From positions 183,736 through 247,735 of the forward strand of contig JAHKLZ010000005.1 of NCBI GenBank assembly GCA_020854775.1: a stretch of 64,000 nucleotides of DNA, read 5' to 3'. Every line of letters begins with the position of its first letter. Within the stretch, counting starts at the first letter, position 1. The notes beneath the pieces were generated by a model. The model did no database searches, was not told the DNA's origin, and was given only the letters and a program-made list of their open reading frames with translations. The stretch is from Candidatus Woesearchaeota archaeon. Lineage in GTDB: Archaea; Nanobdellota; Nanobdellia; Woesearchaeales; 21-14-0-10-32-9. This document shows, piece after piece, positions 1 through 64,000 of the stretch. The position numbers were made by a program, and so were the translations under genes.

Positions 1-1
1 T

Positions 2-535
2 ACGTTAGATTCCGTTATAGCCATTAATTTATCTAATAAAGATAGTTGGCCTGTTGAAGGCGTATATGAAAAAAAGATTGATTATGATTTTTTGGATGTT
101 ATATTTTCTCCTAATACTCGTAGTGTTGGCGCTCATTTGAGTTTAAATTTTGAATATGTTAATTCTGATTTTAATAAGGATAATTTAATTAATTTGTTAG
201 TATTAGAAAATGATGATTTAACTAAATTAGATGTTGTTACTAAGATCAGGTTTTTTGTTGGCGATACTTCTTCTTTGATTAATTTTTATGGTTCTTTAAT
301 GCCTAATGATGAGTTTTCGGGTATTGCTAGAATAGCAACAGGTGTTTTTGGAAATCCTAATTTTAATGATTTGAAGAGTATGGATGGATTGTATAAAAGA
401 ATAGGTCAAACAGATATTTTGGTTCAGTCTGATTCAAAAAAAAGTTTTTTTTCTAGTAAGTCAGATACGCGTCATACTTATGTTCGTTTGTTAGAATTCG
501 AATATCAAGATGTTTTGCCTATGTATAGGAAGTAA
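2..535 (+). CDS. hypothetical protein, 5' end outside the window
   Basis: The frame is open from base 2, so the gene begins upstream of the window; a TTG at 92 is only one possible internal start. About 177 residues are visible, rich in Asp, Asn, Phe and Ser, with no transmembrane segment and no catalytic motif I recognise. The ORF ends with TAA at 533-535. A neighbouring frame stays open from about 525 to 626 and reads like plausible coding sequence, so the true C-terminus could differ if there is a frameshift near the stop. Function unknown. Confidence 0.6.
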   Translation, partial: TLDSVIAINLSNKDSWPVEGVYEKKIDYDFLDVIFSPNTRSVGAHLSLNFEYVNSDFNKDNLINLLVLENDDLTKLDVVTKIRFFVGDTSSLINFYGSLMPNDEFSGIARIATGVFGNPNFNDLKSMDGLYKRIGQTDILVQSDSKKSFFSSKSDTRHTYVRLLEFEYQDVLPMYRK

Positions 536-670
536 TCTTACGATAAAGAATAAATTGAGCAATCCAGAACATAATACTTTTTATGATTCTGTAAATCTTA
601 CTTATAAGCGTGCTTTGAATAATTAATTTTTTGATAATATTTATATACTTGTTTTTTTATTTTTTTATTT

Positions 671-1198
671 ATGTCTCGAAGTATTAGTGGTAGGAAGCCT
701 TTATTGGTTGTTAGACCTGACGTTATTAATGCTTTGTTTCCTTTGTTTTTTAAGAATTTCTTTGTTTTTTTACTTTTATGTTTTGGTTTATATTTCTTGT
801 TAGGCATATTTGTTAGTTTTGTTGATTTATTTGTTCTTCCCAATGCTGGTTTGGTTTTTTTGATTGTTTTTATTTTAACTTTTTTTTCTATTTCTTTTAG
901 GTTGATTATTCTTAGATTAACTAAGTATTATTTTTACGAGACTAACGCTGTTAAGGAATTTAGATTCATTGTTATTAGTAGAAAGTCCGTTGTTTATAGT
1001 CGTATTACTAATATCGTTTTGAAGGTTTCGTTGTGGGATCGTATTACTGGTGCGGGCAGCATTACTTTACACACTGGCGATGATGAAATGCCTGATTTAG
1101 TTATTCGTTATGTTAAAGATCCTGTCAAACTTGAGGAGTTAGTGTATTCTTTGATTCATAAGAAGAATTCTCATGTTAGCCACGTTGTTGATATGTAA
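671..1198 (+). CDS. PH-like (bPH2/YdbS-type) membrane protein
   Basis: This 175-residue protein has two hydrophobic segments at roughly residues 27-50 and 56-82. A soluble C-terminal half follows, with the pattern seen in bacterial PH-like membrane proteins: a short strand carrying RKSVVYSRITNI, then a WDRITGAGSITLHTG stretch and a VKDPVKLEELVYSLI helix. Such proteins are membrane anchored and their role is poorly defined. The ATG lies about 25 nt after a TATATA sequence at 642-647, which fits a leaderless mRNA. Family assignment rests on the motif pattern only. Confidence 0.7.
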   Translation: MSRSISGRKPLLVVRPDVINALFPLFFKNFFVFLLLCFGLYFLLGIFVSFVDLFVLPNAGLVFLIVFILTFFSISFRLIILRLTKYYFYETNAVKEFRFIVISRKSVVYSRITNIVLKVSLWDRITGAGSITLHTGDDEMPDLVIRYVKDPVKLEELVYSLIHKKNSHVSHVVDM

Positions 1199-1200
1199 AG

Positions 1201-1353
1201 TTAAGAAAAAAAATTTGAGTTTTTTATGCTTTGTTTTCTTATGTCTTGTTGCCATTTGAATGTTTCTAAGAATGTTATTTTGTTTTTGTATTCTTCCCAT
1301 TCGAAGTAGTTATTTGTTTTCTTAGTCATCATCATTTTTATTTTTTTAAGCAT
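1201..1353 (-). CDS. micro-protein, 50 aa, Lys-rich
   Basis: This small gene has a near-perfect GGAGGAG ribosome-binding site 6-8 nt before its ATG. Its start overlaps the stop codon of the preceding small gene (ATGCTTAA arrangement). The product is basic and aromatic, begins with a Lys/Met-rich stretch, and carries EYKNKITF at about residues 21-28. A similar EYIQKITF string occurs in the first gene of this trio. There is no membrane segment. Function unknown; reality is supported by the ribosome-binding site and the chained overlaps. Confidence 0.6.
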   Translation of the reverse strand: MLKKIKMMMTKKTNNYFEWEEYKNKITFLETFKWQQDIRKQSIKNSNFFS

Positions 1354-1486
1354 TTTCTTCTCCTCCTACTAAGTAGTCGTCAAAGTAGTCTATGTCTTCG
1401 TTTATTAGTCTGTGTTCTATTAGTATTGGTATTAATCTTTTGTTTATTTGTTCGTATTTGTCTATTTCTTCTTGGTATTTTTTCAT
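1346..1486 (-). CDS. micro-protein, 46 aa, acidic
   Basis: This is the middle gene of three overlapping micro-genes. The ATG is preceded by GAGAGGTG, a good archaeal ribosome-binding site that also contains the last codons of the upstream gene. The product is rich in Glu, Asp, Tyr and Ile (EEIDKYEQINKR near the start, EDIDYFDDYL near the end), the opposite charge of its downstream neighbour. That contrast hints at a pair that could interact, as small antitoxin/toxin pairs do, but nothing in the sequence proves this. Confidence 0.6.
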   Translation of the reverse strand: MKKYQEEIDKYEQINKRLIPILIEHRLINEDIDYFDDYLVGGEENA

Positions 1487-1491
1487 GTTTT

Positions 1492-1581
1492 TCACCTCTC
1501 TAGGTTTTTCATTGTCTGTCTCATTATTTGTGAGAATGTTATTTTTTGTATGTATTCAGGGTTTGTGTGGTTGTTATTCAT
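1492..1581 (-). CDS. micro-protein, 29 aa
   Basis: This is the first and shortest gene of the micro-operon. A GAGGTG sequence sits just ahead of its ATG, and a TTTAAA-type TATA box lies at about 1616-1624. The peptide contains PEYIQKITFSQIM, echoing the EYKNKITF motif in the third gene, and ends in a Lys-Asn-Leu-Glu-Arg tail. The short length makes it uncertain alone, but it sits in register with two further small genes that have good ribosome-binding sites. Confidence 0.5.
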   Translation of the reverse strand: MNNNHTNPEYIQKITFSQIMRQTMKNLER

Positions 1582-1615
1582 TGTTTTTCACCTCACACCT
1601 TATTGGTTTGGTTTA

Positions 1616-1686
1616 GTTTAAATACTCCGCGCGCACGTTTGTCCAGTGCTTGTGTTTTTAAATAGGTCTAAGAAAAGTTTATAAAA
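1616..1686. promoter_or_regulatory. divergent promoter region
   Basis: Two AT-rich boxes sit back to back. On the minus strand TATTTAAAC (1616-1624) faces the micro-gene trio; on the plus strand TTTTTAAATA (1655-1664) and TTTATAAAA (1678-1686) face the SecB-like gene. A GC-rich stretch, CCGCGCGCACG, lies between them and is unusual in such an AT-rich genome. Box assignment is by sequence resemblance only. Confidence 0.45.
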
Positions 1687-1717
1687 GAAGATTAATTCTA
1701 GTGGATTGGTGATGTAC

Positions 1718-2146
1718 ATGAATATACTAAATATAACTTTTAATGGTATAAGCGCAGAGAGAAAATCCGTGCCTAAAGGCAGTATTTCTGTTTCTAACAA
1801 TATCAAGATTGAAGGCGTGGAAGAAGTTAAAATGGGTCTTGATAAGACTAAAAGTGCTTTGAAGTTCTTATTTTCTTATAAAACTGTTTATTCTCCTGAT
1901 ATTGCATCTATTGAGCTTAAAGGTGAGCTTTTAAGTTTAGTTGATGTTGCTGAAGCAACAATTATTCTTGATAAGTGGAAAAAAGATAAATCTTTAGACA
2001 AAGATAATGCTAAAGTTGTTATTAATAACGTTATGAATAAATGCACAGTCGAAGTTATTTTGTTATCTAGAGAGCTTGGTTTGCCTTCTCCTATTCCTAT
2101 GCCTAGTGTGAAGGATGATTCTAATAACAAACCTGCTAAGAAATAA
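1718..2146 (+). CDS. conserved archaeal SecB-like protein
   Basis: The preferred start is ATG 1718, because GGTGAT (1708-1713) is an exact match to the archaeal anti-Shine-Dalgarno and lies 5-6 nt upstream. The 142-residue product resembles an archaeal family I recall from Thermococcales and Methanocaldococcus: an AERK-type N-terminus, a middle beta-strand IELKGELL, and a C-terminal helix running into LPSPIPMPSV. That layout recalls the SecB chaperone fold, in which small cytosolic oligomers hold unfolded proteins. The SecB link is an inference from layout. It is a single gene, divergent from the micro-operon. Confidence 0.5.
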   Translation: MNILNITFNGISAERKSVPKGSISVSNNIKIEGVEEVKMGLDKTKSALKFLFSYKTVYSPDIASIELKGELLSLVDVAEATIILDKWKKDKSLDKDNAKVVINNVMNKCTVEVILLSRELGLPSPIPMPSVKDDSNNKPAKK

Positions 2147-2164
2147 TTATTTTTTTTGTTTTTT

Positions 2165-2746
2165 TTATTTTAATTTTCCTTTGAAAGCTATTTCTTTTAG
2201 TGATTTTCTGTTACTTGGTTGTTCTCTCTCTTTTAATTGTAAAGGTAAATCTTCTTTGTTTCCTGGTTTTCCTATTGCTATCATTGCTTCTACTTTGTAT
2301 GCGTCAGATATGTTCGCGATTTTTCTTGCTTCTTCGTGATCAAATCCTCCTATTCCATGTGCTATTAAGTCATTCATTGTTGCTTGTAGCGCTAGGTTTT
2401 GCCAAGCGGCGCCTGTATCAAAAGAATGTGTTTTTGAATATTCTTCGTTGTATTCAAAGTTTTTTCTTGAAACTAAGATTATTAGTGCTGAAGCATTTTT
2501 TGCCCAAGATTTATTGAAATCTATTAATAAATTTAAGAATTGGTTCCATTCTTCTGAATCTCTTAATGCGTAAATAAATCTCCAAGGTTGACTATTATAA
2601 GAAGATGGTGCCCATTTTGCTGCTTCAAATAAAGCTAGTAGTTCTTGTTCTGTTATACTTTCTGGTTTCATTGCTCTTGGAGACCATCTGTTTATGAATA
2701 ATTCATTAATTTTTTGTTCTGTTTTTCTATGTTCTGTTAATTTCAT
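2165..2746 (-). CDS. nitroreductase-family flavoprotein
   Basis: The 193-residue protein shows the nitroreductase fold signatures: RWSPRAM near residue 20, then EAAKWAPSSYNSQPWRF around 41-57, which forms the FMN site. A central helix reads AWQNLALQA, and the GIGGFDHEEARK region is followed by AIGKPG. Members are homodimeric FMN enzymes that reduce nitro groups, quinones or other electrophiles with NAD(P)H. Length is normal. The SYNSQPWRF type resembles enzymes of the nitroreductase family 7 group. A second, different nitroreductase lies at 20.2 kb. Substrate cannot be deduced. Confidence 0.9.
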   Translation of the reverse strand: MKLTEHRKTEQKINELFINRWSPRAMKPESITEQELLALFEAAKWAPSSYNSQPWRFIYALRDSEEWNQFLNLLIDFNKSWAKNASALIILVSRKNFEYNEEYSKTHSFDTGAAWQNLALQATMNDLIAHGIGGFDHEEARKIANISDAYKVEAMIAIGKPGNKEDLPLQLKEREQPSNRKSLKEIAFKGKLK

Positions 2747-2831
2747 ATTTTACCTCTTGTTAGAACTTGTTTAATCTAGGAATATTAGTTTTTATTTAAG
2801 TTTTTTTAAGAATCTTAAAGGATTTATTTTT

Positions 2832-3122
2832 TTAGTTAAAGAAATAAGACTTGTTTGATTCTTGATTATTAACTTGTTTTGTTATTGTTTCATATTTCGT
2901 TTTTATTAAAGGTATTAATTCATTTTTAAATATTTTATCTAAGTCATTATAAAAAAACATCGATATTGTTGCTCCCATCATTATTATGCCGACTTGTACT
3001 CTTTTCCAAGCTCTTGATGTTTTATCTTGGTATTTTTGGAAGTCATATAAATAACGTGGTTCACTTAATATTATTTTTTGATTTGTTTCTTTTTCCAGTA
3101 ATTTTTTTTCTAATAAGTTCAT
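2832..3122 (-). CDS. small single-pass membrane protein
   Basis: An upstream in-frame extension reads through a long poly-A run and into the Cdc48 gene, so I prefer the ATG at 3122, giving 96 residues. The N-terminal half is charged (Lys/Glu-rich), and one hydrophobic segment, VGIIMMGATISMFFY, lies near the middle. It follows cdc48 on the same strand and may be cotranscribed. I recognise no family. Confidence 0.5.
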   Translation of the reverse strand: MNLLEKKLLEKETNQKIILSEPRYLYDFQKYQDKTSRAWKRVQVGIIMMGATISMFFYNDLDKIFKNELIPLIKTKYETITKQVNNQESNKSYFFN

Positions 3123-3168
3123 TTTTAATCTTAATATTGTTCTTTTATTATTTAAAAAAAAAAAAAGA

Positions 3169-5478
3169 TTATCCGTAGTAACTAGGTCTTTCATCTTTTA
3201 GTTGTTTTCCTGCTGCGGATCTGAAATGATTTTGTATCTCTGCGTAAGCGTCTTGAACTTCTTTTGTTATTGACGGTCTTACTTTTTTAAGCGCTTCTTC
3301 AAAGAATTCTTTTTTAATAACAGTGGTTTTCAAGTCTTTTCTTAGTGCTAGCATAGCTGCTTCTCTACATAAGCTTTCTATGTCAGCTCCTGAGTATCCG
3401 TCTGTTTTGTCTACGAAGTCTTTTAAATTGACGTCTTTAGCTAAAGGCATTCCTTTTGTATGTACTTTGAATATTGCTTCTCTTGCTTTTTTGTCAGGTG
3501 CGCTTACTAGTAGTATTCTGTCAAATCTTCCAGGTCTTAGAAGTGCTGTGTCTAATAAGTCAGGTCTGTTCGTTGCAGCTATTATTACTATGTCTGCTAA
3601 GTCTTGCATGCCGTCCATTTCTGTTAATAATTGATTTACTACTCTTTCTGTTGTGTGACTATCGTTTGTTCCAACGTGTCTTCTTGGTGCTACGCTATCT
3701 ATTTCATCAAAAAAAACTATGCATGGGCTTGCTTGTCTTGCTTTTTTGAATATTTCCCTTATTGCTTTCTCTGATTCTCCAACCCATTTGTTTAGTAATT
3801 CAGGTCCTTTCACAGATATGAAATTGGATTCTGATTCTTTTGCTACCGCTTTAGCAAGTAATGTTTTTCCTGTTCCAGGAGGTCCATATAGAAGTACTCC
3901 TTTTGGAGGTCTTACACCTAATTTTTGGAATTCTCCTTTGTGTTTTAATGGCCAGTCAACTGATTCTATTAGTTCTTGTTTTACTTCTTCTAATCCTCCA
4001 ACTTGTTCCCAAGTAGTTTTTGGTGTTTCAAATAATACTTCTCTTAGTGACGATGGTCTTACTGATTTTAGTGCTTCTTTAAAGTCTTCCATTGTTATTT
4101 TTATTTCGCTAAGAGTTTCTTCTGATATTTTTTGGTCTTCTTTAAGATTTAATTGTGGAAGTATTTTTCTTAATACGTTCATTGCTGCTTCTCTGGATAG
4201 ACTAGCGAGGTCTGCGCCTACAAATCCATGGGTGACTTCTGCTAGTTTTTCTAAAGATACATCTTTGTCTAGAGGCATGTTTCTTGTGTGAATTTTTAAT
4301 ATTTTTAGTCTTCCTTCATATTGTGGTACTCCTATTACTAATTCACGGTCGAATCTTCCAGGTCTTCTTAATGCAGGATCTAAAGAATTAGGTATGTTTG
4401 TAGCTGCTATAACTACTATTTTTCCTCTGCTTTTTAGTCCATCCATTAATGCTAAGAGTTGTGCTACTACTCTTCTTTCTACTTCTCCTTTGCTTTCTTC
4501 TCTTTTTGTTGCTATCGCGTCTATTTCATCAAAAAATATTATGCTTGGAGCGTTTTTTTCTGCTTCTTCAAATATTTTTCTTAGATTGGCTTCGCTTTCT
4601 CCATAGAATTTGCTCATGATTTCTGGTCCGTTAATAACGTAGAAGTTGCTGTTTGTTTCGTTTGCTACTGCTCTTGCAACTATGGTTTTTCCTGTTCCTG
4701 GCGGTCCATGCAATAAGACTCCTTTCGGTGGTTCTATTCCTAGTCTTTGGAATAATTCAGGGTGTTTTAATGGTAATTCTACCATTTCTCTGATTTTTTC
4801 TAGTTCGTCATCTAATCCCCCTATGTCTTCGTAGGATACTTCCACAGTTGTTGTTTCTTTTTCTTCTTCTGTGCTTGGTTCTACTCCTTCTTGTTTGTAT
4901 TCGAATTGTGTTTCTTCATTTATGACTACTGGTCCTTGTTTTGGATCTGTTTCTAAAACTACGAATTTTATGTCTGGAAATCCGAACATGCTTTCTAATA
5001 CATCCGCTATTCTAGCTGAGTCTCCTAGTGCTGATGTTCTTTTTTTGAATTTGGACATTGCTACTAAGTCTCCTTTGAATACTGCTCTTCCTACGAATCC
5101 TAATTTGAATAAGTCTAGATTTGATGCTTTAATTATTAATCCTTCTCTTGCAGGAGCTATTATTACTTTTTTTGCATCTGTTACTTCTGCTTTTTTTACT
5201 GATACCCATTCTCCTATTCCTGCTTTTGCATTTCTTCTTAGAAGGCCGTCCATTCTTATTATTGGTAATCCTATGTCTCCTGGTAAAGCCCTATCCACTA
5301 TTCCTATGGTTGTTCTTTGTCCTTTTATTTCTACGAAGTGTCCTTCTCGTACGCCTAGTTTCTTCATGTACCCGCTGTCTATTCTTATTATGCCTTTGTT
5401 TACGTCATCCTGTATGGATTCTGTTACTTTTAAGTTTAGTTCCACGTTGTTATTGTTATTTTCATTTTCTTCAACCAT
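3169..5478 (-). CDS. cdc48: Cdc48/p97 (VCP-like) double AAA+ ATPase
   Basis: The 769 residues match the full family length. A double-psi barrel N domain and CDC48_2 domain span about 15-195. D1 has Walker A GPPGTGKT at 259-266 and Walker B FFDEID at 315-320. D2 has Walker A at 532-539 and Walker B at 589-594. Arginine-finger motifs RPGRFDR occur at about 372-378 and 648-654. The protein forms a hexameric unfoldase that threads substrates for proteolysis or complex disassembly in the cytosol. The C-terminus ends in SYYG, close to the aromatic tail (YG) used by eukaryotic p97 for cofactor binding. Upstream is a P-type ATPase in the same direction, about 130 nt away. Confidence 0.97.
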
Positions 5479-5605
5479 TTTGTTTCATCCCCTCTGAAAA
5501 AATTGTGCTTTTTTTAAACCTGTTTAGAGTATTAATTATTATTTTATTTAAGAATAAAACTCAGTATTTATATTTTTTGAAAAAAAACATGATAATAAAA
5601 AAATA

Positions 5606-8398
5606 TTATTCTATTTTGTATATGGATCCGCCTTTTCCTCGTAGTCTGTTTTGTTCTTCGAATTCGCTTTTTATCATTAGTTTTATTACTTCACTTACTG
5701 CTATTACAGACATGCTAACTATTATTATTATGAGCCAATCCTTTAATAGTAGAGCTTCTGTTCCTAATATTCCTTGTGCGGGCGCCCAATACACCGCTAA
5801 TAAGGTGCATAAAAATGATAGTCCCACCGCTATGAATATGTATTTGTTTTTGAAAAAGTTATTATTAAATATGGTTGTGTGTAGTGATCTCGCGTTGAAT
5901 GTATGGAATAATTCGAACATTATTAGTGTTACGAATGCTACTGTTCTTGCTTTTTCTATTGTTGCTCCTGCTACTTCTAATTCCCATATGAATAATAAGA
6001 GTGTTCCTACGAATAGTATAGGTACTAATACTAGTATTTTTAGTAATACATATCCTGATAATAGTTTTTCTTTTGGGTTTCTGGGTTTTTGTTGCATTAC
6101 TTTATCTCTTGTTGGTTCTATGCTTAGAGCGCTTGCTGGGAAAGTGCTTGTTACTATGTTTACGAATAATACCATTATCGCGGTTAATGGGTTTAGTATT
6201 CCTATTAGTACTGAGATAAATATTAAGGTTACTTCTGTGAAGTTTCCTGTTAGTAAGTAGTATATGAATCGTCTTATGTTGCTATATATTGTTCTTCCTT
6301 GTTTTACTGCTTTTACTATTGTGCTGAAGCTATCATCTGCTAGTACCATGTTAGATGCTTCTCTTGCGACGTCTGTTCCTGTTTTGCCCATGCTTACTCC
6401 TATGTCTGCTTTTTTTAGAGCTGGTGCGTCATTTACGCCGTCTCCAGTCATTGCCACTATTTCTCCTAGTCTTTGTAGTGAATTTACGATTCTGAATTTG
6501 TGTTCGGGTGTTGCTCTCGCGAATATTACTACTTTGCTCATTGCGTTATCTAAGTCTTCATCATCCATGTTATCTAGTTCTGATCCTTCTATGATTAAGT
6601 CATATTTGGATTTTACTAAGCCTAATTTTTTGCCTATGCTAGTAGCTGTGTGTTTATGATCTCCTGTTACTATTATTACTTTTATTCCTGCGCTTACGCA
6701 TTCTTCTACTGCTTTGTAAACATCTTCTTTTATTGGATCTTCTATTCCTAATAAGCCTTCTAGAACATATCCTTTTTCTAAGTGTTTGAGTTCTGCTTTT
6801 GTTATTTCTCCTCTTTTGTCAAGTTTTATTGGTTTGGGTATTTTTTTTGTTGCTAGCGCTAATACTCTTAGTGTTAGTGAAGCGTATCTTGTTAATTTTG
6901 CTGAGAGTCTTGCTTTGTCTTTAGGAGTTAGTTTTTTTATTTTTCCTTGTATTCTTATGTAGTCACATTTTTCTATTATTTTATCGTATGCTCCTTTAAG
7001 GTACGCTGTTTGTGTTCCTTTATGTTTTGACTTATTTATTGTTATCATGTATTTTTGTCTTGAATCAAATGCTACTTCGTATAGTTTCGGATTGTCTTCT
7101 TTCATTAAAGCGTCATCTATTCCTGCGCTTTTGGCTAATGTTAATAGAGCGCCTTCTGTTGGTTCTCCTGATAAAATCCATTCTCCTTCGTCGAATGTTA
7201 ATTCTGCGTTGTTGCATAAAACGCATGTTTTTAAGAATTCTTTGTGTTGTTGTAAATATTCTTTTTTTAATTGTTTGTCTTTTGTTGAAAACATGCTTAT
7301 TGGTTCGTATCCTTTTCCTGTTACGTCTATTTCTTCTCCTGAAGATAAGTATGCTTTTACGACTCTCATCTTGTTTTCTGTTAATGTTCCTGTTTTATCA
7401 GTGCATATAACCGTGGTTGTTCCTAGTGTTTCTACTGATCCTAAATCTTTAACTATGGCTTTTTGTTTTGCCATTTTTTTTACGCCGTTAGATAATCCTA
7501 GGGTTAATGCTAATGGGAAACTTTCTGGTATTCCTGATACTGCTAATACGCTCGTAAATAGTAGTGCTTCTAATAATTCCAGTCCTTGACTTAGTAATAT
7601 GAAAAAGAATAGTACACATATACCTATTACTGTTAAAGATATTCTTTTGCTCATTCCATCTAATTTTTTTTGTAGTGGACTTTTTACGTAGCCTATTTTT
7701 CTTAGAGTCATAGATATTTTTCCTAGTTCTGTTTTGATTCCTGTTTCTACAACTACTCCTAGTCCTGAGCCTCCTGATATATTTGTTCCGTTAAATATCA
7801 TGTTTGTTCTGTCTGATATTACTACTCCTGGTACATCTAGTCTTTCGGGGTATTTTGCTTTTGATACTGATTCTCCTGTAAGTATTGATTCGTCTACTCT
7901 TAATCCATTGCTTTCTATTATTCTTATATCTGCAGGAACTATCATTCCTCTTTTTAAGAAAACTATATCTCCTTGTACTAAGTTTTCAGCTAATATTTCT
8001 TTTCTTTTATTATTTCTTAATACATCTACTTTTTTTGCTGTTAATTTTGATAGTGCTTCTACTGATTTTCCTGCTCTATATTCTTGTATGAATCCTAGTA
8101 ATCCTGTGAATAGTATTATTACCATTATTACTATGAATTCTTCTACGTGATCTGAGAATAAGGATATTAATGATGCTGTTAATAATACATATATTAGTAA
8201 GCTGTTAAAGTTTCTTAGAAGCATTTTTAGAGCTGAGTTTTTTTCTTCTTTTGCTATGGTGTTAGGTCCGTTTTCTTGTAGTCTTTTTTTTGTTTCTTCT
8301 TCTGTGAGTCCTTGTCTGTTTGTTTTTGTTTCTGAGAATATTTCAGGTATTGATTTTATGTGCCAATTTCTATCTTCTGTTTTCATGTTTTCTGTCAT
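5606..8398 (-). CDS. P-type cation-transporting ATPase (P2 Ca2+-type)
   Basis: The 930-residue protein has the P2-ATPase plan: an N-terminal cation-ATPase domain, a TGES actuator motif at 174-177, and a DKTGT phosphorylation site at 334-338. A KAYLSSG-to-nucleotide domain follows, then the hinge TGDGVNDAPAL, and a six-helix C-terminal membrane domain. The M4 ion-site segment reads GIPESFPLAL (about 289-298) instead of the usual PEGLP or PEALP, so ion preference is uncertain; Ca2+ or another divalent or monovalent cation is possible. It acts in the cytoplasmic membrane, using ATP to expel or import cations. Confidence 0.93.
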   Translation of the reverse strand: MTENMKTEDRNWHIKSIPEIFSETKTNRQGLTEEETKKRLQENGPNTIAKEEKNSALKMLLRNFNSLLIYVLLTASLISLFSDHVEEFIVIMVIILFTGLLGFIQEYRAGKSVEALSKLTAKKVDVLRNNKRKEILAENLVQGDIVFLKRGMIVPADIRIIESNGLRVDESILTGESVSKAKYPERLDVPGVVISDRTNMIFNGTNISGGSGLGVVVETGIKTELGKISMTLRKIGYVKSPLQKKLDGMSKRISLTVIGICVLFFFILLSQGLELLEALLFTSVLAVSGIPESFPLALTLGLSNGVKKMAKQKAIVKDLGSVETLGTTTVICTDKTGTLTENKMRVVKAYLSSGEEIDVTGKGYEPISMFSTKDKQLKKEYLQQHKEFLKTCVLCNNAELTFDEGEWILSGEPTEGALLTLAKSAGIDDALMKEDNPKLYEVAFDSRQKYMITINKSKHKGTQTAYLKGAYDKIIEKCDYIRIQGKIKKLTPKDKARLSAKLTRYASLTLRVLALATKKIPKPIKLDKRGEITKAELKHLEKGYVLEGLLGIEDPIKEDVYKAVEECVSAGIKVIIVTGDHKHTATSIGKKLGLVKSKYDLIIEGSELDNMDDEDLDNAMSKVVIFARATPEHKFRIVNSLQRLGEIVAMTGDGVNDAPALKKADIGVSMGKTGTDVAREASNMVLADDSFSTIVKAVKQGRTIYSNIRRFIYYLLTGNFTEVTLIFISVLIGILNPLTAIMVLFVNIVTSTFPASALSIEPTRDKVMQQKPRNPKEKLLSGYVLLKILVLVPILFVGTLLLFIWELEVAGATIEKARTVAFVTLIMFELFHTFNARSLHTTIFNNNFFKNKYIFIAVGLSFLCTLLAVYWAPAQGILGTEALLLKDWLIIIIVSMSVIAVSEVIKLMIKSEFEEQNRLRGKGGSIYKIE

Positions 8399-8581
8399 TA
8401 ATTAACACCCTTTTTTTTAATAACCCTCTTTTTAACTTATGTTTTTAAGGAACTAAGTTATATATAAATGTTATAGTTATTTGTTTGTTTTTTATTAGTT
8501 AGGTTTAGTAAATAATATAAATAAGAAAGTATTTAGTTGTTTAAGCACGTTTTTTTGGGGTGTTTAGTGGTGGTTATTCAA

Positions 8582-9607
8582 ATGAGGGCGTTAAGGTTTG
8601 TATTTTTGTGTTTGTTTTTAGTTTTTTTGCTTTCTTTCATCGTTATTGCTCAGTCTTCTGATAGAATAGATAGTGATGGTGATGGTGTTATTGATGCATT
8701 TGATAATTGTCCAGATACTAATACAGGTGAAGGCTTACCTATTATTTTGAGGAATCCTGACTTTCTTGGTTGTTCTTGTTCTCAAATTTTTAGTTTGATG
8801 GAGCAAGAGTATTGTAAAGAAGTTTATTGTTTTCCTAATAGACCTTTAGAGATTAGGAATCGTGCTTTTTCTTCTAGGCCTAATCCTTGTCCTTCTCCTA
8901 GGTGTGAAGGTAATACTTTATTTAGTTATGTTATTGATGAGATTCGTTGTCATAGTGGTAAGGAACTTCCTTATGAGTGTGAAGAAATAATTATTGAGAA
9001 TTCTGATATTTGTATTAATGGTTTGTTGGATGTTGAGGATTTTTTTGTTGTTGATGATTCTGTTCCTATAGATATTTATGATTTAGTTGTTCTTTCTTAT
9101 CTTGAAGGTTCTGTTTTTGTTGATTATTTTGATATGAGGAGTAAATCTTCTTTAATTAATAATAATGATGTTGTTTTGGATAATGTTGTTGTTGAGCGCG
9201 AGGTTTCTGTTAATGAGCGACTTGTTAATAATAGGCGAATAGTTGTTGCTGATGTTTCTTTAGTTATTATTCCTGATAATTATGTTAGACTTGATGATTT
9301 TATTATTGTTGAGCGAATTCATGGTGATTTGAGTAATAAGAATCTTGTTATTAATGGGGATTATTTTTATGATTCTTCTAAGCAGTTAATTTTGTGGCGT
9401 GTTGATTCTTTGAAGGACGAGGTTGTTTTTTCTTATAGAATTACTCCTGGTTTTGATTTGGATTTTGAGTTTTTTGTTCAAGGTGATGTTAAAAATACTT
9501 TGTTCAGAGAATTGTTGCTTCCTTTGTTTTTATTGACTTTGCTTATTGGTTTGGTTGTTTCTTGGATTATTTCTATGCATGAGAAAAACAGAGTTTTTAA
9601 AAATTAG
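8582..9607 (+). CDS. secreted, membrane-anchored protein with thrombospondin type 3 motif
   Basis: I choose ATG 8582, behind a GGTGG, over upstream TTG/GTG codons. The 341-residue product begins with a signal peptide (RALRFVFLCLFLVFLLS). A calcium-binding thrombospondin type 3 repeat, DSDGDGVIDAFDNCPDT, follows at about residues 32-48, and then a Cys-rich region. The rest is a beta-rich extracellular body, and a C-terminal transmembrane helix (LLLPLFLLTLLIGLVV) ends in a short basic tail. It is probably a cell-surface protein exposed outside. The gene is followed at once by the RNase P RNA gene on the same strand. Confidence 0.75.
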   Translation: MRALRFVFLCLFLVFLLSFIVIAQSSDRIDSDGDGVIDAFDNCPDTNTGEGLPIILRNPDFLGCSCSQIFSLMEQEYCKEVYCFPNRPLEIRNRAFSSRPNPCPSPRCEGNTLFSYVIDEIRCHSGKELPYECEEIIIENSDICINGLLDVEDFFVVDDSVPIDIYDLVVLSYLEGSVFVDYFDMRSKSSLINNNDVVLDNVVVEREVSVNERLVNNRRIVVADVSLVIIPDNYVRLDDFIIVERIHGDLSNKNLVINGDYFYDSSKQLILWRVDSLKDEVVFSYRITPGFDLDFEFFVQGDVKNTLFRELLLPLFLLTLLIGLVVSWIISMHEKNRVFKN

Positions 9608-9626
9608 TTGTTCTTTCTTTTTGTTT

Positions 9627-9928
9627 GTAGGGCAGTGCGTGACCGTCCATTTATTGGAGGAAAGTCCGCTCACCGAGAATGTCACTCACTTTTTTGTGAG
9701 ATCCTGAAAAGGATGGCAACCACTCAGAAAAGAGACCCCTCATATCCGGGATGATAGATGCGAAGGCTTAGGTGACTAAGCTGAGTTAACCTCTTGACTT
9801 TGTTTATGAGAATGGATGAAACTGTGAGTCCTTGACTGGTGCAACTCTTTGGAGAGGCTTAGTAGAATGTCACGAATAACCCTTCCATTTTATGGGGGTT
9901 GACAGAAAGCGGCTTATAACTGTCCTAC
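9627..9928 (+). ncRNA. rnpB: RNase P RNA (archaeal)
   Basis: The conserved RNase P core is present: CR-I GGAGGAAAGTCCGC at 9656-9669 and CR-V ACAGAAAGCGGCTTATAACT at 9902-9921, whose ends pair to form P4. The flanking P1 helix pairs GTAGGGCAG (9627-9635) with CTGTCCTAC (9920-9928), nine pairs with one wobble. At about 302 nt it fits archaeal type A RNAs. It forms the catalytic core of the enzyme that matures tRNA 5' ends. Its last bases overlap the stop codon of the convergent gene. Confidence 0.95.
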
Positions 9929-11289
9929 TCTTGTTTTTCTATGTATTTGTATATTTGTACTTGTTCGTTGTCAAATATTTTTATGAATTGTTCGCTGTGT
10001 TGTAAGAAGAATTGTAGTCCTTCTTCTCTTCCTATCCATGTTCCTCCGTTTTTCATTTTTTCGTGTATGAATATGTATTCTATGTTGTTTTCGTTTAGTA
10101 ATTGTTGTAATTCGCTTAGTTTTCTTGCGTAGAATATTTGATTTGCTATGTCTATTTTTTCGTTTTGTTTATTTTTTTGAGTGTTTCCATCTAAGAATGT
10201 TTGTTTTTGTGATAAGTATTGTATCATGAATCCTTTGTTTTCTGTGCTTAGGACTTGGTTTTCTGTTTTTATTGATGCTAAGAATTTTGATGCTTCTACT
10301 TCTTGTTTGCTTATTTGTGTTAGTTGTGTGTTTATTGTTATTATTGCTGAAAATAATATTATGTAGAATATTAGGAGTATCGCTATTTGTTTTATTTTTT
10401 TTAGTTCCCATTCCATTGTTAATAATTGGTTCATTCCTATTCCTGCAAATATTGCTAGTGCTAATGCGAATATCAGTCTTATTTCTGGTATGAATAAAGA
10501 AATTATTAGTCCTGTTGTTAGTGATGTTGTTATTATTGTTCTTTCTTTTCCTTTTTCCCACCATGCAAATAGTCCTATCGCGCTTAGTATTATTAATGGT
10601 ATTGAGTATCCGTTCATACTTCCTAGTTCTATTAAAACGTTGTCTAGTATTGTTCTTTGTATGTTTATGAATAAGTCCAGTGTTAAGAAATATATTGCAA
10701 GAGATATTATTGATATTAGTAGCGTTAGTTTTATTGTTTTGTTTTGTTTTTTTAGTAATAATTCTGTTATTAGGAATATTGTGAATATTATTCCTAGTAT
10801 TGGATTTATGAAAGTCATTAGTATTAGAGGTATGCTTGTTGTGTATGTTTTTTTCATGTATAATATTATTGTGAGTAGTAATAGTGGAAATGCTAAATTG
10901 TCAGGGTTTAGTGTTGTGAATTTGTATAGAAATATAGGAGTTAATGAAAATAATAGTAATGCTAATACTATTTCGTTGTCCGATAAATTTAGTTTTCTTA
11001 GTATTATGAATATTAGTATTATTGTTAGTATTCCTGTTATTAAAGGTATTATGAATGCTATTCCTACGTCGTTTAAAGGTATTTTTTTTAATAATACGTG
11101 AAATGGGTTGTTATTTGTTATTTGTTTGTGTAGTGGTTCTTGTTGTATTTGATTTACTTGTATTAGATTAAGGTATGTTTCTTCTGATGTGAATGTTTTT
11201 TCTGTGAATCCTGTTTTTAGAGTCATAGGTAATATTAATAATAAGAATATTACTATTAGGATTGCTGTTTGTATTTTTTTGTCTTTCAT
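9925..11289 (-). CDS. polytopic membrane protein, GT-C glycosyltransferase-like
   Basis: The 454-residue protein is almost entirely hydrophobic, with about ten membrane segments and a short soluble C-terminal tail (IEYIFIHEKM, QFFLQHSEQF). It sits 16 nt downstream of another protein of the same plan. That plan (many helices, a first extracellular loop with an acidic residue, SEETYLNL here, and a small C-terminal domain) is typical of GT-C transferases of the PMT/oligosaccharyltransferase type, which use polyprenyl-phosphate sugars. No diagnostic sequence is visible, so the function is inferred. Its TAG stop lies inside the 3' end of the RNase P RNA. Confidence 0.6.
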   Translation of the reverse strand: MKDKKIQTAILIVIFLLLILPMTLKTGFTEKTFTSEETYLNLIQVNQIQQEPLHKQITNNNPFHVLLKKIPLNDVGIAFIIPLITGILTIILIFIILRKLNLSDNEIVLALLLFSLTPIFLYKFTTLNPDNLAFPLLLLTIILYMKKTYTTSIPLILMTFINPILGIIFTIFLITELLLKKQNKTIKLTLLISIISLAIYFLTLDLFINIQRTILDNVLIELGSMNGYSIPLIILSAIGLFAWWEKGKERTIITTSLTTGLIISLFIPEIRLIFALALAIFAGIGMNQLLTMEWELKKIKQIAILLIFYIILFSAIITINTQLTQISKQEVEASKFLASIKTENQVLSTENKGFMIQYLSQKQTFLDGNTQKNKQNEKIDIANQIFYARKLSELQQLLNENNIEYIFIHEKMKNGGTWIGREEGLQFFLQHSEQFIKIFDNEQVQIYKYIEKQE

Positions 11290-11305
11290 TTTTTTATTCT
11301 CATTG

Positions 11306-12808
11306 TTATTCTATTAGTGTGACTACGCAGTTAACGCTGAATATTTCTGTTTTTGATTGTTCTCCTTCATATATTTTTTTTATACAGTCGTTGTCTTCGT
11401 AAAATAGGTTTGTTATTTTTTCTTTATTTTTTGCGTGTTCAGATAATAATATGTAGTCTACTGAATAATAGTTTAGTTTTGTTAAAGCAGGTATTAAGAA
11501 TCGATCATCATATATTTTTTTTGTTTCTCTGTATCTTAAGTCTATGTTTTTTATTAATAAAAAGTTTTGATCTATGACATTTTTTCTTTGCGCGTAGTAG
11601 CTCATTGCTGAGCTTTCTTCTGGTAGTGCTAGTATTGTAGCGTTTTTGTTTGTGTTTTGTTTTATCCATTCGAATGCTTCTTTGTCGTTTTCTGTTGGTA
11701 CTTTTGATGCTTCGTAGAATGAATATGTTAGTGCTGGTATAAATGATGTTAATATTAGTATTATTATCAAAGTTTTTGTTAGGGTTTTTGTTATTTTGAA
11801 TTTTAGATTCTCTGCATAATTTAGGGTTTTTCCAAGAGTTCCTGATGCTAATATACTCATTGTTACTCCTAAGAACATTAGTCCTATGTATATGTTTATT
11901 AGTTTAAACCATAATAAGAAAAAGAATGTTATACATATTGATATTAGCATAGTTACTGATTTTTTTCTTGATGAAAATACTGAGTCGTAAATGGTTATTA
12001 CTCCGAATAGTAATGGTATTGTTCCTATCCAGTATAGGCTTTCTATGAATGTTAGTTCTTTGTATATTTCTAGTATTAGTTGTATTGGTACGTTTTGGTA
12101 TATTGCTGCTGATCCGTGTGTTGTTATTGCTTGTTTGTATATTGTTAGATTAGACCATACTATTAGGAATATTGAGAATAGTAGTAGTTCTGGTTCTTTT
12201 GAGCTTTTTTTGAATCCTTGTATTTTTAGTAGTGCTACGTATATTAGTAAGCTGAATGCTAGTATTAGTGAGGATGCGTGTGATAGTGCTAGTATTATTA
12301 GGCAAGTTAATAGTTTCCATAAGTTTTCTGAGTTGCTTACTGTTTTTAGGAAGTAGTATGCTGATAAGAAAAATAAAGGTATTACTAAGGAGTATATTGA
12401 TGCGTTGTTTATTGTGTTTGAGAAGTATACTGGTATTATTGCTGATGCTCCTGCTGTTATTAGTGATGCGTCTTCGTGTTTTGATAAGTGTAGTGAGAAT
12501 AGAAACACAATTATTATGATTGATGTTGCTAGTATGTTAGGTATTATTTTTAGTACTAGCATTTCTGGTATTATAAACGAGAATATTGTTAGTAAGTAGT
12601 AGTATAATGGGCTGAAAACGTTGTTTCTTCCTGAGTAGCTTAATTCGTCTTTGAATAATGGTAGTCCTGTTTCTTTTATGTTTTCTATATTCCTTAGTGT
12701 GAAATAAGCGTCGTATGTTATGTCTTCTGTTTGAAATGCTATGAATAGTCTTAGGGCTAATACTAATATGAACATGATTCCTAGTATTATTGTTGTTCTG
12801 CGTTTCAT
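11306..12808 (-). CDS. GT-C-type membrane glycosyltransferase-like protein
   Basis: ATG 12808 is preferred to an upstream GTG, because an AT-rich TATA-like box lies about 25 nt upstream of it. The protein has about 500 residues. After the first helix comes an extracellular loop with EDITYDAYFTLRNI, where the acidic and aromatic residues match the metal/lipid-donor site of GT-C enzymes. This is followed by SGRNNVFSPLYYYLL and some ten to twelve helices. The soluble C-terminus has WIKQNTNKNATILALPE, as in PMT-type archaeal proteins. A likely role is transfer of a sugar from a polyprenyl phosphate during surface glycosylation. It forms an operon with the next gene. Confidence 0.7.
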   Translation of the reverse strand: MKRRTTIILGIMFILVLALRLFIAFQTEDITYDAYFTLRNIENIKETGLPLFKDELSYSGRNNVFSPLYYYLLTIFSFIIPEMLVLKIIPNILATSIIIIVFLFSLHLSKHEDASLITAGASAIIPVYFSNTINNASIYSLVIPLFFLSAYYFLKTVSNSENLWKLLTCLIILALSHASSLILAFSLLIYVALLKIQGFKKSSKEPELLLFSIFLIVWSNLTIYKQAITTHGSAAIYQNVPIQLILEIYKELTFIESLYWIGTIPLLFGVITIYDSVFSSRKKSVTMLISICITFFFLLWFKLINIYIGLMFLGVTMSILASGTLGKTLNYAENLKFKITKTLTKTLIIILILTSFIPALTYSFYEASKVPTENDKEAFEWIKQNTNKNATILALPEESSAMSYYAQRKNVIDQNFLLIKNIDLRYRETKKIYDDRFLIPALTKLNYYSVDYILLSEHAKNKEKITNLFYEDNDCIKKIYEGEQSKTEIFSVNCVVTLIE

Positions 12809-12880
12809 GGTTTGTTGAAAAGAATATTTATTTATATATTTGATGGAATAGTTGTTTTTCACTGGTCATTTTGGGTGAAT

Positions 12881-12890
12881 ATTTAAAAAA
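12881..12890 (+). promoter_or_regulatory. TATA-like box of the truncated hel308 gene
   Basis: The sequence ATTTAAAAAA lies about 28 nt before the in-frame GTG at 12913, the spacing expected for a leaderless archaeal transcript. It matters because it suggests the RecA1-less helicase gene has its own promoter and is not simply the tail of a broken gene. Confidence 0.5.
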
Positions 12891-12912
12891 GTGTTTTGTT
12901 TTCTTTTTGTTT

Positions 12913-14475
12913 GTGATAGTTATTGATAGGGTTACTGGGGATGGTGTTGTTGATCTTTGTTTAGATGTTTCTCGTATTGGTAAGCAATGTATTGTTTTTG
13001 TTGGTACTAAGAAGAGTGCTGAGGCTTGTGCTGAGCGTGTTTCTTCTAAGCTTAGTTTTTTTGAGGAGGCTTCTGTTCTTGGTTCTAGGGTTGAGAAAGT
13101 TTTAGGTTCTCCTACTAAGCAGTGTAAGCGTTTAGGTAAGGTTTTGAGGAATGGTGTTGCTTTTCATCATTCTGGTCTTAGTAGTGTTCAGCGTCGTTTG
13201 ATTGAAGAGGGTTTTCGTTCTGGTGTTATTAGGATTATTTGTAGTACTACTACTCTTGGTGCTGGTTTGGATTTGCCTGCTTTTCGTACTATTATTAGGG
13301 ATTTGAAGCGTTTTAGTCCTGGTTGGGGTTCAGTTCCTATTCCTGTTTTGGAGTATGAGCAGATGGCTGGTAGGGCTGGTCGTCCTAGTTTTGATTCTTT
13401 TGGGGAGGCTATTTGTATTGCTTCTTCTTCTGAGGAGAAAGAATTTTTTTGGGAGGAGTATATTAATGGTTTTCCTGAGGATATTAGTTCTAAGTTGGCT
13501 GTTGAGCCTGTTCTTCGTACTTATGTTTTGTCTTTAGTTGCTTCTGGTTATGTTAGTTCTTTTTCTGGTTTAATGGATTTTTTGTCTTTGACTTTGTATG
13601 CTTTTCAGTATCAAGATTCTGATAAGTTAAAAGGAATAGTTTTGCGCGTTATTAGTTCTTTGGAAGAGTATGGTTTTATTATTTCGTCTAGAGAAAATAA
13701 TTTTTTTAGGAGTGCTTTGGAGTCTGATTTTAAGTTGGATGCTACTAGGCTTGGGCGTAGGGTTTCTGAGTTGTATTTGGATCCTTTTACTGCTTATGAA
13801 TTAATCGAGGGTTTGTTGCTTGTTAAGGATGAAGTTTCTGTTTTTGGTGTTTTGCAGTTGATTTGTGGAGTTAATGAGATGCGTCCTTTTTTTAGTCTTA
13901 GGAAAAAGGATCAGGATTTGATTGAAGAGAAGATTTTAGGGTCTGATTTTTTGGTTGAGGAGCCTAGTTCTTTTTCTGATTATTATTATGATTTTCTTGG
14001 TAGTGTTAAGACTGCTTTGGTTTTAGAGGATTGGATGGATGAGAAGTCAGAAGATTTTTTGTTTGATTCTTATGGTGTTACTCCTGGTGAGCTTAATGTT
14101 AAGGTTGAGCGGGGTAATTGGTTGTTGTATTCTTGTCAGGAGCTTTCTAAGATTGTTCCTGGTATTAAGAGGGATTTGTTGCGTCTTCATGTTATTCGTG
14201 AGCGTTTGAGTAAGGGTATTAAGGAAGAGTTGTTGCCTTTGACTAAGTTTAAGGGTGTTGGTCGTGTTCGGGCTCGTAAGTTGTTTAATAATGGTGTTAA
14301 GAACGTTAAAGATGTTAAGAGTATTGATATCAGTAGTCTTGTTGAGCTTGTTGGGGAGAGTGTTGCTTTTAGTATTAAGAAGCAAGTTGGTCAGGATTTG
14401 AGTGTTGAGAAGGTTGTTGTGAAAAAAAATAAGCGTAAAGGTCAGTTTAATTTGAATGATTTTGATAGTAAATAA
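12913..14475 (+). CDS. Hel308-type Ski2 helicase lacking the first RecA domain
   Basis: Starting at GTG 12913, the product has about 520 residues. It begins directly in the second RecA domain: motif IV (QCIVFVGTKKSAEACAERV), motif V (STTTLGAGLDLPA) and motif VI (QMAGRAGRPSFD). The winged-helix, ratchet and helix-loop-helix domains of Hel308 follow, ending with a FKGVGRVRARKLF DNA-binding motif and a Lys-rich tail. Normal Hel308 has about 700 residues; the Walker A/DExH domain is missing, and none of it lies in the 400 bases upstream. Alone it should not hydrolyse ATP. It may be one half of a split helicase, as happens in Nanoarchaeum, or a relic. Confidence 0.85.
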   Translation: MIVIDRVTGDGVVDLCLDVSRIGKQCIVFVGTKKSAEACAERVSSKLSFFEEASVLGSRVEKVLGSPTKQCKRLGKVLRNGVAFHHSGLSSVQRRLIEEGFRSGVIRIICSTTTLGAGLDLPAFRTIIRDLKRFSPGWGSVPIPVLEYEQMAGRAGRPSFDSFGEAICIASSSEEKEFFWEEYINGFPEDISSKLAVEPVLRTYVLSLVASGYVSSFSGLMDFLSLTLYAFQYQDSDKLKGIVLRVISSLEEYGFIISSRENNFFRSALESDFKLDATRLGRRVSELYLDPFTAYELIEGLLLVKDEVSVFGVLQLICGVNEMRPFFSLRKKDQDLIEEKILGSDFLVEEPSSFSDYYYDFLGSVKTALVLEDWMDEKSEDFLFDSYGVTPGELNVKVERGNWLLYSCQELSKIVPGIKRDLLRLHVIRERLSKGIKEELLPLTKFKGVGRVRARKLFNNGVKNVKDVKSIDISSLVELVGESVAFSIKKQVGQDLSVEKVVVKKNKRKGQFNLNDFDSK

Positions 14476-14593
14476 TCAAAACACATATTTTGTTACTATT
14501 AAATAGTAGTTAAAAAAGAAAAGTTTATAAGTTAATTGTTCTTCCGACAGTTAAAAATTACTTAAAAAGTACATCTTAGGAGGAGTAAAAAAA

Positions 14594-15337
14594 ATGTCAA
14601 AATTAAATAATGTCAAAATTAATTTTTTTCATAAATTAGGAGAATATTTACACAATGCATCTTTTAAAGCAAATACACATGCTAGAAAATTAGACGCATA
14701 CTCTGAACAAGAGTTTAATGCCGTTGCGATTCCAGGTTTGCCTGCAGGAGCATCTGTGGAAGCATATGAAAATTTTATGCAAATTTTGCCTAACTTAAAC
14801 ACTTATATAACTCCTCAAGGAAAATACCCCATTAATAATTCTGGAAAATCATTTTATTTAAAATTTAATGTTACAAACATACCTTTAGTTATTGGTAATT
14901 TTGCAATTCCTGATAAAGAACCTCCTCTAAAAGAAAATGTGTTTGGACATTCTAAAAATATTACTTTGAAATCCTCAAATCATGCTTTGCAAGAAATGTC
15001 TAGCGGTATGGATGGTGCTTATTTAGATTTAGTTAAAGAAAAATCGCTTTTTGATTTAGAAGAAATTGTGTTTGAGCCTCTGTTTGGAAAACCTATGAAA
15101 AATCCATTAGTCATTTTTTCAAAAAATAAAAGTGTTTTTTTATATAAATCAATTAATCAAATAGAAAAGGAATTAGAGCATCCTAATTTAATATCTTCAA
15201 ATCACATCCCTTTCTATTTGCATCATTTTTTAAATGACGTTGCAAAAGATATGCGTGAAAATATTTTTAGTTATAACACTGTGAAATTTCTTGATTTGAA
15301 TACGAATATATTGTCTAGTTATAAATCAAAAAAATAA
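14594..15337 (+). CDS. hypothetical protein, 247 aa, atypical codon use
   Basis: A strong AGGAGGAG ribosome-binding site precedes the ATG, and a TTTATAAG box lies farther upstream. The soluble protein has no family motif I recognise; it carries AIPGLPAGASVEAYENFM at about 51-68 and a His-containing segment (HIPFYLHHFLND) near the end. Its codons favour A in third position (AAA, TTA, GCA, ACA), unlike other plus-strand genes here, which favour T. That points to recent arrival or inversion. It lies upstream of a broken acetyltransferase gene and may have come with it. Confidence 0.65.
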   Translation: MSKLNNVKINFFHKLGEYLHNASFKANTHARKLDAYSEQEFNAVAIPGLPAGASVEAYENFMQILPNLNTYITPQGKYPINNSGKSFYLKFNVTNIPLVIGNFAIPDKEPPLKENVFGHSKNITLKSSNHALQEMSSGMDGAYLDLVKEKSLFDLEEIVFEPLFGKPMKNPLVIFSKNKSVFLYKSINQIEKELEHPNLISSNHIPFYLHHFLNDVAKDMRENIFSYNTVKFLDLNTNILSSYKSKK

Positions 15338-15353
15338 TTTTTAAAAACGTAAA

Positions 15354-15989
15354 ATGTCAAATAAAAATCCTTTAATAAGACATTATAAGCCAGAAGATAG
15401 GCAATCTATTAGAGATATTTGTGCAGAGACTGGGCTGTGGGGAGAACCTATTGATTCTTTTTTTCAAGATAGAGCTCTTTTTTCCGAATTGATTGTGGAT
15501 CCTTATTTGCGTTTTTAACCCGAGCACGCTTTAGTTGTTGAAGATAAAGGCAAAGTTGTTGGTTACATGATTGGTGCTTTAAATAAGAATTTACATATTT
15601 TAAAGTCAGCATCTAAGCTTATTGGACGATATGTTTTAGGTCATTATAACAATCATGAATCTAGTAAGCATTTTGTGAAGTGGTCTTTTACTGAAGCTAT
15701 TAAAGAAGCTCCGAAGCATCCTAATGTGCCTGCTCATTTGCATTTAAACATGCTTCCTAATTATAGAGGAAAATCGCTTGGGTTAGAATTACTTACTAGT
15801 TTCGAGTCAATGGTTAGAGATGCTGGGCAAAACCAATATTATGGTGAATTATTTTCTTCTAATAGTAAGCGTTATGAGTCGCTTTATGAAAGATTAGGTT
15901 TTGAGATTTTTGATAAAAAGAAAAACACTATGTTTGGTGATTTTTTTGGCGAAGATATTTACACTTTGTGCATCACTAAGAAACTTTAA
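15354..15989 (+). pseudogene. GNAT acetyltransferase interrupted by an in-frame TAA
   Basis: From ATG 15354 the frame reads as a GNAT protein of about 211 residues, broken once by TAA at 15516-15518 (codon 55). The frame before the stop (RHYKPEDRQSIRDICAETG) and after it (PEHALVVEDKGKVVGYMIG) is one continuous N-terminal GNAT domain. The acetyl-CoA motif NYRGKSLGLELL appears later. The residue lost at codon 55 sits in LRF-x-PEHALVV, where Tyr would be natural, so a single base change is enough to explain the break. The downstream part could restart at ATG 15567 (140 residues) but would lack the first strands. The gene is a recent pseudogene or a sequencing error. Confidence 0.75.
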
Positions 15990-16387
15990 TTAATTATTTG
16001 TTTTTTAATTTCATCTACATTTAGTTCTTTTTTTCTTCCGTGAAACCATAAGTCTAAGCCGTCTTCTTTATATCTTGGCACTACGTGAAAGTGTATATGC
16101 TCTACTGTTTGTTGTGCATCTTTTCCTGATGCGTTCACTACATTTATTCCTGTCGCGTTCAATTTTTCTTGTAATTTCTTTGCTATTTTTTTTGTTGTCA
16201 CAATTATGTTTTTCAGTGCTTCTTCTGTTACGTCTTGTAAGTTTTCGTAGTGTTTTTTTGGTATTACTAAAGAATGTCCTTTACTTGCAGGATTTATATC
16301 CAATATTACTATTGTTTCTTCATCTTCGTATATCTTATGTGCTTGTATTTCTTGTTTTATTATTTTACAAAATATGCAATTTTCCAT
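15986..16387 (-). CDS. HIT-family nucleotide hydrolase
   Basis: The 133-residue protein shows the histidine-triad motif HIHFHVVPR near residues 97-105, the N-terminal CIFCKII pair of cysteines, and GHSLVIPKKHYENL. HIT proteins cleave or transfer AMP from dinucleotides or aminoacyl/lysyl-AMP (HINT type), in the cytosol. Length is normal for the HINT/Hit branch. It is intact, unlike both of its flanking neighbours, and its stop codon overlaps the end of the GNAT pseudogene by 4 nt. Confidence 0.95.
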   Translation of the reverse strand: MENCIFCKIIKQEIQAHKIYEDEETIVILDINPASKGHSLVIPKKHYENLQDVTEEALKNIIVTTKKIAKKLQEKLNATGINVVNASGKDAQQTVEHIHFHVVPRYKEDGLDLWFHGRKKELNVDEIKKQIIN

Positions 16388-16540
16388 CTTAATTATTTGT
16401 TTTTATTTTTGTTTTTATAAATTTTTTATTATTTTGTTATAATGCTGTTCTAGTACAACAATGTTTATATAATTTAAAATGAATAAATTATAATACTGGT
16501 ATACAAAAAACATTCGTTACCTTTTTTGAAGGTGTAAACC

Positions 16541-16834
16541 ATAAAAAAACTAAACAAGCACGACCGTTACGTCGAGAAACTTGTAAGGCAATTACGGCCT
16601 GATTATGATGATATTTCTACCCATCTAAGACTTGAGAAAAAGAAAAGAATTATTGGTGAAGTTGATGTTGTTGCTAAGCGAGGAGATGAATTGCATCTTT
16701 ATGAAGTTAAGTGTTCTTATAGGATTGTTAAAGCTAGGAAGCAATTAACTAAGTTTAAGAAAATTATGCGTCATCATAATACGAGTTGTTTTTTTTATTT
16801 TGGTGCAGGCAATAAAATTGTTGAGATTTGTTGA
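16541..16834 (+). CDS. small PD-(D/E)XK nuclease-like protein, apparent ATA start
   Basis: The frame opens after TAA at 16535-16537 and has no ATG, GTG or TTG before the catalytic core. ATA at 16541 lies 6 nt after GGTG (16531-16534), so ATA is the best start candidate (97 residues). The core shows GEVDVVAKRGDELHLYEVKCS, the E-x-D...E-x-K pattern of PD-(D/E)XK nucleases, preceded by a basic helix (HDRYVEKLVRQLRP). Such small proteins are restriction- or Holliday-resolvase-like. Its end overlaps that of the convergent HD-domain pseudogene by 40 nt. It may be an ATG mutated to ATA, with reduced expression. Confidence 0.65.
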   Translation: MKKLNKHDRYVEKLVRQLRPDYDDISTHLRLEKKKRIIGEVDVVAKRGDELHLYEVKCSYRIVKARKQLTKFKKIMRHHNTSCFFYFGAGNKIVEIC

Positions 16835-17535
16835 TTTTTTTCTATTAAATAATTCATATATGGCGCTATTTCAAATTCCATATTAATTTTTTTATCTACG
16901 TATTTTGCATAAGGTAACCAATTATTTATTACATTATTAATGAATATTTCTTGTCTTCTTTCCGCGGACACATTATTTTTTGGTTTCATATATTGTGTTG
17001 TTTCTAAGTTATGACTTATGTCTGCTAATTTTAATATTATTGGGTCATATGTTCCTAGTTCTTTAGTTTTTGTTAGTATTTTTTTCTTTTGTGTAAAGTC
17101 TCTTTTTGTTCTGTCTTCTTAGAATATAGATACTGAATCTATTATTTCTGAGACTTTTTCTTTAAATCTTGAATTTATATTGTTTAATTCATCTATTCCT
17201 TGATGTTCAGGTACATCATGCAGTAATCCCGACACTACTAAGTATAAAGGTCTGTTCCACGTTGCTAGTAAGTACGCTGTTGATACTGGATGAACTGCGT
17301 AAGGTAATCCGTTATCTCTGTAATCTCCAAGATGTTTTTTTATTGCGTATTCTAGTCCTTTTTTAAAGAAATCTTCTTGGGTTTCTGAGAAAACTTGTTC
17401 GTAGTCTTGCCCTATAATTATATTTGTTATTTCAGGCATTAATACTTTGTAATTATCTTCGTTTGTTTTTTCGAATATTTCATTTATTAACGAGAGCCCT
17501 TTTTCTATTTTTTGCCATAATTCCATTTGATACAT
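16795..17535 (-). pseudogene. HD-domain (RelA/SpoT hydrolase-like) protein interrupted by TAA
   Basis: One reading frame of about 247 codons is broken only by TAA at 17119-17121. Before the stop are PYAVHPVSTAYLLA and SGLLHDVPEH, which carry the metal-binding His and HD pair of ppGpp-hydrolase/MESH1-like domains. After it are KLADISHNLETTQYM, the next metal site, and a helical tail. Both halves are needed for the fold, so the protein should be inactive unless the stop is read through. SIF-stop-EDRTKRD suggests loss of a Lys, Gln or Glu codon by one substitution. Probable original role: hydrolysis of an alarmone-like nucleotide. Confidence 0.75.
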
Positions 17536-17648
17536 CAAAGATTATTTATTATTGATTCTCAAATTATTAGTTTGACTTAATCTAATATTATAAAGAAATA
17601 TTGTTAGATTTAAAACATTTTTTGATATTTACTGAATCGTAGTTATTC

Positions 17649-18113
17649 TTAATTTAAATCCCATTTGTTGTCAGTTATAAAATGTAAATTTTTTATCACT
17701 TTCCCATCTGTTTTTTGTTTTATTTCTTCTCCTGAATAAAGTGTTTCTCCTACAACTAAAGGTTTTTTATTTTTTTCATCCACTATAACTATTATTTCTC
17801 CTTTTCTTATGTTTTCATCTAAATCAGTTATTCCTGGTTTCATTACGTCTGCGCCGTTGCAAATGAATTTTATAGCACCCATATCAACAGTTATTGTTTT
17901 TAGAAATTGTTCTTTCAGCAATAACTTCAGCAAAGGTATTGGTTTTTCTTTTTCGAAGAAAAATACTGGTTCTTTATTTAGTTTTATGTGTTTTATAGGG
18001 TTTTGTGTTATTTGAATTAAATCTTTTTTATTAAAGAATTCTTTTCCATACAAATCGTTAAGTGTTTGATTTAGTTGTTTTATTTCTGATTTGTTTAGTG
18101 TTTTTGAACTCAT
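17649..18113 (-). CDS. PUA-domain protein, MCT-1/Tma20-like
   Basis: ATG 18113 is preferred, because the longer frame runs back through an AT-rich promoter-like stretch. The 154-residue product has an N-terminal pre-PUA domain (LNQTLNDLYGKEFF) and a C-terminal PUA domain with VDMGAIKFICNGADVMKPGI and KNKKPLVVGETLYSGEEI. Archaeal and eukaryotic proteins of this type (MCT-1, Tma20) bind RNA and act with the small ribosomal subunit in translation or recycling. It is divergent from uS15, which suits a translation role. Confidence 0.88.
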   Translation of the reverse strand: MSSKTLNKSEIKQLNQTLNDLYGKEFFNKKDLIQITQNPIKHIKLNKEPVFFFEKEKPIPLLKLLLKEQFLKTITVDMGAIKFICNGADVMKPGITDLDENIRKGEIIVIVDEKNKKPLVVGETLYSGEEIKQKTDGKVIKNLHFITDNKWDLN

Positions 18114-18199
18114 ATTTTTCTTATAAGAAGAAGTAATATAAAAACATTTATAAAAAAAACTTGGTTTCTTTTGTTTGATGGATAAGTCGGTCAATTATT

Positions 18200-18227
18200 G
18201 GCTTGCTTAAACCGGAGAGTTAAAGCC
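18200..18227 (+). promoter_or_regulatory. possible hairpin in the region upstream of uS15
   Basis: GGCTT/AAGCC plus TAA/TTA form an eight-pair stem with a three-base GCT bulge about 75-100 nt before the uS15 start. A second pairing, CGGAG (18213-18217) with CTCCG (18270-18274), is mutually exclusive with its loop staying free. Some ribosomal protein genes are autoregulated through leader structures, but whether this stretch is transcribed is unknown, so this is only a suggestion. Confidence 0.2.
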
Positions 18228-18301
18228 TTTTGGTTTTTATTCGAAATACTTGTTTTTACGAGTTTTTTTCTCCGTCCAGTACAATTAAAAGGTGAAATAT
18301 T

Positions 18302-18760
18302 ATGGCAAGGATGCATTCACGTGCAAAAGGTGTTTCAGGAAGCACTAAACCTATAAAAAAGGTTGTTCCTGGTTGGTTAAAGTACTCTGCTAAGGAAGCT
18401 GAGTTATTAGTTGTTAAGTATGCTAAAGAAGAAAAAAAACCTAGTCAAATAGGTATTTTTTTAAGAGATCAGTATGGTATTCCTGATATCAAAGTTGTTA
18501 CAGGTAAAACTATAACTCAGATTTTGAAGGAAAAGAAGGTTAAGCAAGATTTGCCTGAAGATTTTTTGGCTTTGATTAAGAAATCCGTTATGCTTAGAAA
18601 GCATCTTGAAATTAATAAGAAAGATATGTCTGCTAAGCGCGGTTTACAGCTTACTGATTCTAAGATTAGAAGGTTAGCTAAGTATTACAAGACTAAAGGA
18701 ATTCTTGAAGCTAAATGGCGTTATAATGCTGATCAATTTAAGATGTATGCTCAGGATTAA
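18302..18760 (+). CDS. rps15: small ribosomal subunit protein uS15
   Basis: The 152-residue product has the archaeal/eukaryotic N-terminal extension (MARMHSRAKGVSGSTKP, then PGWLKYS). The conserved S15 helical core follows, including a basic DSKIRRLAKYYK segment near the C-terminus. uS15 binds the central domain of 16S rRNA during early small-subunit assembly. AAGGTG before the ATG is a good ribosome-binding site. Confidence 0.97.
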   Translation: MARMHSRAKGVSGSTKPIKKVVPGWLKYSAKEAELLVVKYAKEEKKPSQIGIFLRDQYGIPDIKVVTGKTITQILKEKKVKQDLPEDFLALIKKSVMLRKHLEINKKDMSAKRGLQLTDSKIRRLAKYYKTKGILEAKWRYNADQFKMYAQD

Positions 18761-18831
18761 TTTTTCTTTTTTTTCTTTTTAATTATTTTTTTTCATAAAT
18801 TATTTAAACATCTTTTTGTAACTATTATTTA

Positions 18832-19455
18832 ATGAATAAAAAAAATATTAGTTTGGCTTCTTTGATTGATTTTCTTAGCGTTTATAATTTTAAATCTTTA
18901 GATATTAATTTTGATGAAATTCAAGAAAGACTTGACTTTTATGATAAAGTGACTAAAAGCGAAATTAAATGTGTGCTTAGCGAGTATTTTGTCGAAAAAT
19001 CTTTATACGAGTCAGGTTTTGTTTTTTTTTCTAAAGATGATGTTCCTACAAGTAATTATGATATTTTTCAGAATAATCATAATCTTAAGTTTTATCGTGG
19101 TTCTTCTCCTGTTTTTGAGTTTGATTTTTTAGGAACTTATAAAGATGATTTGTTTATTGTTGAGTCTAAATCTAATAGTTTAAAAAAATATGACGTTAAT
19201 AAATTAGATTATTTGGTTAAGTGTGTTGAGAAATTATTTGGTGAACGCGTTAATTTTTTGTTTTTGGCTTCTTTTAAGAACAAAGATTTTTTTAATAATT
19301 TTAGTCAAAGTTGGGATTCTCATGATTCTATTGGCGTTGTTGATATGGGTTTCTCTAAGCAAGATTATGATGTGTTAATTAAAGATTATTTTGTTTGGAA
19401 GAACGGTGATTCTTTTGATGAATCAAATAGTATTCTTCGACGTATCAAATCTTAG
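18832..19455 (+). CDS. PD-(D/E)XK nuclease-superfamily-like protein
   Basis: The 207-residue protein carries FEFDFLGTYKDDLFIVESKS in its middle, matching the D...E-x-K metal site of restriction-endonuclease-like folds. The N-terminal half is helical (SLASLIDFL, then KVTKSEIKCVLSEYF). Similar archaeal proteins are annotated as nucleases of unknown substrate; the pattern resembles those with an N-terminal helical region followed by the nuclease core. The ATG lies about 28 nt after an AT-rich TTTAAA box, so the mRNA is probably leaderless. No partner gene indicates a restriction system. Confidence 0.6.
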   Translation: MNKKNISLASLIDFLSVYNFKSLDINFDEIQERLDFYDKVTKSEIKCVLSEYFVEKSLYESGFVFFSKDDVPTSNYDIFQNNHNLKFYRGSSPVFEFDFLGTYKDDLFIVESKSNSLKKYDVNKLDYLVKCVEKLFGERVNFLFLASFKNKDFFNNFSQSWDSHDSIGVVDMGFSKQDYDVLIKDYFVWKNGDSFDESNSILRRIKS

Positions 19456-19557
19456 AATCTCATTTCTTGTTGTTTTTTTGATGTTCTTAGTGAAGTATTT
19501 AAAGAACCTCATATTTCTCACAGTACCGCGAATTATTTGATATGGAGGTGCGTTTTT

Positions 19558-19887
19558 ATGGCAACAATTAATATTACAAAAGATAATTTTGAGAAAGAAG
19601 TTTTACAATCAGATGTCCCTGTAGTTCTGGATTTTTGGGCTTCTTGGTGTGGTCCTTGTAGAATGATGGGTCCTGTTTTTGAAGATCTTAGTAAAGAATA
19701 TGAAGGAAAAGTTAAATTTGGAAAAGTTAATACTGAAACTGAACAAGAGCTTTCTAATAATTTTCAGATTAGAGGCATTCCTAGTTTGTCCGTTATTAGA
19801 GGTAATGAGGAGATTAACAGAATTGTTGGTTTTAGGCAAAAAGATGAACTAAAAAAGGAAATAGAAGAATCTTTAAAGAAGAAATAA
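19558..19887 (+). CDS. trx: thioredoxin
   Basis: The ATG at 19558 follows a perfect GGAGGTG. The 109-residue protein has [14 protein letters not shown] with the redox CGPC pair, then [20 protein letters not shown] with the cis-proline loop, and [13 protein letters not shown] at the end. It reduces disulfides in the cytosol, using electrons from a thioredoxin reductase not seen in this window. Length is typical. The next gene, an HTH regulator, starts 13 nt downstream and may be cotranscribed. Confidence 0.96.
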
Positions 19888-19900
19888 TTATTTGTTTAAG

Positions 19901-20242
19901 ATGATTGATTTTGCTTGTAAAAAACTGGATTTGAAGGAAGTTATGCGTTGTGGCTTCGGGATTACTAAAACAGAGTTAGATGTTTTAGAATTGCTTTTTG
20001 ATAAAGATTGGAGTACAGCTCACGATGTGACTACTTTTCTTGATGTCAGCTTAGCCACAGTTCAGCGTAGTTTGAAGAGTCTTCATGAAAAGAACTTGTT
20101 AGATAGACGACAACAAAATCTAGATAAGGGCGGTTATTTATTTTTTTACAGACCTAAAGATAAAGCTTTTTTGAAAGAAGAGCTAAGAAAGATTCTTAGT
20201 GGTTGGCTTAGTAATGTTGAGTCTTCTCTTAATCAATGGTAA
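19901..20242 (+). CDS. MarR/TrmB-like winged-helix regulator
   Basis: ATG 19901 is preferred to a TTG nine bases upstream. The 113-residue product is a winged helix. It has GITKTELDVLELLFDKDWSTAHDVTTFLDVSLATVQRSLKSLHEKNLL, where the second helix pair is the DNA-reading element, followed by a wing, RRQQNLDKGGYLFFYRP, and a C-terminal dimerisation helix. It lies directly after thioredoxin, so a link to redox control is possible but unproven. Confidence 0.8.
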   Translation: MIDFACKKLDLKEVMRCGFGITKTELDVLELLFDKDWSTAHDVTTFLDVSLATVQRSLKSLHEKNLLDRRQQNLDKGGYLFFYRPKDKAFLKEELRKILSGWLSNVESSLNQW

Positions 20243-20246
20243 TTCC

Positions 20247-20939
20247 TTATTTTTTGTTGTTTGATTCAAATTTTTCTTTTGTTTTTGAGAATAATGTTTT
20301 AATTTTTCCTTTGAATGTTTTTATGTTTTGATTTATTTTTTTGTCTCCTCTAGCTAATGCTTTATCAATTTCTTTGCTGTATTCTCTCATTAATAAATTC
20401 ATGTTTTCTACTTTTGATCCGTATGAATTAAAGAATATCATTGCGTCTAAGTCATTTTCTGTTTTTGGATCGAGTTCGCCTTCTTGATATCCTAGTGTTA
20501 TTATTGCTTGAGGTCTTACTTTTCCAGGAAGGTTAAATTCGTCTGATATGTATTCTTCGTTAAATGCTCCTATCCAACAAGCACCTATTCCTAATGCGTG
20601 TGCTGCTAATAATATGTTTTGTGCTGCTGCTGCTGCGTTTTGAACAGCGTATAATCTTTGTCCTCTTAATCCATAATATGTTTCTGTTCTTTCTGTGTCT
20701 GCGCACACTATTATTAGTGTTGGTGCTGTTGCTATCCAGTGTTGTTCGTTGCAATGGTCTGCTAGCGCTCTTATTTTTTCTTTGTCATTTACTATTATGA
20801 ATCTGTAATCTTGTAAGTTTCCTGAAGTTGGTGCTTTTGTGGCTGCTTCTAGTATCAAGGTTATTTTGTCAAATTCTATTTTTTTGTTTGAATAATTTCT
20901 TACGCTTCTTCTTGTGTGTATGCATTCAAATAGGTCCAT
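20247..20939 (-). CDS. nitroreductase-family flavoprotein with C-terminal extension
   Basis: The 230-residue protein begins with HTRRSVRNYSNKKI and AATKAPTSGNLQDYRFI, the FMN-binding signature, then has QNAAAAAQNILLAAHALGIGACWIGAFNEE, which forms the dimer and flavin pocket, and IITLGYQEGE. Residues beyond about 185 form a basic, helical tail (KTFKGKIKTLFSKTKEKF) not found in the usual 170-190-residue enzyme. It is distinct from the nitroreductase at 2.2 kb. Substrate unknown. Confidence 0.9.
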   Translation of the reverse strand: MDLFECIHTRRSVRNYSNKKIEFDKITLILEAATKAPTSGNLQDYRFIIVNDKEKIRALADHCNEQHWIATAPTLIIVCADTERTETYYGLRGQRLYAVQNAAAAAQNILLAAHALGIGACWIGAFNEEYISDEFNLPGKVRPQAIITLGYQEGELDPKTENDLDAMIFFNSYGSKVENMNLLMREYSKEIDKALARGDKKINQNIKTFKGKIKTLFSKTKEKFESNNKK

Positions 20940-21054
20940 GTGGTGTTAATAATGGTTTTTCTTTTTATATGTTTTGATTTAGAAGGGTTTTTACACAAAA
21001 ACATTTTAAATAAGAAAGTTTTTTATTAGTTATTAGCTTAATTAGGTTATTTTT

Positions 21055-21750
21055 ATGGAAAAACGCGATAGTGAAGAAAAAAAGAATATTTTAGTAGTTT
21101 GTGCGCATTCAGATGATCAGGTTATTGGTCCAGGGGGTGCAATGGCTAAGTTTGCTAGGGAAGGTTATAATGTTTATACTATTATTTTTTCGTATGGTGA
21201 GTTAAGTCATCCTCATGTTAAGCGTAGTTATATTGCTAAGATAAGGGTTCAAGAGTCTAGAGAGGCTGATAAGATTATTGGTGGTAGCGGCGTGTTTTTT
21301 CTTGGTATAAAAGATGGTATTATGAAAGAAGATTTTTTGAAGAAAAAGATGCGTAGTAAATTGCTTAATATTTTTTTGAAGTATGATCCTGAGATGATTT
21401 TTACTCATTCTAGAGATGATTTGTTACCAGATCATAGATTTGTTAGGGAAGTTGTTCTTGGTATTTATGATGAGCTTAGTAGAAAAAAGAAATTGGTTAG
21501 TGATGTTTATTCTTTTGATGTTTGGAATATTTGGAATTTGTTAAAGAGGAATAATCCTTTTTTAATTGTTGATGTTTCTAAGACTTTTAAGTATAAAGTT
21601 CGTGCTTTGAAGGAATTTAAGAGTCAGATTAATTTTTTTTCTCATACTTTTTTAGTTAATGTTTTGTTTGTTTCGGTTTTTGTTAAGGCTTATTTGAATG
21701 GTTTAAGATATAAATTTAAAAGGGTCGAGGTGTTTTATAAGTTAAGATGA
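21055..21750 (+). CDS. PIG-L/LmbE-family N-deacetylase
   Basis: The 231-residue protein has the zinc motif AHSDDQ near residue 17 and a second zinc His in LLPDHRF, with the GPGGAMAKFAREGYNV Rossmann-like start and THSRDDLLPDH. The family removes N-acetyl groups from sugars such as GlcNAc-PI, GlcNAc-inositol or chitobiose. Its stop overlaps the start of a glycosyltransferase gene (ATGA), so both probably act on one glycan or glycolipid. Confidence 0.92.
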   Translation: MEKRDSEEKKNILVVCAHSDDQVIGPGGAMAKFAREGYNVYTIIFSYGELSHPHVKRSYIAKIRVQESREADKIIGGSGVFFLGIKDGIMKEDFLKKKMRSKLLNIFLKYDPEMIFTHSRDDLLPDHRFVREVVLGIYDELSRKKKLVSDVYSFDVWNIWNLLKRNNPFLIVDVSKTFKYKVRALKEFKSQINFFSHTFLVNVLFVSVFVKAYLNGLRYKFKRVEVFYKLR

Positions 21751-22898
21751 TTCCTAAAAAAAAGTTGTTAATAGCCACAGATAATTTTCTTCCTAGGTGG
21801 TGTGGTATATCTCGTTTTTTGTCTGAGATTATTCCTAGTTTATTAAAGCATTATGATGTGACTGTTATAGCTCCTGATTTTGGTTCATTTAAGCCTGAAG
21901 GTTATCGTTTAGTTAAAATTAAGAAGTCTCGTTTTGGTTTAGGCGATTATGTTGCTCCTAAGTTTAGTTTTAGGACTGTTAAACGCGAAGTTAGGAAGGC
22001 TGATTTAGTATTTACTCAAACTATTGGCCCTATTGGTTCTTTGGCTATTTATTATTCTAAGAAACTAAATAAAAAAGTTGCTACTTATATTCATAGTCTT
22101 GAATGGGAGCTTGTTCCTATGTCTACGCGTAATATTTTTTTAAGAAAATTATTATATCCTGTTTCTAAAATGTTCACTAAGTTTATTTATAATAAGCCTG
22201 ATTTATTAATTACTCCTTCTGGTGCTTTATCTGATGCTTTAGCTTGGAGAGGTATTACTACTAAGAAAAGTATTGCTACTTTAGGTGTTGATTGCGATAT
22301 TTTTAAACCTATTTTTGGACGAACACGTGAGGAATTAGAAGAAATTAATAAATTGAAAGAAGAGCTTGGCTTAGAAAATTCTTTTGTTATTGGTAATCAT
22401 GGCAGATTAGCTAATGAGAAAGATCTTGTTACTTTATTAAGAGCTTTTAAGTGGTTTAGAAAGAATCATAAGAATTCTAAGTTGTTAATTGTAGGTGATG
22501 GATTAGAAAGTATCAAAAATAAATTTTCTGGTGTTGAGGGTTGTGTTTTGACTGGTTCTAAGAATAATGTCCATATTTATTTGAATTTAATGGATGTTTA
22601 TGTTACTTCTTCTTTAACTGAGACTACTTCTTTGACTACTCTTGAGGCTATGGCTTCTGGTTTGCCTGTTATTTCTACTCCTGTTGGTTTTATTAAAGAA
22701 TATATTAAGAATAATAAGAATGGTTTGATTTTTAATCAGAAACATTCTTTTGAATTGTTTAAGAAACTTGAATCTGTTAAAAGAGATTCTAAGCGGGCTT
22801 CTAAGTTGGGTTTTAATGCTCGAGAAACCGTGCTTATAGATTTTCATTGGAATGTAACTTCTAAGAAAATTGTAGAAGCTTTAAGAAATCTTTCATAG
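21747..22898 (+). CDS. GT4-family glycosyltransferase
   Basis: The 383-residue GT-B enzyme begins with LLIATDNFLPRWCGISRF. The sugar-nucleotide half shows GNHGRLANEKDLVTLLRAFK, then TTSLTTLEAMASGLPVISTPVG, which carries the catalytic Glu pattern of GT4 retaining transferases. It overlaps the PIG-L deacetylase gene by 4 nt. The pair resembles the transferase/deacetylase steps of glycolipid or small-thiol glycoside synthesis, but the acceptor cannot be read from sequence. No membrane anchor is visible. It is cytosolic or peripheral. Confidence 0.92.
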   Translation: MIPKKKLLIATDNFLPRWCGISRFLSEIIPSLLKHYDVTVIAPDFGSFKPEGYRLVKIKKSRFGLGDYVAPKFSFRTVKREVRKADLVFTQTIGPIGSLAIYYSKKLNKKVATYIHSLEWELVPMSTRNIFLRKLLYPVSKMFTKFIYNKPDLLITPSGALSDALAWRGITTKKSIATLGVDCDIFKPIFGRTREELEEINKLKEELGLENSFVIGNHGRLANEKDLVTLLRAFKWFRKNHKNSKLLIVGDGLESIKNKFSGVEGCVLTGSKNNVHIYLNLMDVYVTSSLTETTSLTTLEAMASGLPVISTPVGFIKEYIKNNKNGLIFNQKHSFELFKKLESVKRDSKRASKLGFNARETVLIDFHWNVTSKKIVEALRNLS

Positions 22899-23855
22899 TT
22901 CTATTTTTCTAAAGAATTCTAGTAAATCATGTTGAAAAGTGTTGTTTTTTATTGTTTTTTCATTAATATTAAGTAATCCTTTGAAAGATTTTATGTTTTG
23001 AGATATTTCTTTGAACGCGTTTCCATGATCTTTTCCACTCATCGTACAAAATGCTGCCACGTTTACGTTTTTGCATAATACTAAGTATGTTCTTATTGGC
23101 GAACTTATATTATATGCCCAAATAGGCGTTCCTATTATTACCAAGTCATAGCTTTCAGGGTTTTTATTAAATGATATTCTTGATTTTTTATTCGACGCGG
23201 ATTCATATCCTCTTTTTAGATATCCTATTATTCCATCTCTTTTATCCGTTGTTATTTCATCTACGTCAAAACCCATGTTTTCTGCTAAGTATTCTGCTAC
23301 TTTCTTTGTGTTTCCCGTTCTTGAATAATATGCTATTAGTACTTTTTTGTTTTTGAAATTTTTTCTTAGTAAGTTTTTTAGTTTTTTCCAGTTATCTTCT
23401 GATGCTATGTATCCTTTACATTTTTTTGATCCGCAACGACAAGGATGTTCTTCGAAATTGTCAACGTCATATCCATAATTATATTTGAGTTCCTCTCCTG
23501 GTTTTATGTCTTTTATTGCTTTTATCCATATTTCTTCATTTATTATTTCTGATTCGCAGTTAGGATTGCAAGAATGATTTATGAAACGAGCTATGTTGTA
23601 AGGTACGTTTCCGTCTAAGTCATATTTTTTGTTTATTTCAAATATGTAAACCGCGCCTTTTTCTTTATTTTTTTTTGAATCTTCTAAGACTTGGTCCGCT
23701 CTTCTTTCCGACTCTTTTTTTGATATTTTTTCTCCTATGTATTCTATTATTAGGGTTCCTTTTTGTATGAATTTTTTAGCAAATATACCAGTGTTATGTA
23801 TTTTTGATTTTTTAGCATGAACATATTCGTTTTTCTTAATTTCTTTGTTTTCCAT
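22893..23855 (-). CDS. SET-domain lysine methyltransferase fused to flavodoxin
   Basis: I start at ATG 23855; the 34 residues before it are Lys-rich and read through an AT-rich stretch. The 320-residue product has a complete SET domain at about 15-130: GIFAKKFIQKG, EYIGE, the SAM/lysine-site RFINHSCNPNC at 90-100, ELKYNYGYD at 122-130, and a post-SET CRCGSKKCKG at 139-148. A flavodoxin follows from about 169: VLIAYYSRTGNTKKVAEYL is the FMN phosphate loop, and LVIIGTPIWAYNISSPIR the second flavin loop. I know of no described SET-flavodoxin protein. The substrate could be a chromatin or ribosomal protein; the flavin role is open. Confidence 0.88.
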   Translation of the reverse strand: MENKEIKKNEYVHAKKSKIHNTGIFAKKFIQKGTLIIEYIGEKISKKESERRADQVLEDSKKNKEKGAVYIFEINKKYDLDGNVPYNIARFINHSCNPNCESEIINEEIWIKAIKDIKPGEELKYNYGYDVDNFEEHPCRCGSKKCKGYIASEDNWKKLKNLLRKNFKNKKVLIAYYSRTGNTKKVAEYLAENMGFDVDEITTDKRDGIIGYLKRGYESASNKKSRISFNKNPESYDLVIIGTPIWAYNISSPIRTYLVLCKNVNVAAFCTMSGKDHGNAFKEISQNIKSFKGLLNINEKTIKNNTFQHDLLEFFRKIEL

Positions 23856-24031
23856 TAAGAAATTCGAAGATTTGGTCTTTTTAAAAACCTTTTGATTCTT
23901 AAAACTATTTTTTAAAAGTTTCATCGTCTTAAAACACTGTTTTTTTTTAATTTTCATAAGGATTTATTCATTCTTTTATTTGTGTTTAAAAAAATAACCT
24001 TTAAAAAAGGAAGAGTTCTCCTTTATTTTAC

Positions 24032-24154
24032 GCGGGGGTAGCAAAGCCTGGTCAAATGCGCAGGACTTAAGCATCCAAAGCGAGACACTCTTTCGTTTGG
24101 AAGGAGATATCCTGTCTCTTAGTGAGTTCGAGGGTTCGAATCCCTTCCCCCGCA
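24032..24154 (+). tRNA. tRNA-Leu(TAA) with a 37-nt intron
   Basis: The acceptor arms GCGGGGG and CCCCCGC pair fully, with A73 after them. The anticodon stem CAGGA/TCCTG encloses C-T-TAA-G, giving anticodon TAA (Leu). A class II variable arm (CTC...GAG) and the T arm GAGGG-TTCGAAT-CCCTT follow. The intron lies between G37 and A38, the canonical archaeal site. CCA is not encoded. Confidence 0.93.
24072..24108 (+). other. archaeal tRNA intron
   Basis: The 37-nt intron sits between anticodon-loop positions 37 and 38. Its CATCC and GGAG segments allow an internal helix of the bulge-helix-bulge type recognised by the archaeal tRNA splicing endonuclease. The exact cut sites were inferred by restoring the five-pair anticodon stem. 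Confidence 0.8.
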
Positions 24155-24230
24155 CTTTTCTTTAGAAAAATGAGGGCTGGAAGGTTTGAAAATCTTTGAT
24201 TTTCTTTATCTTCCCCCGCACTTTTCTTTA
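24144..24230 (+). repeat. direct repeat of the tRNA-Leu 3' end (att-like)
   Basis: A 21-nt sequence starting CTTCCCCCGCACTTTT occurs at 24144-24164, spanning the last T-arm and acceptor bases and the trailer, and again at 24210-24230. A 45-nt AT-rich spacer separates them. Duplicated tRNA 3' ends are the footprint of site-specific integration and excision of genetic elements. No integrase gene is nearby, so the event, if real, is old or complete. Confidence 0.75.
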
Positions 24231-24252
24231 AAATGTTTAGAAATCTTTAATT

Positions 24253-24690
24253 TTATTCACATAGTTCTAGTTTTGCTTGTGTTTCTATTTTGATGTTGTT
24301 TTGTTCTGCTAGTCCCGCGTTTATTTCTAGTGTGTATAGTGCTTCCGTGGTTGGTGCGTATATCTTGCATGGTTCTTCTTCGCAAGGCGTGGCTGTTTGT
24401 ATGTATACTACTTCTAGGTCTTCGTTTAGCCATATCATGTCTAAAGGTATTAATGTGTTTTTCATCCAGAAGGCGTGTTTTTGTTGTGTGTTGAATATGA
24501 ATAGCATTCCTTGGTTTTCTTGTAGGTGTTCTCTGAACATTAGTCCTTGTTGTTTTTCTTCTTGTGTTCTTGGTATTTCTATTTCGTAGCAGGTTTCTTC
24601 AAAGCAAATTGTTGGTTCGCATTGTTGTGTTTGTGTGCAACTTATTATGAAGAATGTTATTATGAGTAAAAGCGTTGTTTTTGTTTTCAT
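24253..24690 (-). CDS. DUF192-family lipoprotein
   Basis: The 145-residue product starts with a hydrophobic signal ending FFIISC, a lipobox with Cys18. It continues with the DUF192 pattern: EIEIPRTQEEKQQGLMFREHL, FIFNTQQKHAFWMKNTLIPLDMIWL, then an EINAGLAE stretch. DUF192 proteins are small extracytoplasmic beta-barrel domains of unclear function. The presence of LspA elsewhere in this window makes true lipoprotein processing credible. Its ATG overlaps the stop of the preceding membrane gene by 4 nt. Confidence 0.85.
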   Translation of the reverse strand: MKTKTTLLLIITFFIISCTQTQQCEPTICFEETCYEIEIPRTQEEKQQGLMFREHLQENQGMLFIFNTQQKHAFWMKNTLIPLDMIWLNEDLEVVYIQTATPCEEEPCKIYAPTTEALYTLEINAGLAEQNNIKIETQAKLELCE

Positions 24691-25529
24691 TGTTTTTTTT
24701 CTTCTAGTTCTTTTCTTATTGTTTCGCAGAATTCTTGCATTCCTTTATAGTATAGTTCTACGGGGTCAGCGTCGTTTTTCATTAGTACTTCTAGTATTGT
24801 GTCTTTTCCTTCTTTGTCTCTGTCCAAGTTTTTTAGGTCTTGTAGTTGTTTTTTTGTTAGGACTTGGTTTTCTGGTTTTTTTAAGTTTTTTAAGTGAGAT
24901 TCTATTTTTTCTATGATTGTGAATAGTCTTTTCGTGTCGGTTTTTTCTTCGTTTTGTAGTGCTTCTGATAATTCGTTGTACCAATCAGGTTTTAGATTTA
25001 TTGATTTTCTTAGTTCTTGTGTTCCTCCGTGGTATTTATTATAGACTCTTCCTATTACGAAGTTTAGTGCTTTGCTTTTTTCTTCTATTGACGCTATGTA
25101 TTCTTGGATGTTTTGTTCTTTTAGTTGTACTGGTTTTTGTTCTTTTGTTTGTTTTGGTTTTTTCCTTGTTATTCTTATTATTGTGAAGAACATCGTTAAG
25201 TACAACACTGAGTATATTATATTTATTGATGTTAAGGTTGCTACGTCCATGTTATAGTTCATGTATTCGTAATTTGTTCCTATTAAGAAGAATGATCCTG
25301 TTATTATTAGTGGTATGAACCATATTGTTATTTTGTGATGGAATGATTCTTCGTATAATACTAAGCTTAGTATTATTGTTATTAAAGATGGTAGAAATCC
25401 TATTACTACGAAGAGTAATGGTGAATTCGTGCTGAACGCTGATATTATTATTATTGCTAATAGAATCAGTATAGAGAATATTGAGAATCCTTCAAATAGT
25501 ATTTTGTTTTGTCTGTTGACTATCTCCAT
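24687..25529 (-). CDS. membrane protein with charged cytosolic domain
   Basis: The 280-residue protein has about four transmembrane helices in its first 120 residues, with a Glu-Glu-Ser-Phe-His-His loop, then a long charged, helical C-terminal domain (IQEYIASIEEKSKALNF, later SHLKNLKKPENQVLTKKQL). No family is recognised. It is co-directional with the DUF192 lipoprotein and overlaps it, implying a shared surface or envelope task. Confidence 0.65.
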   Translation of the reverse strand: MEIVNRQNKILFEGFSIFSILILLAIIIISAFSTNSPLLFVVIGFLPSLITIILSLVLYEESFHHKITIWFIPLIITGSFFLIGTNYEYMNYNMDVATLTSINIIYSVLYLTMFFTIIRITRKKPKQTKEQKPVQLKEQNIQEYIASIEEKSKALNFVIGRVYNKYHGGTQELRKSINLKPDWYNELSEALQNEEKTDTKRLFTIIEKIESHLKNLKKPENQVLTKKQLQDLKNLDRDKEGKDTILEVLMKNDADPVELYYKGMQEFCETIRKELEEKKQ

Positions 25530-25619
25530 ATCTGTGTAAGTATTGTTTTGTTTTATATATTTTTTGAAAATTTTTTTGTTTTTTTATTTATTAGTGGTGA
25601 ATTAGAAGTTTTTTTGTTG

Positions 25620-27347
25620 TTATGCTTGTTCTTTGTTTATGTTACTTTTTAGTTCTTTGTATTTTTTTCTTTTTTCTATGTGTCTTAAGTGGTTTAATTT
25701 TTCTTTTAGAATTAAATCTTTTTTAAATTTTGTTTCTTGTAATAGTTGAGATGTGTGTTTTCCTCCTAGCATATGAGGCATTATGACGTAATCAGCTCCT
25801 GTTTCGTATAGTTCTAACGCTGTATCTATTTGGTTTGCTACTACTATTTTTATTGCTTTAGGATTTATTTCTTTTAATGTTTTTATTAGTACGTGGTTTG
25901 TTTCAGGGTCAGGTATTGTTGATATTATCATTTTTGTTTTTGATAAGTTTATTTCTGATAAGAATTCTCTGTTGTCTGCATCCCCATATATTGAATTTAT
26001 TCCTTGTTTTGTTACTTCTTTTACTGTGTCAGGATTGTTATCTATTACTAAGAAAGTTTTTTTCATTTTTGTTAATGATTCTGCTAAGTCAAATCCTATT
26101 CGGTTATATCCGAAAAGTATTACTTCATGCATTTTTTTGTTTTGTTCTTGGTTTTTTTCTGATGTTTTTTTCTTTTCGAATATTGATAAATAAGGTGATA
26201 ATAATTCGTATATTTTTTTATTGTATATTATTAGGTAAGTAGAGCCTGAAATTGTTATTATTCCTATGAATGTGACTAATGATAATATTTCTCCTGTTAA
26301 GTGTCCTACTGTCACTCCTAATCCTATTAGTATTAGTGAGAATTCGCTTATTTGTGCGACTGTGAATCCTGAGAATAACGCGTTTCTTTTAGAGTATCCT
26401 TGTGCACCCATCAATATCAATACTATTAATGGATTTCCTATTAGTACGAATATTGATAGTATTATTATTGGCCATATGAATTGTGTTATGTTTGAGAATA
26501 CCATTTGGCTTCCTAGCCATACAAAGAATAGTAATATGAAGAAGTCTCTTAGTGGTTTTAGTTTTGAGCTTATTTCATATTTTAGTGGCGACATTGACAA
26601 GGCTACTCCTGCTAGTAGTGCTCCTGCTTCTATTGAAAAATTTAGTTTTTCAAATATTGTTGCTACTATGAAGCACCATGCTATCGCGAAGAATAATAAG
26701 AATTCTTGTGATTTTGCTATTTTTTCTGTTATTAATGGGAATATTAGTTTTGCTATTATGAATACTCCTACTAAAATAGTTATTAGTTTTATTATTATTT
26801 CTATTATTACTATTAATGATAAACCTGCTGTTCCTGTTGAGGATGATATTAACATTAGTATAAACATTGCGACTATGTCTTGTACTATTAGGAATCCTAT
26901 TGCGATTCTTCCATACAACGTATCCACGTCTCCTTTGTCTGATAATAGTTTTAGTATTATTATTGTGCTACTGAACGTTAGTGCTATTGCTATGTATATT
27001 GCAGGTATTGTTGCGAATCCTAAAGTTTTTATTATTAAGAATCCTATCACTGATGTGAATATTATTTGTCCTATTCCTGTTATTAGTGCTATTTTTCCTA
27101 CGTCTTTTACTGCTTTCGGATTTAGATGTAATCCTACCATGAATAGTAGTATTGCCACACCCATGTGTGCGAATGCTTCGAATGTTTCGTTTCCTGGTTT
27201 TACTAAGTTTAATAATAACGGGCTAACTAGTATTCCTGTGGCTATATGTCCTATAATTAGTGGTTGTTTGAGTATTCGCATTATCCCTGATACTATTACA
27301 GCTATTACTAGAACTAATGATAATTCTACGAATACATTATTTAACAA
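25620..27347 (-). CDS. Kef-type (CPA2) cation/proton antiporter with TrkA-N domain
   Basis: The 575-residue protein combines about twelve membrane helices (1-390) with a regulatory C-terminal domain. Characteristic motifs are FSSTIIILKLL at 125-135 and GFLIVQDIVA at 151-160. The TrkA-N Rossmann domain runs from about 407: VILFGYNRIG, FLVIDNNPD at 432-440, and NSIYGDADNREFL at 451-463, the NAD(H)-binding acid and loop. Such proteins exchange K+ or Na+ for protons under nucleotide control. It is complete and monocistronic. Confidence 0.94.
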   Translation of the reverse strand: MLNNVFVELSLVLVIAVIVSGIMRILKQPLIIGHIATGILVSPLLLNLVKPGNETFEAFAHMGVAILLFMVGLHLNPKAVKDVGKIALITGIGQIIFTSVIGFLIIKTLGFATIPAIYIAIALTFSSTIIILKLLSDKGDVDTLYGRIAIGFLIVQDIVAMFILMLISSSTGTAGLSLIVIIEIIIKLITILVGVFIIAKLIFPLITEKIAKSQEFLLFFAIAWCFIVATIFEKLNFSIEAGALLAGVALSMSPLKYEISSKLKPLRDFFILLFFVWLGSQMVFSNITQFIWPIIILSIFVLIGNPLIVLILMGAQGYSKRNALFSGFTVAQISEFSLILIGLGVTVGHLTGEILSLVTFIGIITISGSTYLIIYNKKIYELLSPYLSIFEKKKTSEKNQEQNKKMHEVILFGYNRIGFDLAESLTKMKKTFLVIDNNPDTVKEVTKQGINSIYGDADNREFLSEINLSKTKMIISTIPDPETNHVLIKTLKEINPKAIKIVVANQIDTALELYETGADYVIMPHMLGGKHTSQLLQETKFKKDLILKEKLNHLRHIEKRKKYKELKSNINKEQA

Positions 27348-27395
27348 TTTTTTTTCCTCTTTTTTATTATTGTTTTTTTTAGTTATTTATTAATT

Positions 27396-27983
27396 TTATT
27401 TTTTTGTTCCTTTGTATACTCTGAATCCGCTTTGTTTGACGATTTCAGATACGTTTCCAAAGGTTTCTTCTATTTTTTTAGCGAGTGTTTTTCCACCTTT
27501 GTTGTGCCTAGCAACTATTTGCAATGTTCCTTTTTTTTTAAGGTGCTTATGTGCTTGTTCTATTAATGTGAAGCAAGTTTCTTTTCCTGTTGCTATTGGC
27601 GGATTTGATATTATGTGATCGTATTCTTCTTGTATTTTTTCAAAGAGATTTGATTTAATAATTTTTCCTTTTAATTTGTGTTTTTCAAGATTCATTCTCG
27701 TAATTTTTATTGCTCTTTCGTTAATATCTGAGAATGTTATTTCTAGTTCCGGTTTTTGTTTTAGTAAACAAATGCCTATTACTCCATTTCCACATCCTAA
27801 ATCAAGTATTTTTTTTTTGGTTATTTCTGCGTTTTCTATTAATAACTGAGTTGCGCTGTCTAATTCTTTTTTTGAAAATAATCCTGATGCTGAGAATAGT
27901 TCGAATGCTTGTTTTTTTAGTTTTATTTTTATAGTGAATATTTCTTCTTTTGATAATGGTTTTTCTGTGTAATAATGGTCCAT
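27396..27983 (-). CDS. small class I SAM-dependent methyltransferase (MTS/RsmC type)
   Basis: The 195-residue enzyme has FSASGLFSKKELDSATQLL, then the SAM motif LDLGCGNGVIGI at about 60-71, the acidic DIN at strand 2 (ITFSDINERAIK), and catalytic motif IV ISNPPIATGK. NPP-type motifs are used by methyltransferases that modify bases or glutamine in rRNA, tRNA or release factors. The RsmC/RlmG-like layout suggests guanine-N2 methylation, which is inference. It starts with two adjacent Met codons; I used the second. Confidence 0.9.
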   Translation of the reverse strand: MDHYYTEKPLSKEEIFTIKIKLKKQAFELFSASGLFSKKELDSATQLLIENAEITKKKILDLGCGNGVIGICLLKQKPELEITFSDINERAIKITRMNLEKHKLKGKIIKSNLFEKIQEEYDHIISNPPIATGKETCFTLIEQAHKHLKKKGTLQIVARHNKGGKTLAKKIEETFGNVSEIVKQSGFRVYKGTKK

Positions 27984-28022
27984 CATTTTTTATTGTTTTG
28001 TATATTATAAAAAGTTTTGTTT

Positions 28023-28559
28023 TTAATTATTGTCTAAGTAGTCTTTTAGTCTTTGTATTGCTTTATATCTGTGAGATATTTTATTTTTTTCTTCAGGCGT
28101 CATTTCTGAGAATCTTTTATTGTATCCTATTGGTATGAATATTTTATCAAACGCGAATCCTTTATCTCCTTTCATTTCTACGACTGTTCCTTTTATTTCT
28201 CCTTTGAATATTTTTATGTCTTGTTCTGATTTTGCTAATGCGATTAAACAAGTAGTTGTTGCGTTTTTATTTTTTGTTAAGTGAGCTAGTTTTTCATATC
28301 CTAATATATCTATGAAATCTTTAATGTATGGTCCTGGTAATCCGTTTCATTCTTCGAATCCGAAGGACGTGTCTTCTATTAGGCAAGGTTTTTTTAGTTG
28401 AGCATATGTTTGTTTGGCTTTTTCTAGTATTACTTCTTCTGATGTTCCTTGTATTTCTTTTGTTTCTACTGGTATTGCTTCTAATTCGTATTCTTCTAGT
28501 AAGGATTTGAATTCTTGTAATTTATTCTTGTTTCCTGTTGCTATTATTAGTTTTTTCAT
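28023..28559 (-). pseudogene. ITPase (RdgB/HAM1-like) interrupted by an in-frame TGA
   Basis: The first 70 codons read as an inosine-triphosphatase: LIIATGNKNKLQEFKSLL, then PCLIEDTSFGFEE. A TGA at 28347-28349 follows, and the same frame continues NGLPGPYIKDFIDILG, then FKGEIKGTVVEMKGDKGFAFDKIFIP and FSEMTPEEKNKISHR, which is the rest of the enzyme. The total frame is 178 codons, normal for the family, with TGA at codon 71. TGG (Trp) would fit. TGA ends other genes here, so recoding is unlikely. Loss would remove removal of dITP/XTP from nucleotide pools. Pseudogene or sequencing error. Confidence 0.85.
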
Positions 28560-28569
28560 GTTATTTTTA

Positions 28570-29958
28570 TTATTCTTTGATTATTTCGCTTCCTTCTTTG
28601 GAGTCTAGAACTTTGTATCCTTTTTGTTTTAGTAAGTCTCGGAGTTCGTCACTTTTTTTCCAGTTTTTGTTTTTTCTTGTCGCGTCTCTTTCTTCTTGTA
28701 TTTTTAGTATGTCTTCTGGTATCTTTTGTTCTTTTTCTATTAATTTTAATCCCAGTACTTCGTCAAATTTTTCTATTAGTGCGAGTTTTGTTGTTTCGTT
28801 AATATCTTCTTCTAGCATTTCCCACGTCGTTGCTAATGCTTTCGCCGTATTTAAATCATCATTTAGATTTTCTTTAAATTTTGTTAGTTGTTCTTCGTAT
28901 TTTTCTTTTTGTATTTCTTTTTTTTCTGCTTTTTTTATTTCGCGTATTTTATTTTTTAATTTTTGTAAAGAATTTTTGGCTGTGTCCATTGCTTCTTTTG
29001 AGTACATTATTTTTTTTCTGTAATGTGTTCCTAATAAGAAATAACGGTATTCTTCTGGTTTGTATCCTTTGTCTATTAAGACTTGTAATGTTAAGAATCC
29101 GTCTTTGGATTTTGACATTTTTTCGCCTTCACTCATCACTAAGAATTCATTATGCATCCAATAAGTTACCCATTCGTGTCCGAATGCTGCTTCGCTTTGT
29201 GCTATTTCGTTTGTGTGATGAATTGGTACGTGATCTATACCTCCTGTGTGTATGTCAAATTTTTCTCCTAAGTATTTGCAAGACATAGCGCTACATTCTA
29301 TGTGCCATCCTGGGAAACCTTTACCCCAGGGTGATTCCCATTCCATTTCGTGATTTTCATATTTGTGTCTGGTAAACCATAACACGAAATCAGAGTTGTT
29401 TTTTTTGTGTTTGTCTATTTCTACGCGTGATTGGGTTTCTTCTTGTTTTTGTTTTCTTCCTGTAAGTTTTCCGTATTCTTCAAATTTTTCAGTATCAAAA
29501 TATATATTTCCTTCTGCTTCATACACGTATCCATTAGTTTGTATTTTTTTTATTAGTTCTATCATTTCTTGTATGTGTTCTGTTGCTTTAGGGTAATGGT
29601 TTGCTGGTTCTATGTTTAGTTTTTTTAGGTCTTCATAGAATGCTTCTTCATAAAATTTAGCGATATCCCAAACTGTTTTGTTTTCTCTTTTTGCTCCTTT
29701 TACGAGTTTATCTTCCCCTTCGTCTTCATCACTTGTTAAATGACCTACGTCTGTTATGTTTATTACATGGTTTACTTCGTAATTGTTTAATTTGAATGTT
29801 TTTTTTAGTATGTCTGCGAATACGTATGATCTTAGATTCCCAATGTGAGGATAATTATAAACTGTTGGTCCGCAAGAATATATTTTGACTTTTCCTTTTT
29901 CTAAAGGTGTGAATTCTTCTTTTTCTTTAGTTAAAGTGTTATATATTTTTATTTTCAT
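28570..29958 (-). CDS. cysS: cysteinyl-tRNA synthetase
   Basis: ATG 29958 is preferred to one 9 nt upstream. The 462-residue class I enzyme has [21 protein letters not shown] (HIGH motif as HIGN plus a zinc Cys), [30 protein letters not shown] and the KMSKS loop EKMSKSKDG. It charges tRNA-Cys in the cytosol. Its end is 10 nt from the ITPase frame, and GlyRS lies about 45 nt upstream on the same strand. Confidence 0.97.
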
Positions 29959-30003
29959 AAATGTCATAAAGAAAGGGTTATTTATATTAATTTCTAATTA
30001 TTC

Positions 30004-31518
30004 TTATTTTAGATTATTTAATAAATATTCTTGTATGTTTTCTATTTTTATTCTTTTTTGTTCTTCGCTGTCTCGTTCTCTGATTGTTACTGTGTTTTTG
30101 TTATTTCCTGTTTCTATTGTTTCAAAATCTATTGTGATACAGTAAGGTGTTCCTATGGAGTCCTGTCTTAGGTATCTTTTTCCGATGCTTCCTGATTCAT
30201 CGTATTGTATTATTAGTCCTTGTTCTAGTAATTCTTGTTTTATTTTGTGTGCTAATTTTTGTAATGGTTCTTTTTTTATTAGAGGTAGTATCGATGCTTT
30301 TACTGGTGCCACGTTTTTTGGTAATCTTAGTTTGGGTTTTCCTGCTTCTATTTCTTGTTTGTTATATGCTAGGTCTAATAATGCTAATAATACTCTGTTT
30401 GGTCCTATTGCTATTTCTAGTATGTGTGGTGTTTCTTTTTTGTTTGTTTCAGGATTTAATGCTTGTAATTCTTTACCTGAATGTTTTGAGTGTACTTTTA
30501 AATCGTAATCTGTTCTGTCGTGGCAACCGCATAGTTCTATCCATCCGTAGCTCTTGAAATTCATTTCTAAGTCCCATGCATCTTCTGCGTAAAATGACAT
30601 TTTTTCAGGTAAGTGTTGTTTGAATCTTATATTTTCTTTTGGAATGCCAAATTCTTCAAATAATGCTTGTGTAAATCCTAGTGTCCATGCGTATGCTTTG
30701 TTTTTTAGTATTTTTTTATTTATTGCGTCTTTTAATTTTATTTTTTGATATTCTTTGTTTTCTTTTTGTGTTTTTGCTGATAGCAAGTTTAGTTCTTTTT
30801 CTTCATAATCTTTGAATTGTTCAAATTCTTGTTTTTGGTCTTTGAATAAGAATATTTGTGCTTCTGCTTGTGTAAATTCACGAGTTCTTAGTAAGTGTTG
30901 GCGAGGACTTATTTCGTTTCTGTATGCGTTTCCTATTTGGAATATTCCAAAAGGTAGTTTATCTCTGTAGAATCGTAAGTAGTTCAAGAAAGGCAGATAC
31001 GTAGTGGTTGCTGTTTCTGGTCTGTTGTACATTTCTTGGTTTAGTCCTATTTTTGTTTTTAGCATTAACATGTGTTTTTCTATTTTTGGTGGTAGTCTAG
31101 TTTTGCATGTTGGACAGTTTATTTCATTTTCTTTGAAAAATTCTTCTAATTGTTTTTCTGTGAATGAGTCTCCATCCACATTATGTGTTTCTTCTATTAA
31201 GTTGTCTGCTCTGTATATGTTTTTGCATTTTTCGCATTCTACTAATGGATCTGAGAAGTTTCCTAAGTGTCCTGATGCTTCCCATACTTTTTTTGGCGTT
31301 ACTATTGGGCATTCTACTTCGTAAAACATTAATTTTTGAAAGAATTTTCTTATTGTGTTTTCTATATTATTTTTTAATGTTTTTCCTAATGGACCGAAAT
31401 CGTAGAATCCTGAAACACCTCCATCATATATTTCTGGGCTTGGTCCGTGTACGAATCCTTTTTCGGATATGAAACTCATTAGTTCTTCTCTTGCTTTTTG
31501 GGATTCTTTTTTGTTCAT
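30004..31518 (-). CDS. glyS: glycyl-tRNA synthetase (archaeal/eukaryotic class II type)
   Basis: The 504-residue protein carries the class II features. SEKGFVHGPSPEIYDGGVSGFYDFGP near the start is motif 1. A Cys-rich insert has CEKCKNIYRAD and CPTCKTRLPP. Motif 2 is YRNEISPRQHLLRTREF, followed by WIELCGCHDRTDYDL, and motif 3 is IGPNRVLLALLD. A C-terminal anticodon-binding domain follows. It charges tRNA-Gly. It is somewhat shorter than many archaeal GlyRS proteins (about 570), which fits a streamlined genome. Confidence 0.97.
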   Translation of the reverse strand: MNKKESQKAREELMSFISEKGFVHGPSPEIYDGGVSGFYDFGPLGKTLKNNIENTIRKFFQKLMFYEVECPIVTPKKVWEASGHLGNFSDPLVECEKCKNIYRADNLIEETHNVDGDSFTEKQLEEFFKENEINCPTCKTRLPPKIEKHMLMLKTKIGLNQEMYNRPETATTTYLPFLNYLRFYRDKLPFGIFQIGNAYRNEISPRQHLLRTREFTQAEAQIFLFKDQKQEFEQFKDYEEKELNLLSAKTQKENKEYQKIKLKDAINKKILKNKAYAWTLGFTQALFEEFGIPKENIRFKQHLPEKMSFYAEDAWDLEMNFKSYGWIELCGCHDRTDYDLKVHSKHSGKELQALNPETNKKETPHILEIAIGPNRVLLALLDLAYNKQEIEAGKPKLRLPKNVAPVKASILPLIKKEPLQKLAHKIKQELLEQGLIIQYDESGSIGKRYLRQDSIGTPYCITIDFETIETGNNKNTVTIRERDSEEQKRIKIENIQEYLLNNLK

Positions 31519-31621
31519 TTTTATGAGTGAAGCTTTTGTTTTTATAAATATTGCTTTGAAATTTGTTATTTTTTTGTTTTTGTCATTATTTTTTTAAATA
31601 TTGAGTGTTTTCTGTTTTTTT

Positions 31622-33751
31622 ATGTGTGGAGTTATTGGTTTTTTTAATTTTGAGAATTCTGTTAGTTTAGTTCGTAAAGGGTTAGATTTGATGAGTCATC
31701 GAGGAGTTGATGGTTTTTCTTTATTTGATGGTGTTTCTGTTGGTGAGAATATTAGTGGTAATTCTTTTAATTGTGTAGGTCATAGACTTCATGCTGTGAA
31801 TGGTTTTAGTCTTATGCCTTTGGTTAAGGATGGTTTTGTTTTGTCTGCTAATTGCGAGATTTATAATTTTAGGGATCTTGCTAAAAATTTTGATATTAGT
31901 CTGCATGATAATGATTCTGTTGTTTTGTTAGATTTTTTGATTAAGCAAGGTGTTAGTGTTGATTCTTTAAGTTTATTGGATGGTGTTTATGCTTTTGCTT
32001 TTTGGGATTTGAATAAAAACTTGGTTACTATTACTAGGGATTTGCTTGGTGAGAAGCCTTTGTGGTATTTTTTTCATGAGGGTAAGTTTGCTTTTGCTTC
32101 TGAGAAAAAGGTTTTGATTGGTTTGGGTCTTGATTCTCAGTTTATTCGCGAGGTTCATCCTAGGCACATTATTACTTTTGATTTGTCTTCTTATGAATTG
32201 AGTTCTAGTTATAAAGATTTTTTTGAGGTTTCAGTTCTTGATGAAGATGATGCTTTCTTTTTTAATGAAACGTCTAGGTTATTGGAGGATGCTGTTAAGA
32301 AAAGGATTCCTCCTGATAATAGGGTTGCTTTGTTGTTTTCTGGTGGTTTAGATTCTTGTTTCATCGCTCTTATTTTAAAGAAATTAGGTGTTGATTTTAA
32401 GTGTTATACTGCTTCTTTGGAGCATGATTCTTTTCAAGTGAGTCATGATGAGTCTTGGTCTTTGAGGGCTGCTAAAGTTTTAGGTCTTGATTTGGAAGTT
32501 GTTCGTACGTCTCTTGATGATTATAAAGATGTTGTTAAAGACGTTTTAGGCATCATTGAGGATAATAATGTTACTAAAGTTAGTGTTGGTGCTTCTTTTT
32601 TTATGTGTTCTCGTAAGGCTAGAGATGATGGTTTTAAGGTTATTTTTTCAGGGCTTGGTAGTGAGGAGTTATTTGCTGGTTATAATCGTCATTTGAATAG
32701 TTTTGAGCTTAATGAGGAGTGTCTTAGTGGTTTTCGTAAGTTATTTGAGCGAGATTTGTATAGGGATGATGTTATTACTATGTTTAATAATTTGGAGCTT
32801 AGATCTCCTTTTTTAGATATTAATTTAGTTAAGTTTTCTTTGTGTATTCCTCCTCATTTAAAGCTTAGGGATGGTGTTAATAAGTTTATTCTTCGTAGTA
32901 TTAGTAAGGACTTGGGTTTGCCTGATGAATTTGCTTTTAGGAGGAAGATGGCTGCGCAATATGGTTCTAATTTTGATAAGGCGCTTACTAAGTTTTCTAA
33001 GGTTGCTGGTTTGTCTAAGTCTGGTTTTTTGAAGCAGTTTTATGATTTTGGTAATGTTCGTCTTGGTGCTTTGTGGAGTACTGGTAAAGATAGTTGTTTG
33101 GCTGTTCAAATCATGTTAGAGCAAAATTATGTTGTTTCTTGTTTTATTACTATTAATCCTGCTGATAAAGATTCTTATATGTATCATGGTCCTAATACTC
33201 ATTTGGCGAGTCTTCATTCTGATGCTTGCGGTATTCCTTTGATTGTTCAGGATTCTGATAAGGCTAAAGAGGATGAGCTTGTTGATTTAAGGTTGGCTTT
33301 GATTAGAGCTGTTAATGAACATAATATTGAGGGTGTTGTTAGTGGTGCTTTGTTTTCTAATTATCAGCGTAAGCGTATCGAAGTGATTTGTGATGAGCTT
33401 GGTTTGAAGGTTTTTGCTCCTTTGTGGCATATGGATCAGGAGAAAGAGTTGGAGATTCTTTGTGTTAAAAATATTGATTTTTGTTTAGTTAAAGTTGCCG
33501 CGGAGGGTCTTGATAAGAGTTGGCTTGGTCGGTCTTTGGTAAAACAAGATTTTGATAATCTTCGTATTTTGAAAGAAAAATTTGGTTTGAATCCTGCCGG
33601 GGAGGGTGGTGAGTTTGAATCTTTGGTTTTGGATGCTCCCTTTTTTAGTAAGCGAATTTCTTTAGACGAAGTTCGTGTTGATGAAGAAAGCGAGCTTTAT
33701 GCTTCGTTAGTTGTTGTTAGGGCTTCTTTGGTTGATAAAGCTTTTAAATGA
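31622..33751 (+). CDS. glutaminase/Asn-synthase-like protein fused to Dph6 ATP-pyrophosphatase
   Basis: ATG 31622 places the catalytic Cys at position 2 (MCGVIGFF), as class II amidotransferases require. Residues 1-200 are the glutaminase domain (SANCEIYNF at 75-83). Residues 210-450 are an Asn-synthase-like PP-loop domain (SGGLDS at 240-245, SGLGSEELFAGY at 343-354, RSPFLD at 394-399). From about 478 comes a second PP-loop domain of the DUF71/Dph6 family: LWSTGKDS at 484-491 and AGEGGEFESLVLDAP at 659-673. Dph6 amidates diphthine to diphthamide on EF-2, normally using free ammonia. The fusion suggests glutamine-fed ammonia. Leaderless mRNA is likely. Confidence 0.9.
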   Translation: MCGVIGFFNFENSVSLVRKGLDLMSHRGVDGFSLFDGVSVGENISGNSFNCVGHRLHAVNGFSLMPLVKDGFVLSANCEIYNFRDLAKNFDISLHDNDSVVLLDFLIKQGVSVDSLSLLDGVYAFAFWDLNKNLVTITRDLLGEKPLWYFFHEGKFAFASEKKVLIGLGLDSQFIREVHPRHIITFDLSSYELSSSYKDFFEVSVLDEDDAFFFNETSRLLEDAVKKRIPPDNRVALLFSGGLDSCFIALILKKLGVDFKCYTASLEHDSFQVSHDESWSLRAAKVLGLDLEVVRTSLDDYKDVVKDVLGIIEDNNVTKVSVGASFFMCSRKARDDGFKVIFSGLGSEELFAGYNRHLNSFELNEECLSGFRKLFERDLYRDDVITMFNNLELRSPFLDINLVKFSLCIPPHLKLRDGVNKFILRSISKDLGLPDEFAFRRKMAAQYGSNFDKALTKFSKVAGLSKSGFLKQFYDFGNVRLGALWSTGKDSCLAVQIMLEQNYVVSCFITINPADKDSYMYHGPNTHLASLHSDACGIPLIVQDSDKAKEDELVDLRLALIRAVNEHNIEGVVSGALFSNYQRKRIEVICDELGLKVFAPLWHMDQEKELEILCVKNIDFCLVKVAAEGLDKSWLGRSLVKQDFDNLRILKEKFGLNPAGEGGEFESLVLDAPFFSKRISLDEVRVDEESELYASLVVVRASLVDKAFK

Positions 33752-33777
33752 ACAAATTTTTCTTTAAATTCATAGCC

Positions 33778-33866
33778 TTCATGCCACGATCGCATACACA
33801 AAAATCAAAAAACGATTTTTGGTCGCGATTCGAGTCATTCACATTCATTCATGCCACGATCGCATA
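33778..33866 (+). repeat. partial upstream copy of the tRNA-Ser 5' end
   Basis: The 19-nt sequence TTCATGCCACGATCGCATA appears at 33778-33796 and again at 33848-33866, where it is the 5' end of tRNA-Ser. Between the copies lies a 51-nt stretch including a short inverted repeat around CAAAAATC/GATTTTTG. The upstream copy cannot form a tRNA by itself. Confidence 0.8.
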
Positions 33867-33935
33867 ATCTGGTATTGCGCAAGCCTGGAAAGCTTGTCCC
33901 ATCTGGGATTCCCGGTTCAAATCCGGGTCGTGGCG
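33853..33935 (+). tRNA. tRNA-Ser(GGA)
   Basis: Acceptor arms GCCACGA and TCGTGGC pair fully and G73 follows. The anticodon stem CAAGC/GCTTG holds C-T-GGA-A-A, giving anticodon GGA (Ser UCC/UCU). The long variable arm TCCC...GGGA and the T arm CCCGG-TTCAAAT-CCGGG are consistent with serine. No intron and no encoded CCA. Confidence 0.95.
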
Positions 33936-34029
33936 TTTCTTTGTTTAATATAAATTATGCGCTTGAGCGAAGCGAAACGCACAGGGCGTTAACGGGCGTA
34001 CTGGTTATTCAAATCCGGGTCGTGGCGTT
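33916..34029 (+). repeat. downstream copy of the tRNA-Ser 3' end (att-like)
   Basis: A 22-nt sequence beginning TTCAAATCCGGGTCGTGG occurs at 33916-33937 inside tRNA-Ser and again at 34008-34029. The 70-nt spacer holds GCGCTTGAGCGAAGCG and a GC-rich tail, much richer in GC than the surroundings. The layout is that of a short leftover between two att sites of a tRNA-targeting element. Confidence 0.8.
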
Positions 34030-34222
34030 CTTCATGTTACAACAATAAAACATCAATATTTTTGTTTTTTTGTTTTTTTTTGTAGTGACTATTTTTTTTA
34101 GAATTTTTATTTTTAAAGGTTGTTAAAAAAAGAAAATTATATAAATACAACATAATCTTTGTTTTAGTAAATACGTTTAAATAATTTATTTTTTTACATT
34201 TTTTTATTAGGGGGTTTTATAA

Positions 34223-34492
34223 GTGAAGAATAAAGGAATTTTTAATGCAATTTTTAGGGAAAAGCCAGCTATGCTGTTGATTGCTTTGAAGAACTCCGAA
34301 AACGAGGTTTATGCTTCTTCTCTTGCTAAGATTATTGATGGTACTTATAGTTACATCGTTAAGGTTTTGATGGATATGGAGCGTGCTGGTTTGGTTGAGT
34401 TTAGGAAGCAGGGTCGTTTGAAGATTATTAAGCTTACTAAGAAGGGTAGCGATGTTGCTGAGAAGATTAGTTTTATTAAGAATGCTCTTTAA
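34223..34492 (+). CDS. small winged-helix DNA-binding protein
   Basis: The 89-residue protein starts at GTG, 10-15 nt after GGGGG. It is a single winged helix: KPAMLLIALKNSENEVYASSLAKIIDGTYSYIVKVLMDMERAGLVEFRKQGRLKIIKLTKKG, with the recognition helix at TYSYIVKVLMDM and a basic wing. This is the common archaeal type of MarR/ArsR-like repressor. Its 3' end overlaps the convergent lspA gene by 17 nt. Target genes unknown. Confidence 0.8.
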   Translation: MKNKGIFNAIFREKPAMLLIALKNSENEVYASSLAKIIDGTYSYIVKVLMDMERAGLVEFRKQGRLKIIKLTKKGSDVAEKISFIKNAL

Positions 34493-34973
34493 TTCTTTTT
34501 TTTGTTTTTAGTTTTTTAAGTTTTGGTTCTTTGGTTTTGATTTGATTTTTTGTCTTTTCTTTTGTTGTTTTTTTTATTTCATAAATTATTATTCCTGCAA
34601 CTCCTAGAAATATTAGTGTGTCTGCTATGTTAAATACTGGGAATATTTTGAAATCTATGAAATCTAGTACGTGCCCTTGTATTATTCTGTCTATTAGGTT
34701 TCCTGTTGCTCCTGCTAGTATCATTGTTAGTAGTATTTGGTTTTCTTTGAATTCTTTTCTGAATTTTATTAGTAGTGCTATGAATAGTGCGCTTATTATT
34801 ATGAATATGAAGTTGTTTCCTTGTAGTAATCCAAAGCTTATTCCTGTGTTTGTTACTGGTCTTAGTGCTAAGATTCCTAAGTCTATTGTTTGTTTTGAGA
34901 ATATTTGTTTTGTTATTTGATCTAGTATTACTAGTACTAGAAATAGTATTATTATTTTTTTGTTGTTTTTCAA
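34476..34973 (-). CDS. lspA: lipoprotein signal peptidase (LspA/SPase II)
   Basis: The 165-residue protein has four membrane helices and the catalytic aspartates D95 (GATGNLIDRI) and D118 (FPVFNIADT). It also has D18 in ILDQITK, the NTGISFGLLQG loop and HVLDFIDF. LspA cleaves prolipoproteins ahead of the lipidated Cys. This is a bacterial-type enzyme rarely found in archaea. Two proteins in this window (24.7 kb and 63.6 kb) have lipobox-like signals, so it has plausible substrates. A basic C-terminal tail (about 30 residues) is unusual. Confidence 0.95.
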   Translation of the reverse strand: MKNNKKIIILFLVLVILDQITKQIFSKQTIDLGILALRPVTNTGISFGLLQGNNFIFIIISALFIALLIKFRKEFKENQILLTMILAGATGNLIDRIIQGHVLDFIDFKIFPVFNIADTLIFLGVAGIIIYEIKKTTKEKTKNQIKTKEPKLKKLKTKKRIKEHS

Positions 34974-34977
34974 TTTT

Positions 34978-35361
34978 TCACCACATTCTTTTTTGTTGTT
35001 TTTCTTCTATTTTTTCTATTTTGTGGTTTATTGTTTGTACTTCCGCTCTTAATGCGTCTAATTTAGCTATTATTATTTGTAGGTCTTTTTGTGTTTCGTT
35101 TGGTTGTTGATTGTAGTTGTTGTTTGTTTCTTGCATCTTTTGGTAAGGTTTGTTTTTGTAATCTGTGAATTGGTTACTGGCTGTATTCATTTGCATTGTT
35201 GAGTTTATTGGGTCGTAGTCATTTTTTGGTAAGTTTAGTCCTGAATCTAGGTTTGTTAATTGGTCTGTTTTGAAAGGATCCATGCCTAAGTCTTTGTTTT
35301 CTGTGTTTATTTTCTCTGTTTCTAGGTTTGGTTTCTTTTTGAATACGTCTAATATGCCCAT
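34978..35361 (-). CDS. hypothetical protein with C-terminal coiled coil
   Basis: The 127-residue protein has a polar, Asn/Gln-rich middle of low complexity and a C-terminal heptad-like helix (IIIAKLDALRAEVQTINHKIEKIEEKQQ). It begins MGILDVFKKKP. The layout, charged start, disordered middle and coiled coil, parallels the Q/N-rich protein at 43-44 kb. It lies 4 nt after lspA and 2 nt from the next gene, so it is probably in their operon. No known family. Confidence 0.6.
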   Translation of the reverse strand: MGILDVFKKKPNLETEKINTENKDLGMDPFKTDQLTNLDSGLNLPKNDYDPINSTMQMNTASNQFTDYKNKPYQKMQETNNNYNQQPNETQKDLQIIIAKLDALRAEVQTINHKIEKIEEKQQKRMW

Positions 35362-35363
35362 TT

Positions 35364-36104
35364 TTATTCAGTCACGTTCATTAAATTATTCATTATTTTT
35401 TTTGGAAAAAAGTTCAACATTTTTATTGATAGCATTTCTGGTTTTATATTTATGTTCTGATTTTTTACTTCTTTTATTAGGAAGTTTCCTTTTGTTTCTT
35501 TCATTTTAGTCGCGAGTAATGCGTAGTATATTTTGTTCTTTATTTCGTGCAGCCCTTCTTCTCTTAATATTATTGCTTCTTGTTGCGTTATTACTTCAGC
35601 GTTTTCTAGTATTGTTGTTGCTTCATTGCTTGATGTTGCTAATGCAAAATCTTTTAGTGTTTGTTCTTCCATTTTTATTTTTCTTCCCGATAGAGTTATT
35701 TCGTCATCATAGAAAGTTTTTTGTTCTATTACTATTAATATTCCATTTTCTTCTATTTCTTCGTAGTCTTCTTCTTTTATTTTTTCAAATAGTTCATCTA
35801 TTTCTTGCGGTGTTATTGATTCATAAAATTTTTGATTAATCGCGGATGATAAAGTAACATCACTAGTTATTTTGAATGCAGTTATTAATAATTGTTCTTC
35901 TGTTATTATTATTGTTTTTTCTCCTTCGAATCCTTTTTTTAATGCCATCGCGTCTGTGTATATCACTATCCCTAATACTCCTATTAGTACTATTGAAATT
36001 ATTACTACTGATATTAGTGCTTTTATTACTCCTTTTAGTAATCTGAAAGATAATAAGAATACTAAAGCAAGTCCTATTATTATTAATATTATTTGTATCG
36101 TCAT
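35364..36104 (-). CDS. membrane protein of unknown function
   Basis: The 246-residue protein has two adjacent transmembrane helices in the first 50 residues and an extracytoplasmic or cytosolic helical domain behind them, rich in Glu and Ile. It is followed closely by the coiled-coil gene and preceded by tatC. No motif is recognised; a role in the cell envelope is only suggested by its neighbours. Confidence 0.6.
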   Translation of the reverse strand: MTIQIILIIIGLALVFLLSFRLLKGVIKALISVVIISIVLIGVLGIVIYTDAMALKKGFEGEKTIIITEEQLLITAFKITSDVTLSSAINQKFYESITPQEIDELFEKIKEEDYEEIEENGILIVIEQKTFYDDEITLSGRKIKMEEQTLKDFALATSSNEATTILENAEVITQQEAIILREEGLHEIKNKIYYALLATKMKETKGNFLIKEVKNQNINIKPEMLSIKMLNFFPKKIMNNLMNVTE

Positions 36105-36123
36105 TTATTGCACCTCGCGCTTT

Positions 36124-37029
36124 TTAATTATTTTTTATTTTTGAGTATAATTTTAGTAATTCAGGGTATATTTCTTTTTTTTCTTGAATTGTTTTTTCTT
36201 CGTATAAATAGTTTATTTTTTTGTATATTTTTATTAATTCTTCTTTGTTTTTTGTTGTCTTTGTTGTTTTTAATAATTCTTTTATGTTATTAGTTTCTGT
36301 TAAGGGTTTTAATATTTTGGGTTTTAGGTTTTCTTCTTTGTTTTTTTGAAATCTTGATATGAATAATCCTGTTTCGAAGCATATGTACATTGGAGCGCTC
36401 ATTAATATTTGTGTTATTGGGTCTGGTGATGTTAGTATCGCTGATAATGTTAGTGCTAGTATTATTACTATTCCTCTTGATTTTTTTAGTGTGTTTATAT
36501 CTATTATTTCTGATTTTACTAGTATTGGTATTATTATTATTATTTGTGCTGTTAGTGCAAATGCGAATCCGCTTAGCGCCACGAATATTATGGCGCTGTA
36601 TACTCCCCACAAAGTAGATATTTGTGGTGGTAGTGTTGCGAAGTAGTCTAAGCTGTATTTTGAGAATATTAGTAAGCCGAATAAACATCCTATTATTGCT
36701 AGCGCGGTTGAGTAAGTAAAGTATTTTATTGCTATTTTTTTATTTTGTTGTTTCATTATTGGTTTTGAAAATAAGTATAGTTGTACTAGTATGAACGGTA
36801 TTAGGAATGCTAGTGTTAGGTATAGTGATACAACTAGTTGAGTTCTTATAAATTCTAGTGGCGATAATGCGTATAGTTCTAATTTGAAGTAATCTATTAG
36901 GAAAATTATTAGTTTTTCACTTATTATGAATCCTGTAAAGAACACTAGCACAGCAGCTATTAATATGATTTTTAGTCTTTTTTTTAGTTCTTTTAAGTGT
37001 TCTTTGATTGTTAGTAGTTCTTCTGACAT
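36124..37029 (-). CDS. tatC: twin-arginine translocase subunit TatC
   Basis: The 301-residue protein has six membrane helices and the TatC signatures: EHLKELKKRLK at the N-terminus, LSPLEFIRTQLVVSLYLTLAFLIPF, and LSAILTSPDPITQILMSAPM. TatC recognises twin-arginine signal peptides and with TatA moves folded proteins across the membrane. No TatA-like gene is visible in this window. The C-terminal 70 residues are an extra charged, helical tail. Directly upstream is a short gene whose product has a Tat-like N-terminus. Confidence 0.93.
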   Translation of the reverse strand: MSEELLTIKEHLKELKKRLKIILIAAVLVFFTGFIISEKLIIFLIDYFKLELYALSPLEFIRTQLVVSLYLTLAFLIPFILVQLYLFSKPIMKQQNKKIAIKYFTYSTALAIIGCLFGLLIFSKYSLDYFATLPPQISTLWGVYSAIIFVALSGFAFALTAQIIIIIPILVKSEIIDINTLKKSRGIVIILALTLSAILTSPDPITQILMSAPMYICFETGLFISRFQKNKEENLKPKILKPLTETNNIKELLKTTKTTKNKEELIKIYKKINYLYEEKTIQEKKEIYPELLKLYSKIKNN

Positions 37030-37039
37030 TTTTTTACCT

Positions 37040-37297
37040 TTATTTGTTTGAAATCTCCATTACTTTTATTCCATTCACGAATATTCCTTTTTTGAATAGT
37101 TCTTTTTCATTTAGTTCTGTTTTAATTTCTTTTTTTATTTCTTGTCTTATCTCTGTTCTTATTTGTGTGTTATCTGTTTTGTCAAGGAACGCTAGTGCTT
37201 TTTTTGGAAAGAAAATTAGTGCTAACAGTATGAATCCTATTGATTTCAAGAAATCTTTTCTTGATATTCTTTTTTGCATTAATTTTTCTAAGTCCAT
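37040..37297 (-). CDS. short protein with Tat-like N-terminus
   Basis: The 85-residue product starts with KRISRKDFLKSIGFILLALIFFPKKALA: an S-R-K-x-F-L-K motif close to the twin-arginine consensus, a hydrophobic core and an A-L-A cleavage-like site. The remainder is a charged helical domain. It is 10 nt upstream of tatC and 8 nt downstream of the large surface-protein gene. It could be a Tat substrate or a small membrane partner of TatC; a true TatA is longer in the amphipathic helix and lacks this motif. Confidence 0.6.
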   Translation of the reverse strand: MDLEKLMQKRISRKDFLKSIGFILLALIFFPKKALAFLDKTDNTQIRTEIRQEIKKEIKTELNEKELFKKGIFVNGIKVMEISNK

Positions 37298-37305
37298 TTT
37301 TTCCC

Positions 37306-39486
37306 TTATATGAAAGCACTTATGTCTCCTATTATTATATCTGTTTCATTGGCGTACATTCCTAAGCTATCATTTGCACTAAATCGTATTAGTTTCATTT
37401 CTGCATTGTCTGATACGCTTAATGTTCCGTTTATTGTTAGTGTTTCTGTTGGAGTTGTTGTTCCTATTCCTACTTCTCCTGTTTGTGTTATTGTTACTCT
37501 CGCTTCACTTAATCCTACGTTTGATGTTCCCACTGTATTAGATGTTGCTAAGTGTAAGCTTCCTCTTCCATCTGTGTCTGTTCTTTCAAAAAATATTGCT
37601 GCTTTTTGATGTTCATCTCCAAATACGCCTGCTGATGATGTGACTGCGAAGTTTATTCCTGTAAAATCTCCTAAAGTAGTACTGTTTCTTTGTATTAGTA
37701 ATATTGATCCGTTACTTGGTTGATTAAGATGAAGTAATTTTTGAGGAGTGTCAGTTCCTATTCCTACAAGACCTGTTGGTCTGTAAATATCTCCGTTAGT
37801 TTTGTTCCAGTTACTTCCGTCAAATTCTCCTAGTGCTGTAACTATTTCTGTGTCTACGTATTGTTTTGTTGCTGCTTGTAAATCAGATAAAGGATTGTGA
37901 CTTAGTGTAACGTTTCCTCCAAAGAATGTGTTATTAGTTATATTTACTGTTCCTACTACGTGAAGTTTAGCTGTTGGTTCATATGTTCCTATTCCTACAT
38001 CTCCAATTAGACGGTAAATATTATCTCCTGTTCCTGTTGTCCATTTACTTCCATCTACTTCGCTTATGTTTCCGCTTACAACTGTGTCTACGTATTGTTT
38101 GGTGGTTGCATGCAAATTATTAGTAGGATTCCCGCTAAGAGTTAAGAAACCACTCATCGTACTCCCACCTATAGCCACAAAATTAGAATCCGCAGAAGAC
38201 TGCGTATAATACCTAGCATCACCCCAAGTTGGATCAAATGCTAATCCACTACTTTGTTGTGTTAAGCCTGTTCCTCCCTCTACGGTGAATGATGTTCCTG
38301 ATAAGCTTATTCCATCTCCTGCTGAATAAATTGTGTCTTCGTCGCTTCTACAATTCCAGTGAGATCCGTTCCAGTAACTGTATTGATTGGCTCCGCAAGT
38401 TGTTGCTGTTGTGCTTATTGTGATTGTTCCACTTGTTTCTGATGATGTTATTCCTGTTCCTCCTAGTATAGTCATTAGTTCTCCGCTACTTATGAGTGTT
38501 GATGTTGTTCCGTCACTTATGTTCCATCCTGAGTACCCGTCTATCGCGCTTATGTTTCCACTTACAACTGTGTCAACGTATTGTTTAGTAGTTGCATGCA
38601 AATTATCAGTAGGATTCCCGCTAAGAATTAAGAAACCAGTCATCGTACTCCCACCTATAGCCACAAAATTAGAATCCGCAGAAGACTGCGTATAATACCT
38701 AGCATCACCCCAGCTCGTGTTGAAGCTTATTGTTCCTGTTGTTGTTATAGTTGTGGGACTTAGAATTATTCCTGTTCCTTGATCTATTTGTGTTACGCTT
38801 CCATCTCCTGTTCCTACATTCATACATTGAACGCCTGTAGTGGTTGTGTTTACAACTACTTGTCCTGGTGGACAATTATCTGCTTTTGCTGCACCTAAGG
38901 CTATTATTGCGTCGTTTGCTGTTGTTGCACCTGTTCCTCCTTTATCTATTTGTAATGTACCTGATATTTGTGTAAAATCATAATCTCCTGATTCTGCAAC
39001 TACTATTCCTGTTCTTCCGAATACACTTGTAACGTTTCCTTGATTCGTTCCACTAATACAATTAGTTCCGTCTGCTAAACAAACTAAGGTTCCGCCAGAC
39101 CATATATTTCCTGTTACGTTTAATCCTGCAGGCACTCCTGTTGATCCTATTCTAACTATTCCTCCTACGCCTGTGTTTAGAACTAATTCTTGTATGGAAC
39201 TTATTTCTAGTCCTGCTGTTGTTCCTACTATTCTGTTTATTGCTGCTCCTGCAGGATCTCCATCTCCTTTTATTACTAAGTATGGACTAAATACTCTTTC
39301 TTCTGCTGTTAATTGCGTAGTCGTTATGTTACCAGTTACGTTTAAATTGCCTAGTATCGTGCTGTCTCCTAATTTGAGAACGTATAATGAGTCGTGTCCT
39401 GGGTCGTTAAACGCAGATACTTGAAGCATCATCACTAGTATTATTGTTATTACTGATATTGTTGTTAGAACAATTTTTTTTTTCAT
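37306..39486 (-). CDS. large secreted repeat protein, phage-tail-fibre-like
   Basis: The 726-residue protein has a signal peptide (VLTTISVITIILVMMLQVSAF). Ser/Thr/Gly/Asn-rich repeats of the tail-fibre/adhesin type follow: GDVGIGTYEPTAKLHV, VGIGTDTPQKLLHL and VGIGTTTPTETLTI. TTKQYVDT occurs twice, and a close variant, ATKQYVDT, once. It lacks the usual C-terminal Peptidase_S74 chaperone domain. Two inner modules are nearly identical in DNA. There are many N-x-T/S sites. It likely forms a beta-helical fibre or surface adhesin. It is translationally coupled to the upstream acidic surface protein (ATGA overlap). Confidence 0.75.
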   Translation of the reverse strand: MKKKIVLTTISVITIILVMMLQVSAFNDPGHDSLYVLKLGDSTILGNLNVTGNITTTQLTAEERVFSPYLVIKGDGDPAGAAINRIVGTTAGLEISSIQELVLNTGVGGIVRIGSTGVPAGLNVTGNIWSGGTLVCLADGTNCISGTNQGNVTSVFGRTGIVVAESGDYDFTQISGTLQIDKGGTGATTANDAIIALGAAKADNCPPGQVVVNTTTTGVQCMNVGTGDGSVTQIDQGTGIILSPTTITTTGTISFNTSWGDARYYTQSSADSNFVAIGGSTMTGFLILSGNPTDNLHATTKQYVDTVVSGNISAIDGYSGWNISDGTTSTLISSGELMTILGGTGITSSETSGTITISTTATTCGANQYSYWNGSHWNCRSDEDTIYSAGDGISLSGTSFTVEGGTGLTQQSSGLAFDPTWGDARYYTQSSADSNFVAIGGSTMSGFLTLSGNPTNNLHATTKQYVDTVVSGNISEVDGSKWTTGTGDNIYRLIGDVGIGTYEPTAKLHVVGTVNITNNTFFGGNVTLSHNPLSDLQAATKQYVDTEIVTALGEFDGSNWNKTNGDIYRPTGLVGIGTDTPQKLLHLNQPSNGSILLIQRNSTTLGDFTGINFAVTSSAGVFGDEHQKAAIFFERTDTDGRGSLHLATSNTVGTSNVGLSEARVTITQTGEVGIGTTTPTETLTINGTLSVSDNAEMKLIRFSANDSLGMYANETDIIIGDISAFI
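38061..38712 (-). repeat. two near-identical 166-bp modules in the surface-protein gene
   Basis: 38061-38226 and 38547-38712 are the same sequence with a handful of differences, offset by 486 bp (162 codons). In both, the part after about 38108 and 38594 reads A/C-rich on the plus strand while the flanks are T/G-rich. The coding strand of the modules therefore uses T-ending codons, unlike the rest of this minus-strand gene. Confidence 0.85.
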
Positions 39487-41249
39487 TCTAACGACCTCCT
39501 ATAAGGTACTACGTTTCCTCTTATTTTCATGTCTCCTGTTTGTCTGTTAATTGTTGCTAGCAATATTCCTCTTTTGTTTGTTATTGCTGATAGTCCTTGT
39601 TCCATTACAATATTGGAGTTAGATTCTGTTAGTTTTCCTTTTAGGTGTAAGTCTCCTGTTTCTGAGTTTATCCAAATAGTTGGTATGAATTCTCCTTGGT
39701 TATTTACGTATCCTAATTGGTAATCGTGTGTTTTTGCTTGTTCTTGTGAGTTTTCTACGAAGTCTCCTTTTATTAGCAAGTTTCCTATTGGTGTGAATCT
39801 CGCTATGGTTGTTCCTCTTGTGTTTTCCAGCACTAAGTCTTCTGGTTGGAAATACGTTGTGTTTTCATTTTGTATGCATTCTAATGGTCTTTGGTTTGGA
39901 TCTGGGTAATCACATCCTGGTATGTCTCCTATTATTGTTTCATTAGTTATTGTCTCATTTCCTATCATAGTTTCATTTCCTATCATAGTTTCATTTCCTA
40001 TTATTGTCTCATTAATAGGAATGTCTATAGTTATTGTCTCATTTGTTATTGTTTCGTTATTGTCTGGAATTGATGGCTCTTCTATTATTTCTTGTTCTTC
40101 TTGTTCTGTTATTGTTATGTTAAATTTGTTGCTCACTATTAAATCAGTTCCATTCGTTGCGTATATGATTGATTCCCAAGTTCCTATTTTTTGTGCTATG
40201 AAATTTATTTCATTTTGATTTACAATGTGAGTGTATCCTTCACTTGATTTTGCATCAAACACTAAGTTTTCTTCTTCGAAGTAATTTTGTGCGTTTATTG
40301 TTTTGTTTTCTCCTTTTTTGATTTGAATATTTTCTACTTTTTGTGTTATGCCTTCTCCTAAGTATTCTGATTCTTGTGTATATGTTATTTTTTCTATGTA
40401 TAATTCTCCTGTTTCTATTTCTATTATTATTTGTGATATGTCTATACCTATTAGTGCACAAGTTTGTGTGCATAAATTGTTGAATTCTTTTATTAAATCA
40501 AATGTTTGTGGTTCTTCTGTTGTTTCATTTATTACTGTTTGATTATCTTCAGGACTTGTTTCTTCTATTATTTCTTCTTCCAATACTTCATCTAAGTCAT
40601 CTTCTACCACATCCTCAACTTCATCAACTTCATCATCTGTAATTGTTTCTTCAGGACTTTCTTCAACAATTTCATCAGAAGATCCAATTATTATTTCTTC
40701 TTCTAATAATTCATTCATGTCATCTTCTACTAAATCATCAACTTCGTCAACTTCAGTAGTTTCGTTTAGTAATTCTTCAAGGTTTTCTTCTGTTGTTTCT
40801 TCAATTATTATTTCATCTTCTACAGTAATTTCTTCTTCGTTCGTTGTTGTTTCTTCTTCTATTTCGTTTTCTTGTTCTTCTTGTGTTTGTCCTGTTACTT
40901 GTGCTGTGAATTGCGACACAGTCGTTGTTGATTCTTCTAACGTTATTTCTGCTATTAGAATTATTGCACCTTCATTCGTTTTAGCATATATTTTAGCTTT
41001 ATCTCCTAGATTACCTTTATATGTTCCAGTAGCACTTATTTTTTCTACTTTTTTAAGACTTACATCTATAGTTGAATTTTGTGCATATGTATCATCTAAA
41101 TTTAGTGTTTTTGTTTCTTTATTTGATAGTGTTGCTAATCCTGTTGGTGTATCTAGTGTTGATAAGAACATTGTTCCTATTATTATGAAAAAAGTGAACA
41201 CTAAGAATATTGTTTCTTTGTATTTAGAAATGTTATTGGCTGGAGTCAT
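39483..41249 (-). CDS. large secreted acidic protein with NET repeats
   Basis: The 588-residue protein begins with an N-terminal membrane anchor (ETIFLVFTFFIIIGTMFLS). A long Glu/Thr-rich region follows (about 120-250, repeating EEE, DEVDD and VVEDDL strings), then a mixed domain. A Cys-bounded segment (CDYPDPNQRPLECI) lies near residue 450. NETxIGNET repeats (about 400-440) form a run of N-glycosylation sequons. It looks like a heavily glycosylated, disordered stalk. The C-terminus has GDMKIRGN-type motifs like tail-fibre proteins. It overlaps both its neighbours by ATGA, forming an operon with the Tfx-like gene and the fibre-like protein. Confidence 0.75.
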   Translation of the reverse strand: MTPANNISKYKETIFLVFTFFIIIGTMFLSTLDTPTGLATLSNKETKTLNLDDTYAQNSTIDVSLKKVEKISATGTYKGNLGDKAKIYAKTNEGAIILIAEITLEESTTTVSQFTAQVTGQTQEEQENEIEEETTTNEEEITVEDEIIIEETTEENLEELLNETTEVDEVDDLVEDDMNELLEEEIIIGSSDEIVEESPEETITDDEVDEVEDVVEDDLDEVLEEEIIEETSPEDNQTVINETTEEPQTFDLIKEFNNLCTQTCALIGIDISQIIIEIETGELYIEKITYTQESEYLGEGITQKVENIQIKKGENKTINAQNYFEEENLVFDAKSSEGYTHIVNQNEINFIAQKIGTWESIIYATNGTDLIVSNKFNITITEQEEQEIIEEPSIPDNNETITNETITIDIPINETIIGNETMIGNETMIGNETITNETIIGDIPGCDYPDPNQRPLECIQNENTTYFQPEDLVLENTRGTTIARFTPIGNLLIKGDFVENSQEQAKTHDYQLGYVNNQGEFIPTIWINSETGDLHLKGKLTESNSNIVMEQGLSAITNKRGILLATINRQTGDMKIRGNVVPYRRSLE

Positions 41250-41449
41250 ATTGCATCATCCTCCAGTTTTATTCCTAGTCTTTCTGAGATTTCTATTATT
41301 TTGTGTGCGTTTTTTATTTTTTGTATTGCTGTTCTTTCGAATTTAGAAACTGCTGCTTGAGATATTTTTAGTTGTTTTGCGACTTCTACTTGAGTTAGTT
41401 TCTTTTTTGTTCTGAGCTCAAGCACTTGGTATTCTTTTTTTGTCAGCAA
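41246..41449 (-). CDS. Tfx-like helix-turn-helix regulator
   Basis: The 67-residue protein reads YQVLELRTKKKLTQVEVAKQLKISQAAVSKFERTAIQKI, a helix-turn-helix close to the Tfx family and to sigma-70 region 4. Tfx of Methanothermobacter binds the promoter of a molybdenum-enzyme operon. Here the gene leads an operon of surface proteins, its stop overlapping the next start (ATGA). It may autoregulate; the upstream 220 nt are AT-rich and contain TATA-like boxes. Confidence 0.8.
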   Translation of the reverse strand: MLTKKEYQVLELRTKKKLTQVEVAKQLKISQAAVSKFERTAIQKIKNAHKIIEISERLGIKLEDDAI

Positions 41450-41673
41450 AATATAACCTCAATAAGTTTTATTTATTTTTTTAATTTTATTGATTTTAAA
41501 TATAATATAACCTTTATGTATTTTAATTACCTAAGTAGTATATAAATGTTTCTGAAATTAAAAAAGAGTTTTCAAATTAGAAAATTCATTATAGAAAGCT
41601 AATAGAATTCTTGTTTATTCTTCTTAAATATATTGAAAATGTTAGAAAATTATTTTAGAAAATGTTAGAATTG
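41450..41673. other. intergenic region, 224 nt
   Basis: No gene is visible. The region is more than 80 per cent A+T with TATATAAATG (about 41539-41548) and TAAATATAATATAACC (41498-41513), probably promoter elements for the Tfx-like gene. A short repeat, TTAGAAAAT, occurs near 41643 and again near 41655. Confidence 0.4.
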
Positions 41674-41988
41674 TTATTTTTTTATATTTCTTGTGTATTC
41701 TTCAAATATTTCTTCTATTAATTTTGCTAATTCGAAATCTTTGTAAGTTATTCCTTCTGCTTCTACTGTGAATAGTTTTATTATGACTTGACCATGGGAT
41801 AAAATTATTTTTGGGTAATGATTTTGTGCTTCTGCAACGATTCCTATTTTGTTTACGAATTCTAGTGCTTCTTTAAAGTCAGGGAAATGAAATGTTTTTT
41901 TTATAAAATCTTGATTTAATTCATCCCATCCTTTAATTCGGGTTAAGTTATCGTTTATTTCTTCTAAGTGCATTGGTTCTAATACCAT
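41674..41988 (-). CDS. pterin-4a-carbinolamine dehydratase-like protein (PCD/DCoH)
   Basis: The 104-residue protein has the PCD pattern: FHFPDFKEALEFVNKIGIVAEAQNHYPKIILSHGQVIIKLFTVEAEGITYKDFELAKLIEEI. The metazoan/bacterial enzyme uses His-His-Pro and a second His; here the motif is NHYP and the usual TH is FTVEAEG, so one or more catalytic residues may be changed. The enzyme dehydrates hydroxylated tetrahydropterin or serves as a dimerisation cofactor. With altered residues it may be catalytically weak or bind a different pterin. Single gene. Confidence 0.85.
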   Translation of the reverse strand: MVLEPMHLEEINDNLTRIKGWDELNQDFIKKTFHFPDFKEALEFVNKIGIVAEAQNHYPKIILSHGQVIIKLFTVEAEGITYKDFELAKLIEEIFEEYTRNIKK

Positions 41989-42042
41989 TAGTTAATCTTA
42001 TTTTTCTTTGTTTAAAAAAGTTTCGGGGTTTTTAGAAATTTG

Positions 42043-42510
42043 TTAGAAGTCTTCTAAGTGGTGAAATTCTGGGTCTTCAACCCATTGATCTGGTTTTTTT
42101 ATATAGTCTATTATGTTTTTTATAATTATCCAATGCTTGTGTTCTTCTTTTGCTATTCTTAGAATTATTTCTTTTGCTTCTTGTTCTTCTTGATTTTTTG
42201 ATAATTCTTCATAGAATTCTTGGCTTTTTTTCTCTACATCTAATATTTTTTTATAAAAATCTACTTGATCTTTTGGAAGTTTTTCTCTCACTTCTTTAAA
42301 GAAATCAATTATTCCTTCGAATGATTCTTTTTTTATTTTTATAGGTTGTTTTTTTTGTAATGCGTCAAAAATGTTGTAGTGTTCTTGTTCTTGATGTGCA
42401 AGCATCATTAATATGTTTTTTAGTCCTGTGTCTTCTGTTTTTTTAGCTTGCTCTTCATAGAGTTGTTTTCCTTCTAATTCCATTTTTTTTGCTATTTCAA
42501 AAAGTTCCAT
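42043..42510 (-). CDS. ferritin-like di-iron protein (rubrerythrin-type domain)
   Basis: The 155-residue protein is four-helical. Iron-ligand patterns are MELEGKQLYEEQAKK, ILMMLAHQEQEHYNIFDAL (E-x-x-H), ILDVEKKSQEFYEEL and ILRIAKEEHKHWIIIKNI (E-x-x-H again). It is the rubrerythrin-like erythrin domain without a rubredoxin C-terminus. It should bind two irons and work in peroxide detoxification or iron handling in the cytosol. Monocistronic. Confidence 0.9.
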   Translation of the reverse strand: MELFEIAKKMELEGKQLYEEQAKKTEDTGLKNILMMLAHQEQEHYNIFDALQKKQPIKIKKESFEGIIDFFKEVREKLPKDQVDFYKKILDVEKKSQEFYEELSKNQEEQEAKEIILRIAKEEHKHWIIIKNIIDYIKKPDQWVEDPEFHHLEDF

Positions 42511-42627
42511 TTATTTGCCTCTTTATTTTCATTTTGTTATTTTGTTTATAAATTTTTTTAAAATTTTGAAAAAATTTTTAAGATAGGGTTATTTTCGTTT
42601 ATTAATAAAATTGTAGGAGGTGTTTTT

Positions 42628-42798
42628 ATGAGTGGAACTATTGTTGTCAGAACTAAAATTAAAGAATTAGCTAATAATTTTAGTATTTCTTCTGATTTTG
42701 GTGATGCGCTTGATGAAAAAGTCAAAGTTCTTGTTAGTGATGCTTTGAAAAGAGCTGAAGCTAATGGTAGAAGAACTGTTATGTCTAAGGATTTGTAA
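42628..42798 (+). CDS. small histone-fold-like protein (DUF1931 type)
   Basis: A perfect AGGAGGTG precedes the ATG. The 56-residue product reads IVVRTKIKELANNFSISSDFGDALDEKVKVLVSDALKRAEANGRRTVMSKDL in three helices, the layout of histone-fold DUF1931 proteins (short N-helix, long central helix, then the basic NGRRTV and a final helix). These are small, single-histone-fold-like DNA-associated proteins in archaea and some bacteria. Too short to pair as a normal histone; it may dimerise. Its end overlaps the convergent gene by 14 nt. Confidence 0.7.
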   Translation: MSGTIVVRTKIKELANNFSISSDFGDALDEKVKVLVSDALKRAEANGRRTVMSKDL

Positions 42799-43051
42799 TT
42801 TTTGTTTTAATTTTTTTTAATTCCGAGTTTATTTTTTGAGTTCTTTGTATTATTTTTTTGTATTGTATTAGTTGTATTTCTTTTTGTTCTAGTAGTTTTT
42901 TTGCTGATTCTTTTAGGTAGAATAAATCATCTTCTAGCTCTTTTATTGTTTTTAATTTTTTTTGTTTTGTTTGGTCTTCTTCGCCTTTTAATTCATTAAT
43001 TGTTTTTACTGTTTTTAGAAAAAAGTTTCTTAATTTGTAAGAAGGGTCCAT
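42785..43051 (-). CDS. coiled-coil protein
   Basis: The 88-residue protein is almost wholly charged and helical (Lys/Glu/Leu/Ile heptads). It is close behind the Q/N-rich gene, with an 8-nt gap, and probably cotranscribed. No known family. Confidence 0.6.
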   Translation of the reverse strand: MDPSYKLRNFFLKTVKTINELKGEEDQTKQKKLKTIKELEDDLFYLKESAKKLLEQKEIQLIQYKKIIQRTQKINSELKKIKTKITNP

Positions 43052-43059
43052 TTTTTGCC

Positions 43060-43788
43060 TCAGAATAAGCCAAAGGTTCTTTTTTTCTTTTCTGGTGGTT
43101 TATCTTTTTGTATTTGTTTTAGATTTGGCATGTTTTGATTTGGGAACGGCATATTATTATTTTGTTGTTGATTCATCGATTGTTGAGCATCATCATTTGG
43201 TTTTGGGAATTGTAGGTTTTGTTGGTTTTCTTGGAGTCCTTGTGAAAAATTATTTTGTTGTTGATTCTGTGATTGCTGATTAAAATTAGTTGGTTGATTG
43301 TTTTCATTATTTGTTGGTTTTGGTTCATTTGGATTGTTATTTAGATTAGGATTATTATAATTTAATGATTGGTAGTCTAATTCTATGTTGTTGCGTTGTT
43401 GCGTTGGTTCAGTATTTGTTTGTGGTTGTTGATTAAAATTAGTTGGTTGATTAAACGTTTGTTGTGGTGCTTGTTGTGATATTGAAATGTTTTCCATTTT
43501 TTCTCCGAATGATACTAGGGCTCTTGCTATTTGTCTGTTTTGGTCTAATATTTTTTCTATTTTTGAATCAGGGCCTTCTCCTGTTTCTTGTTCTAATAAT
43601 ATTTGTTGTTTTACGTCTTCAAATACTGATGTTAATTTGTGTATTGATTTGTTTAAGTCTATTATTGCGGAATATAGTTTGTCTTCTGAGTTTCCTTTTA
43701 CGAAAGGATTATCTTTGTATTTCTCAGCTTCTTTTTTTAGTCTCTCAACTTCTTCATGAGATAGAAGCTCGTATTCTTCATCCATCAC
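43060..43788 (-). CDS. Gln/Asn-rich low-complexity protein
   Basis: The 242-residue protein has an ordered N-terminal part (1-105) with a coiled-coil region (SIHKLTSVFEDVKQQILL, then RQIARALVSFGEKMENI). About 130 residues of Gln/Asn-rich low complexity follow, with repeated QPTNFNQQ, and then a basic C-terminus, KKKRTFGLF. It resembles prion-like or condensate-forming tails. The partner gene downstream is coiled-coil. Possibly a DPANN-specific scaffold; function unknown. Confidence 0.7.
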   Translation of the reverse strand: MMDEEYELLSHEEVERLKKEAEKYKDNPFVKGNSEDKLYSAIIDLNKSIHKLTSVFEDVKQQILLEQETGEGPDSKIEKILDQNRQIARALVSFGEKMENISISQQAPQQTFNQPTNFNQQPQTNTEPTQQRNNIELDYQSLNYNNPNLNNNPNEPKPTNNENNQPTNFNQQSQNQQQNNFSQGLQENQQNLQFPKPNDDAQQSMNQQQNNNMPFPNQNMPNLKQIQKDKPPEKKKRTFGLF

Positions 43789-43884
43789 CCAGACCTCTTT
43801 TTTTTAAATTAGTTAACTTTTGAAGTGATTAAACTAATATATAAATCTTATCTAAATTATTGTTTTTATAAACCTTTTTGTTTT

Positions 43885-44871
43885 TTATGGTTTTTTTGTT
43901 ATTTTAGCTACGAAGAATCCTTCCGTGTCATTATCTTGAGGATATATTCTTAAGCATTTTTTTACTTCTTCGTTGTATGTTTCGTTTTGAAAAGATGTTA
44001 TTGGTGGACTTCTTTTTATGTTAAGATTTATTTCTAGGAGTTGTGCGTCTTGGTTTTCTTCTAATAATTTGCTTATTACTTTTTCATTTTCTTGTGGTTC
44101 TAACGTACACGTGCTATATACAAGGACTCCATTTTTTTTTAGCAATCTGTAAGCATTTTTTAGTAGTTTTGATTGTGTTTTTGACATTCGTTCAACTAAT
44201 CCAGGACTCCACATTTCTGCTATTTTGTAGCTTCTTCTTATTGTTCCTGTTCCTGAGCACGGAGCATCCACTAGTATTTTGTCAAATATTTCGTTTCCTT
44301 TTATTGTTTCTCCGTTCATTTTCGTTATTAGTGTGTTTGTGACTCCGCATCTTTGTAAGTTTATTCCTAGGGCGCTTAGTCTTTTTCCTTGAGAATCGTT
44401 TGCCATTAGTATTCCTTTATTTTCCATGTATTGCGCTATTTGAGTTGTTTTACTTCCTGGCGCCGCACATAAATCTAGAACTATGTCTCCTGGTTTCGGC
44501 GCTAATACTACTGGTGGAATCATTGATGCTGCGTCTTGAACGTATATGTAACCTAATTGATGTTCAGGAGTATTTCCTATATCAAATCTTTTTTTATCTT
44601 TGTATTTTATCCAGAATCCTTCTTTACACCAAGGTACTTGTGTTAAATCCCATGTATTATTTAGTCTTTGTTGTATTTCTTTTTTTGTTTTTTTTAGCGT
44701 GTTTATTCTTATAGATTTTCTTATATAAGTTGTTGAATACTTAATGAATTCTTCATAATTTTCACCTAGTAATTTTTTGTATCTTTCTTTGAATAATTCT
44801 TTTAATTTTAATGATTGTTCTCTTGGTGATTCTGCTTCTTTTTGTTCTTTATTTTTCTTGTTTTTTGTCAT
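43885..44871 (-). CDS. NSUN/Nop2-type RNA cytosine-5 methyltransferase
   Basis: The 328-residue protein has the NOL1/NOP2/Sun pattern: VLDLCAAPGSKTTQIA binds SAM, KILVDAPCSGTGTIRR holds a Cys of motif IV, and YSTCTLEPQENE the second Cys of motif VI. Two-Cys chemistry makes 5-methylcytosine in tRNA or rRNA. A Lys/Glu-rich N-terminal tail precedes the enzyme. Archaeal homologues modify tRNA positions 48/49 or rRNA; which one applies here is not visible. Confidence 0.95.
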   Translation of the reverse strand: MTKNKKNKEQKEAESPREQSLKLKELFKERYKKLLGENYEEFIKYSTTYIRKSIRINTLKKTKKEIQQRLNNTWDLTQVPWCKEGFWIKYKDKKRFDIGNTPEHQLGYIYVQDAASMIPPVVLAPKPGDIVLDLCAAPGSKTTQIAQYMENKGILMANDSQGKRLSALGINLQRCGVTNTLITKMNGETIKGNEIFDKILVDAPCSGTGTIRRSYKIAEMWSPGLVERMSKTQSKLLKNAYRLLKKNGVLVYSTCTLEPQENEKVISKLLEENQDAQLLEINLNIKRSPPITSFQNETYNEEVKKCLRIYPQDNDTEGFFVAKITKKP

Positions 44872-44916
44872 GTTTTCATTTAGAAAGGTTATTTATTTTA
44901 AAAAAGTTTCATTGTT

Positions 44917-46113
44917 TCATATTTTTAAGTTTATGAATTTTTCTGAGAATTTGTTAACAATTGTTGATAGCAGTACTGAGTATATTATTATTGTTAATAA
45001 TAGATTGTTTATTATGCTTATTTGTGGTGCTTCTAAGAATGATAACGAGAATATTAGGACTGCGACAGCTATTCCTTTTGGCATGTTAAACGTCATGAAT
45101 AATATTTCTTCTCGAGTATGTTCTTTTTTTCTTAGAATTATTTTTACTGCTATGAATCTTGTTATTATTAAGATCGCGAATATCACTAATGATTTTATTA
45201 TGAACTCTACATCTACGTTTAATTTTACTATGAATCCTATTAGTAAAAATACTAGTATTTCTAGTGATTTTGATAACATTCCGCTAAATTCTTGAAGAAC
45301 TTCTTTATTTGACATGTATAATGCTCCGAACATGAATCCTAGTACTGCTACTGCTAGTACTCCGTTTCCTCCTAGGTTTTCTGATAATATGAATGCTAGT
45401 AGTGCTGAACATATTAGTGTTAGTCCTGATGTTTGATCTGAAAATTTTCTTATTCCTTTGAAGAATATTAAGCCTATGAGTATTCCTGATCCTATTCCTA
45501 CTAATATTTGTGTTAATATCGCTGCTAAATGTGCTTCAAAAGAAATAACACTTTTTTTTAGTATTTGGTTTAGTATGTCTAATAGTATGAATGGTATTAG
45601 CACCATTATAGGCGTATTTAGTATGCCTTCTATTTTTAGGAATTCTAATATTCTGTTGCTTTTATTGTTGAACATTATGAATATTGATGCAGGGTCTGTT
45701 CCTGATATTATTGATGCGAATATTAATGCGTAGAACAAATTAGCTATTGAGAAGTCAAAGAATAATAATATTGTTGCTATTGTTATGAATATCATGTTTA
45801 GTGATAAAAATAGTCCTGATAATTTAAGTGCTGAAAAGGATAGTGTATCTACTGATCTTGCTTTGAATCTTGATGCTCCGTCGAATACTACTAATGCGAG
45901 AGTGAATACAGCTATTGTTAGTATTGCGTTGTTCGATATGTTAAATAATGCGTAGTCTGATAAGAAGTGACCCATTATTAATCCTGTGATTGTTAATAAT
46001 AGTATATTTGATATTTTTAGTTTTCTTGAGAATTCTGATATAATTAGACCGATTACTAGTAGTACTACGAACGCTGTTAATATTATTAATGCGGATTCGT
46101 TGTTGTTTAACAC
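44917..46113 (-). CDS. Na+/H+ antiporter-like (CPA1/NhaP) membrane protein
   Basis: The 398-residue protein has about eleven helices. The key ASIISGTDPASIFIMF segment (near residues 133-148) contains the Asp of CPA1 ion binding, the early FDGASRFKA pair and GNGVLAVAVLGFMFG follow, and FNMPKGIAVAVLIFSL matches the conserved arginine/lysine helix. It exchanges Na+ or K+ for protons across the membrane. A second antiporter (Kef-type) lies at 26 kb, so the cell probably uses multiple proton/cation systems. Confidence 0.9.
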   Translation of the reverse strand: MLNNNESALIILTAFVVLLVIGLIISEFSRKLKISNILLLTITGLIMGHFLSDYALFNISNNAILTIAVFTLALVVFDGASRFKARSVDTLSFSALKLSGLFLSLNMIFITIATILLFFDFSIANLFYALIFASIISGTDPASIFIMFNNKSNRILEFLKIEGILNTPIMVLIPFILLDILNQILKKSVISFEAHLAAILTQILVGIGSGILIGLIFFKGIRKFSDQTSGLTLICSALLAFILSENLGGNGVLAVAVLGFMFGALYMSNKEVLQEFSGMLSKSLEILVFLLIGFIVKLNVDVEFIIKSLVIFAILIITRFIAVKIILRKKEHTREEILFMTFNMPKGIAVAVLIFSLSFLEAPQISIINNLLLTIIIYSVLLSTIVNKFSEKFINLKI

Positions 46114-46181
46114 TTAGTTGCCTCTTTTTTTGATTTATATTCAGAATTTAGTTTTTAGAATTTAAATCTTTCTTTTTGTGT

Positions 46182-47300
46182 TCATTTATTGTATACTATG
46201 ATGTGTAAATCCATAGGTGTTCCGTCAGGGAGTGCTTTTCTGAATCTTCTTGTTAATAAATCAGATATTTCTGTTTCTGGGTTAACTCTGAATATTGTTC
46301 TGTTTATTATGTGTGGGAAAGTGTTACAACAAAGTATTCCTTCTATTTGTATGTAATCAGATAGTATCGTTGAATTTAGTTGGTGAAAAAAGTTTATTGG
46401 TCTTCTATCACACGCGTTCATGGCTATTGTACTATTAAAATCACATCCGTTTTCTCCTTGGCATTCTTTTGCGCAGATTCTTTCTCCGAATCTTGATGAA
46501 GGTATTGTACAGTGTTCATCACATGATGCATGACCTAAATTGCAATCTACTACGTTTTCCCCTGCTAGTAAAGTTATATTCCTTGCTGTACCTTCATACC
46601 CTATTGCTGAGCAAAGCATTGTTACTTTGCCAGAGTAAGCGTTGCTTATTTTGTATTCTCCTTTTTCATTTGTTGTATTTGATCTCATAAATAATGGTTC
46701 GTTTGCTTTTTGAATTTCATTTTGTGGAATTATTACTACTACTGCATCTTTTACTGTATTTCCGTCTCCTGTGTGTGCTATTCCTTTTATGCTAGCTGTA
46801 CAATCAGGATCCACACATTCATTACATGAAGGCGTTGTTAATATATTTCCACATATTGCCCTTATATACATATCATAATTGTTAACGTTATAATGTCCTA
46901 AGAATGAGTAATTTATTTCCCATAAATCACTTCTATAAGTTTTTGTTTCTGCTACTAAGAATGTTCCTCCAAAATGTTCACATGCTTCATTTCCTGTGTT
47001 GTATGCTGCGGAATATTCAGTTTCTGCAGGTCTGTCAATAGTTCCTTTTCTTAGTAGTACCGTTAAGTTATCTTCATTTATTGCTCCTTTTGAGTACCAT
47101 GATGGACAGATTCCGTCATCTGCTCCGCATACAAAGCAGTTGTTGCACAGTTCTACTGCTCCGTGTCCAGGCGTGTTTATTGATACTCCGCAAACACTTT
47201 GTGTTCCTACACCACAGGGTTCTGCTGTTGTTATTTGAGTTAGCGTTATCACTATTATTAGAGTGGTTAATAGAATTATTATGCGTTCACCCTTTTTCAT
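46182..47300 (-). CDS. secreted Cys-rich protein with carboxypeptidase-regulatory-like domain
   Basis: The 372-residue product begins with a signal peptide (IIILLTTLIIVITLTQITTA). Two Cys-rich regions (CGVGTQSVC...CNNCFVC and CDEHCTIP...CAKECQGENGC) flank a domain reading NTTNEKGEYKISNAYSGKVTML, which resembles the beta-sandwich CarboxypepD_reg fold. More than 20 Cys suggest extensive disulfides outside the cell. It is convergent with a small membrane gene and lies next to the secretion operon. Possible surface or adhesive protein. Confidence 0.75.
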   Translation of the reverse strand: MKKGERIIILLTTLIIVITLTQITTAEPCGVGTQSVCGVSINTPGHGAVELCNNCFVCGADDGICPSWYSKGAINEDNLTVLLRKGTIDRPAETEYSAAYNTGNEACEHFGGTFLVAETKTYRSDLWEINYSFLGHYNVNNYDMYIRAICGNILTTPSCNECVDPDCTASIKGIAHTGDGNTVKDAVVVIIPQNEIQKANEPLFMRSNTTNEKGEYKISNAYSGKVTMLCSAIGYEGTARNITLLAGENVVDCNLGHASCDEHCTIPSSRFGERICAKECQGENGCDFNSTIAMNACDRRPINFFHQLNSTILSDYIQIEGILCCNTFPHIINRTIFRVNPETEISDLLTRRFRKALPDGTPMDLHIIVYNK

Positions 47301-47392
47301 TTTTATTATGCTCGTTTCTTTATTATATAAATTTTTTGATTGTTTAATTTTTTTGAAAAGTTTTTTATATTACTTGTTTCTTAATGTTGTTT

Positions 47393-47554
47393 ATGGATAA
47401 AGCTGATAATTCTGATTTTTCAATGGATTCTTTGAAAAAATTTTTTGATGATGTTGGTAATTATTTTACTTCTTTGAATCAACTTGAACTTATTGCGTGG
47501 GGTTTGATTGGTTTAGGCGTCATTCTTGTTATTGTTGGTTTAATTATTATGTAA
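47393..47554 (+). CDS. small single-pass membrane protein
   Basis: The ATG at 47393 lies about 27 nt behind a TTATATTA box. The 53-residue protein has an amphipathic N-terminal half (SLKKFFDDVGNYFTSLNQLEL) and a C-terminal membrane helix, GLIGLGVILVIVGLIIM. An in-frame ATG at 47384 would add three residues. It overlaps the end of the convergent secretion gene by 8 nt. Too short for other identification; not a typical pilin because the hydrophobic segment is C-terminal. Confidence 0.7.
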   Translation: MDKADNSDFSMDSLKKFFDDVGNYFTSLNQLELIAWGLIGLGVILVIVGLIIM

Positions 47555-48566
47555 ATGATAATAATCCTCCAAATATTCCTAGGAATAGGAAGTATAATGT
47601 TAATGCTACGAATACAAATAGTGGAACATATTTTATTCCTGATTTTATGTCTCCTTTTTGTATTATTGATAATATTAATGATGCAAATATTGATATTAAT
47701 GTTAGTGCCATTACTGAGAATATTTTGAAGTCTTCACTGTTTATTTCTATTTCATTCATTGAAAAAGGAGTGCTAGATGATGAAGATAATGCTGGCGCCA
47801 CTGTTGCTGACACCCCTATTAATATTTCTAGTAAATTTAGTGCTAATGCGAATAGTAATGGACTTATCACTGTTACTATTGCTCCTATGAATATTGTGAA
47901 CATTAATGTGTTCGCAGCCATTTCTTCTTTTAGGACTTTTGTTTTTCTGAGTGTTTCGATTGTTTCGTCTAGTACTGATGCTATTTCTCCTCCACTTTCT
48001 ACTTGTCCTAATATTAAATCTATTGTTCTTCTTATTGAGGGAGAATCATATTTTTCTGAGAATTCTTTTAGTGCTTCTGATAGTTCTGAGCCAGTCATTA
48101 CTTTTTTTGAGACTAATCCCATTTCTTCTGATAATACTCCGAATTCTGGTTTTATCGCTGACCATAGTGCTTTTTCAAATGATAATCCTCCTTTTAGATT
48201 TGTTGATACTAATACTAAGTAATCTGCTAGGTTTATATCCATTTCTTTTACTCTGTTAAATATTTTTAAGTTTAAATAGAAGTATAGTGCGCCTATTATT
48301 ATTAGGCTTATAAATAGCCCCCCTATTGCCCAAAATAAAAATACTAGTAGTCCTACTAGTAGAGGTGATAAGTGATTTATTGTTCCGTAAAAGTTTGAGT
48401 AAAAATATATTATTCCTATAAATATTAATGCTACATATAGTAATATTCCGTATAATTTGTAAGGTACTTCTCTTATGCCTGCTTTTGAGTAGTATACTCT
48501 TAGACCTGCTCTGAATGTTTCTGGTATTATTGCTTTCCCTATTTGTTCTAAAAATCCGGTTTTCAT
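47547..48566 (-). CDS. type II secretion/Tad-like membrane protein (TadC/GspF family), second
   Basis: The 339-residue protein has about six membrane helices and the T2SSF pattern DINLADYLVLVSTNLKGGLSFEKALWSA, GSELSEALKEFSEKYDSPSIRRTIDLILGQVESGGEIASVLDETIETL. TadC/FlaJ proteins form the membrane platform with the ATPase. It is the last gene of the five-gene operon (52.2 to 47.5 kb). Two such platform genes in tandem are characteristic of Tad-type systems. Confidence 0.9.
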   Translation of the reverse strand: MKTGFLEQIGKAIIPETFRAGLRVYYSKAGIREVPYKLYGILLYVALIFIGIIYFYSNFYGTINHLSPLLVGLLVFLFWAIGGLFISLIIIGALYFYLNLKIFNRVKEMDINLADYLVLVSTNLKGGLSFEKALWSAIKPEFGVLSEEMGLVSKKVMTGSELSEALKEFSEKYDSPSIRRTIDLILGQVESGGEIASVLDETIETLRKTKVLKEEMAANTLMFTIFIGAIVTVISPLLFALALNLLEILIGVSATVAPALSSSSSTPFSMNEIEINSEDFKIFSVMALTLISIFASLILSIIQKGDIKSGIKYVPLFVFVALTLYFLFLGIFGGLLSFT

Positions 48567-48570
48567 TTTT

Positions 48571-49380
48571 TTATATGTTTATGTTTGGTCTTATTGATTT
48601 GTATATTACGAGGAATATTAATTGTAATATTGCTAGGAAGAATAGAAATACCATAAACATGACCATATCTACGTTTAGGTTCGCCATGCTCACGATTACT
48701 ACAGTTATTGTCAGGCCTAGGCTTGGAACTACTACTCCTAGCAACATGTAAAATAGTGTTACGCTTCCTAGTTTTTTGCCGTATCTGTTTATTTCTATTA
48801 GTTGTTCGTCCGCTATTTCGTTTAGTGTTGCTTCTAAGAATTTTGTTACATCTATTCCTATTTTTAGTGCGTTGTTTATTTGGAATAGTATTTTTTTGAA
48901 TTTTTGTGATGGGTTATATTCTGTTGCGTTATCTAATGCTTCTTCTATTGATTTGCCTAGTTCTATTTCTCTTACTATTTCTTTAAAGTATGTGCTGGCT
49001 ACTCCGTAACTTTTTGATGCATCTATTAACGCATTTACTAGTGGTTGTCCGCTGTTTAGTTTTACTAGTAAATATTTGCCTGCGAATAATACATCTCTAT
49101 CTATTTCTTTTTTTCTCTTGTTTATTCTTCCTTTTAATGATGTTATATTAAAATTAAAAAAGATAAACATGAAAATAATGAATATTATTGGTAATAATAT
49201 TAGTGGTAGATTAATGCTTTCTGATATGAAGAATACGAGTACTGTGAATCCTATGCTGAATATTATTGTTTTTTTGAAGCTTTCTTTTATGTATTCTTTT
49301 GGTTTTTTATCTATTTTTGCCATTCTCAACTCTTTTTTTAGTTGAGGAAATTTATTTACGAGCTTTGATGATATATTCAT
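48571..49380 (-). CDS. type II secretion/Tad-like membrane protein (TadC/GspF family), first
   Basis: ATG 49380 is preferred to an earlier TTG overlapping the ATPase stop. The 269-residue protein has membrane helices at about 40-90 and two at the C-terminus, with the soluble T2SSF core between: VKLNSGQPLVNALIDASKSYG, GKSIEEALDNATEYN and LKIGIDVTKFLEATLNEI. It pairs with the following second TadC-type protein in the platform. Together they anchor the ATPase. Confidence 0.88.
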   Translation of the reverse strand: MNISSKLVNKFPQLKKELRMAKIDKKPKEYIKESFKKTIIFSIGFTVLVFFISESINLPLILLPIIFIIFMFIFFNFNITSLKGRINKRKKEIDRDVLFAGKYLLVKLNSGQPLVNALIDASKSYGVASTYFKEIVREIELGKSIEEALDNATEYNPSQKFKKILFQINNALKIGIDVTKFLEATLNEIADEQLIEINRYGKKLGSVTLFYMLLGVVVPSLGLTITVVIVSMANLNVDMVMFMVFLFFLAILQLIFLVIYKSIRPNINI

Positions 49381-49385
49381 AATTA

Positions 49386-50840
49386 TCAAGTTTTTATGTT
49401 TATTCTTCCAGTGTAATAGTCCGCCATGAATTTTCCTAATTCATTTATTGAACTTATTTTTTTATTTAGTAACCATTTTAGTATTTGTGTTTTTACGTCT
49501 AATTCTTGTTGGACTTGTTGTGTTGTCATTCCAGCATATAGTGATATTATTTTGAATATTTCTTGTGAATCATTTACTTTTTCTAATTTGTCTGTTGTTG
49601 CACTATATTGCATCAACACTCTTGGTTCTCCTGCTCTTGTTAATTCTGCTATTTGTATTGTTCTTCTTTTTCCTGTTCTTCTATTTCTGTTTTGTACTAG
49701 TATCATAGATAATGATGAAATCATTCCTTTTGGTATATCTATTGGAGGATTTGTTAGTCTTGATACTGTTTCATCCGCGTTGTTTGCGTGTATTGTTGCG
49801 TATACTGAGTGTCCTGTGTGCATTGCTTCTAATAGTACTTGTGCTTCTTCTTTTCTTCTTATTTCTCCTACGAATATTCTGTCAGGCCTCATTCTTAAAC
49901 TGTTTATTAATAAGTCAAGCATTGTTATTCCACCTTTACCTTCTGGATTTGGTAGTCTTGTTTCAAGTGGTACCCAGTGTAAGTAAGATGATAGTTTTAG
50001 TTCTCTTGTATCTTCTATGCTTATTATTCTTTGATTTGGTGGTAAGAAATTGCTTATGCCGTTTAACATACTTGTTTTTCCTGATCCTGTTCCTCCTGCT
50101 ATCAGTATTGATAATTCGTTTTGTACTGCTATCCATACTAGCGCTGCGCCTTCTGGCGATATTGTTTTCATTTCTATGAATTTTATTATGGTCCAAGGAT
50201 CTTCTGCGAATTTTCTTATTGTTATTGTGTTTCCTTTTGTTGATATTGGTGCTAAAGTCGCGTTTACCCTGTCTCCTGTTTTTAAGTGTGCGTCCATTAA
50301 TGGATTTAGCACCGTGATTTCTTTATTTACGTCTCTTCCTATCATGGTTGAGTAGTGTCTTATTCTTGATTCTGTGAATATTGTTATGTTTGTTTCTAGC
50401 CATCCGTGTCTTTTATGATATACCCATACTGGTTCTGAGTGATTATTTATTACTATTTCTTCCAAGTATGCATCTTTTAGTAATATGTCTATTTTTCCGA
50501 ATCCTAGATTTTCTTCTAGTAAATAATTTATTAGTGTGTTTTTTGTTTTGTCATCTGATTTCGGGAAATATTTTTTTACTAGTCTTGATATGCTTAGTGT
50601 GAATTTTTTTCTTAGATCGTCTATGTTTTCTTGTTTTTGTTGTTCTAATTCTTCGTAGTCTAGGCTTGATACGAATTCTTCTCTTATTTTGTCTAGTATT
50701 AATTTTGTTGTTGGTGTAATGTTCATTATAGATATTGCGTAGGTTGGAACGTATTTGTCTTCTGATTCATATATTTCTACTTCTACATCTATGCCATTAC
50801 TGTTTATAGAATATTTTTGGATTATTTTCTTAGGTCTCAA
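49386..50840 (-). CDS. secretion/pilus ATPase (TadA/VirB11/FlaI type)
   Basis: The start is a TTG behind GAGG, supported because no ATG follows for 40 codons. The 484-residue ATPase has NALF-like N-terminal coil, then Walker A GGTGSGKTS at 249-257, ISIEDTREL at 274-281, Walker B region RIFVGEIR at 321-328 and the His box HTGHSVYATIHANN at 341-354. It is a hexameric motor powering pilus or archaellum assembly or secretion. It has no archaellum-specific neighbour (FlaH, FlaG, FlaF), so the system is probably Tad/pilus-like. Confidence 0.95.
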   Translation of the reverse strand: MRPKKIIQKYSINSNGIDVEVEIYESEDKYVPTYAISIMNITPTTKLILDKIREEFVSSLDYEELEQQKQENIDDLRKKFTLSISRLVKKYFPKSDDKTKNTLINYLLEENLGFGKIDILLKDAYLEEIVINNHSEPVWVYHKRHGWLETNITIFTESRIRHYSTMIGRDVNKEITVLNPLMDAHLKTGDRVNATLAPISTKGNTITIRKFAEDPWTIIKFIEMKTISPEGAALVWIAVQNELSILIAGGTGSGKTSMLNGISNFLPPNQRIISIEDTRELKLSSYLHWVPLETRLPNPEGKGGITMLDLLINSLRMRPDRIFVGEIRRKEEAQVLLEAMHTGHSVYATIHANNADETVSRLTNPPIDIPKGMISSLSMILVQNRNRRTGKRRTIQIAELTRAGEPRVLMQYSATTDKLEKVNDSQEIFKIISLYAGMTTQQVQQELDVKTQILKWLLNKKISSINELGKFMADYYTGRINIKT

Positions 50841-51768
50841 TTGTTAGCCTCTTTTTTGTGTTTATTTGATTTTGCATTCTTTTTGCAAATTCTATTTTTT
50901 TTATTAGCGATGTTGCTATGTATTCTAATTTCTTTTTTATGTTTATATAGTTTTCCGGGATTAGACTTATTTTGTGTTTTAGTTCTAATATTTTCGTTTT
51001 TGCTTCTGTGAATTTTTCTTCTTTGGTATCTTTTTGTATTTGATTAACTATTTCTTGTATTTCTTCTAGTTTTAAGTGATTTTCTTTTATTACAGGTTTC
51101 TCTATTTCATGCTTTGTATTTTTTGGCAAATTTTTTATTTCTTCTTTGAGATTTTTTATTCTCATATAGAATGCGAGTAAGTCATTGTATAGTTCGGCTT
51201 TACTTTCTACTAACATCGGCGGGTATTCTTCGAATTTCTTTTTTAGTTCTCTATATTGCATTATTGCGTTTTTTAAATCTTTTTTTCTTATGCTGACAAA
51301 TAATTTTTTGTTTATTTCCATCATTTGGTTTTCTATTTCTCCTGCCATTTGTCTTTGTTTTTCTTGTATTATTTCTTGTTCTTTTCTTTCTTGTTCTTTT
51401 CTTTCATCAAAAACAGTTATATTCAGAGTAGGATCTTGTTCTAGTTGTTTTGATTTTATAAGCATGTACACATCTTCTGTTAGTCTATTTTTTTCGTTGT
51501 TTTTTGTTAATTTTGATACTATTCTTACCATTTCTATTATTTTGTTAAAGTTTATTTCTCTGTATACATCGTTAGGGTTTAGTCTGTTGAATTTTTCTAT
51601 GGCATCTTCTAATATTTTGCTTGCTTCAGTGATTTTATTTTGTTTTATTAGTTCTTCAAAGTCTTGCATTTCGTTATTTGTGTTTTTCATTGATTTTTTT
51701 AGATCTAAGAATTCTATTATTTTTCGTTCTAGGAATTTTTCTAGTTCCGCTTCTGATTTTGAGTTCAT
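50830..51768 (-). CDS. coiled-coil accessory protein of the secretion operon
   Basis: The 312-residue protein is highly charged, with long helices (EQERKEQEIIQEKQRQM at about 120, LKKKFEEYPPMLVE) and no membrane segment. Its end overlaps the ATPase start and its start overlaps the wHTH gene stop (ATGA), so expression is coupled. It is probably a cytoplasmic scaffold or adapter of the ATPase. I know of no named family. Confidence 0.7.
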   Translation of the reverse strand: MNSKSEAELEKFLERKIIEFLDLKKSMKNTNNEMQDFEELIKQNKITEASKILEDAIEKFNRLNPNDVYREINFNKIIEMVRIVSKLTKNNEKNRLTEDVYMLIKSKQLEQDPTLNITVFDERKEQERKEQEIIQEKQRQMAGEIENQMMEINKKLFVSIRKKDLKNAIMQYRELKKKFEEYPPMLVESKAELYNDLLAFYMRIKNLKEEIKNLPKNTKHEIEKPVIKENHLKLEEIQEIVNQIQKDTKEEKFTEAKTKILELKHKISLIPENYINIKKKLEYIATSLIKKIEFAKRMQNQINTKKRLTIET

Positions 51769-52193
51769 GATTGTATTACCTTTGTTTTAAATTCTTCCCA
51801 TAATTGGTCTATATTTTCTAAGTCTCTTGTTTCTGCTTCTGAATAAAAAAATGTTTTCATAGATTCTAAATTTTCTAAGATGTGTTGTTTCCATAAGAAT
51901 TCTACGTTTCCTTGTTTTGTTGCGTCATTTTGGAATTTCTTTTTATAATTTTGAATTTCGTTTTCATTTGGTTTTCCTGTTTTCGATTCGTCTTCTATTA
52001 TTGATACTGTTGGTTTTGTTAAATCATAGTCCATGGCGACTATTTTTTCTTCTACTAAGAAATCTACCCAGTTTTGCACTATATCTTCTGATACTTTTAG
52101 TTCTTTTGCTAGTTTGCTTAATTCTACTTTCTTTTTGGTTTTCAAAATATCTATGAGCCTATCTACTTCTGTTTGTATAGTTTCTTCACCCAT
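51765..52193 (-). CDS. winged-helix protein at the head of the secretion operon
   Basis: The 142-residue protein begins with a winged-helix unit, VDRLIDILKTKKKVELSKLAKELKVSEDIVQNWVDFLVEEKIV, and a C-terminal helical extension containing FLWKQHILENLESMKTFF. It is the first gene of the operon and overlaps the next by ATGA, so it could autoregulate it or act as a structural adapter, since such winged helices in pilus operons may bind proteins. DNA binding is not demonstrated. Confidence 0.7.
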   Translation of the reverse strand: MGEETIQTEVDRLIDILKTKKKVELSKLAKELKVSEDIVQNWVDFLVEEKIVAMDYDLTKPTVSIIEDESKTGKPNENEIQNYKKKFQNDATKQGNVEFLWKQHILENLESMKTFFYSEAETRDLENIDQLWEEFKTKVIQS

Positions 52194-52312
52194 ATTGTGT
52201 AAATCCCTCTTTTTTACGTATTTGTTTGTGATGTGTGCATATTTAAAGGTTTCTAATTATTTTGTTTAGAAAATGGAAATGTTTTTAAATAAGTTATTTC
52301 ATTTTATTTTTA

Positions 52313-52401
52313 AATTCCCGGTTGGGTAAGAATGGGCTCCCAGAGTTCTGAAGGGGAGGGTGGTTAGAATTGTTCTAGGAGCCCCTTTAAATTTTATTTT
52401 T
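52313..52401 (+). ncRNA. candidate small RNA with G-rich hairpin loop
   Basis: TTTTTAAATAAGTTATTT (52282-52299) is identical to the box 26-31 nt before the phosphoesterase gene at 56.5 kb, so it may be a promoter. Downstream a stem pairs GGGCTCC (52334-52340) with GGAGCCC (52378-52384). An inner stem pairs AGTTCT (52344-52349) with AGAATT (52366-52371). The loop is GAAGGGGAGGGTGGTT. A T-rich tail follows on the plus strand. No known RNA family is recognised. It could also be a terminator on either strand. Confidence 0.4.
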
Positions 52402-52822
52402 TGGTTTGTTGTTTTATTGTGAATGCTTTTGGTGGTTTTCTCAGTTCTTGTAACCACATTAGTCCGACTTTCATCATGTTTTTGTTTAGTTTTTCGCTTA
52501 ACTTATAGGTTTTTTTGTATAAGTCGTAGTCGATCATTCCCATTGTTTTCATAGGCGTTAGTATTCTATCGTAAAATTGTCTTTTGTTGTATGATATACT
52601 TACTGGTTTTTTTCTTAGTAAAGGTGATTGTTCTTTTGATTCTAGTATTATTCCATCGTGAAGGGCGGTTGCGAACATACTCATTTCAGTTTTTCCGATT
52701 TCTCCTCCTCTCATTTTCATTTCTTCCATTAACATATTTGCTACAATTACTTGTTGGCTCGTCGAAAATATTATTTCGAATATGTTTTCTGGCATGTTAT
52801 ATTGGTCAAATAATATTACCAT
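52394..52822 (-). CDS. hypothetical protein, possible winged helix
   Basis: The 142-residue product has a helical N-terminus (NIFEIIFSTSQQVIVANMLMEEMKMRG), then GKTEMSMFATALHDGIILESK, and a C-terminal half with KRQFYDRILTPMKTMGMIDYDLYKKTYKLSEK, which looks like a recognition helix and wing. AGTGAG precedes the ATG and a TTTATATA box lies upstream. It resembles other DPANN wHTH proteins but no family can be named. Confidence 0.6.
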   Translation of the reverse strand: MVILFDQYNMPENIFEIIFSTSQQVIVANMLMEEMKMRGGEIGKTEMSMFATALHDGIILESKEQSPLLRKKPVSISYNKRQFYDRILTPMKTMGMIDYDLYKKTYKLSEKLNKNMMKVGLMWLQELRKPPKAFTIKQQTKK

Positions 52823-52865
52823 AACTCACTTATATAACGCAACTAATATATAAATGTTTCGCTTT

Positions 52866-52883
52866 GTATACGTTTTAGTATAC
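52866..52883. promoter_or_regulatory. paired GTATAC operator-like sites
   Basis: GTATAC occurs at 52866-52871 and 52878-52883, 12 bp apart. Each hexamer is self-complementary, so the pair is both a direct and an inverted repeat. It lies just upstream of the TATA box of the minus-strand gene at 52.8 kb, a position suited to a regulator that binds as a dimer. Confidence 0.4.
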
Positions 52884-53054
52884 TGGTATGGTTCACAAAT
52901 TCTGTTTGTTAATATCGACAAAAAAAGGCTAAAAAAAGCTTATTTTTAAAAAAAAAATACTTTTTATTGAATTTTTTATGCTTTTAATAATGAAAAAAAT
53001 ACTTCAATAAAGATATAGTCTCATTTTTACTACTTCAAAAATTTAAAAGAAACC

Positions 53055-53072
53055 AAAAAATCATGATTTTTT
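53055..53072. promoter_or_regulatory. perfect 18-bp palindrome before the PLP/ATP-grasp/M20 operon
   Basis: AAAAAATCATGATTTTTT is perfectly self-complementary and ends 8 nt before TTTATATA (53081-53088). Archaeal repressors and activators commonly bind right next to the TATA/BRE, so this is a good operator candidate. A/T runs alone can form palindromes by chance; the central TCATGA is what makes it notable. Confidence 0.5.
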
Positions 53073-53139
53073 TCAAAAGATTTATATAGATGTTTTATTT
53101 TTCAATAATCATAAAAAATATTAGGGAGATTAACAAAAA

Positions 53140-54114
53140 ATGACTTATGTTGATAATGTTCTAAGTTTGATTGGAAATACACCGATGGTTCCATTGAGAA
53201 AAATATTCTCAGATCAAGGACCTAATATCTTCGGAAAATTAGAATCTTTTAATTTAACTGGTAGCATGAAAGCCAGATCAGCTTTAGGCATGATTGAAGC
53301 CGCAGAAGAAAAAGGTGAATTAAGACCTGGTATGACTATTATAGAATCAACTTCTGGGAATCTAGGTTATGGTCTCGCAGCAATAGGTTCTCAAAAAGGA
53401 TATGAAGTCATATTAGTTATTGATCCTAAAACGGATTCTTTAAAAAGAAATATTCTTCAAGCATATGGCGCTAAATTAATCATTGTAGACAAACCAGATG
53501 AACAAGGCGCGTATCAACCTACTAGGATTCTTAAAGTGCGTGAGTTATTAAATGAAATTCCTAATTCTTGGACTCCTTGTCAATATCATAACGAAGATAA
53601 TTTTCGCGCGCATTATAAATCAACAGGACCTGAAATAATGAATGATTTAGAAGGTAAAGTAGATGTTTTAATTGGCGCTATTGGTACTTGTGGCCACTTA
53701 GGAGGCTCTGCGAAGTACATAAAGGAAAAAAATCCTGATTTAAGAGTTATAGGTATAGAGCCTGAAGGCTCTGTTATTTCAGGAGGGGAATACAAACCTT
53801 ATTTAATTCAAGGCCCTGGTTTAAGTATTATTCCTAAGAATTATGATCCTGATGTTATTTCAGAGATTCATAAAATTAGTGATTCTGATGCTTTTAGAGC
53901 AGCAAGAGATTTAGCTGTTAAAGAATCTATTTTATCAGGAGCTTCCGCAGGAAGTGTTATTCACGCAGCTAAGAATTTGTTTAATACTTTTAAGTCAGGC
54001 TCTAATGTTGTTTTGATTTTAGCCGATGATGGGTTTAGATACGGCACTAATTTTTATGATGATAATTATTTATCAACTCACGGAATTACGCCTTACAAAT
54101 ATTCTAAGGATTAG
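53140..54114 (+). CDS. PLP-dependent beta-synthase (cysteine synthase/SbnA-like)
   Basis: The 324-residue fold-type II enzyme has LTGSMKARSA with PLP lysine K44, STSGNLGYGLA at 70-80 for the substrate carboxylate, GAIGTCGHLGGSAKY for the cofactor phosphate, and SGASAGSVIHAAKNL at 266-280. The SMKARSA motif is closer to SbnA-type enzymes, which join phosphoserine with an amine, than to CysK (SVKDR). It would make a beta-substituted alanine. It starts a three-gene operon whose ATP-grasp gene begins 3 nt downstream. Codons are A-richer than usual on this strand. Confidence 0.88.
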   Translation: MTYVDNVLSLIGNTPMVPLRKIFSDQGPNIFGKLESFNLTGSMKARSALGMIEAAEEKGELRPGMTIIESTSGNLGYGLAAIGSQKGYEVILVIDPKTDSLKRNILQAYGAKLIIVDKPDEQGAYQPTRILKVRELLNEIPNSWTPCQYHNEDNFRAHYKSTGPEIMNDLEGKVDVLIGAIGTCGHLGGSAKYIKEKNPDLRVIGIEPEGSVISGGEYKPYLIQGPGLSIIPKNYDPDVISEIHKISDSDAFRAARDLAVKESILSGASAGSVIHAAKNLFNTFKSGSNVVLILADDGFRYGTNFYDDNYLSTHGITPYKYSKD

Positions 54115-54117
54115 AAA

Positions 54118-55338
54118 ATGAAGACTTATAAATTTAGGGATTTGATAGATGCTGACATAGCTGTTTATGCTGTTGATTTTTTATCTCAACCAGATACCAC
54201 TCTTGTTAAAAGAAAGCCTTTTGTTTCTAAAAAAACTGAAAGAGTTTTACCAATGGCTAAAACTTCAGACATAGTCATTGTGACTGAATCAGTTAATAAG
54301 CAATATTATGAATGGCTTCGTTCTGTTGATTTAGGCACTGATAATATTTTTGAATTAAATGCTTCTAAAGGAACTCCTTTGATGACCGCCATAATTAACA
54401 ACTCTAATATCAATTCTTTAAAAAATTACATTCATAGTTTTTATGGAACTAAAAAATTTGTTCCGTTAATGACTGTTAATGATGAACCTTTGGTTGCGCA
54501 TAGTTTAGATTTGGAATTGTTAGGAGGCAATCCTGTTACCACGCTTAAATATTATAATAAAAGTTCTTTTAAAGAAGTTGTAGCTAAAGCTAATTTGCCT
54601 GTTTTGAGAAGTGAATTAATTTATTCTAATAATGATTTTGATTCTTTGCTTAAAAATTATGTTAATGATTTTGGTTCTTTAATAGTTAAACCTGTTTCTG
54701 CTTCTGCAGGAGGAGATACTTATTTTGTTGATAAAAATAATATTAAAAAAATTGTTTCTTTAATTTCTAATAAAGGTGATTTTTTAGCTGAAGAATATTT
54801 CAATAAAGATTTTGAAACAAATGATCAATGGTTTATTGATAAACGCGGCGATATTTATTTTCTTGGTTTTTCTAAGCAAATCATAGTTAATAATTCTCAT
54901 ATTGGTAATGATTATAGCATTCATAATAAAGATGGTTTGTCTTCTTTAGAATCTTCTTTAGTTGTTGCTAATTTGATGAAAAATGAAGGATATGTTGGTG
55001 TTTTTGGTTTGGATTATTTGCATAATGATTTTTCTCATTTTTTAATTGAGAATAATGCTCGTTTTAATGGATCTACATTTACTAGAGGAATTATTGATAG
55101 AACAGGCAAGGATTTTTCTACTTGGAAAACTCGTGCAATTAAGACTAATCCTATGACTTTTAATGAATTGAAAGATTTAACTAAAGATGTTCTTTATACT
55201 GGTTCTGATGCCGATGCTAGTTTTATTCCTTATGATATTTCTCTTTTAGATACTAATGGTTCTTTTATTGGTTTATTTGTTGGTTCTAATTCTGAATCGA
55301 TAAATTTATTATATAATGATGTGAGTTCAAGATTATGA
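54118..55338 (+). CDS. ATP-grasp ligase of unknown substrate
   Basis: The 406-residue protein has the ATP-grasp pattern: LIVKPVSASAGGDTYFV supplies the lysine and glycine-rich loop, DFLAEEYFNKDF the adenine-side acid, and HFLIENNARFNGSTF the metal-binding E-x-N. The N-terminal 150 residues form its substrate domain. ATP-grasp ligases activate a carboxylate as acyl-phosphate and join it to an amine or thiol. Its position between a PLP synthase and an M20 hydrolase implies it ligates an amino-acid-like product. No match to LysX/ArgX or DdaF motifs is visible to me. Confidence 0.8.
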   Translation: MKTYKFRDLIDADIAVYAVDFLSQPDTTLVKRKPFVSKKTERVLPMAKTSDIVIVTESVNKQYYEWLRSVDLGTDNIFELNASKGTPLMTAIINNSNINSLKNYIHSFYGTKKFVPLMTVNDEPLVAHSLDLELLGGNPVTTLKYYNKSSFKEVVAKANLPVLRSELIYSNNDFDSLLKNYVNDFGSLIVKPVSASAGGDTYFVDKNNIKKIVSLISNKGDFLAEEYFNKDFETNDQWFIDKRGDIYFLGFSKQIIVNNSHIGNDYSIHNKDGLSSLESSLVVANLMKNEGYVGVFGLDYLHNDFSHFLIENNARFNGSTFTRGIIDRTGKDFSTWKTRAIKTNPMTFNELKDLTKDVLYTGSDADASFIPYDISLLDTNGSFIGLFVGSNSESINLLYNDVSSRL

Positions 55339-56459
55339 TTTCGAATATTACTAAGGAAAAAAAAGAATTTTATATTAATTTATTAGCTGAAATAGTTTCT
55401 AAGAAATCCGTGCTGAAAGATGAGTATTTAGTCGCTGATGTTATTAAAGATTTTTTAAATTCTATTAATGTTAGTTATGATGTTCATTTTTTGGATGAGC
55501 AACGTCCTAATGTTATTGCTAAGATTGGTTCTGGTAAGAAAAAGCTTCTTTTAGTTTGTCATATGGATGTTGTTGAAGGTAGTGGCGTGTGGGAGTTTGA
55601 TCCTTTTGTTCTTTCTGAACAAAATGGGAAGCTTATCGGGCGAGGTGTTGCTGATAATAAAGGTCCTTTAGTTTCTTTATTAATTTTAATTGATAGTCTT
55701 AAAAGTGAAAACTTTGATGGTGAATTGCAAATTCTTTTTGCTTCTGATGAGGAAAAAAGTGGTCCTAATGGTTTGAAATATCTTTTACGTGAAGATCTTA
55801 TTCATGCTGATTTTGCTATTGTTGCTGATACCCCTGGTGAGTTTAATAAAATAATGGTTGCTGAAAGAGGTAGTTTAAATGTTGGTGTGATTGCTAAAGG
55901 TAAACAAGTTCATAGCGCTTATACTCATCTAGATGGTGATAATCCTATTGATAAAATGGCTAGTTTTATTGTTAAGCTTTCTAGTTATGAATTGAATCAT
56001 GATCCTCATAAGTATCTTACACCGCCTTCTTTATCTTTTGTTAAAATAAATGGTGGTTTTGCTAATAATGTTGTTCCGAGTGTTTGTGAAGCAACTATTA
56101 ATATTAGGTATGTTGTTAATCAAAGCGTTGATGAAATTCTTTCTGAATTGAAAGATATTGCAGGAGATAATTTTGAATTTAGAGTTAAATCATATACTGT
56201 TCCTTCTGAAGTTAATGAGGATCATGAAAGTATTTCTTTGCTTAGATCTGTTGCTCAAAAACATGGTTTTAATCCTATTCTTACTGGTCTTGATAGTGGA
56301 ACTGATTGTAAGAAACTTGTTCATGCAGGTATTCCTGCTGTTGGTTATTGTTTTCCTAAGGAAGGTGTGGCTCATCAAGTTAATGAGTGGATATGGGAAG
56401 AAGACTTGTTCATTTATGCTGATTTAATGAAAGATTTTGTTATTGAATTTTTTAAATAA
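55335..56459 (+). CDS. M20-family metallohydrolase
   Basis: The 374-residue enzyme has HMDVV at 76-80 and the second zinc site GRGVADNKGP (102-111). FASDEEKSGPNG at 135-146 carries the catalytic Glu. The dimerisation domain follows, then GLDSGTDCKKLVHAG and GVAHQVNEW with the last His. M20 enzymes remove acyl or amino groups, e.g. ArgE, DapE, LysK. It overlaps the ATP-grasp gene by ATGA, so translation is coupled. Possible jobs are deprotection, or trimming of an acyl or peptide tag from the pathway product. Confidence 0.93.
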   Translation: MISNITKEKKEFYINLLAEIVSKKSVLKDEYLVADVIKDFLNSINVSYDVHFLDEQRPNVIAKIGSGKKKLLLVCHMDVVEGSGVWEFDPFVLSEQNGKLIGRGVADNKGPLVSLLILIDSLKSENFDGELQILFASDEEKSGPNGLKYLLREDLIHADFAIVADTPGEFNKIMVAERGSLNVGVIAKGKQVHSAYTHLDGDNPIDKMASFIVKLSSYELNHDPHKYLTPPSLSFVKINGGFANNVVPSVCEATINIRYVVNQSVDEILSELKDIAGDNFEFRVKSYTVPSEVNEDHESISLLRSVAQKHGFNPILTGLDSGTDCKKLVHAGIPAVGYCFPKEGVAHQVNEWIWEEDLFIYADLMKDFVIEFFK

Positions 56460-56472
56460 ATAAAAGTTAATA

Positions 56473-56490
56473 TTTTTAAATAAGTTATTT
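56473..56490 (+). promoter_or_regulatory. TATA-like box shared with the 52.3 kb promoter
   Basis: TTTTTAAATAAGTTATTT here is identical over 18 nt to 52282-52299. The phosphoesterase ATG lies about 26 nt behind the central TTAAAT, a leaderless spacing. Confidence 0.5.
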
Positions 56491-56503
56491 AATCTGTTTT
56501 GTT

Positions 56504-57091
56504 ATGAAAGTTTTATTGTGTTCTGATATTCATAATCCTCGTAAGGATCTTGTTTTGCTTCGTGAGAAATCAGAGGATGTTGACTTCGTTGTTTGTGCGG
56601 GTGACTTCACTAATTGGGGTAGTGGTTTGGTTAGTACTTTGAGGGAGATGAATTCTTGGGGTAAGTCCGTGTTTGTTGTTCATGGTAATCACGAGGATGA
56701 GTCAGAGGTTCGTAGGGTTTGTAAGTCTTTAGAGAACGTTGTTTTTTTTCATAGGGATGTTGTTGATTTTAATGGTTTTCAGTTAGTTGGTTGGGGTGGT
56801 GGTGGTTTTTCTTTGCAGGATAAAGATTTTGAGCGTTTTGTTTCTGGTTTGAATATTAGTGATTTTTCTCGTGTGATTCTTGTGACTCATGCTCCTCCTT
56901 TTGAGACGTGTCTTGATGAAATTCAGAAAGGTGTTTTTGTTGGTAATGATAGTATTAAGAGATTTGTTTTGAGTAGTAAGCCTTTGGTTGTTGTTTCTGG
57001 TCATATTCATGAGACTTCTGGTTTGGTTTGTAATCTTGATGGTGTTCTTCTTATTAATCCCGGGCCTGAGGGTGTAATTGTAGAATTATGA
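56504..57091 (+). CDS. metallophosphoesterase
   Basis: The 195-residue calcineurin-like enzyme has LLCSDIHN, FVVCAGDFTNWG, VVHGNHEDES, LVTHAPPFE and VSGHIHETSG, which provide the two-metal ligands. It belongs to the small YfcE/MJ0936-like group with phosphodiesterase activity. It overlaps the end of the convergent cobalamin adenosyltransferase gene by 6 nt. The natural substrate is unknown. Confidence 0.93.
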   Translation: MKVLLCSDIHNPRKDLVLLREKSEDVDFVVCAGDFTNWGSGLVSTLREMNSWGKSVFVVHGNHEDESEVRRVCKSLENVVFFHRDVVDFNGFQLVGWGGGGFSLQDKDFERFVSGLNISDFSRVILVTHAPPFETCLDEIQKGVFVGNDSIKRFVLSSKPLVVVSGHIHETSGLVCNLDGVLLINPGPEGVIVEL

Positions 57092-57583
57092 TTTTTCTTC
57101 TTTGCATGCTAACGCGTATAATAAATCGGATAATCTGTTTATGTATTTGTATATTTCTGGTCTGATTTTGTTTTCTAGTAGTTGTTTTGTTAGCATTGTT
57201 TCTAGTTCACGGGTTCTTACTCTGGCTTCGTTTATTCGCGTGGATGTTTCTTTGGTGAATCTTATGAAGTATGTGTTTTCTGGGTGGTGATTATCTATGT
57301 GTTGTTCTAGTTCTGTTATGTCTTGTTCTGTTATTGGTTTTTTTATTATTTCTGAGAGTCCTTGGTTGCTTATTTCTCCTACTGTTTGCCAGAGTTTTTC
57401 TTGTATTTTTTGAATTATTTTTTTTATTTCTTGGTTCGTTATTATCACGTTTGTTGAGTCTAGTGCGCTTTGTAATGAGTCTATTTTTCCTGTTATGAGT
57501 ATTATTTCATGGTTCTTTGGGATTTTGTTTCCTTTTAGTGTGGATGCGTATCCTTGGTCTCCTTTTTTTGTGTATATTACCAT
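57086..57583 (-). CDS. PduO-type cob(I)alamin adenosyltransferase
   Basis: The 165-residue protein starts with VIYTKKGDQGYASTLKG, has ITGKIDSLQSALD and the C-terminal ATP/cobalamin motif RVRTRELETML and YKYINRLSDLLYALA. It converts cob(I)alamin to adenosylcobalamin. No B12-dependent enzyme is visible in this window. The T-D-x-G-x-T start of the usual family is changed to K-K-G-D-Q-G-Y, which could affect activity. Length is slightly short. Confidence 0.88.
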   Translation of the reverse strand: MVIYTKKGDQGYASTLKGNKIPKNHEIILITGKIDSLQSALDSTNVIITNQEIKKIIQKIQEKLWQTVGEISNQGLSEIIKKPITEQDITELEQHIDNHHPENTYFIRFTKETSTRINEARVRTRELETMLTKQLLENKIRPEIYKYINRLSDLLYALACKEEKS

Positions 57584-57662
57584 GTTGTTTTTAGAAATGT
57601 GTTGTTGTTTTTTTAGTTTGTGTTTTTATTGAATAAGTAAATTAAAAAAAGGTTGAAAGAAA

Positions 57663-57878
57663 TTATTTCTTTTCCATATATCCGCATTTTCCGCATGAGG
57701 AGCGGTCTTTGTGGTTCGCCATGAATGTTCCTGGTCCGCATTTTGGGCAAAATTTGTTTTTTCTTTTTGCGTCTTCTCCTGCGACTTCGTATACTTTATG
57801 TATTTTTTGAGTTTCTTTTTTTGCTTTTTCTTTTGTTTGTTTTGGTGCTGGTTTTCCGCCTTTCTTTTTTGCTGCCAT
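57663..57878 (-). CDS. rps27ae: small ribosomal subunit protein eS31 (S27ae)
   Basis: The 71-residue protein has a Lys-rich N-terminus and the zinc ribbon [28 protein letters not shown]. It belongs to the small subunit. It follows eS24 with a 19-nt gap, the standard archaeal order with Spt4, Rpo7 and a PIN-domain gene upstream. The N-terminal extension of about 40 residues is longer than in most archaea, where the protein has about 55-65 residues. Confidence 0.95.
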
Positions 57879-57897
57879 TTTTTTATTCCTCTATGAA

Positions 57898-58248
57898 TTA
57901 TTCTTTTTTATCTTCTGATTCTTCTTCGGGTTTCGGTGATTCTTGTTTTTCTTCTGTTTCTTCTTTTTTCTCTGCTTTAGGCGTATTTTTTTCTATGACT
58001 TTTGAGTATTCTATTTTTTTTAGTGTTTCTTCATCTTTGTACGCGTAAGCCGTGATTTTTGCTGTTCTTTTTCCGTAATCCGTTAATATTTTTTTTAGTA
58101 TTAGCAATTCTTCTTTGTTTTTTGTTTTTTTTGCTATTTCTTTTTTTAAGTCTAATCTTTTTGGTGTTGATTTTTCGAATGTCACTTCTAGTGTTATTTC
58201 TTTTCTTGGTATTATTGCTTGTTTTTCATTTATTATTTTGATGTCCAT
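57898..58248 (-). CDS. rps24e: small ribosomal subunit protein eS24
   Basis: The 116-residue protein has the eS24 RNA-binding core, TLEVTFEKSTPKRLDLKKEIAKK followed by YGKRTAKITAYAYKDEETLKKIE, and a disordered charged tail (Glu/Lys/Pro, about 25 residues). It is part of the small ribosomal subunit. It sits between Spt4-like and eS31 genes in a conserved archaeal cluster. Confidence 0.93.
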   Translation of the reverse strand: MDIKIINEKQAIIPRKEITLEVTFEKSTPKRLDLKKEIAKKTKNKEELLILKKILTDYGKRTAKITAYAYKDEETLKKIEYSKVIEKNTPKAEKKEETEEKQESPKPEEESEDKKE

Positions 58249-58255
58249 TTTTTAT

Positions 58256-58450
58256 CTACCTTACTTTTATTGCGTATTCTCCTTGTTCTTCTAAGCCCAT
58301 TATTTTTGCTATTTCTGATTTTTCAGGGTTTACCACGTATATTCTTCCTTGCCAGTTAGTTGATGTTCCTGCTGACACTTTGTGTTCTTTGAAGTTAGGA
58401 TCGTCTAAGAATTTCTTGGTTTTTTTGCATACTTCTCTTTTTACTGCCAT
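58256..58450 (-). CDS. Spt4-like transcription elongation factor without zinc ribbon
   Basis: The 64-residue product ends with WQGRIYVVNPEKSEIAKIMGLEEQGEYAIKVR, the C-terminal half of archaeal Spt4 (RpoE double prime), in its usual place between eS24 and Rpo7. The expected four zinc-binding Cys at the N-terminus are absent; only one Cys (VCKK) remains. Spt4 pairs with Spt5/NusG on RNA polymerase. The missing zinc ribbon should weaken or replace metal-dependent folding, yet the Spt5-facing half is preserved. Confidence 0.85.
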   Translation of the reverse strand: MAVKREVCKKTKKFLDDPNFKEHKVSAGTSTNWQGRIYVVNPEKSEIAKIMGLEEQGEYAIKVR

Positions 58451-58456
58451 GTTTAT

Positions 58457-59017
58457 TCACCTTTCTTGGTTGTTTTTGTTTTTTTTGGGTTCTTCTTTGT
58501 TCCATTCGTCTTTTCCTAGGCCGTCTTGTCTCATTGTGAGTCCTATTTTAGGGTTAGATACGTCTTTGTAAGATATGCTTATTATTCTTGCTTTGCATAA
58601 GTCTCCTACTTTTAGTACGCGTTTAGTTTCTTTTCCTAGTAATGTTTTTTCTTTGTTAAAGCTTACGAAGTCGTTCATTGTTTGACTTATGTGTATCATT
58701 CCTTCTGCAGGTCCTATGTTTATGAATGCTCCGAAGTCAGCTATGTCTTTTATTGTTCCTAGTATTACTTCTTGCATTTCTGGAATGAATGTTATTAGTG
58801 AAAATTCTGTTTCATAAAACGTTGCTCCGTCTCCAGGTATTATTGTTCCGTCTTCTATGTTTTCTACACCTAGCACGTCTATTACTATTCCTAGTTCTTC
58901 TGATATGTGTCCTTCATATTTTGATTTTATTTCTACTATCATTGCTTCTTCTAGGTCAGTAGCAAATTTGTCAGGTGCTATTCTTATGAAATCTTTTACT
59001 TTTATTTTATAAAACAT
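58457..59017 (-). CDS. rpo7: RNA polymerase subunit Rpo7 (RpoE prime)
   Basis: The 186-residue protein has the N-terminal tip domain, KVKDFIRIAPDKFATDLEEA, and a C-terminal S1/OB domain VILGTIKDIADFGAFINIGPAEGMIHIS. It forms the stalk of archaeal RNA polymerase with Rpo4 and binds exiting RNA. A basic C-terminal tail follows. Its gene is 6 nt from the Spt4 gene, as is typical in archaea. Confidence 0.96.
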   Translation of the reverse strand: MFYKIKVKDFIRIAPDKFATDLEEAMIVEIKSKYEGHISEELGIVIDVLGVENIEDGTIIPGDGATFYETEFSLITFIPEMQEVILGTIKDIADFGAFINIGPAEGMIHISQTMNDFVSFNKEKTLLGKETKRVLKVGDLCKARIISISYKDVSNPKIGLTMRQDGLGKDEWNKEEPKKNKNNQER

Positions 59018-59025
59018 TTAGTTTT

Positions 59026-59439
59026 TCACCCCATTTCCAGGTATTTTTTTTGTCTAAGTTTGATTATGCGAGCTGGTATTTTTTTTATTCTGTTTCTTAA
59101 GTCTTTGTCTTGCGTCGCGATGATTGTTTTTGGATTTTGTGCAGTATACTCGATTATAGAATCGTCTGCGTACTCAGTGAAGGAACTTCTGATTGTTTTT
59201 AAGTTTTTTTGTTTTATAAGTATTAATGCGAGTTTAGCGTTTAGTCCTTGTTTTTGTTTGGCTGTTTCTTTTAGGATGTTTTCTAATTCGTGTATCGTGG
59301 ATTCCATAACGCATAATTCGTAGGGTTCTTGAATTATTTTATCTATTTCTGTGAATACATCTATGCCTAGTTCTCCTGGTATGAATAAGAAATTGGTGTC
59401 TAGTATGACTTTGGTTTTCTTTTTTAATAAATCTAGCAT
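59026..59439 (-). CDS. PIN-domain ribonuclease, Fcf1-like
   Basis: The 137-residue protein has ILDTNFLFIPGELGIDVFTEI, then MESTIHELENI, DDSIIEYTAQN and ATQDKDLRNRI, supplying the four acidic metal-binding residues of a PIN nuclease. The FIPGELGIDVFTEI signature is that of the archaeal Fcf1/Utp24-like group implicated in rRNA processing. It heads the conserved cluster PIN-Rpo7-Spt4-eS24-eS31. The mRNA probably starts here. Confidence 0.9.
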   Translation of the reverse strand: MLDLLKKKTKVILDTNFLFIPGELGIDVFTEIDKIIQEPYELCVMESTIHELENILKETAKQKQGLNAKLALILIKQKNLKTIRSSFTEYADDSIIEYTAQNPKTIIATQDKDLRNRIKKIPARIIKLRQKKYLEMG

Positions 59440-59503
59440 GTTATTAGTTTTTTTTGTTGATTTATAATAATTTTTATAATTAGTAAGGTTTTTCTTGTTT
59501 TTT

Positions 59504-59962
59504 ATGAGGATTTGGAGTGTTCATCCTAGGTTTTTGGATTCTAAAGGATTGGTGGCTTGTTGGCGTGAGACTTTGTTGGCTAAGCACGTTTTAGAGGGTA
59601 AGACTAAGGGTTATAAGAATCATCCTCAGCTTATTAGGTTTAAGAATTGTGATTATTCTTTGGGAGTTATTAATTCTTATTTGTATTATTTGTTCTTGGA
59701 ATCTGAGAGGCGAGGTTTTAATTTTGATATTTCTAAGTTTGAAAGGGTTTGCAAAGATTATTCTGGTTTAATTTTTCTTAATAGGGATCAATTATTATTT
59801 GAATTTGAGCATTTGTATAAGAAAATCTTGTTTAGGAGTCCTTCTGAGCTTAGTTTTTCTTTGGAAGAACTTGAAAAGTTAAGTTTGTTGGATTTGCAAA
59901 GTTTTTCTCATCCTTTGTTTGTTTTGATAGAAGGTCGTGTTGAGTCTTGGGAAATTGTTTGA
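59504..59962 (+). CDS. pyrimidine dimer DNA glycosylase (PF03013-like)
   Basis: ATG 59504 is the better start (152 residues). The N-terminus MRIWSVHPRFLDSKGLVACWRETLLAKHVL and TKGYKNHPQLIRFK match the T4 endonuclease V-related bacterial family of pyrimidine-dimer glycosylases (Pyr_excise), and RRGFNFDISKF follows. These remove UV-damaged bases and cut the abasic site. A good match in the first 60 residues; the C-terminal half is more variable. Divergent from the PIN gene. Confidence 0.85.
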   Translation: MRIWSVHPRFLDSKGLVACWRETLLAKHVLEGKTKGYKNHPQLIRFKNCDYSLGVINSYLYYLFLESERRGFNFDISKFERVCKDYSGLIFLNRDQLLFEFEHLYKKILFRSPSELSFSLEELEKLSLLDLQSFSHPLFVLIEGRVESWEIV

Positions 59963-59975
59963 TTTTTTTGTTGTT

Positions 59976-60995
59976 TTATTTTATTATTATGTTTTCTTTT
60001 GGTGTGTCTGTATTGTATTCTTGTTTTTCTTGGAAGAATGCTTCGAAGTCTATCCAGGTTTTCCATTTTCCTCGTATTTTGTGTTTTATGTGTGTTAATA
60101 GTGCTACTCTTGATGGTTTATGGTCTGACATTAATTCGTAGTTAGGTAAGTGTTTTTGTATTTGTTCTGTGAATTTCATTGTTTCGGTGTGTGTCGGCAT
60201 GTTTTCTTTTTTTAGTCTTTCTTTAGATGCGCCTATGAACATGTATGATTTTACTTCTACGAAGTCTGGTTCTGCTTTTTTTATGAGTTCTGCGTATTTT
60301 TCTGGGTTTTTATCATTCATTCCTTTGATTAATGTTATCCTGATGCATGTTCTGTATTTTTTTTCTTTTAGTTCTTCTAGGCTTTTTAGTAGTCTTTCCC
60401 AGTAATCTGTGAATAATGGTTTTCCTGTTTCTCGTAGTGTTTCTTTGTCTGCTCCGTCCACGCTTAGATATAGTTGTGTTATTCTTCCTAGTTTTTTTAT
60501 GCTTTCTGGGTTTTGTCCGTTTGTTACTAGGAATGTTGATATTCTTTGTTTATGCATTTCTTGTATTAATTCGTTTACTTTGGGATAGTTTATTGGTTCT
60601 CCTGTCAGTGATAGTGCTGCGTGTTTGATTTTTTTTGATTCTTTTAATGCTTTTTTGTCTGTTTTGTCGTTTCCGAAGAATCCTATTAGTAGTTTATGAT
60701 GTGCTTCTTTTGCTTCTTCTAGTACTTTGTTTGGTTCGTCTATGTTCCATATCCAATCTTTTGATACTGGTGATTTGTAGTCTCTCCAGCAAAATACGCA
60801 TCTGTTCGCACAGCTCATGCTAGTCGTCATTTGTAAGCATTGATGCGTGTTTATTCCGTAGAATTTGTGTTTGTAACAAGTTCCTTTTCCCAGTATTGTT
60901 TTCTTTGTCCATCCGCATATTTTGACTGCGCTGTGACTTCCTGCGGTTCTGTATCCTTGTTTTTCTAGGTTTTTTTTGATTTCCTTAGTTATCAT
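59976..60995 (-). CDS. taw1: tRNA-4-demethylwyosine synthase (TYW1/Taw1), radical SAM
   Basis: The start MITKEIKKNLEKQGYR (ATG 60995) is preferred to one 9 nt earlier. The 339-residue enzyme has the radical SAM motif CANRCVFC, with AVKICGW and THQCLQM supplying second-cluster cysteines. ALSLTGEPINYPKVNELI and TFLVTNGQNPESI follow. It condenses N1-methylguanosine-37 of tRNA-Phe with pyruvate-derived carbons to form 4-demethylwyosine. Length and motifs are full. Divergent from a GH15 gene. Confidence 0.96.
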   Translation of the reverse strand: MITKEIKKNLEKQGYRTAGSHSAVKICGWTKKTILGKGTCYKHKFYGINTHQCLQMTTSMSCANRCVFCWRDYKSPVSKDWIWNIDEPNKVLEEAKEAHHKLLIGFFGNDKTDKKALKESKKIKHAALSLTGEPINYPKVNELIQEMHKQRISTFLVTNGQNPESIKKLGRITQLYLSVDGADKETLRETGKPLFTDYWERLLKSLEELKEKKYRTCIRITLIKGMNDKNPEKYAELIKKAEPDFVEVKSYMFIGASKERLKKENMPTHTETMKFTEQIQKHLPNYELMSDHKPSRVALLTHIKHKIRGKWKTWIDFEAFFQEKQEYNTDTPKENIIIK

Positions 60996-61087
60996 GTCTT
61001 GCATTGTTTTTAGTATTCTTTTGTTTAATAAAAAGTTGGTGTTTTTTACCCGTAAATTTTATAAGTATTAGTTTCTTTAGTTTTTTT

Positions 61088-62911
61088 ATGTTAAATCATG
61101 GTATTGTTGGAAACTGTAAGACTTGTGCTTTAATTAATAATGCATCTGTTGAATGGATGTGTTTTCCTGATTTTGATAGTCCTAGTGTTTTTGGTAAATT
61201 GTTGGATGAAAAGAATGGTGGTTCTTTTGAAGTTATTCCTGAGGGTGATTACGAGGTTTCTCAGAGTTATGATGGTTATACTGCTGTTTTAGAGACTTTT
61301 TTTCGTTCTAAGAAGTCTTCTTTTAAGGTTGTGGATTTTTTTCCTAGGTATCGTAAGATTCTTCCTAATAATAAGACTGGTTTGTTTCGTCAGAGTTATT
61401 TTGTTCGTTTAGTTATTCCTTTGCGTGGTAAGTCTAAAGTTAGTTTTGTGTATAATCCTAGGCCTGGTTATGCTCGTTTTAAAGTTAAGAATTCTGTTTA
61501 TGATGGTTTGCTTGTTAGTTCTGCTGGTAAGGATAGTGTTGCTTTGTGTTCTAATGTTGATTATGATTCTTTGCTTCGTAATGATTCTTTTGTTTTGGAT
61601 AAGACTTTTTATTTTGTTGTTGGTGCTGATTCTTCAGACGGTATTAATGTTTCTTATTTGAAGAGGTTGGCTAGTTCTACTATTAGTTATTGGAAGCGTT
61701 GGGTTTCTACTTTGGTTATTCCTTCCGGTAATAGTGATGCTATTATTCGTAGCGCGATTACTTTGAAGTTGTTGACTTATTCTCAGACTGGTGCTATTGT
61801 GGCTGCGCCTACTACTAGTATTCCTGAGGAGGTTGGTTCTGTTAGGAATTGGGATTATCGTTTTTGTTGGGTTCGTGATGCTGCTTTTACTGTTAGTGCT
61901 TTTAAAAAGATTGGTCGTGATTATGAGGCTAAGAAGCTTATTGAGTTCATGTTTAATAATTCTTTGAAGAAGAAGAAGTCTTTGCAGTTGATGTATGGTA
62001 TTCGTGGTGAGACTAAGTTAACTGAGAAGTTGCTTAAGCATTTAGATGGTTTTAAGGGTAGTAAGCCTGTTAGGATTGGTAATGCTGCTTATAAGCAGAA
62101 GCAGAATGATATTTATGGTAGTTTGATTGATTTGATTTATATGTATTATATTTTTTATGAGTATGAGAGTAAGCTTAGGAGGAAGCATTGGGATTTTCTT
62201 ATGTATTTGGTTAAGGAAATTAAGAATAATTGGAGGAAGCCTGATCATGGTATTTGGGAGTTTCGTGGTCAGAAGCAGCATTTTGTTTATTCTAAGTTGA
62301 TGTGTTATGTTGGTATGGATTTTGCTATGAAGATTGCTCAACATTTTGGTAAGTCTTCTTATGCTGAGAGTTGGGCTGTTCTTCGTGATACTATTAAGGA
62401 TGATATTCTTAGGAATGGTTGGAATGAAGAGGTTCGTGGTTTTACTATGTTTTATGGTTCTGATGATTTTGATGCTTCTATTTTGAAGATGAGTTATCAT
62501 GATTTTTTGGATAGGGATGATCCTAGGTTGATTAACACTGTTTTGATGATTAATAAGCATCTTAGGATTGATTCTTTGGTTCATAGGTATAAGATCGTGG
62601 ATGATTTTGGTGTTTCTAGTAGTACTTTTAGTATTTGTTCTTTTTGGTTGGTTGATGCTTTGTATAAGATTGGTTTGGAGGATGATGCTAGGAAGATGTA
62701 TAGTGAGCTTCGTAGTTATAGTAATCCTTTGGGTTTGTACGCTGAAGATTTAACTATTGATAAGAAGGAGAATATTGGTAATTTTCCTCAGGCTTATACG
62801 CATATCGCGTTGATTAATTCTTCTCTTCTTCTAAGTGAGTGGAATACTCATAGATTAAAGCCTAGTCAAGAAATTAAGGATTTTAGGATTAGAAGAAAAA
62901 TCGTGAAATAA
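61088..62911 (+). CDS. glycoside hydrolase family 15 (glucoamylase/trehalase-type)
   Basis: ATG 61088 (MLNHGIVGNCKTCALINN) lies about 25 nt behind a TTTTATAAG box and begins the standard GH15 N-terminus; an upstream extension is unlikely. The 607-residue enzyme has the beta domain with SVEWMCFPDFDSPSVFGKLLD, the catalytic WDYRFCWVRDAAFTVSAF and GLYAEDLT...GNFPQAYTHIALI at the C-terminus, which carries the general base. No signal peptide is present, so it is cytosolic. It hydrolyses alpha-glucosidic bonds of oligosaccharides, glycogen or trehalose. Confidence 0.93.
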   Translation: MLNHGIVGNCKTCALINNASVEWMCFPDFDSPSVFGKLLDEKNGGSFEVIPEGDYEVSQSYDGYTAVLETFFRSKKSSFKVVDFFPRYRKILPNNKTGLFRQSYFVRLVIPLRGKSKVSFVYNPRPGYARFKVKNSVYDGLLVSSAGKDSVALCSNVDYDSLLRNDSFVLDKTFYFVVGADSSDGINVSYLKRLASSTISYWKRWVSTLVIPSGNSDAIIRSAITLKLLTYSQTGAIVAAPTTSIPEEVGSVRNWDYRFCWVRDAAFTVSAFKKIGRDYEAKKLIEFMFNNSLKKKKSLQLMYGIRGETKLTEKLLKHLDGFKGSKPVRIGNAAYKQKQNDIYGSLIDLIYMYYIFYEYESKLRRKHWDFLMYLVKEIKNNWRKPDHGIWEFRGQKQHFVYSKLMCYVGMDFAMKIAQHFGKSSYAESWAVLRDTIKDDILRNGWNEEVRGFTMFYGSDDFDASILKMSYHDFLDRDDPRLINTVLMINKHLRIDSLVHRYKIVDDFGVSSSTFSICSFWLVDALYKIGLEDDARKMYSELRSYSNPLGLYAEDLTIDKKENIGNFPQAYTHIALINSSLLLSEWNTHRLKPSQEIKDFRIRRKIVK

Positions 62912-62925
62912 AAAAAGAAAAAAGG

Positions 62926-63645
62926 TTAGTTGAATTTACATACTTGTACGCATTGTAGTGTGCAGAATTCTGCTTCTGGGTCGTTTCTGCATGCTGATTC
63001 GCATTCGTAGAATTTACCTTCTATGTAAGTGCAGGCATCTTCTGGTATGTATTCACATTCGTTGAATTCTGGTAGTGGTGTTCCGCCTATTTGTGCACAT
63101 GCTTCATATTTGTTTTCTGGAAGGTTAAGTTCTTCGTAGTTAAGTTCTTCTGTGAAGTATTCTCCTTGGTGTATGCATCCTCTTGGGAAGCTTTCCATGA
63201 TTGGGTTGCCTGCTTCTTTACATTCTTGGAAATTAGTTACTTGTTTTTCTTGGTTTAGTGGTTGTATGTTTGTTGCTCCTTTTGTTTCTGCTTCGCATCT
63301 ATTTCCGAATGTTTGAATTATTGTTATTTCTCCTTCTTGTGTTGGTATTGTTAGTTCTCCTGTTACTGGCATGTATTCTTTTGTGCAGATTCCTGGTTCT
63401 CTGTAGTATTCTTCGTATTCTGGGCATTGTGTTTCCCATACTCTGACGCATTCGTTTAGTGATGGGCACCACGTGTATCCTGCGCTTGGTATGCATCCGT
63501 ATTCATCTGTGTCTCCGCCTAGTATTGGTTCTTCTGTGTCGTTATCGTTTGCGTTTTGGTCATTTGTTTGTTCTTTTGTGCATGCTGTTATTGTTAAAGC
63601 AAGTATTAACAATAATGCTAATAGTAAGTATTTTGTTTTTTTCAT
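62926..63645 (-). CDS. secreted lipoprotein, Cys-rich
   Basis: ATG 63645 gives a 239-residue product. The signal KKTKYLLLALLLILALTITAC ends in a lipobox (ITAC, Cys22). A polar linker (about 20 residues, Asp/Asn/Thr-rich) follows, then two Cys-rich segments, one reading CIPSAGYTWCPSLNECV. The C-terminal tail holds CESACRNDPEAEFCTLQCVQVC. It is probably attached to the outer face of the membrane after LspA cleavage. Function unknown. Confidence 0.75.
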   Translation of the reverse strand: MKKTKYLLLALLLILALTITACTKEQTNDQNANDNDTEEPILGGDTDEYGCIPSAGYTWCPSLNECVRVWETQCPEYEEYYREPGICTKEYMPVTGELTIPTQEGEITIIQTFGNRCEAETKGATNIQPLNQEKQVTNFQECKEAGNPIMESFPRGCIHQGEYFTEELNYEELNLPENKYEACAQIGGTPLPEFNECEYIPEDACTYIEGKFYECESACRNDPEAEFCTLQCVQVCKFN

Positions 63646-63739
63646 TATTTTCACCTTTTTTTGTTTTTTTTTTAATTTTATATGTATTATTGTTGGTTAA
63701 AGCATTGAAGTATTTAAATACTTTTTAGTGTTCTATTTG

Positions 63740-63832
63740 GGTTGAAGTCATAGTTAGAATTGTCATAAATTGTTATAAAAAAAAAGAAAATGCCTTCACG
63801 AAGTTGTTTGGGGGGGTTGCTAAGTGAAGGCA
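63740..63832 (+). ncRNA. candidate small RNA with G-rich loop
   Basis: A TATTTAAATA box at 63711-63720 could start a transcript near 63740. A nine-pair stem, TGCCTTCAC (63791-63799) with GTGAAGGCA (63824-63832), encloses a 24-nt loop beginning GAAG and containing seven Gs in a row (63810-63816). The loop resembles the one at 52.3 kb. A terminator-like hairpin follows at 63850. No known family. Confidence 0.4.
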
Positions 63833-63849
63833 ATAGAAAATAAAAGGTC

Positions 63850-63868
63850 GGGCTTTTCGCCCTTTTTT
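63850..63868 (+). terminator. hairpin-T6 terminator
   Basis: GGGC-TTTTC-GCCC is followed by six T's (63863-63868), an intrinsic-terminator shape. On the minus strand it lies just after the stop of the partial gene and is followed by CCTTTT, so it may act in both directions. Confidence 0.6.
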
Positions 63869-63872
63869 GTGT

Positions 63873-64000
63873 TTATCTTACTATTTCTATGCCTAGTTCG
63901 CTGCTTAGCTGTTGTCTTGCTGCTTCTGCGTGTTTAGCTGTTGGTTTGCCTAGTATCCATGGGGATTTTACTCCTGTTATGATTGTCATAACAGTGATTT
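63873..64000 (-). CDS. partial CDS, C-terminal end only
   Basis: The last 41 or so residues of a protein are visible, ending in VKSPWILGKPTAKHAEAARQ, then LSSELGIEIVR and a TAA. The rest lies beyond the window. It does not match a motif I can name. A terminator-like hairpin follows directly. Confidence 0.55.
   Translation of the reverse strand, partial: ITVMTIITGVKSPWILGKPTAKHAEAARQQLSSELGIEIVR

Follow-up and report, generated by a model that had tools for sequence, protein, structure and literature searches.

In a 64,000-nucleotide stretch of the genome of a Candidatus Woesearchaeota archaeon (the window), we found three close-packed plus-strand genes in the open reading frame listing, spanning 53140-56459, that probably form an acquired non-ribosomal biosynthetic operon in which a beta-substituted alanine would be made and then ligated. 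Judging from sequence relationships, we give this reading a probability of roughly 55%. The first gene (53140-54114, 324 aa) encodes a PLP beta-substitution enzyme of the SbnA type that probably depends on O-phosphoserine; the second (54118-55338, 406 aa) encodes a putative amide (dipeptide) ligase from a divergent ATP-grasp family; and the third (55335-56459, 374 aa) encodes an M20 metallohydrolase of the DapE/ArgE-like type. An earlier note had described the genes as overlapping or 3 nt apart, and indeed the PLP gene and the ligase gene are separated by a 3-nt gap and the reading frames of the ligase and the M20 hydrolase overlap by 4 nt. According to the gene list of the locus, the operon contains neither an exporter gene nor a serine kinase gene.

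The PLP enzyme matched the PALP family with E = 5e-65. Its best curated model was TIGR03945 (SbnA), with 311.8 bits, below the cut-off of 349.95; the NCBIfam cysK and CBS models gave 259 bits (cut-off 351) and 295 bits (cut-off 510), respectively, and the score was also well below the CysM cut-off. In SbnA, residues R132, Y152 and S185 select O-phosphoserine (PMC12414870). Alignment with the SbnA reference sequence, matched to PDB 5d84, showed that the window enzyme and its relative from the genome G023 retain the equivalents of R132 and Y152, with the R132-equivalent Arg of the window enzyme in the motif QPTRIL, while the S185 position is occupied by Gly, which several annotated SbnA proteins also have there. 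Every plasmid-derived SbnA-type sequence in the alignment has R132, and it is missing from all CysK/CBS sequences shown. In addition, the Asn loop is ESTSGNLG, as in SbnA, rather than EPTSGNTG. Two further loops, GTCGHLGG and the K loop (NLTGSMKAR versus NPGGSxKDR), are distinctive of the window and G023 pair. The MKAR and GTxGH motifs are common to the PLP enzyme and the PALPs of Streptomyces and Rhodococcus DUF364 clusters; a kinship with these proteins was considered and rejected, as the tree does not group them.

In two trees, 32 and 17 CysK/CBS rows, respectively, grouped in a clade without the PLP enzyme (support 99/96 and 100/98). The enzyme formed its own lineage, apart from both the SbnA clade and the bacterial ligase-linked clade, at a position whose support (88/88) is not firm. 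Residues, tree and curated cut-offs together rule out an ordinary CysK or CBS. SbnA proper was rejected on the sub-cut-off score, the separate lineage and the lack of an SbnB homologue (PF02423), for which family searches of the host and G023 genomes were negative, with the Gly at S185 as a further difference, though one seen in several annotated SbnA proteins too. The proposal that the enzyme is of the SbnA type rather than CysK is thus borne out by R132/Y152, the Asn loop, the trees and the cut-offs. An ordinary CysK lying by chance beside ATP-grasp and M20 proteins of unrelated pathways would suit the 43% identity of the PLP enzyme to some CysK proteins (34% to SbnA), but the residues and tree position of the enzyme, the overlapping reading frames and the recurrence of the PLP-ligase linkage in G023, a member of a different family, make such an assembly very improbable. 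Neither of the results that the earlier note named as fatal to it, an ordinary CysK among genes of unrelated pathways or neighbors unlinked in relatives, was obtained; its observation is confirmed and its interpretation supported in part.

The ligase matched ATP-grasp_3 with E = 1e-4 and 22.8 bits, just under the cut-off of 23.2, and a PDB search with its sequence alone returned no match. Homologues were found in G023 (30% identity), G136 (23%) and G093 (22%), and the family profile matched PDB 7r8p (3.6e-12), BesA (8yi6, 5e-7) and an ATP-grasp peptide ligase (8ynd). We take 7r8p to be LdmS, which is consistent with NCBIfam, where LdmS is labeled an Asp-Met ligase and BesA a propargylglycine-Glu ligase. 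The ATP-grasp catalytic and Mg residues E225, D299, E311, N313 and R315 are invariant across the four homologues. The window ligase was not among the listed matches of the NCBIfam LdmS and BesA models, and its relatives reached ~23 of 475 bits (LdmS) and ~17 of 750 bits (BesA). The resemblance to characterized enzymes is remote, with 22-30% identity even inside the family itself, and AlphaFold run on the ligase alone, without an alignment, gave a pLDDT of 32. Resting on the homologues, the predicted membership in the ATP-grasp family is firm, and the profile matches argue for a relationship to dipeptide or amino-acid ligases, as had been proposed.

The main rival explanation is a cysteine or low-molecular-weight thiol operon, in which the PLP enzyme would be an O-phosphoserine sulfhydrylase producing cysteine, the ligase would form a gamma-Glu-Cys-like dipeptide, and the M20 protein would recycle it as a Cys-dipeptidase. 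Residues of the O-phosphoserine type also suit O-phosphoserine sulfhydrylases, with which those of the PLP enzyme are compatible, and the family search found this enzyme to be the sole PALP protein in the host genome. Furthermore, an aminotransferase-V gene is present in the genome (assigned at the family level only), and LdmS is reported to be part of staphylococcal sulfur amino-acid metabolism. However, the Asn loop is SbnA-like, whereas the aligned sulfhydrylases have the TSGNTG type, both trees place the enzyme outside the CysK/CBS clade, and no PALP as close was found in the sampled congeners (G001 and G002). We consider a thiol operon rather unlikely.

The third protein contains both a Peptidase_M20 domain (E = 3e-27) and an M20_dimer domain, and scored 195.6 bits against TIGR01910 (the ArgE/DapE subfamily), below the cut-off of 217.6. 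Alignments showed that all of its metal-ligand positions are occupied, and that at VADTPG it has Asp where the metal ligand of DapE/ArgE is Glu. Asp at that position is a feature of M20 dipeptidases. Family searches found it to be the only M20 protein in the host genome and detected none in the congeners G001 and G002. Its best PDB matches were DapE structures (4e-24), with a weaker match to the LysW-lysine hydrolase 5xoy (2e-7). The pairing of ATP-grasp with M20 follows the logic of LysX and LysK, and the weak match to 5xoy would agree with a carrier-protein pathway like LysW/LysX/LysK, in which the ATP-grasp enzyme charges a carrier and the M20 hydrolase releases the product; yet DapE is by far the better match, and LysW was not found in the host genome, G023 or G136 with a model that was positive in four control genomes, so that we regard a carrier pathway as highly unlikely. 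M20 hydrolases are mainly degradative, and this, with the lack of an exporter, would also suit a catabolic or salvage operon, where the M20 hydrolase cleaves a peptide taken up from outside, the PLP enzyme serves as lyase or dehydratase for the beta-substituted alanine set free, and the ligase caps or detoxifies this amino acid. That the ligase spends ATP to build a bond, and that the PLP enzyme keeps its O-phosphoserine-binding residues, speaks against salvage, which appears improbable.

In the biosynthetic reading that we prefer, the PLP enzyme, judging from its active-site residues, would take O-phospho-L-serine and form an aminoacrylate as phosphate leaves; addition of an amine (or another nucleophile) at the beta carbon would then yield a 2,3-diaminopropionate-type or other beta-substituted alanine. 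By homology, the ATP-grasp enzyme would convert a carboxylate to an acyl phosphate for activation and couple it to an amine, so that the new amino acid would end in a dipeptide or similar amide. The last step is the weakest, and a guess: the M20 hydrolase may cut an amide bond, releasing the active compound or recycling it. Counting against the pathway, neither the host nor the G023 genome has an SbnB to free diaminopropionate. The Gly at S185, the deviating K loop, the lack of an exporter or serine kinase gene in the operon, the different hydrolases of G023 and the distance of the ligase from characterized enzymes count against it as well.

To place the operon among relatives, two overlapping draws of genomes were searched, with 371 members of the phylum and 353 of the order. 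The same PLP enzyme occurred in one other genome only, that of G023 from another family, where it is 68% identical; no further carriers were detected among 145 relatives of G023. The G023 locus encodes, in order, the PLP enzyme, a DUF2334 deacetylase-like protein, the ligase, two Amidohydro_2 proteins and a C39-like protein. The PLP enzyme and the ligase family are thus kept in one operon, while the hydrolases differ from the M20 of the window. The expectation that the three families would be linked in relatives therefore holds for the PLP enzyme and the ligase, in G023 and in the bacterial parallels below, and fails for the M20, which is replaced by DUF2334 and Amidohydro_2 proteins; since the third step is not conserved, deprotection by the M20 hydrolase, as the earlier note had it, remains a guess. 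The ligase was not detected at E <= 0.001 in ten sampled relatives of the family to which the window belongs, and searches of viral contigs with both alignments returned no relatives. One hit from the genome contig search (L005) proved to be a false positive, since the match covered only a short part of a 700-aa protein that is unrelated.

The operon lies between a minus-strand gene on the left (52394-52822) and, on the right, a plus-strand gene for a calcineurin-like phosphoesterase (56504-57091, by family match), both outside it; the latter marks the insertion boundary. In G001, the homologues of these two flanking genes are divergent neighbors ~180 bp apart with nothing between them. This amounts to an empty site in G001, although the region has been rearranged and the phosphoesterase homologue shares only 38% identity. 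Absence from the sampled congeners and this empty site support acquisition of the operon, as had been suggested from the A-rich codons of the first gene. Third codon positions in the window are strongly strand-asymmetric, with a mean A3/(A3+T3) of 0.82 on the minus strand. The PLP gene has a value of 0.42, compared to 0.20 ± 0.10 in 11 other plus-strand genes (range 0.08-0.44), whereas the ligase (0.28) and the M20 gene (0.25) are both within one standard deviation of these. The first gene is thus at the top of the plus-strand range and not unique as claimed, and another plus-strand gene (14594-15337) is equally extreme, so that A-rich codons alone were rejected as proof of acquisition; the codon bias fits a recent arrival.

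Upstream of the operon there is a perfect 18-bp palindrome, AAAAAATCATGATTTTTT (53055-53072), a possible operator, followed by an A-rich BRE-like stretch (53075-53080), a TATA box, TTTATATA (53081-53088, plus strand), which would belong to an archaeal promoter, and a possible Shine-Dalgarno sequence, GGGAG (53124-53128, plus strand), 11 nt before the ATG. The palindrome had been described as abutting the TATA box; it is exact, but it ends 8 nt upstream and so borders the BRE side. When the 317-bp intergenic region (20% GC) was re-created with a first-order Markov model, ~2% of the versions contained a perfect palindrome of such length, and no second copy of the 18 bp was found within the 64-kb window. 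The palindrome is real and weakly significant statistically, and on these two grounds its proposed role in regulated expression was set aside. The host genome (1.18 Mb in 58 contigs) was examined by family searches and in selected stretches. Its archaeal RNase P marks it as archaeal, as do neighboring genes for an Rpb7-like RNA polymerase subunit and for ribosomal protein S24e, and the genome sizes of relatives suggest a small-genome DPANN archaeon.

Parallels were found in bacteria by a plasmid search with a 748-aa Kitasatospora protein, in which a PALP is fused to a LAL-type ATP-grasp. At least 80% of this fusion was covered at one place in 29 plasmid records, with PALP and ATP-grasp together, while plasmid searches with either archaeal ligase as the query returned no match. 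Loci of Azospirillum, Streptomyces and Sulfuriferula contained kinase, PALP, ATP-grasp, ArgH-like lyase and exporter genes, and in Sinorhizobium the ATP-grasp is fused to the lyase. Two actinobacterial loci contained genes for an ATP-grasp, a DUF364 or DUF364-like protein, a PALP, a dipeptide epimerase, an exporter, a methyltransferase and a substrate-binding protein. In the loci read, the neighbors of the PALP/ATP-grasp genes are kinase, lyase, NRPS or exporter genes. All PALPs of these loci have the R132 equivalent, and their ligases (ATP-grasp_4, usually with LAL_C2) gave practically no match with the profile of the archaeal ligase. Bacteria therefore follow the same two-step logic with a different ligase family. 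The non-orthologous bacterial ligase and the gene fusion suggest that ATP-grasp ligases may have been recruited repeatedly to phosphoserine-dependent synthases.

The archaeal version of this synthase/ligase logic looks undescribed. Tentatively, and with more doubt than confidence, the operon may represent a new archaeal non-ribosomal dipeptide pathway independent of the bacterial PALP/LAL modules, with a separate lineage of O-phosphoserine-dependent synthase and an unrelated ATP-grasp ligase, carried on a cassette that moves horizontally among small-genome archaea and exchanges its hydrolases. If so, the product could be a signal, a metallophore or an inhibitor acting toward a host or neighbors. 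Small-genome archaea of this kind are believed to synthesize hardly anything outside the core molecules, so that it would be surprising to find in them a compact, acquired cassette yielding an unusual amino acid and a peptide-like product.

Compared with known systems, the PLP enzyme has the type II PLP fold, R132, Y152 and the ESTSGNLG loop in common with SbnA of the staphyloferrin B pathway, and differs from it in the change of S185 to Gly, in NLTGSMKAR instead of NPGGSMKDR, in scoring below the TIGR03945 cut-off, in its separate lineage and in a genome without SbnB. Among solved structures, LdmS and BesA come closest to the ligase family profile, and the window ligase itself is not among the listed matches of either model. 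The M20 hydrolase has the fold, the dimer domain and the metal-ligand positions of the DapE/ArgE deacylases, while it misses the TIGR01910 cut-off and has Asp for the Glu ligand at VADTPG. The dapdiamide pathway uses SbnA and SbnB homologues with ATP-grasp ligases, for diaminopropionate synthesis and then ligation. Compared at the level of this logic, the archaeal operon would follow the same order of synthesis and ligation in a genome without SbnB. The bacterial modules of Azospirillum, Sulfuriferula, Streptomyces, rhizobia and Kitasatospora resemble the operon in an R132-bearing PALP adjoining or fused to an ATP-grasp; they differ in their LAL-type ligase and PALP lineage, and often have an ArgH-like lyase, a GHMP kinase and an exporter where the archaeal operon has its M20 hydrolase.

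Strand asymmetry at third codon positions was very strong throughout the window (1-64000): the minus-strand genes were A-rich at these positions (A = 0.66-0.95 of A+T), and the plus-strand genes were rich in T and G. A perfect 22-bp palindrome, ATAATACTAAGCTTAGTATTAT, was also found at window positions 25355-25376, within a minus-strand ORF (24687-25529).

Homologues of the operon's ATP-grasp ligase were observed in other archaeal gene settings. In genome G136 (locus L007:11279-13935), a DAO-family FAD oxidoreductase gene lies directly 5' of the ligase homologue, in which the PreAtp-grasp domain is recognisable, and takes the place of the PLP enzyme. In genome G093 (locus L089:5352-7571), a beta-aspartyl-peptidase gene is convergent with a distant ligase homologue.

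Among bacterial loci, the SbnA-type R132 was found in cyanobacterial plasmid 'cysteine synthases' (loci L100, L106 and L109), which form a lineage of their own; each is followed by a gene whose product is 442-449 aa long and, in the two Nostoc loci, is ANKH-like. On a Kitasatospora plasmid (L103:2995-5238), an SbnA-like PALP domain and a LAL-type ATP-grasp ligase are joined in a single 748-aa protein, neighboured by an ArgH-like lyase, a GHMP kinase and a condensation-domain protein. In a Priestia plasmid cluster (L104:701-10562), an ATP-grasp (LAL) gene and cysK occur together with genes for serine acetyltransferase, an MFS protein, a dihydroorotase-like protein, dihydroorotate dehydrogenase and pseudouridine glycosidase; the product of this cluster could be a peptide containing a pyrimidine-substituted alanine. 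Two actinobacterial clusters (L117:5022-11619 and L118:3992-10292) encode an ATP-grasp protein, DUF364 (putative role, heavy-metal chelation), a PALP enzyme with MKAR/LKAR and GTGGH motifs, a dipeptide epimerase, an exporter and a substrate-binding protein; these clusters look like dipeptide metallophore clusters.
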